From IMG/VR virus record IMGVR_UViG_3300006641_000209, positions 1 to 21,901 of that record: a stretch of DNA of 21,901 bases; one strand, 5' to 3'. Shown one piece after another: positions 1-21,901 of this stretch; within the stretch, counting starts at the first letter, position 1, and every line of letters starts with the position of its first letter. The stretch comes from a virus. Both the position numbers and the translations under genes were made by a program. The notes beneath the pieces were generated by a model that worked only from the letters and a program-made list of their open reading frames with translations, had not been told where the DNA came from and did not search any database.

Positions 1-2
1 TC

Positions 3-731
3 CACATCGACGGAGACATCCTGATCTACGGCATCTGCTCGTCCTGCGAGTACTGCGCCAGATTCGATGAGGACCTCGATGTGGTCTTCTGCAACATCAA
101 CGAGGCCATGGGAATGGCCAAGGTCATCCTCGACAGGTACAAGGCCATGGCCAAGGGAGACCTGAGCATCTACTTCACTGGCAAGGGAAACTTCCGAAAG
201 GACATCTTTCCCCAGTACAAGGCCCATAGGAAGAAGGTGCGGAAGCCAGCCGGATACTCGGTCCTGAAGGAGCTTCTGACGAACCAGCACCATGTCGTTG
301 TGTGGGACAGGCTGGAAGCGGATGACCTCGTCGGCATCCACCACACCAGCTGCGTCAACCGTGGAATCAGCTCGCTGATGATCTCCACCGACAAGGACTT
401 CAAGACACTTCCCGGATGGCTCTACAACCCCGACACGGACGCCTTCACATTCCAGACCAAGGCGGACGCCGACCGAAACTGGCTGTTCCAGACCTTGGTC
501 GGAGACAAGGCAGACGGATATCCCGGTCTTGAGGGAGTCGGTCCTGTCGGGGCTGAAAGGCTCCTGAGCAAGAACGGAGCGACTTGGAAGACGGTGGAGG
601 ACGCATTCGTCAACAGTGGATTCGCCGCAGAGTACGCGGTGATTCAGGCACAGATGGCCCGCATCCTCAGGGATGGGGACTACGACTACACGACCATGGA
701 GGTCAAGCTATGGCAACCCGCGAAGAACTGA
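3..731 (+). CDS. T7 gp6-like 5'-3' exonuclease (5' end missing)
   Basis: This is a 5'-to-3' exonuclease of the T7 gp6 / FEN-PIN type, which in T7 removes RNA primers and degrades host DNA during replication and recombination. The frame is open from the window edge, so the gene starts upstream; 242 residues are visible (T7 gp6 has about 300). Counting from base 3, the metal-binding IDGD is at residues 2-5, the basic FRKD..PQYKAHRKK segment at 64-78, EADD at 105-108, STDKDFK at 128-134, and the helix-hairpin-helix GDKADGYPGLEGVGP at 167-181. The end, QMARILRDGDYDYTTMEVKLW, closely matches the gp6 C-terminus as I remember it. A GTG at base 81 could serve as an internal start but would remove the catalytic IDGD, so it is not the true start. 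The gene overlaps the next one by 22 bases. Confidence 0.95.
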   Translation, partial: HIDGDILIYGICSSCEYCARFDEDLDVVFCNINEAMGMAKVILDRYKAMAKGDLSIYFTGKGNFRKDIFPQYKAHRKKVRKPAGYSVLKELLTNQHHVVVWDRLEADDLVGIHHTSCVNRGISSLMISTDKDFKTLPGWLYNPDTDAFTFQTKADADRNWLFQTLVGDKADGYPGLEGVGPVGAERLLSKNGATWKTVEDAFVNSGFAAEYAVIQAQMARILRDGDYDYTTMEVKLWQPAKN

Positions 732-1066
732 TGATGCTGCATGAAGATCTTTGCAACCGGGCAAGGGCCCTCTCTAGGAAGAAGAACCATGACTACAGTG
801 GCGGTCAGGATGCGACTCACGCCTTCCTCAACTTCGTCAAGTGCGAGGAGCTGGGACTATGCAAGACGGAGACTGGTGTCCTTGTCCGTCTCAGCGACAA
901 GATCTCCCGCCTCAACACCCTTGCTGATTCCAACCGGAAATACGAAGTGGACGATGAGCGCGTTCTGGACACCGTCCTCGACATCATCAACTACATCGTG
1001 ATCTTCTACGCCATCCACACGGAGCGTAAGGAGAAGGAAGCTTCTGGAGGTGAGTTCCTTGAATGA
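710..1066 (+). CDS. DUF1599 (nucleotide modification-associated domain 1) protein
   Basis: A 118-residue all-helical protein of the DUF1599 family, also called Nmad1, common in phages. It shows the family pattern: KKNHDYSGG at residues 24-32, VRLSDKISRL at 59-68, and the acidic DTVLDIINY helix at 87-95. The family has been linked by genome context to nucleotide or DNA-base modification and resembles MazG-like helical pyrophosphatases, but its biochemical activity is not established, so the role here is inference. The ATG at 710 is chosen because GGAGG at 698-702 lies 7 bases upstream and homology-like sequence begins there; the frame extends further up to 584, but that part is the shadow of the exonuclease gene. 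Translation is probably coupled to the exonuclease by the overlap. Confidence 0.85.
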   Translation: MATREELMMLHEDLCNRARALSRKKNHDYSGGQDATHAFLNFVKCEELGLCKTETGVLVRLSDKISRLNTLADSNRKYEVDDERVLDTVLDIINYIVIFYAIHTERKEKEASGGEFLE

Positions 1067-1247
1067 GTCTAAGGACGGAGAATTTCCTCCCGTTCCTCCA
1101 GCCCTTCTCCACAGGTTGGAGTCTCAGATCCCCGAGAAGTGTCCCGATCTCGCCATGAGCGAGCGGGACATATTTTTCTACGCGGGGCAGCGATCCGTTG
1201 TTCGGATGCTCCGCGAGGTCTTCAACGAACAGAACGAGGTGTCCTGA
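1059..1247 (+). CDS. small conserved phage protein, TTG start
   Basis: A 62-residue protein of unknown function. It has a Pro-rich start (FPPVPPALLHRLE) and a conserved-looking core, RDIFFYAGQRSVVRMLREVF, at about residues 37-56. From memory, proteins with an 'FP..P....GQR.VV..L' pattern recur just ahead of the connector gene in T7-like phages, but I cannot name a role. TTG at 1059 is preferred because GGAGG (1046-1050) sits 8 bases before it; the in-frame GTG at 1050 overlaps that same Shine-Dalgarno sequence and so is unlikely to be used. The gene overlaps the end of the DUF1599 gene by 8 bases and its TGA overlaps the next ATG (TGATG), which suggests translational coupling. Confidence 0.7.
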   Translation: MNESKDGEFPPVPPALLHRLESQIPEKCPDLAMSERDIFFYAGQRSVVRMLREVFNEQNEVS

Positions 1248-1456
1248 TGTGCTTCAGCGGTAGCGGCGGTCGTATGCCAGCCCCTTCTCCTCCCCCTCCG
1301 GCACAGCTTCCTCTGGCCCCACAGGTTGCTCCGCAGACCATGCAGATGCTCCAGAGCACTCCTGCCCGCGCCAGAATTGACCAGACCGGGTACAAGAAGA
1401 AGGGCAAGCGGGCTCTGACCATTCCTCAGTCTGGCACGAATGTGCCGGGGATGTGA
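1247..1456 (+). CDS. small Pro-rich virion-type protein, resembles T7 gp6.7
   Basis: A 69-residue protein that starts MCFS and continues as a Pro/Ala/Gln-rich low-complexity stretch (residues 10-40), then ends in a basic segment KKKGKRALTIP near residues 53-63. T7 gp6.7 also begins MCFS, is Pro-rich, and carries a GRKGLKV segment, and lies between gene 6 and gene 8; T7 gp6.7 and gp7.3 are small virion proteins ejected early in infection. The match is from memory and short, so a virion role is inference. The ATG at 1247 overlaps the previous stop and has GAGG at 1236-1239 in good position. The same frame is open upstream to 1139, but that part lies inside the previous gene. Confidence 0.7.
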   Translation: MCFSGSGGRMPAPSPPPPAQLPLAPQVAPQTMQMLQSTPARARIDQTGYKKKGKRALTIPQSGTNVPGM

Positions 1457-1458
1457 CC

Positions 1459-2988
1459 ATGCACACAGCAAAGTCGGCCTACAGCGAGATGGAGAATGGG
1501 CGGTACGCCTACCTACAGAGAGCGCGGGATTGCTCACGGCTGACTCTTCCCCACCTGATGACGGATGATGGAGACCAGTCCGCACAGCGTCTTCCGACCC
1601 CATATCAGTCGGTAGGTGCGCGTGGCGTGAATAATCTGGCTTCTGCCCTTCTCCTGTCACTCCTTCCACCGAACGCCCCGTTCTTTCGCTTCGTTCTTGA
1701 TGCGAAGGCTCAGAACAGGCTCATGGCCATGTCTCCAAACGCCAAGGCTGAGGTTGACGCCAGCCTGTCGGAGCTTGAGCGCCGTGTTCAGCGGGAGATC
1801 GAGTCTCAGGGAATCCGCAGCAACTTGTTCGAGGCCATCAAGCAGCTGATCGTCTGCGGCTCGGTTGTCCTGTACTTCCCCGACGATGGCCCCATGCGGG
1901 TGATCAAGCTGGACCGCTTCGTGGTCAAGCGTGACCCGATGGGCAACGCGAAGAAGATCATCATCAAGGAGACGGTTGCTCCAGCCGTTCTTCCCGAGGA
2001 GATCCAGCCCTTCGTCAAGTCCTGTATGTGCAACCATGACAACACGGTGGACATCTACACCTGTTGTCATCGCATGGGCGACCGTGTCGAGATCTACCAA
2101 GAGGTCGAGGGAGAGATCATCCCAGACTCCTACGGGACCTACCCGATTGAGCAGAGTCCGTTCCTAGCCCTGCGGATGAACCGCATCGACGGGGAGGACT
2201 ACGGTCGTTCCTATGTCGAGCAATACCTTGGCGACCTGATCTCTCTGGAGAGTCTGTCCAAGAGCATCGTGGAGGCCGCTGCGGCTTCCGCCAAGCTTCT
2301 CTTCCTCGTCAACCCGACCGGAACCACCCGTGCCAAGACTTTGGCTCAGGCGCCCAATGGAGCCATCCGGGAGGGCAATGCAGCCGATGTGACCGTGCTT
2401 CAGGCCAACAAGGGAGCCGATCTTCAGGTCGCCCTAGCCACGGCTCAGGGGATCTCGGAGCGCCTGAGCTACGCCTTCCTGCTGACCGAGGCGACCATCA
2501 GGAACGCAGACCGCGTCACCGCCGAGGAAGTCCGTCTGGTCACCCAAAGCATCGAGCGCCAGCTGGGAGGCATCTACTCCATCCTCTCTCAGGAGTTCCA
2601 GCTTCCGCTCGTTGGCCGTGTCATCGACCGCCTGACCAAGAGCAAGAGGATGCCGAAGCTTCCCAAGGACTTCGTCACGCCTACGATTGTGACGGGAATC
2701 GACGCCCTTGGACGAGGCAACGACCTCAACAGGCTCGACATCTACCTTCAGGGCATCGGTCAGATCCTTGGTCCTCAGATGATCCAGCAGTACATCGATG
2801 TCCGCGAATATCTCAACAGACGCGCTGCTTCTCTTGGAATCGAAACGGCGGGTCTGGTAAAGTCCGAAGAGCAGCTCCAGATCGAGCAGCAGCAAGCCAT
2901 GCAGATGCAGCTTCTTGCACAGCATGGAAACCAAGCCATGGCCGAGGGAGGTAAGATCCTACAGGCCAACATGAAGAACGCACGATGA
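1459..2988 (+). CDS. head-tail connector (portal) protein, T7 gp8-like
   Basis: The dodecameric connector at the capsid vertex, through which DNA is packaged and ejected and to which the tail tube attaches. At 509 residues it matches the family (T7 gp8 has 536). Visible signatures are an N-terminal helix with SAYSEMENGRYAYLQRAR, the TPYQSVGARGVNNLASALL segment at about residues 47-66 followed by LLPPNAPFF, a long middle with the ITEATIRNADRVTAEEVR-type helix (here LLTEATIRNADRVTAEEVR), and a Gln-rich C-terminus at about 468-500. ATG at 1459 is chosen: GGGG at 1447-1450 lies 8 bases before it. An in-frame GTG at 1453 overlaps the previous stop but is only 2 bases from the Shine-Dalgarno sequence. 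The end overlaps the scaffold start (ATGA). Confidence 0.96.
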   Translation: MHTAKSAYSEMENGRYAYLQRARDCSRLTLPHLMTDDGDQSAQRLPTPYQSVGARGVNNLASALLLSLLPPNAPFFRFVLDAKAQNRLMAMSPNAKAEVDASLSELERRVQREIESQGIRSNLFEAIKQLIVCGSVVLYFPDDGPMRVIKLDRFVVKRDPMGNAKKIIIKETVAPAVLPEEIQPFVKSCMCNHDNTVDIYTCCHRMGDRVEIYQEVEGEIIPDSYGTYPIEQSPFLALRMNRIDGEDYGRSYVEQYLGDLISLESLSKSIVEAAAASAKLLFLVNPTGTTRAKTLAQAPNGAIREGNAADVTVLQANKGADLQVALATAQGISERLSYAFLLTEATIRNADRVTAEEVRLVTQSIERQLGGIYSILSQEFQLPLVGRVIDRLTKSKRMPKLPKDFVTPTIVTGIDALGRGNDLNRLDIYLQGIGQILGPQMIQQYIDVREYLNRRAASLGIETAGLVKSEEQLQIEQQQAMQMQLLAQHGNQAMAEGGKILQANMKNAR

Positions 2989-3743
2989 GCAACCACCAGT
3001 CAATCACCATCACGAAGGAAAATCCTCCCGATACCGCCATGGAACAGGCGATTCAGGCAGAGCAGCAGGAAGTTCAGGATCCCGCTCAGGCATCCGATGA
3101 GCGTCCTAACTGGCTTCCCGAGAAGTTCAAGTCCCCTGAGGATCTAGCCAAGGCATACTCCGAGCTGGAAAAGCGTTTCTCTACCCCTGCGGAGAAGCCC
3201 AAGACGATCCCTCAAGCCGAAGCGGCTCCTCAGGGGACCCTGAACTTTGACGAGTTCTCCAAGGAGTATTCCGAGAATGGAACCCTGAGTGAGGAGAGCA
3301 TCGCCAAGCTTTCCGCCAACGGCATCCCGGAGAATGTGGTCCGCAACTACCTCGATGGACTCAACGCCATCACGGAGAAGCAGACCCAGCAGATCTACTC
3401 GATTGCCGGAGGAGAGGACAAGTACAACTCCATGCTGGAGTGGGCTTCAGAGTCTCTGGAGGAGAACGAGATCGAGGCTTTCAACAACATCATGGAGCAG
3501 GGAAATCCAGCAGCCATGCAGATGGCCGTCCGTGGACTTCAGGCCCGCTTCTCCCAAAGCTCTGGATCCCCGGCCAAGCTCATCCAAGGAGACACCATCG
3601 GGCCTTCCGGTGGAGCGTTCCGAAGCGTAGCGGAGCTCACCGCAGCCATGAAGGATCCCCGTTACCACAAGGATCCGGCGTATCGACGCGATGTCGAGAA
3701 CCGTCTCAAGAACAGCAACATCCTCACCACCACTTCCCGATAA
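2985..3743 (+). CDS. capsid scaffolding (assembly) protein, T7 gp9-like
   Basis: An internal scaffold that directs procapsid assembly and leaves before maturation. It is 252 residues (T7 gp9 has 307), acidic and rich in Glu, Gln, Ala and Ser. The N-terminal half carries the PNWLPEKFKSPEDLAKAY motif at residues 41-58, typical of scaffolds of this group, then a charged helix. The middle is helical (EESIAKLSANGIPENVV; EYIAGG-like region with IAGGEDKYN). The C-terminal helix DPRYHKDPAYRRDVENRL at about 224-241 is the part that in this family contacts the capsid protein. It sits directly after the connector with a 4-base ATGA overlap. The capsid gene does not follow immediately as in T7; about 640 bases of extra small genes and leader intervene. 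Confidence 0.93.
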   Translation: MSNHQSITITKENPPDTAMEQAIQAEQQEVQDPAQASDERPNWLPEKFKSPEDLAKAYSELEKRFSTPAEKPKTIPQAEAAPQGTLNFDEFSKEYSENGTLSEESIAKLSANGIPENVVRNYLDGLNAITEKQTQQIYSIAGGEDKYNSMLEWASESLEENEIEAFNNIMEQGNPAAMQMAVRGLQARFSQSSGSPAKLIQGDTIGPSGGAFRSVAELTAAMKDPRYHKDPAYRRDVENRLKNSNILTTTSR

Positions 3744-3752
3744 GGAGCACAG

Positions 3753-3950
3753 ATGAAGTCTTGGAAGACCACAGTGACAGGAATCGCGGCAGTCCTGACC
3801 GCAGTCGGGGCCGCTCTCACCGCACTCTTCGACAACGACCCGAATACCACGCTCGATGTCGCCGTGACGGCAAGCGCAATCATGGCGGGAATCGGCTTGA
3901 TCTTCGCTCGGGACAACAATGTCTCCAGCGAGGACGCGGGGGCCAAGTGA
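3753..3950 (+). CDS. small two-helix membrane protein, possible holin
   Basis: A 65-residue protein with two predicted membrane helices, at about residues 7-26 (Ala/Thr/Val-rich) and 35-52, joined by a short polar turn FDNDPNTTLD and followed by a charged tail ARDNNVSSEDAGAK. Its size, the two helices and a position beside a probable lipoprotein gene fit a class II holin, but a two-helix shape alone does not prove this. Small proteins ending GIGLIFARD-type followed by a charged tail are frequent in phages and usually left unnamed. AAGGAG at 3742-3747 lies 5 bases before the ATG. The TGA stop overlaps the GTG of the next gene (GTGA) and is directly followed by another ATG at 3951. Confidence 0.75.
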   Translation: MKSWKTTVTGIAAVLTAVGAALTALFDNDPNTTLDVAVTASAIMAGIGLIFARDNNVSSEDAGAK

Positions 3951-4189
3951 ATGGGATCCTCAAGGCGATCATCCTTGGGATTCTTGAGTCGCTTGTACGG
4001 GCTTACCAGTTCTCACGCACTGCACTTTCTGCTGATCGGGATCCTGTTCTGCTTCGTCGTGCTGGTTCTCGGATCCGCAAGTGGGTGCAGCAGAGCCGTG
4101 TTCATCCCGGAGGCAAGCCCGATCAGGGTGGGCCCGAACTGCAAGACCAAGGTCTACCTCCTGATCAACGGCGAGTGGACACTCAGTGA
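3947..4189 (+). CDS. small protein of unknown function, overlaps lipoprotein gene in another frame
   Basis: An 80-residue reading frame starting at a GTG that overlaps the preceding stop (GTGA). The first 50 residues look like a true protein: an N-terminal amphipathic or hydrophobic helix, MNGILKAIILGILESLVRAY, then SADRDPVLLRRAGSRIRKWVQQSR. Codon use over the first 70 bases or so is ordinary for this genome in this frame (atc, ctc, aag, gcg, atc), and worse in the alternative frame. The last 30 residues are polar and probably only a readout of the other gene. GGGGG at 3938-3942 could serve as its Shine-Dalgarno sequence. It overlaps the 3951-4277 gene for 239 bases. The function is unknown; an inner-membrane partner of the lipoprotein is one possibility, but no long membrane helix is seen. 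Confidence 0.55.
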   Translation: MNGILKAIILGILESLVRAYQFSRTALSADRDPVLLRRAGSRIRKWVQQSRVHPGGKPDQGGPELQDQGLPPDQRRVDTQ

Positions 4190-4277
4190 CAACAGTGTGG
4201 TCATTCCCGAAGGCTGGTACTGCGTACCTCCCCGCTTCGTTGATGAAGACGAGTCTAAGGAAGTTTCACCTTCTTGA
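3951..4277 (+). CDS. probable lipoprotein / single-pass membrane protein, spanin-like candidate
   Basis: A 108-residue protein with a hydrophobic helix at residues 25-41 (HFLLIGILFCFVVLVLG) followed by SASGC, which resembles a lipobox with Cys46 as the acylation site; alanine at -3 is not the preferred residue. The exported part is compact and ends in the pattern NGEWTLSDNSVVIPEGWYCVPP. From memory, short lipoproteins ending 'PEGWY.VPP' are common in phages. Next to a possible holin this suggests an outer-membrane spanin, but it lacks the strongly Pro-rich make-up of Rz1, so that is only a hypothesis. The ATG at 3951 immediately follows the previous stop. The first 24 residues have poor codon use and mirror the overlapping frame, so the true start may be later. 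Confidence 0.75.
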   Translation: MGSSRRSSLGFLSRLYGLTSSHALHFLLIGILFCFVVLVLGSASGCSRAVFIPEASPIRVGPNCKTKVYLLINGEWTLSDNSVVIPEGWYCVPPRFVDEDESKEVSPS

Positions 4278-4385
4278 CGGGTGGAACAGGTTGCGAGTTG
4301 TGGCCCCATGCGTGGGATAACCTCAAGAGTAGCGCCTACAGGTCAAGACTTGTACACGCAACTCTCTTTCTAGGAACCCAACACA
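4278..4385 (+). promoter_or_regulatory. capsid-gene leader (108 bases, no gene)
   Basis: This is the longest non-coding gap in the window and lies directly before the major capsid gene, where T7 has its strongest late promoter. I see no convincing sigma-70 promoter. Secondary structure is possible: GAGTTGTG (4295-4302) can pair with CGCAACTC (4357-4364), with one G-U pair, enclosing a smaller GTAG/CTAC hairpin at 4329-4339. The end, ACTCTCTTTCTAGGAA (4361-4376), has a loose likeness to the core of T7-family phage promoters, but it is not repeated elsewhere in the window. AGGA at 4372-4375, 10 bases before the ATG, is the probable ribosome site. A regulatory role is inferred from position. Confidence 0.4.
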
Positions 4386-5489
4386 ATGCCCATTCAGACT
4401 ACTCCGTCTCGTCTTGGTCAGGTCAATCTGGCTGGTGACGCAGACTCCCTCTTCCTCAAGGTCTTCAGCGGCGAGATCATCTCGGTCTTCGAGGAAGCAA
4501 ACCTCATGCTCCCGCTGACCAAGGTCCGCACCATCAGCAGCGGAAAGTCCGCGACTTTCGCAGTCACTGGCGTTGCCAGCGCGGCCTACCACACCCCCGG
4601 CGAATCCGTTCTCACCACGGGTGCTAGCACTGGCTACCTCGGAGCATCGGCGGCAACCTTTGCAACTGGTACGGCAACCGACACTGGCTCGGCCAAGTAC
4701 CTGTCCCGCATGAGGCACAACGAGAAGGTCATCTTCATCGATGATGTCCTCATCAGCTCCTGCTTCGTTGCCGACATCGATGAGCTGAAGAACCACTACG
4801 ATGTCCGCTCGACCTACTCGAAGGAGATTGGTCGTGCTCTTGCCTACGCGGCTGACAAGAACCTGATCCGCACGGTCATCGCTGGTGCTCGTCGGGCTAC
4901 TGATCGCTTTGGCGGCACTTCGGCCACCTTCCTTGGCTCCAAGCTGGATATTGCCGCATCGACCGCCGCAACTTCCGCCGAGCTCATCGCTGGCCTCTTC
5001 CAAGCCGCTCAGAAGATGGATGAGAAGAATGTCCCGGCTGACGGTCGCGTTGCGATCTTCAACCCGGCCAACTACTACCGTCTTGTTCAGGGCGATGGCA
5101 CTGCGGTTGGTATTGCCATCAACAAGGACTACGGTGGCGCTGGAAGCCTTGCGTCCGGTACGGTCGTGGAAGTCGCTGGAATCAAGGTCCTGAAGTCGAA
5201 CCACATTCCGAGCACCGACGAGAGCTCGACCCCAGATGCTCTTGCGGGCGCTTCTGGCGTCAAGAACGATGTCAGTGGAACCGCTAATGATGGTTACTCG
5301 GGCTACAACTACGCCAACACCATCGGCATTGCGTTCCATTCGGATGCGGTCGGCACGGTCAAGCTCATGGATCTCTCGGTCGAGAGCGAGTACATCATGG
5401 AGCGTCTCGGCACCCTCATGCTGGCGAAGTACGCGATGGGCCACAATGTCCTTCGCGAGGAGGCTTGCATCGAGTTCGTCACCGCGTAA
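4386..5489 (+). CDS. major capsid protein, T7 gp10A-like
   Basis: The HK97-fold shell protein of the head. It has 367 residues (T7 gp10A has about 345). Matching segments are SLFLKVFSGEI (21-31), VRTISSGKSATF (47-58) with AAYHTPGES (67-74), HNEKVIFIDDVLISS (111-125), IDELKNHYDVRS (131-142) with ALAYAADKN (151-159), and the C-terminal AVGTVKLMDLSVE and LAKYAMGH. Compared with T7 there is an extra Gly/Ala/Thr/Ser-rich stretch at about 75-106, just before the KVI strand. The start is the ATG after AGGA at 4372-4375. The gene stands alone between a leader and a terminator, which fits separate, strong expression. I see no slippery sequence for a T7-style 10B frameshift at its end. Confidence 0.97.
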   Translation: MPIQTTPSRLGQVNLAGDADSLFLKVFSGEIISVFEEANLMLPLTKVRTISSGKSATFAVTGVASAAYHTPGESVLTTGASTGYLGASAATFATGTATDTGSAKYLSRMRHNEKVIFIDDVLISSCFVADIDELKNHYDVRSTYSKEIGRALAYAADKNLIRTVIAGARRATDRFGGTSATFLGSKLDIAASTAATSAELIAGLFQAAQKMDEKNVPADGRVAIFNPANYYRLVQGDGTAVGIAINKDYGGAGSLASGTVVEVAGIKVLKSNHIPSTDESSTPDALAGASGVKNDVSGTANDGYSGYNYANTIGIAFHSDAVGTVKLMDLSVESEYIMERLGTLMLAKYAMGHNVLREEACIEFVTA

Positions 5490-5496
5490 TCAAAAC

Positions 5497-5510
5497 CAGC
5501 CGAAAGGCTG
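5497..5510 (+). other. small hairpin after capsid gene, GAAA tetraloop
   Basis: CAGCC, GAAA, GGCTG: a perfect 5-base-pair stem closed by a GNRA tetraloop, starting 8 bases after the capsid stop codon and 15 bases before the terminator stem. It is too short to terminate alone and has no T tract. It may protect the 3' end of the capsid messenger or be an RNA-processing site; this is inference. Confidence 0.5.
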
Positions 5511-5524
5511 ACGCCACAACCTAA

Positions 5525-5562
5525 GGGAGGTGGGTTCCTCTGGAGCCCACCTCCTGTTTCTT
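5525..5562 (+). terminator. stem-loop transcription terminator after the capsid gene
   Basis: GGAGGTGGG (5526-5534) pairs perfectly with CCCACCTCC (5546-5554). The stem continues inward with TTCC against GGAG (one T-G wobble, then three pairs), leaving a TCT loop, so about 13 pairs in all, followed by TGTTTCTT. The T tract is interrupted, but the stem is very strong. In T7 the terminator for phage RNA polymerase lies in the same place, directly after gene 10. The ribosome site of the tail tube gene (GAGG, 5563-5566) follows at once. Confidence 0.85.
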
Positions 5563-5572
5563 GAGGTCCATC

Positions 5573-6166
5573 ATGCTCTCCACCACGACCAAGCTACAGG
5601 CAGTGAACACGATGCTGTCGGCAATCGGGGAACCCCCGATCAACACACTCAGCTCCAAGAGGGCAGACAGCAACATCGCGGAGCAGATCCTTGACGAGGT
5701 TTCCCGAGATGTTCAGGGATACGGATGGCACTTCAACACCGAGGAGAACATCACGCTGGCTCCAGACAGCACGGGATACATCGTGGTCACGGAGAACACG
5801 GTAAGGATCGATTCCGATCCGTACAAGTACACCGACATGGATCTTGTTCTCCGGGGAGACAAGCTGTACGACCGGGTCTCCAACAGCTACATCTTCTCGG
5901 GCCCCATCGTTGTCAGCCGGGTAGTCCTTCTCGACTTCACTGAGATGCCGGAGGCAGCCCGGAACTACATCACGATCAGGGCCGCACGGATCTTCTGCGA
6001 CCGTATGCTTGGGTCGGAGAAGCACCATGTGTTCAACAATCAGGACGAGATGATGGCGCTGGTCCGTATGCGTTCCTACGAGAACGACACCGCCGACTAC
6101 AGCATCTTCGATGAATACAGCACCCTGAGCGCGGTCAACCGGAACGCCTCCTACAGGACCTACTGA
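5573..6166 (+). CDS. tail tubular protein A, T7 gp11-like
   Basis: The gatekeeper ring that joins the connector to the rest of the tail. It has 197 residues, almost the same as T7 gp11 (196). The N-terminus TTTKLQAVNTMLSAIGEPPI is the family signature, followed by ADSNIAEQILDEVSRDVQGYGWHFN (the Q..GW.FN element), a beta-rich middle, and the helix ARNYITIRAARIFCDRML with a QDE helix after it. ATG at 5573 is chosen, 6 bases after GAGG (5563-5566); the frame is open to a TTG at 5561, but this lies at the end of the terminator and ahead of the Shine-Dalgarno sequence. The stop overlaps the next start (TGATG), which couples A and B. Confidence 0.95.
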   Translation: MLSTTTKLQAVNTMLSAIGEPPINTLSSKRADSNIAEQILDEVSRDVQGYGWHFNTEENITLAPDSTGYIVVTENTVRIDSDPYKYTDMDLVLRGDKLYDRVSNSYIFSGPIVVSRVVLLDFTEMPEAARNYITIRAARIFCDRMLGSEKHHVFNNQDEMMALVRMRSYENDTADYSIFDEYSTLSAVNRNASYRTY

Positions 6167-8694
6167 TGCCCCTGATCACGCAGTCGATTCCGAACCTCAT
6201 CGGAGGAGTCAGTCAGCAAGCTCCGGCAATCCGCAGCGTGAACCAGTGCGAGGACATGGTGAACGCATTCCCCAGCCCAATCGAAGGTCTGGTGAAGAGG
6301 CATCCGACCACCAAGGTGACCGAGATCAGGAACGCCTCAAGCTCGATCTACACCACCATCACAGAAAGCTCGGTGAAGCCGCACATCATCCTGCGCGACA
6401 CCAGCGAGAAGTACTTCGTCTTCATCAGGCCGTCAGCCACCGAGGCGAACAATCTCATCGAGGTGTACAAGCTGGACGGAACGAAGCAGACCGTTCACTA
6501 TGGATCGGGCGCTCAGGCTTACCTAGCGAACACCGACAGGTCGATGCTCAAGCTCCTCACCGTGGCCGATGTCACCTTCGTGGTGAACTCCAAGTCAACG
6601 ATGAAGCCGACTATTGCGAACGACACGACAACGGCGATCAACTACCTGAGGAACGCCATTGTCTATGTCAAGCAGAGCAATGTTGACCGGGATTTCTCCA
6701 TCACCGTGACGAATGCGGATGGAACTGGATCCATCACCGTAAGTCATAAGACCGCAAGCAACAACATTGGAACGGACCATGTCGCCAATGCTCTTGCGAC
6801 GGCGTTGAGCGGTCAGGGGTCTCCTGCGTACACCGCAACGGCCAAGGACAGCGTGATCCACATCACTCGTTCGGCAGACTTCAAGATCACTGCTGAAGAT
6901 GATCTTGGTGGTCAGGGAATGATCTTGATCCGCGACACGGTCCAGCGTTTCGAGGATCTTCCCAGCACCGCTCCAGACAACTATGTGGTGAAGGTTCTCG
7001 GCGCTCCTGAAAGCCAGCTAGATGACTACTATGTGAAGTTCGTCGCTGAGAACGACCAGACATTCGCTAGGGGAATCTGGGCCGAGTCCATCGCTCCCAG
7101 CCTGAAGTACAAGTACGACTATGCCACGATGCCTCACATCCTGATCAGGCAGTCGGATGGCTCGTTCCTGTTCAAGAAGGCCGATGGAACGACTCCTTCG
7201 TCGCCAACTGCCCCAGCTGGTTCCGACTATTCGGGATACAAGTGGGAGGACAGGATTGTCGGAGACGATCTGACGAACAGCGCCCCGAGCTTTGTCGGAG
7301 TACCGATCAACAACATCGTGCTGTTCAAGAACCGCCTAGGCTTCCTAAGCGACGAGAACATCATCCTGAGCGAGGTGTCTGAGTTCTTCAACTTCTGGAG
7401 GACCACGGTCCTTGATGTTCCTGACTCAGACCCCATCGATGTCTCGTCCAGCAGTCCAAAGGTTGGAAAGCTGAAGTCTGGAACGGTGTTCAACACCGAG
7501 CTCATCCTGTTCACCGACAGCAGCCAGCTAGTCCTGCGGGGAGGCGAGATCCTCAGTCCGAAGTCGGTGGCTCTGCTGCCTGTCGGTGACTATGAGACCT
7601 ATTCCGACATCCAGCCAGTCTCTTCGGGATTGTCTGTCTACTTCGGATACAACCGTGGAAACGGGTTCACCGGAATCAGGGAACTTGTCCCTCAGCAGAA
7701 CATCGACGGTTCCTATGTGGTCAACACGGTGTCCGAGGTTGTCCCGAGCTACATCGCTGGAAAACCCGTGCACATCTCCGCAACGGCTCAGGATGACATG
7801 GCTGCCGTTGTCTCGGATGGAAACTTGTACCTGTACAAGTACACCAAGGCTTCTTCAGGAGAGTCGATTCAAGCGGCATGGTTCAAGTACAGCTTTCCTG
7901 ACAGCAATACCGCTGGATTTGCAAGGGTCATCTGGGCAGAGTTCGTGGATATGGAACTTTATGTTCTACTTCTGAGAACCGAATCGGCTATTCCAGTGCT
8001 GGAGAAGATCAAGCTTGGAACGGAACTGACGGACATCACCCCAAGCCTGAAGAACTCCAACTGGGTCACTCATCTCGATCAAAGAGCCACCATGGAGATC
8101 GGGGATGGGACATACAACTCTACAACCGGACTGACTACTTGGAACCTCTCAAAGCCGTACTCATACATCGCTGGTAAGAGCGCGGTGTACACGATTGAAG
8201 GTGCTTCTCTTTCTGTCATTTCGGGAACCTCGTACAACTCTGGTTCCGATACCGCAGGAACGATCTCCGTCCGTGGAGACTACAGCGGAGTCAAGGTCTT
8301 TATCGGCATCAAGTACGAGATGAAGTACCAGTTCTCCCAGTTCTGGCTTCAGGGACGATCCGGTATCCGTGGCCTGAATCAAAGCGAATCGGCTCTTCAG
8401 AGCGGTCGTTACCAGCTCAGGAACATCTCTGTCCTCTACGAGGATACTGCCTACTTCAAGATCCAAGTGCAGAATGAGAACGAGTCAGTCTACGAGTACG
8501 ACTACAGCGGCCTCATTCCGGGATCGTCGCTCATCAACAAGGTCTACCTCAACCGAGGCGTATTCAGGGCGCCCATCTACGGAAGAAACACAGGTGTCGT
8601 TGTTACAATCCTGAACGACACGGCGTTTCCCTGCAAGATCCTGAGCGCGGAAATCGAGGGAGACTATGTTGACCGTGCCCAGAGATACTCATGA
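6166..8694 (+). CDS. tail tubular protein B (nozzle), T7 gp12-like
   Basis: The hexameric nozzle of the short tail, carrying DNA out and binding the fibres with gp11. It has 842 residues (T7 gp12 has 794). The start is diagnostic: QSIPNLIGGVSQQAPAIRS (residues 6-24) with NQCEDMVNAFPSPIEGLVKR (26-45). The rest is beta-rich. Other conserved-looking pieces are VPINNIVLFKNRLGFLSDEN (about 378-397), with a following NFWRTTVLDVPDSDPID, and a Ser/Gln segment LILFTDSSQLVLRGGEILSP. The C-terminal part, with RGVFRAPIYGRNTGVVVTIL and EIEGDYVDRAQRYS, is typical of the family end. It overlaps the gp13-like gene by 4 bases (ATGA). Confidence 0.96.
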   Translation: MPLITQSIPNLIGGVSQQAPAIRSVNQCEDMVNAFPSPIEGLVKRHPTTKVTEIRNASSSIYTTITESSVKPHIILRDTSEKYFVFIRPSATEANNLIEVYKLDGTKQTVHYGSGAQAYLANTDRSMLKLLTVADVTFVVNSKSTMKPTIANDTTTAINYLRNAIVYVKQSNVDRDFSITVTNADGTGSITVSHKTASNNIGTDHVANALATALSGQGSPAYTATAKDSVIHITRSADFKITAEDDLGGQGMILIRDTVQRFEDLPSTAPDNYVVKVLGAPESQLDDYYVKFVAENDQTFARGIWAESIAPSLKYKYDYATMPHILIRQSDGSFLFKKADGTTPSSPTAPAGSDYSGYKWEDRIVGDDLTNSAPSFVGVPINNIVLFKNRLGFLSDENIILSEVSEFFNFWRTTVLDVPDSDPIDVSSSSPKVGKLKSGTVFNTELILFTDSSQLVLRGGEILSPKSVALLPVGDYETYSDIQPVSSGLSVYFGYNRGNGFTGIRELVPQQNIDGSYVVNTVSEVVPSYIAGKPVHISATAQDDMAAVVSDGNLYLYKYTKASSGESIQAAWFKYSFPDSNTAGFARVIWAEFVDMELYVLLLRTESAIPVLEKIKLGTELTDITPSLKNSNWVTHLDQRATMEIGDGTYNSTTGLTTWNLSKPYSYIAGKSAVYTIEGASLSVISGTSYNSGSDTAGTISVRGDYSGVKVFIGIKYEMKYQFSQFWLQGRSGIRGLNQSESALQSGRYQLRNISVLYEDTAYFKIQVQNENESVYEYDYSGLIPGSSLINKVYLNRGVFRAPIYGRNTGVVVTILNDTAFPCKILSAEIEGDYVDRAQRYS

Positions 8695-9155
8695 TTGAAA
8701 TCAGGCAATCGGTCAAAGAGGACGCCTTCATCCTCGCTCCTGATCTGCGTCCAGAGGATGCTTCAGAAGTCATGGCAGCAGGAGGCAAGTTTCCTACGGA
8801 AGCCTTGCTTACCGGAATAGAGGTTTCAGACGAATGCTACACGATGTCCGCTGAAGGAAAGATCCTGTGTATGTTCGGCATCGTGCAGGAGGAGAACCCT
8901 TCAATTGGACGGATATGGATGTTGGGAAGCAGCCATATCCACAGCCATAAGTTTGAATTTCTAAGGATCTCCAAGGAGTGGGTAGCCAGCTTTCAGAAGA
9001 CCTACCCGATCCTCTACAACTTCATTGACGCACGGAACACCGTGCACATCAGGTGGCTCAACTGGCTTGGGTTCACCTTCATCTCCGAACACCCGGACTA
9101 CGGTTTCGAGCGGCGTCTCTTCTACCAGTTCATCAGGATCCAAAACAATGTGTGA
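8691..9155 (+). CDS. gp13-like protein, GNAT-like fold (DUF2833)
   Basis: A 154-residue homologue of T7 gp13, which is needed for full virion infectivity although it is not clearly a stable virion part. The shared feature is the C-terminal YNFIDARNTVHIRWLNWLG at residues 109-127, which corresponds to the 'YN...NT.HIR.L...G' stretch of T7 gp13. That stretch, a late beta strand and the preceding helix resemble the acyl-CoA-binding end of GNAT acetyltransferases, and the family (DUF2833) is classed near them. The acyl-CoA-binding P-loop (Q/R-x-x-G-x-G/A) is not evident, so catalysis is doubtful. It lies between tail tube B and the gp14-like gene, exactly as in T7. Confidence 0.88.
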   Translation: MIEIRQSVKEDAFILAPDLRPEDASEVMAAGGKFPTEALLTGIEVSDECYTMSAEGKILCMFGIVQEENPSIGRIWMLGSSHIHSHKFEFLRISKEWVASFQKTYPILYNFIDARNTVHIRWLNWLGFTFISEHPDYGFERRLFYQFIRIQNNV

Positions 9156-9828
9156 CCCAGTAAGCGCAACAGTCGGCGTTCTCGTCGGCGTGGGACAGAC
9201 TGTGGCCCAAGGTCAGGCCGCCAGTTCCGCAGCAAGGGCGCAGAACCGCTATAGGGGAGATCTTGCGCGAGCCCAGAATGAAGCCTACATCCAGACCGTG
9301 GAAGGCGTTCGGCGCGATGTGGGCTTGCAGACGGATGCGCTGTTCTCCCAGAGGATCCAGCAGATCGACGCGCAGAAGCAGGAACTTCAGAACATCACCC
9401 GAGACTCTCGTCAGGCTTCGGCCAGCTATGCGGCAATCACCGCCGAGACCGGGATCGAAGGACGCACCGTGGACATGATTCACAATCAGTTTGAACGCGA
9501 TGTGCTCGACTTCGAGTCTGCTGCGATCAGGAATATCAGCAACCTGACCGCACAGGTAAACCGTGAGGCTCAGGCCATCTACAGCCGTGGGCAGAGCATC
9601 ATCAACTCCGGGTATCCGTCTCCTCTGCCGCCTCCTGCGAATGTCAGCATGGGCGCAATCCTGATGAATGGAATCAGCAGCGGACTTCAGGTCGGAATGA
9701 TGATGAACTCGGCCTTCGGAAGCCCAAATCCCGGATCTCTTGGAGTAAGGCAGACGGGATCGAGTGTGGGTGGTCTTGCTGGCGGCACTAGCGGTGGGAG
9801 CTGGGTCCGAGGTATGCCGACCTTCTGA
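9148..9828 (+). CDS. internal virion protein B, T7 gp14-like
   Basis: The core protein that in T7 is ejected first and forms a channel in the outer membrane. It has 226 residues (T7 gp14 has 196). It starts with MCDPVSATVGVLVGVGQTVA, a hydrophobic glycine-rich helix, then a long Ala/Gln/Arg-rich helical region (residues 20-150) likely to be coiled-coil (QRIQQIDAQKQELQNITRDS; SYAAITAETGIEGRTVD), and a Gly/Met-rich tail from 175 with a second hydrophobic helix, SMGAILMNGISSGLQVGMMM. ATG at 9148 has AGGA at 9135-9138; the open frame upstream is the shadow of the gp13-like gene. It overlaps that gene by 8 bases. Confidence 0.9.
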   Translation: MCDPVSATVGVLVGVGQTVAQGQAASSAARAQNRYRGDLARAQNEAYIQTVEGVRRDVGLQTDALFSQRIQQIDAQKQELQNITRDSRQASASYAAITAETGIEGRTVDMIHNQFERDVLDFESAAIRNISNLTAQVNREAQAIYSRGQSIINSGYPSPLPPPANVSMGAILMNGISSGLQVGMMMNSAFGSPNPGSLGVRQTGSSVGGLAGGTSGGSWVRGMPTF

Positions 9829-9843
9829 TAATGGAACAACACA

Positions 9844-12582
9844 ATGGCAAAGCAACGACCATCTCTCGGAGTAGCGGCCAGCCCGGTCAGCACCTTTGTG
9901 GCTCCAATCGACCCACGGAAGACCGTCGAGCCGATTGACGAAGGGGCGATCAGGAACGCATACGAGTTCGCTGACGCATTCAGCAACCTGTCCCAGACTG
10001 CCGCGAAGTTCGCCACTACGATCAAGACGCAGCAGAACGAGCAGGATTTCCTAGCTGGTCAGGACCTCGTCAACCAGAACAGGAAGACATACGCGAATCT
10101 TGTGGGAAGCGGGCAGATCAAGCCTTCCGAGAATCCGTGGCTTGCCGTGGGAGCGCAACAGGCTTCCGGTGTCCTTGAGGCTGCAAAGGCCCGCAACGAC
10201 TTCAAGACGGCCTACGACAACGCTGTGCTGAACAACCCCGAGCTGCTGAAGGACAACCAGTTCTTCGACGCTCTGGCGGCTTCATTCGCGGAGCAGAAGA
10301 ACGCCGAGTTCGGCACTTCCCAGTATCTCAGCCGATCCTTCTACAAGGAGTTCAACCCATTCCTCATCGAGCAGAGCGCGAAACACGCCGATGCCGTTGG
10401 ACAGTACAACCAGAAGAAGATCATCGATTCTCTGAGGCTGAAGGTCGATGAGGCAGTGACCGCGTTTGGAAAGGTTCCAGACTTTGGTCTTCGCGAGGAC
10501 AAGACTCCCAAGGACATTGGATTCTACGGGGCTCAGTACGGCCCAGACGGATCGCTGGTCACTGAACGCTCTATTGGGGTCCAGTTCGACGGCGTCGAGA
10601 CTCAGATTCCGCTTCTTGTTCCGGGACTTTCTCTTGAAGCTCGCGAGGCGATTGTCTATGCCCCGCCTGACGCTACGCCCGAGTCCATCCTTGACCAGCT
10701 TGATCCGGTGGATCGGGAACTCATCTTCGACCATGCGATGAAGCGCATGAGGGAGGGGAAGAGCCCGTTCTACAGCACCTTGAAGGACAAGATCGTCCCG
10801 GACCTTCAGGGATACCTTGATGAACTCGGTCAGAGCCTTGGTCTCCCACGGGTCGCAAACCTCGCCACGGCCAGCCATCTCATCGAGGCGATGAAGAGCA
10901 GCGGACTTACATACGAAGCCGAGGCGATTCTTTCGGAGCTGAAGGCTGGAACCGGAAAGCTCATCGATGTCTCCGAAGTGAAGTCCATGCTCCTTGCGGC
11001 TCGCGAAGATGTTCAGAAGAACAGGTTCGAGCTTGGTAAGTCGCGTGAAACCCAGATTGTCTCTGCGTGGGCGGCCAATGCGTACAAGGACGCGATGAAC
11101 GATTCAGCCGCTGGAAACGCAGATGCTTCGTATGGAAAGTACCTAGATGAATGGCGAACCCAGCTGACCCCTGCATTCAAGTACCTGAGCATCGAGGATC
11201 AGGCGAAGATGTGGGATCAGTTCAACGAGCGTTGGAACAACGCCACTCGCGAAGGCCGGGAAATGGCTGACCGGAACACGAAGACGCTGATCATCAGGAA
11301 CCTTTTCGATCCTCTTGAGGGCAGGAATATTCCGAAGTCCTCCGAATGGAATGGGCAGGAGATCGTGGACTTTGGATCGCTGCGAAACAAGCTTGAATCC
11401 CAGCTTGAATCCTTTCGCGTTTCGGAGGATGCGAAGAAGAAGGACATCCGCGACGCTGTGAAGGTCGAGGTCAACAACTGGCTCAATTCCGCACCCGAGG
11501 CGGCCATGGCTAAGTACGGACTTTCAGACCTTACTCCGTCTTCTCAGGATTCCGCCGATGTCAGGCAGCTGAAGGACCAGATCCGAATGAGCCTGAAGAT
11601 GAACGAGATTCAGGCAGCCCTTCACTTCGACCTTGAGGACAGGCTTGAGTCCATCCGCCGGATCGCCTTGAATGGAATCAGCGTGGATGTCGAGCGCGGA
11701 CTCAGGCCGGAACTTGCTGATCTTGTGATTCTCTACAAGAACTCGGCTGGAGGACGCTCTCCGCTCGACATCCTTCTTCCGAAGATGGGAGACCGTGGAG
11801 CCCGCACACTCAAGTTCCTACAGCTTGCTTCCGTCAAGTGGAGCAGCGGAGTCATGTCTCTTCCAGACGCCGTGCGCGATGCAGCTCAGTCCCTCAACAT
11901 GGACGCGGAAGCCGACATCCTGTCCTTGACTGACATCAACAAGAACGGGACGGATATGCAAGCGTATCGGCTGAAGGTCGATGAAACGTTGAAGGATCTG
12001 GCCCTCAAGGGATGGCGTGGCTGGGCTGATTGGATTCCGTTCGTTGATCCGGCAATCGAACTGAACCCAGATGCCCGGAAGTCGGCTGCATCGATGTTCA
12101 CTCGAAAGTTCGTTGAGGAAATGGCGTCTACAAGCGGTGCTCTTCAGACCTCGATGAAGAACGCTAGGCAATATGTCCTAGATAACTCGATGATCGTCAA
12201 CGGAGCGGTCCTTCCGAAGGATGCGTTTGCTCCCCATGGAGTGACCGAGAGCTACATCGCGGCATTCATCGGAGTCGAGCTCGGCACCGATGCCCTTGAG
12301 AAGGGAGCCACGCTTGTCTGGGTTGACAACGCTCCGAACGGAGAACCCGTGTTCGCGTTCCGCGATTCCGCAGGAAACGCCATGAAGGACGGCTACTACA
12401 CCATTCAGGACATCGTCAGCCGGGAAAAGCCGCGAGATGCGGATGGAAACATCATCCGTGATGCTCAGAGTCCCCGTGAGAAGGTTGTTTCCTTCATGGT
12501 TGATCTTGAGAAGCGGGCGAAGGCAAAGAAGACCGAAACATTCCGCCGCAAGTCGCTCAGTCCGATCCAGCCCAAGTTCTAA
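9844..12582 (+). CDS. internal virion protein C, T7 gp15-like, with inserted domain
   Basis: The second ejectosome protein, which in T7 forms the periplasmic channel with gp16. It has 912 residues (T7 gp15 has 747). The N-terminal region carries QKENPWLAVGA-type sequence (here PSENPWLAVGAQQASGVLEA, about residues 96-115), typical of these proteins, and the bulk is helical. Residues about 223-309 are different: GFYGAQYGPDGSLVTERSIGVQFDG, PLLVPGLSLEA and a following HAMKRMREGKSPFY resemble a short module found in unrelated phage virion proteins. The start ATG at 9844 follows a weak TGGA site (9832-9835) and an A-rich AACACA leader like that of the capsid gene. It stands 15 bases after the gp14-like gene. 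Confidence 0.92.
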   Translation: MAKQRPSLGVAASPVSTFVAPIDPRKTVEPIDEGAIRNAYEFADAFSNLSQTAAKFATTIKTQQNEQDFLAGQDLVNQNRKTYANLVGSGQIKPSENPWLAVGAQQASGVLEAAKARNDFKTAYDNAVLNNPELLKDNQFFDALAASFAEQKNAEFGTSQYLSRSFYKEFNPFLIEQSAKHADAVGQYNQKKIIDSLRLKVDEAVTAFGKVPDFGLREDKTPKDIGFYGAQYGPDGSLVTERSIGVQFDGVETQIPLLVPGLSLEAREAIVYAPPDATPESILDQLDPVDRELIFDHAMKRMREGKSPFYSTLKDKIVPDLQGYLDELGQSLGLPRVANLATASHLIEAMKSSGLTYEAEAILSELKAGTGKLIDVSEVKSMLLAAREDVQKNRFELGKSRETQIVSAWAANAYKDAMNDSAAGNADASYGKYLDEWRTQLTPAFKYLSIEDQAKMWDQFNERWNNATREGREMADRNTKTLIIRNLFDPLEGRNIPKSSEWNGQEIVDFGSLRNKLESQLESFRVSEDAKKKDIRDAVKVEVNNWLNSAPEAAMAKYGLSDLTPSSQDSADVRQLKDQIRMSLKMNEIQAALHFDLEDRLESIRRIALNGISVDVERGLRPELADLVILYKNSAGGRSPLDILLPKMGDRGARTLKFLQLASVKWSSGVMSLPDAVRDAAQSLNMDAEADILSLTDINKNGTDMQAYRLKVDETLKDLALKGWRGWADWIPFVDPAIELNPDARKSAASMFTRKFVEEMASTSGALQTSMKNARQYVLDNSMIVNGAVLPKDAFAPHGVTESYIAAFIGVELGTDALEKGATLVWVDNAPNGEPVFAFRDSAGNAMKDGYYTIQDIVSREKPRDADGNIIRDAQSPREKVVSFMVDLEKRAKAKKTETFRRKSLSPIQPKF

Positions 12583-12597
12583 GAGGCCCCTAAAAAC

Positions 12598-15500
12598 ATG
12601 GACCAGACAAGCTCAAGCAGACCGCTGTTCGACACGCGGATCCTCAAGACCCAAAGCCCAGTCGATCTGATGTCGGCTGCGGAGAGATACAGCTACGAGC
12701 AGGAGCTTCAGCTCAATCCTCCTGTAGAGAGCAACATCAAGGCGATGACGGACACCCTTGGTCCGTTCATGAGCGGTCTTGTCTCGTCTTGGACCGGAAA
12801 GGCCACCTACTACCTAGAGAGGCAGTTCAACCAGCTTACGAGCGACGATGAGGCGTACCTAGCTCCGCTCAACTTCAACCAGAAGAAGACCAAGCAGTAC
12901 GATCCGTTCAACCCAGTGGCTGACAACCGTGGACTTGAGGCGTTTGCCCCGCATCGAGAAGAAGGGTTGAACAACCTTGAGGGCATCACCAGCGACCTGA
13001 TGTCGGTCTCTTCGGAGAACTGGCCGTGGCTTCTTGGATCCAAGAGCTACGGAGAGTTTCAGGACAAGCTCGATCAGGTCCGTGTTGCAACGCCGGAATT
13101 TGCCGCTCAGGGAAGCACAGCGGGAAAGATCGCTGGATTCGTTGGGGATACCGCAGCAATCGTGAACATGAGCATGGCTCTTGAGCCGCTTGCGTTCCTT
13201 TCCGAAGGAAGGGCGATGTCCCTTGCTGGAGGACGGATCGCCTTGAGGTCCTCAGCCGAGCGTTGGGGAAACATGGTTCGCGTGTCCGAGGAAGCCGCAC
13301 AGGCTGCGGAAACGGTCTCCCGTCTTGCGGGTATGCGGAAGTATGCGGCTCTGGGAGTCGCTGAGGAAATCGCGATCAAGATCGCCAGAAGCGGAGTCGA
13401 TCCCACCTACGACCCGGATGCGTCTACGCTGGCTTTTGACGGCGTCCTTGCCGCTGGTCTTGGAGGGGCCATTGGATCGTTCGCGGCCCGCGCCTATTAC
13501 AGCGATGCCGTTGAGAGCTACGCCAACAGATATCTCCATCAGATCAGGGCTGGAAACCGGGTCATCCACTACAGGAGCCCGCTTGCATTCGTCACGGCGG
13601 CAGCCGCAGACCGCACCTTGCTTGGGCAGACCGTCGCTCCTGTCGGGGAAACCATCGACAACATCGCTGACGATGCCTACGAGGCTTTCTCAAGGACCGG
13701 GCGCGAGAATGTTCCCGGAACGGAGAGCGTTGGTCTTCCGATCCTTCAGGGGGAGAATGTCGCCAACCGTGCCGACGAAGTCGGTGCATCCATGCTTGCA
13801 GGAGATGTCCGTCCAGCCAGCTTTGGCGAAGCGATGTACACGCCGGGTAACGAAAACCTGATCAGGCAGATCCTTGGTGGAAACCGTGGCGGATGGCGTG
13901 GAGTCATCGCTGCGGCTGCAAATCGCCTTAGGCCGCGTGGAGAGCTTGCCAGAAGCATCCGAAGGGGTGCAGGGATTCCCGAGGAGCTCCGTCCTTCCGG
14001 CGTCTTCATGACGAACCGTAGGGGCGCTAGGGAGCTTGCTGCTGGCCTTGGCGACGATGTGGCAATCGACCGCAATCTGTATCCGGGAGGTCAGGGTCGC
14101 GGAACCGGAATCGAGATTGAGCTTGACTCTCGGAATCTTCGAGGAGACTTCGTTCAGTCGGATCGTCTGTTTGCCGCCGCAGAGCAGGGCGATGTGGCGT
14201 TCCAGTACAGGGGACAATGGAGGCAGCTTCGAGAGAACATCAGGGCGATCTCGGTTAGGGCAGACGCAGATCCGACCGAGGTTGGCCGTGTCCGGGAGAT
14301 GCTTCAGGGCCGTGGATGGAGCCGCAGGACTCTTGCTGACGGCACCACCGTGTACACGCCTCCTAGGAGGACTGGATATGCAGCGGCGGCCCAGCAGAAC
14401 ATCAACGCCGTCAACGGAATCCGGTCTGCCGTCCTCACCATTGCGGCTGAAATCTCAAGGCGAGGCGGTACGGTCGATCAGGAGATGACCCGGACCATTG
14501 CGCGGGCCTTGTTCGCTGGCCATGCCGCTGGTCTTCGTGGAGCATCGCTTGAATCCAGCGTCTACAGGACCATCGAGAGGTTCCTAGGAGAGGATGTTGT
14601 TCAGCGGATCCGAGATGTCCGAAGAAGCGGCAACGCCGTCTCCATCGGAACACTGGATCAGTCGTTCGATGATCTTGTCCAGCGGAGCAACACCATCGAT
14701 GGACTGTGGTCTCAGTTCGACACCGGGCTTGACGAGGCTGGAGAAGCCCTTCCGGGACTTGGAACATCAGCCGTATACGGACTTGACGATCCTGACGGAG
14801 TTTCACTGATCCTTCAGGTGGCCAACGAGATCCGCAACCGTGGAACGGTGGTCACTCGGGATATGTTCGAGGAGATCATCGAGGACCTTCGGGCGATCAT
14901 GCAGGATCCTCCGATGAGGGTGAACTCCAGAGGACAGCGAGTCCTTGATTCCCGTGCTCGGCTTGCTCAGGTCGCCGGGGTGATCAATTCCCGTGTCGGT
15001 AATCAGGGTAGGCGCATCTATGTCCCACGGGCCCTTGGAACGACCGTGCGGAACACCGGGCAGCGTCTCGCAGCTCTCCGTGCAGCAGCAAGGGCTAGGG
15101 AGCAAGCACGGGTCAATGCTGGAGCTCCTGCTGTTCCCGGAACCCGTGTTGCCGCAGCGCAGCCCGTTCCACCAGCTGCTGGAGGTGGTGGTGCAGCGGG
15201 AACTGGTGGAGCAGCCGGATCTGCGGTAGTTCCGCCGAACGCTCCTCCCGGAGGAACCTCAATCGACGGTGCCCGCCGTATGCAGGAGGAAGTCCCGATT
15301 GCCCGTGGATCGGACACCTTCGGGCCCATTCAGAGGTTCTTCAACCAAGCAGCCGTTGTGCTCCGTATCCGTAATCCGGCAGCCCGTATGGCCGTCTGGG
15401 AGGCTTTCAACGCCCGCAGGGCCCTTGCCACCGAATCCGGCGTGAATGTCGCACAGGGCCGCACGGTGTTCGAGGAAGGCTCCTACGAGATGACCGGACA

Positions 15501-17847
15501 TCTGGCCACTGGTCTCCTTGCTTGGAGGAACGGATACACCCGCTATGCCTTGAACCGTGGGGCAAGCGACCGCATCACCATGATGGACAGCCTTCGGACT
15601 GCATTCAGCCGGAACAGGCGGCAGATGATGGAGGAGTTTGACAACGCAGTAGTGCAGCAGCTCCGAAGCGGGACTTTCAATCATCCCAGTGAAGCCGTGA
15701 ACCAGACTGCACGGTCTCTCAGGCAGATCTTCAACGACATCCACACTGCGGCCAATGGAGCTGGAGTCCGTGGATTCCAGACCAGCGCCGTGGCGAACTA
15801 TTTCCCCCGTCTCTGGCGATGGGATCGAATCGGTCGGCTTGGCACCACCGTTGAAGGCCGTCAGGCTCTTGAGGATCTGCTGTTTACCGCGCTTGGAGGA
15901 GCAACGGGAACTAGGCAGATCGTCACCGAAACGGGAGCGGTGGTCAACCTCACCGATGTTCGTGAGGCCGCCAGAGTCCTGACAAACAGGCTCATCAGCC
16001 TCTCGAACGATTCCGATGCAGCTCCTTTGCTCGACATCGATGACGAGATCGCACGGGCCATCGACAACCTACAGGGTCCGGTGTCTCCCGGAGGAACCTC
16101 GCCTACTCCATTCGGTCGTGCGCGAATCATGATGGATGAAGGTGCGTCGATGGCGACTGCTCAGGACTTCCTGAACATCGGTCGAAGCAACCTGAGTCTT
16201 GCCGATCTCACCGTGACCGACATCCCGACGATCCTGAAGAAGTACTCGGTATCGGTGTACGGGGCGATCAACGAGCGTAGGTTCATCGACTCGTTCAACG
16301 AACAGCTGGCCCACTACGGGATCTTGGATGTCAACGGGAATCCCGTGCAGATCGACAGCATCGAGGCGATGATCGGAACCATCAACAGGATCGGCAACCT
16401 AGATGCGACCATGGGCGGCTCGATGAACGAAGAGGCCACGGCTGCGTTCCGCGAAATCGTCTCTGCTCTCCGGTACGAGCCTCTGCACAGGAGCAACAGG
16501 GAGCTTGCTGGATTCGAGCGTTGGGGATCAGCGACCCTTGGCACGATGCTTCCGCTCGGATACCTGTCCACCGGAGGTATGTTCGGCCTTGTCGCAGCCG
16601 GAGAGACCTCACGAATCATCGGTACGGTGGGAATGGGATCGATGCTTCGCCAGATGCCGATCCTCTCCGAGATGGTCGGCAACTGGAACAACATGGACGA
16701 GGGCGCCAGAAACTTCGCTGGAATGATGGACCACTGGTTCCATCCGTCCACGGATCGCCTGAGGCGGGCCCTGATGCAGGACATCTCGAATCAGGCAGGA
16801 GACGAGACAAACCCGTTCATTCGTGGCCTGAACTCGGTGTCCAACTTCTTCTCGGACATCACACTGCTTGCTCCGGTCACATCGTTCACGCAGAACCTGA
16901 TGGCCGCCTCGACTATTCAGCACCTGTACGATGTCTCCCGCAACGCTGCCAACAGGTTCGATGACGCGACCATCAGGACCCTTGGACTGGAGCCAGCTCA
17001 GTACGACGAGATCGTGCAGTTCGTCGGCGCCAATGCAGTCACTCGAAACGGTCTGGCCGGAGAACGCATCGTTGACCTTCGCAACATCAACGATGTGCGC
17101 ATGGACAACCTGAGGGCGTTCGTTGACCGTGCGGTCAGGACTCGAATTCAGGATATGCCTACCCGTGGAGACTTCCACCGCATCGGCTTCACTTGGTACG
17201 GGCGTCTCCTCACCCAGTTCCGTGGATTCAACCTGAAGGGCGTGGACAACTTCCTGTTCCAGAACATCACCAGAGCCAAGCGTGGAGGAAACGCCGGAAG
17301 GCTTAGGGTGGCTCAGGAGATCACGGCCACCATGCTGTTCGCTGGACTCATCCAGTACGCTAGGCAGATTGGTGATGCAGCCAGCGCCCGTGCTACAGGA
17401 GACGATGAGAAGGCTAGGGACATCGAGCAGAGAATGCTGACTACGGCGGGATTTGTCCGTGGAGCCTTCACTGGACCCAGCGAGTTCTTCCTTCCGATCA
17501 TGGCCGTTGATGCCGCATGGGCTGCCGCTGTGGATGATGATCCCTTGTTCTCGGCCTACAGGTACAGCGGTCTGAACTGGTACGGGTTCCCGGCGCAGTC
17601 GTTCCTTTCAAAGACTTGGGACATCACCAAGGATGTCGCCGGAGCAACCGTGCAGAGGGCAATTGGAAACGAGGATAAGGAAAGAGACATCACCCAGTCC
17701 ACTGTCCATAAGTTCCGACTTCTTCTTCCCTTCCAGAACTTCCCGGCGATGAAGCATTTCCTGAATGTCACGGAAGCCGAGATTGCCGAGGAATTCAACC
17801 TACTCAAGAAGCAGACACGGAAGAAAAAGTCGATCTTCGACAACTGA
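12598..17847 (+). CDS. large internal virion protein D, T7 gp16-like
   Basis: The largest ejectosome protein, in the T7 gp16 position: after gp15 and before the fibre. It has 1749 residues (T7 gp16 has 1318). The first 150 residues show no transglycosylase signature (no E-S-G, no GA.GL.Q), unlike T7 gp16. There is a hydrophobic Ala/Gly segment at about 175-310, a beta-rich segment at about 460-575, and an Ala/Gly/Pro hinge at about 830-886 (AAGGGGAAGTGGAAG). The C-terminal half is helical, with an amphipathic or membrane-active look around ATLGTMLPLGYLSTGGMFG. The part RLLTQFRGFNLKGVDNFLFQ at about 1535 is typical of phage core proteins. The end KKQTRKKKSIFDN is basic. GAGG at 12583-12586 is the likely ribosome site, with a long 11-base spacing. 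Confidence 0.9.
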   Translation: MDQTSSSRPLFDTRILKTQSPVDLMSAAERYSYEQELQLNPPVESNIKAMTDTLGPFMSGLVSSWTGKATYYLERQFNQLTSDDEAYLAPLNFNQKKTKQYDPFNPVADNRGLEAFAPHREEGLNNLEGITSDLMSVSSENWPWLLGSKSYGEFQDKLDQVRVATPEFAAQGSTAGKIAGFVGDTAAIVNMSMALEPLAFLSEGRAMSLAGGRIALRSSAERWGNMVRVSEEAAQAAETVSRLAGMRKYAALGVAEEIAIKIARSGVDPTYDPDASTLAFDGVLAAGLGGAIGSFAARAYYSDAVESYANRYLHQIRAGNRVIHYRSPLAFVTAAAADRTLLGQTVAPVGETIDNIADDAYEAFSRTGRENVPGTESVGLPILQGENVANRADEVGASMLAGDVRPASFGEAMYTPGNENLIRQILGGNRGGWRGVIAAAANRLRPRGELARSIRRGAGIPEELRPSGVFMTNRRGARELAAGLGDDVAIDRNLYPGGQGRGTGIEIELDSRNLRGDFVQSDRLFAAAEQGDVAFQYRGQWRQLRENIRAISVRADADPTEVGRVREMLQGRGWSRRTLADGTTVYTPPRRTGYAAAAQQNINAVNGIRSAVLTIAAEISRRGGTVDQEMTRTIARALFAGHAAGLRGASLESSVYRTIERFLGEDVVQRIRDVRRSGNAVSIGTLDQSFDDLVQRSNTIDGLWSQFDTGLDEAGEALPGLGTSAVYGLDDPDGVSLILQVANEIRNRGTVVTRDMFEEIIEDLRAIMQDPPMRVNSRGQRVLDSRARLAQVAGVINSRVGNQGRRIYVPRALGTTVRNTGQRLAALRAAARAREQARVNAGAPAVPGTRVAAAQPVPPAAGGGGAAGTGGAAGSAVVPPNAPPGGTSIDGARRMQEEVPIARGSDTFGPIQRFFNQAAVVLRIRNPAARMAVWEAFNARRALATESGVNVAQGRTVFEEGSYEMTGHLATGLLAWRNGYTRYALNRGASDRITMMDSLRTAFSRNRRQMMEEFDNAVVQQLRSGTFNHPSEAVNQTARSLRQIFNDIHTAANGAGVRGFQTSAVANYFPRLWRWDRIGRLGTTVEGRQALEDLLFTALGGATGTRQIVTETGAVVNLTDVREAARVLTNRLISLSNDSDAAPLLDIDDEIARAIDNLQGPVSPGGTSPTPFGRARIMMDEGASMATAQDFLNIGRSNLSLADLTVTDIPTILKKYSVSVYGAINERRFIDSFNEQLAHYGILDVNGNPVQIDSIEAMIGTINRIGNLDATMGGSMNEEATAAFREIVSALRYEPLHRSNRELAGFERWGSATLGTMLPLGYLSTGGMFGLVAAGETSRIIGTVGMGSMLRQMPILSEMVGNWNNMDEGARNFAGMMDHWFHPSTDRLRRALMQDISNQAGDETNPFIRGLNSVSNFFSDITLLAPVTSFTQNLMAASTIQHLYDVSRNAANRFDDATIRTLGLEPAQYDEIVQFVGANAVTRNGLAGERIVDLRNINDVRMDNLRAFVDRAVRTRIQDMPTRGDFHRIGFTWYGRLLTQFRGFNLKGVDNFLFQNITRAKRGGNAGRLRVAQEITATMLFAGLIQYARQIGDAASARATGDDEKARDIEQRMLTTAGFVRGAFTGPSEFFLPIMAVDAAWAAAVDDDPLFSAYRYSGLNWYGFPAQSFLSKTWDITKDVAGATVQRAIGNEDKERDITQSTVHKFRLLLPFQNFPAMKHFLNVTEAEIAEEFNLLKKQTRKKKSIFDN

Positions 17848-17866
17848 ATCTAAGGAGCTCTAAACC

Positions 17867-19549
17867 ATGCCAAACAGCTATGTCTCCTACACAGCGAACG
17901 GGTCCACAACGACCTATTCGTTTGCGGGAATCGATGATTACCTCAGTACGGGGTACATCAAGGTCTACATCGACAACGCCCTACAGACAACGGGATATAC
18001 GCTGGACACCGCAGGGGCCAATGAGAATGTTGTCTTCACCACTGCTCCGGCATCCGGCAAGATCATCAAGATCGTCCGGGAGACTCCCAGCACTTCGGCG
18101 GGGTTTGCAGCGAATGTCGTTGATTTCTCCGATGGATCCGTCCTGACGGCGTCCGATCTCGACAAGGGATTCAAGGGGATGCTGCACATCGTGCAGGAGG
18201 CCAACGACACCGGAAGCGGAGCCCTTCCAAAGACCATCGATGGACTGAGCTGGGACGCTGGAAACAAGAAGCTCCGAAACCTTGCCAACGGGGAATCGGC
18301 TCAGGATGCCGTCACCAAGGCGCAGCTCGATGCCGCTCAGGTCTTTGGAAACGCTCCCATTGTTCCTCAGGCTTGGGCATTCACTGGAAACGGGTCATCC
18401 AGCGACTTCACGCTGTCCCCTGAAGCCCTGAACACCGATGCCAATATGTTCATTGTCGAGGTTGGAGGAATCCTCCAGATCCCAACCACCGACTACACGG
18501 TCTCGGCATCCAAGATCAGCTTTGTGTCTGGTGGAAGCCCCGCTGCTCCGGCAAACGGAGTCGGAATCCGCGTTCGGAACTTCGGAGTGTCCCGAAGCGT
18601 TCTGTCCGTGCTTCCAAACAGCTCGGTCACCAACCAGTATCTCGCCGCAGATGCGGTCGCCACGGCAAACATCCAGAGCAATGCCGTCACTGCCGACAAG
18701 CTTGCGGACAACTCCGTCGATTCAAACGCGCTGCAAGGTGGAGCCGTTACTTCAGGCAAAATCGCATCGAATGCCATTCAGTCGGGAAACATCCAAGACT
18801 TGAATGTCATTACGGCGAAGCTTGCCAACAACGCAGTGACAACCGAGAAGCTTGGCCTTCTGTCGGTGACAAATGCCGTCCTTGCGAACAATGCCGTTAC
18901 CTCTGGAAAGATCGCGTCCAACGGCGTCAACTTTGCCAACCTGAATTCCGCAAGCTCTGGTGCAAATCTGTTTGCAGACTCCGCTGCCGCCGACCGCTTC
19001 ATGAAGATCGCAGCCAGCGGAGCGATGAGCCTTGCCAACCTCACGACTCTTCCTGTAGGAACCCCTACGCAGGATGTTGATTTCCAGAGCACCACCGGAA
19101 GCAATGGATTTACCGCAACGAACTTGAGGAATCCGACAAACGCTAGAGATGCCGTAAACAAGTTTTATCTTGAGGCTCTTGTATTCAACAGCGTTGCCCT
19201 TCTTGTCCACAACTACACTACCTCCTCATTTACGACTGCATCATCATTCAATGAAGAGTTGTTTGATCTTGTGTCTTTTACAACTGGTTTCCCAAGTGTC
19301 AATCGATTTATGCCTAGGCCAAAATCTGGACAAGGAACTTGGATGATGATTGTAATTGCTTCCAATGCAGGCCAAGGATCTCCCAACGGTCTCATTATTG
19401 GTCGGCTAAAAGCTCCAATGACATCTGCAACAACCCCAGTAAATGGTGGAGATGCTTTCGGTGATTTGATGGATCTCCATACCGTAACTGGATCTAGCAG
19501 CTCGGCAACGGTAGATGCTAGAACTTACCTTTGCTTCAGGGTTTCCTGA
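17867..19549 (+). CDS. tail fibre protein, T7 gp17-type N-terminus
   Basis: A trimeric receptor-binding fibre of 560 residues (T7 gp17 has 553). Residues 1-150 form the tail-attachment domain of the gp17 family: SYVSYTANGSTTTYSFAGID, YIKVYIDNALQT, then PASGKIIKIVRETP and a DFSDGSVLTASDLDKGF helix. Next come the joint NGESAQDAVTKAQLD and a second domain of similar build (WAFTGNGSSSDFTLSPEAL), a shaft of NAVT..KLA repeats at about 250-365, and a second joint NPTNARDAVNKFYLEAL. The tip (about 428-560) is unlike the rest of the gene in base composition and does not match a family I know. AAGGAG at 17852-17857 precedes the ATG by 9 bases. Confidence 0.95.
   Translation: MPNSYVSYTANGSTTTYSFAGIDDYLSTGYIKVYIDNALQTTGYTLDTAGANENVVFTTAPASGKIIKIVRETPSTSAGFAANVVDFSDGSVLTASDLDKGFKGMLHIVQEANDTGSGALPKTIDGLSWDAGNKKLRNLANGESAQDAVTKAQLDAAQVFGNAPIVPQAWAFTGNGSSSDFTLSPEALNTDANMFIVEVGGILQIPTTDYTVSASKISFVSGGSPAAPANGVGIRVRNFGVSRSVLSVLPNSSVTNQYLAADAVATANIQSNAVTADKLADNSVDSNALQGGAVTSGKIASNAIQSGNIQDLNVITAKLANNAVTTEKLGLLSVTNAVLANNAVTSGKIASNGVNFANLNSASSGANLFADSAAADRFMKIAASGAMSLANLTTLPVGTPTQDVDFQSTTGSNGFTATNLRNPTNARDAVNKFYLEALVFNSVALLVHNYTTSSFTTASSFNEELFDLVSFTTGFPSVNRFMPRPKSGQGTWMMIVIASNAGQGSPNGLIIGRLKAPMTSATTPVNGGDAFGDLMDLHTVTGSSSSATVDARTYLCFRVS
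18600..18960 (+). repeat. fibre-shaft repeats (NAVT-x-x-KLA type)
   Basis: Inside the fibre gene, a short unit is repeated about eight to nine times, with the pattern 'N-A/S-V-T/D .. K-L/I-A .. N'. Examples are NAVTADKLADNSVDSNAL, GAVTSGKIASNAI and NAVTSGKIASNGV. At the DNA level, 18743-18774 and 18893-18924 are near copies (GCCGTTAC then TTCAGGCAAAATCGC against CTCTGGAAAGATCGC), differing mostly at third positions, so the copies are old or selected for protein. Such repeats form beta-helical or triple-stranded fibre shafts. Confidence 0.8.
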
Positions 19550-19564
19550 TAAGGACAGCCACTC

Positions 19565-19849
19565 ATGCCAAACCTCCTGAATCCAGACATGACGGTGGCT
19601 GCCTTTAACGAACAGCAGACGCCCATCGGATCCATCGTCGTTTACACAGGATCGACCAATCCGCCCAAGGGATGGCTCTGGTGCAACGGCTCCAGCTATA
19701 GCCAAGTGACCTATGCGGCCCTGTTCGCCGTGCTGGGGACTCACTTTGGATCCGGTGGTGCTGGAACCTTCAATGTTCCCACGATCTCCGATCTTGGTGG
19801 AAACGCCCGGTTGCGCTACATGATCAAGGCGCTGAGGTACGACCCGTGA
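19565..19849 (+). CDS. stand-alone phage tail-collar domain protein
   Basis: A 94-residue protein that is essentially one tail-collar (Phage_collar type) domain. The pattern is clear: TPIGSIVVYTGSTNPPKGWL at about residues 19-38, WCNGSSYSQVTYAALFAVLG and HFGSGGAGTFNVPTISD. In larger fibres this domain is found near the tip, for example in T4 gp12 and lambdoid side-tail fibres; here it is separate, with a short N-terminal tail and a C-terminal RLRYMIKALRYDP in place of further shaft. It may assemble on the fibre or act as its own small receptor-binding piece. AAGGA at 19551-19555 precedes the ATG by 9 bases. The stop overlaps the next start (GTGA). Confidence 0.88.
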   Translation: MPNLLNPDMTVAAFNEQQTPIGSIVVYTGSTNPPKGWLWCNGSSYSQVTYAALFAVLGTHFGSGGAGTFNVPTISDLGGNARLRYMIKALRYDP

Positions 19850-20055
19850 CCGAGGAAGTCCTGATTGCCCTAGGACGGCTTGAGGGCAAGGTGGACGCGA
19901 TGATGACATCGCTCCGCATCCAAGAGGAAGAGCTGAGAATTCTGGAGAACCGGATCAGGGATCTTGAGCAGAGCAGGGCTTGGATGCTCGGCGCTGCCGC
20001 GATCATCTCCATCATCGCCGGGTTCATCGTCAAAGTAATCCCAATGAAAGGCTAG
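19846..20055 (+). CDS. coiled-coil plus C-terminal membrane helix protein, XhlA-like
   Basis: A 69-residue protein with an N-terminal charged helix, residues 3-43, in heptad-like order (LEGKVDAMMTSLRIQEEELR, ILENRIRDLE), followed by a single membrane helix at about 46-65 (WMLGAAAIISIIAGFIVKVI). This layout is that of the haemolysin XhlA family of phage proteins, which accompany holins in cell lysis. The resemblance is structural and I cannot confirm family membership. GTG at 19846 overlaps the preceding stop (GTGA), and GAGG at 19834-19837 lies 8 bases upstream, so it is translated together with the collar gene. If it is a lysis protein it is a second one, far from that at 3753. Confidence 0.75.
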   Translation: MTEEVLIALGRLEGKVDAMMTSLRIQEEELRILENRIRDLEQSRAWMLGAAAIISIIAGFIVKVIPMKG

Positions 20056-20057
20056 AA

Positions 20058-20366
20058 ATGGAAGCAATCAGACTTTACAGCGGAAGTGCGGGAGTTGGTG
20101 GAGCACAGGCTTCGGTGTTCATTCCAAACACGATGGTGGATAAGAACAACCGAAACAACACTGGTCATGTTCAAATGGTTGTGACTAGTGGGACAGGAAC
20201 TCCGGCAGTCAAGATCGAGGGAAGCGCAAACGGAACCAGTTGGATCGACATTGCGACCGGAGTCAACAGTGCCACTGGATTCCACATCGCCGTGTTTCCC
20301 CATATGCGGACCAACATCACGACTGTTGGCGCTTCGACCAACATCGATGTGTTCCTGATCATCTAA
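20058..20366 (+). CDS. small beta-rich protein, possible virion surface protein
   Basis: A 102-residue protein of unknown function. It is nearly all short beta strands and turns, with no signal peptide or membrane helix. The stretch VKIEGSANGTSWIDIATG, residues 51-68, resembles the 'GS.DG..W..I' strand-turn-strand often seen in phage surface domains, and the end (TNITTVGASTNIDVFLII) is hydrophobic, as in edge strands that pack in multimers. The ATG at 20058 is chosen, 6 bases after AAAGG (20047-20051), rather than an upstream start at 19980, which would be the shadow of the preceding gene. It sits between an XhlA-like gene and the beta-roll gene and is likely part of the same virion-surface cassette. 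Confidence 0.7.
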   Translation: MEAIRLYSGSAGVGGAQASVFIPNTMVDKNNRNNTGHVQMVVTSGTGTPAVKIEGSANGTSWIDIATGVNSATGFHIAVFPHMRTNITTVGASTNIDVFLII

Positions 20367-20379
20367 CCAAGGAGATTCG

Positions 20380-21717
20380 ATGTCAAACTTTTCTGTTCCG
20401 CTTGATCTCTTGGGTGGAGGTGGAGTCAAGGGTGTTTCTGCTGCTGGGGATACTGGGCAGCTGAACTACGCATTCAACACAGGCTCAAACCTTATTGAAT
20501 TCGCTGGAGTAAGTTCAGACTGCTACGGAAATGTGATTGCTGGTGGAGGTAACTCGGTAAACCGAAACATCATCTACGGAAACACATCTCTCCGAACCAT
20601 CAGCGGTGGATACAACAACATCATTGGTATCCAAGGGACCACCGGAAATACGGACACCATCGCCAGCACGATTGCAGGAGGAGCGCATCACCGCATCGGC
20701 CTGAATCTCGACAACGGTCAGAACAATGTGACTCCGAATGGCACGACCAACCCGGATCACGGAACGATCTCGGGAGGCTCGTACAACCTCATCGCCAACG
20801 GCGACTACGCGACGATCTCGGGTGGAAACACCAACACGATCTACGAGACGAATGCGACCGCCGCTCAGGGCAACTACGCCACCATCGGCGGCGGGTTCGG
20901 CCATATCGCGAGCGGCAACAACTCGACCATCGCCGGAGGAAACACGAACAGGATCGAGTGTTCGGGAGGAGCAATCGGCGGTGGGAACAACAACACCATC
21001 GAAGGCCCGGTCGAAGGCGCGAATGCAAAGAACGCCGCCGGAATCCTGAGCGGATCTACAAACACCATCAGATGCTCGGGACAAGCCGTCATCTCCGGCG
21101 GTCTGAGCAATCAGATCGGCGGAAGCAACCCTGCGGTTGACTTCGGGTCGTATTCGACCATCTCGGGAGGCTTTCAGAACAAGATCGGCAGCACCACCTA
21201 CGCCGTCTTCAGCGCAATCGCGGGAGGACGCGACAACCGAATCGAATCTCAGGCATCGTTTGCGGCTGGACATGGCGGATATGTCCCGTTCACGAACGGC
21301 GGATTTGTGTTCGGCGGTGCGCCGTTCGTAAATGTCGGTGATGCCCAATCGACCATGTATGTCATCAAGGCGGTCACGACCAGCGCGACTCCCGTGATCA
21401 TGGCGAGCATGGGTTCCCAACTCTACATCCCGAACGACACGACATGGGCGTTCAAGTGCCTGATTGCCGCAAGGAACACGGCTGTGGATACGGAAAGCGC
21501 GGCATATGAAGTTACAGGCTGCATCGACCGAGCGGTTGGAGGAGCCACCGCCCTCGTTGGAACTCCGACCGTCACCGTCATTGCCGAGGATGTCGCTGCG
21601 TGGAATGTCACCGTCGCGGCCAACAACAGCGGATTCCTTGAGATTTCCTGTGTTGGAGAAGCTGGGAAGACCATCAGGTGGGTCGGTCGCCTTGAACTTG
21701 CGGAAGTCACCGGATGA
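20380..21717 (+). CDS. beta-roll repeat virion protein, autotransporter-head-like
   Basis: A 445-residue protein built of about twelve short repeats of the form 'TISGG..N.I' from residue 52 to about 290, for example VIAGGGNSV, TISGGYNNII, TISGGNTNTI and AIAGGRDNRI. This pattern is that of left-handed beta-rolls in YadA-like trimeric adhesin heads and related surface proteins; the cap SFAAGHGGYVPFTNGG (about 292-307) is also typical of those proteins. A distinct C-terminal domain follows (about 325-445), with LYIPNDTTWAFKCLIAARN and IRWVGRLELAEV; from memory, similar domains end phage tail proteins. The protein is probably a trimeric spike or fibre. AAGGAG (20369-20374) lies 5 bases before the ATG. 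No signal peptide is seen, which argues for a virion part and not a secreted adhesin. Confidence 0.8.
   Translation: MSNFSVPLDLLGGGGVKGVSAAGDTGQLNYAFNTGSNLIEFAGVSSDCYGNVIAGGGNSVNRNIIYGNTSLRTISGGYNNIIGIQGTTGNTDTIASTIAGGAHHRIGLNLDNGQNNVTPNGTTNPDHGTISGGSYNLIANGDYATISGGNTNTIYETNATAAQGNYATIGGGFGHIASGNNSTIAGGNTNRIECSGGAIGGGNNNTIEGPVEGANAKNAAGILSGSTNTIRCSGQAVISGGLSNQIGGSNPAVDFGSYSTISGGFQNKIGSTTYAVFSAIAGGRDNRIESQASFAAGHGGYVPFTNGGFVFGGAPFVNVGDAQSTMYVIKAVTTSATPVIMASMGSQLYIPNDTTWAFKCLIAARNTAVDTESAAYEVTGCIDRAVGGATALVGTPTVTVIAEDVAAWNVTVAANNSGFLEISCVGEAGKTIRWVGRLELAEVTG
20533..21290 (+). repeat. about twelve degenerate GG-x-x-N coding repeats
   Basis: In-frame repeats in the beta-roll gene, spaced irregularly by 12 to 40 residues, with the core [I/A]-x-G-G-x-x-N-x-I. 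DNA copies share ATCxCGGGxGG-like cores, as in atctcgggaggc at 20766 and 21165, but differ widely elsewhere, and the spacers are unlike each other. They therefore reflect protein structure and are not a recent tandem duplication or a CRISPR array. Confidence 0.75.
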
Positions 21718-21739
21718 TTGGTCTTAGGGAAAGGATTCC

Positions 21740-21901
21740 ATGAACCTGATTACATATAAAGCCATAGGAAGCCTTCTAAAGGGTCCGATGAGCTTTCAGC
21801 TGAACAGCATTCCAAATGCATCGCTCGGGCTCACCGAAGACATTGAGCCCGCCGGGTTGAACCTGAGCAACCTGTCCTATACGGATGGAGATGCGGTTCC
21901 G
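21740..21901 (+). CDS. unknown protein, 3' end beyond window
   Basis: The start of a gene, 54 codons with no stop to the window edge. AAAGGA (21730-21735) lies 4 bases before the ATG. The visible protein starts MNLITYKAIGSLLKGPMSFQ, followed by SIPNASLGLTEDIEPAGLN and a polar LSNLSYTDGDAVP. I do not recognise it. Its position after the beta-roll gene, with the same spacing and strand, suggests one more virion or adsorption gene. The base use is ordinary for the window. Confidence 0.6.
   Translation, partial: MNLITYKAIGSLLKGPMSFQLNSIPNASLGLTEDIEPAGLNLSNLSYTDGDAVP

Follow-up and report, generated by a model that had tools for sequence, protein, structure and literature searches.

Two genes that overlap by 239 nt in different frames, here termed A and B, probably constitute an undescribed two-gene spanin-like lysis pair that matches no known spanin family. 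They are encoded on an IMG/VR fragment of T7-like phage DNA, which comprises 21.9 kb (21,901 nt) and is referred to as the window in the following. In this window the pair is situated downstream of the scaffold gene and of a gene for a 65-aa membrane protein and is followed by the gene for the major capsid protein (Table 1). A sequence-only reading of the same DNA had proposed two genes in two frames at this site. Both open reading frames were found exactly where it had placed them, B being in the +1 frame relative to A, and the constraint acting on both frames indicates that both are genuine.

Table 1 Features of the A/B locus and its surroundings in the window. The table indicates the feature, the position in the window, the strand and further characteristics.
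Feature	Position	Strand	Characteristics
Portal	1453-2988		
Scaffold	2985-3743		
Small membrane protein	3753..3950	+	65 aa; holin-like in size and in having two predicted hydrophobic segments; adjacent to A on the upstream side
Gene A	3947..4189	+	GTG start; 80 aa; hydrophobic helix (residues 2-27), Arg-rich helix (33-51), unconserved tail
Gene B	3951..4277	+	ATG start; predicted 108-aa lipoprotein with conserved mature domain
A/B overlap	3951-4189	+	239 nt
Probable B start ATG	3951..3953	+	4 nt after the A start codon
Doubly constrained stretch	4026..4100	+	SADRDPVLLRRAGSRIRKW helix of A together with signal peptide and lipobox of B; both reshuffle directions significant
CTG in place of the B start ATG of relatives	4029..4031	+	19 codons before the Cys; conserved Asp-Ala-Asp motif of A
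Lipobox of B (A-S-G-C)	4077..4088	+	Cys codon 4086-4088; Ser at +2; Gly-Cys invariant in 32 rows
C-terminal tail of A	4090..4186	+	frame open; A-frame conservation absent
B mature domain	4140..4232	+	predicted beta-hairpin and IPEGWYCVPP motif; pLDDT about 67-79 here
Major capsid protein	4386-5489		

The coding capacity of both frames was assessed with a synonymous-reshuffle test across 31 lineages, in which the codons of B were shuffled synonymously and A was scored, followed by the reverse. Related sequences share descent and the z-scores, which ignore phylogeny, are inflated as a consequence; only diverged pairs were used, namely 368 pairs in which the identity of B was below 65% (close pairs excluded). 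A was more similar than the level imposed by B, with z = 20 for codons −44 to −22 before the lipobox Cys and z = 38 for codons −21 to +1, and no stop codon was observed in the A frame compared to about 31 expected. In the reverse direction, the similarity of B exceeded the level imposed by A at −21 to +1 (z = 20) and at +2 to +50 (z = 14–20). The third frame gave no signal upstream and a smaller signal in the doubly constrained middle. Within the window clade, divergence per codon between 3953 and 4021 was 0.45 at position 3 of A and 0.03 at position 2 of A, and between 4085 and 4186 it was 0.00–0.02 at position 2 of B and 0.19–0.25 at position 3 of B. Substitutions fall on third positions of A until base 4084 and on third positions of B from base 4085, and the point at which the constraint switches is the lipobox Cys codon of B (4086). 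The stop of A varies from +11 to +128 nt past this Cys among relatives, and the tail of A beyond about 4090 is shadow.

These results confirm, to within a few bases, the earlier partition of the overlap into a stretch ruled by A, a stretch around 4026–4100 ruled by both and a later stretch ruled by B, as the reshuffle z-scores and the codon-position pattern agree with it. The partition needs one correction, in that the A frame shows no conservation after about 4090. Among the relatives, we found neither the retention of a single frame nor a frame that was free at its synonymous sites, the two observations that had been named as evidence for a shadow frame. That only one frame is coding and the other is its shadow is extremely improbable: the tail of A past the Cys is truly shadow and the B frame contains stops upstream of an internal start in four of the 31 lineages (L019, L055, L065 and L092), but the two-way reshuffle and the codon-position pattern speak against it, and it is ruled out for the part of A up to base 4090 and, in B, from the signal peptide onward.

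In the viral contig collection, a direct search with B as query returned 18 loci, a first B profile 212 loci and a broader B profile 382 loci, while a profile built from A only returned 172 loci; the best 80 loci of each profile search were retained. B overlapped A in the same phase in all of the best 80 of the 172 A-seeded loci. Here, an automatic scan detected B in most of the loci; the five that it missed (L125, L132, L133, L148 and L150) were read directly, except for L133, in which B was known from a separate B search (L219). Both frames are open among relatives representing about 30–60 non-redundant lineages, and the phase is always identical. Genes of two-component spanins are embedded, overlapped or adjacent, and a +1 overlap was present at every locus examined here. 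Furthermore, the pair was detected on two bacterial MAG contigs (Alphaproteobacteria, Rhodobacteraceae). The length of A among relatives ranges from 54 to 88 aa, and its consensus comprises M..RI, a hydrophobic stretch and WL.RR......AVDAD.D...LRRAG.RIREW. The consensus of B comprises a signal helix followed by FASGC and by a mature domain, the end of which is IPEGWYCVPPSFV; in the window, the pattern of the mature domain is GCSRAV..PE.SPIR.GP...VY.L..GEW.LS.N.V.IPEGWYCVPP.FV.

Two positions can be distinguished for the start of B. Where residue 2 of A is Asn or Tyr, its codon ends in T and is followed by G, which creates the ATG of B, in 24 out of 24 non-identical loci, and nearly all of these loci otherwise use the T-ending codon in a minority of cases. 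In many relatives, the start ATG of B is instead found 19 codons before the Cys, within the Asp-Ala-Asp motif of A. The window reads CTG CTG ATC at 4029–4037 compared to ATG CTG AT at the B start of these relatives. The two options tend toward mutual exclusion (Fisher p = 0.006, not corrected for phylogeny), in that the alternative ATG near −19 tends to be absent from lineages with an ATG near the A start. Depletion of stops in the B frame upstream of the internal start was dropped as evidence for the upstream ATG, because stops are also depleted in lineages that do not have this ATG (13 compared to 67 expected). The TGA of the upstream gene (3948–3950) overlaps the GTG of A and directly precedes the ATG of B (arrangement AAGTGAATG). 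Such an arrangement suggests that the restarts of the two genes are coupled, with translation of A and B probably resuming at the upstream stop codon.

Based on the conserved lipobox and signal helix, B is a predicted lipoprotein, which bears out the proposal that the locus encodes an envelope pair. The lipoprotein signal expected of an o-spanin is present, with the invariant Gly-Cys and a hydrophobic signal helix, and residue +2 is Ser, Thr, Asn, Gly or Ala and not Asp. A six-frame lipoprotein scan, which recovers T7 gp18.7 and lambda Rz1, revealed no candidate other than B in the window or in the related contigs G001 (42 kb), G003 (42.5 kb) and G004 (41 kb, of which 40 kb were read). In G005 and G011, B was one of two or three candidates, the others being encoded on the opposite strand, and in G002 the scan missed B, the lipobox of which (VLGC) is outside the scan pattern. 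AlphaFold predicted a signal helix and a beta-hairpin for B (mean pLDDT 68). The best structural match was the 83-aa BFVD entry A0A516LV47 (Foldseek E 3.6e-4, 33% identity), with low TM-scores (0.29–0.36), so that the match rests on local similarity. Sequence and fold searches of the PDB with B gave no match. Mature B of the window contains two cysteines beyond the lipobox, and in about 10 of the 31 lineages both A and B are devoid of periplasmic cysteines. Among known spanin pairs, a periplasmic cysteine beyond the lipobox is present in 505 of 526 and absent in 21 (PMC6139136, Table 7).

For A, AlphaFold predicted two helices (residues 2–27 and 33–51) and a loose tail (mean pLDDT 68), and a sequence search of the PDB gave no match. 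On a rough hydrophobicity scale, the first helix qualifies only marginally as a transmembrane segment, and it falls within the range of T7 gp18.5 and 17.5 for some lineages only. Positive charge is located C-terminal of this helix in 31 of 31 lineages, which is the reverse of the N-in/C-out preference of i-spanins. The net charge of the C-terminal part of A ranges from −3 to +8 across lineages.

As the sequence-only reading had noted, neither protein resembles known spanins closely: no Rz-like spanin family was matched at E < 0.05 by A or B. Searches of Pfam, PHROGs and NCBIfam with A and B of the window gave nothing significant, and the best matches to Rz-like spanins in PHROGs (E 0.08–0.24) may reflect the signal peptide only. 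A tblastn search of 50,697 isolate phage records with A and B of the window, two B relatives and consensus A and B gave chance-level matches or none, and no previous account of a pair of this kind was found in the literature searched. Similarity to a spanin family is not strictly required, given that the known spanins already fall into 125 distinct o-spanin and 143 distinct i-spanin families (PMC6139136). Known pairs comprise 62–300 periplasmic residues (PMC6139136), and the combined length of A and B is within this range.

Of 122 non-identical loci, 108 have a small hydrophobic ORF directly next to A. Most of these ORFs belong to two types, each with the size of a holin (the T7 holin 17.5 has 67 aa). 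Holin-like refers here to size and hydrophobicity only, and no family match in Pfam, PHROGs or NCBIfam names them holin. In the T7-like relative G003, the genes follow the order tail fibre, coiled-coil membrane protein, small membrane protein, A/B, TerS, an extra ORF and TerL; TerS matches phrog_1351 (6.7e-7) and TerL was also confirmed. ORFs of the same sequence occur in the same order in G017 and G019. Other carriers have tape-measure genes near the pair (L048), which implies that the cassette is not confined to a single kind of tailed phage. Searches of carrier records, which may be incomplete, revealed no recognised Rz (PF03245, phrog_13). In 20 carrier records, which may likewise be incomplete, Amidase_2 (PF01510) was found in none and Phage_lysozyme (PF00959) in one. 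This lysozyme ORF (L272:5085-5930 in G020; PF00959, 1.1e-18) lies on the strand opposite to the pair at a distance of about 1.4 kb, and no endolysin directly beside the pair was found in the carriers searched. A neighbourhood of holin and endolysin genes is usual, not obligatory, for two-component spanins.

Several further genes in the window and in the carriers were observed. At 19846–20055 of the window, after the tail-fibre gene, a 69-aa protein with an N-terminal coiled coil and a C-terminal membrane helix is encoded. It weakly matches XhlA/holin families (phrog_5225, 1.1e-5; phrog_689, 8e-4) and represents a second lysis candidate in the window. In about seven of the 31 lineages, a small protein with a hydrophobic N-terminus and a coiled coil is encoded upstream of the pair (L055:1036-1299, L087:1644-1913, L090:2484-2756 and similar), one member of which weakly matches the Rz-like spanin family phrog_13 (E 0.0068). 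Furthermore, secreted proteins with PEP-CTERM-like or dockerin-like C-termini are encoded near the pair at L274:2702-3397, L097:19352-19999 and L273:1987-2751, which may indicate Planctomycetota-type hosts.

The reading of A and B as a spanin-like pair draws on the dual-frame constraint, the constant association of A with B, the lipobox, the adjacent hydrophobic ORF and the T7-like gene order. The +1 phase, the combined length of A and B, the distance from ATG to Cys as in T7 gp18.7 and the lack of a recognised Rz in the carrier records searched also speak for it. The role in lysis itself is suggested by B as sole lipoprotein candidate, the adjacent membrane genes and the partial T7-like synteny. 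The lipoprotein precursor of B would be processed at Cys46 by cleavage and lipidation, and the mature protein would then be delivered to the outer membrane, in its inner leaflet, while A would be anchored at the inner membrane through its N-terminal hydrophobic helix. The holin-like upstream membrane protein and an endolysin would act first, and contact between A and B across the periplasm could then disrupt or fuse the outer membrane. Counted against this reading are the charge and the helix of A, the cysteines, the lack of a family match and of a holin annotation, the location between scaffold and capsid genes, the lack of an adjacent endolysin in the carriers searched and the presence, in some carriers, of another N-terminal-hydrophobic coiled-coil protein beside the pair. 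The pair departs from known spanins in the charge distribution and topology of A, in the cysteines missing in about a third of the lineages and in the absence of a sequence match. Proteins of other topology might act as spanins according to the survey of known pairs (PMC6139136).

It is conceivable, though doubtful, that A is not an i-spanin and that the outer membrane is disrupted by a route that requires no type II inner-membrane partner, such as the joint action of an amphipathic helical protein and an outer-membrane lipoprotein. If so, the pair would represent a third kind of outer-membrane disruptor; in the window clade, a single stop codon would serve the starts of both genes, which are four bases apart and in different frames.

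The topology of A, which looks wrong for an i-spanin, would also fit an arrangement in which B is a true o-spanin-like lipoprotein with another partner, such as the neighbouring coiled-coil protein, and A has a different function, for instance in holin regulation. This is unlikely: the subset of carriers with the hydrophobic coiled-coil protein just upstream, including the member with the phrog_13 match, is in line with it, but such a protein is found beside the pair in few lineages only, and A accompanies B with the overlap retained at every locus examined. Phage lipoproteins can serve exclusion, and the pair could modify the envelope before lysis, for example in superinfection exclusion via a surface lipoprotein, instead of being a lysis device. 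The position of the window genes in the late structural region with no endolysin beside them would be compatible with this. We regard it as quite unlikely, as the pair recurs after small holin-like membrane genes and some carriers hold it near TerS and TerL, as in T7. Disruptins are small cationic membrane-active lysis peptides that act independently of lipoproteins, and A, a short helical protein that is rich in Arg and has mostly positive charge towards its C-terminus, might attack the outer membrane in a similar way as a cationic amphipathic peptide, with B as helper or anchor. However, the wide range of the C-terminal net charge means that a strong cationic character of A is not conserved, and A invariably accompanies B, which makes this explanation very unlikely.

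If the spanin-like reading is correct, the pair would supply outer-membrane disruption for several uncultured kinds of phage that annotation would call spanin-less; about 13% of the surveyed phages have no identified spanin (PMC6139136). The broader B profile matched its 382 loci, yet the isolate phage records gave no significant match. The overlap is intact in every lineage sampled and provides a clean case in which the signal helix of B and the second helix of A are encoded by the same bases and the switch in constraint is visible to the codon.

The spanin pairs of lambda, T7 and P2 overlap in the +1 phase (PMC6139136). B is in the same phase relative to A, in agreement with the Rz/Rz1-like overlap suggested earlier. 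With lambda Rz/Rz1, the pair would share the combination of an inner-membrane protein and an outer-membrane lipoprotein in two frames. Rz1 is Pro-rich and wholly nested, in contrast to B with its predicted beta-hairpin and IPEGWYCVPP motif, and the hhalign probability is about 2%. P2 LysB/LysC resembles A/B in architecture, with a +1 overlap and a lipoprotein gene that outruns the first gene (PMC6139136, PMC9636201), whereas the genes of the window clade start 4 nt apart. Compared to T7, where gp18.7 is wholly nested in the 143-aa gp18.5, B extends past A, A is shorter with a marginal membrane helix, TerS is located on the other side of the pair, the window pair lies between scaffold and capsid genes and there is no sequence similarity (hhalign probability 1–4%). 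Nevertheless, as in gp18.5/gp18.7, an o-spanin-like lipoprotein gene is placed in the +1 frame of an upstream gene, and the Cys follows the ATG by about 45–48 codons in both cases (48 in gp18.7). Some T7-like carriers hold the pair between small membrane genes and TerL, beside TerS, and the order in T7 (tail fibre, holin, TerS, 18.5/18.7, TerL) is close to that of G003.
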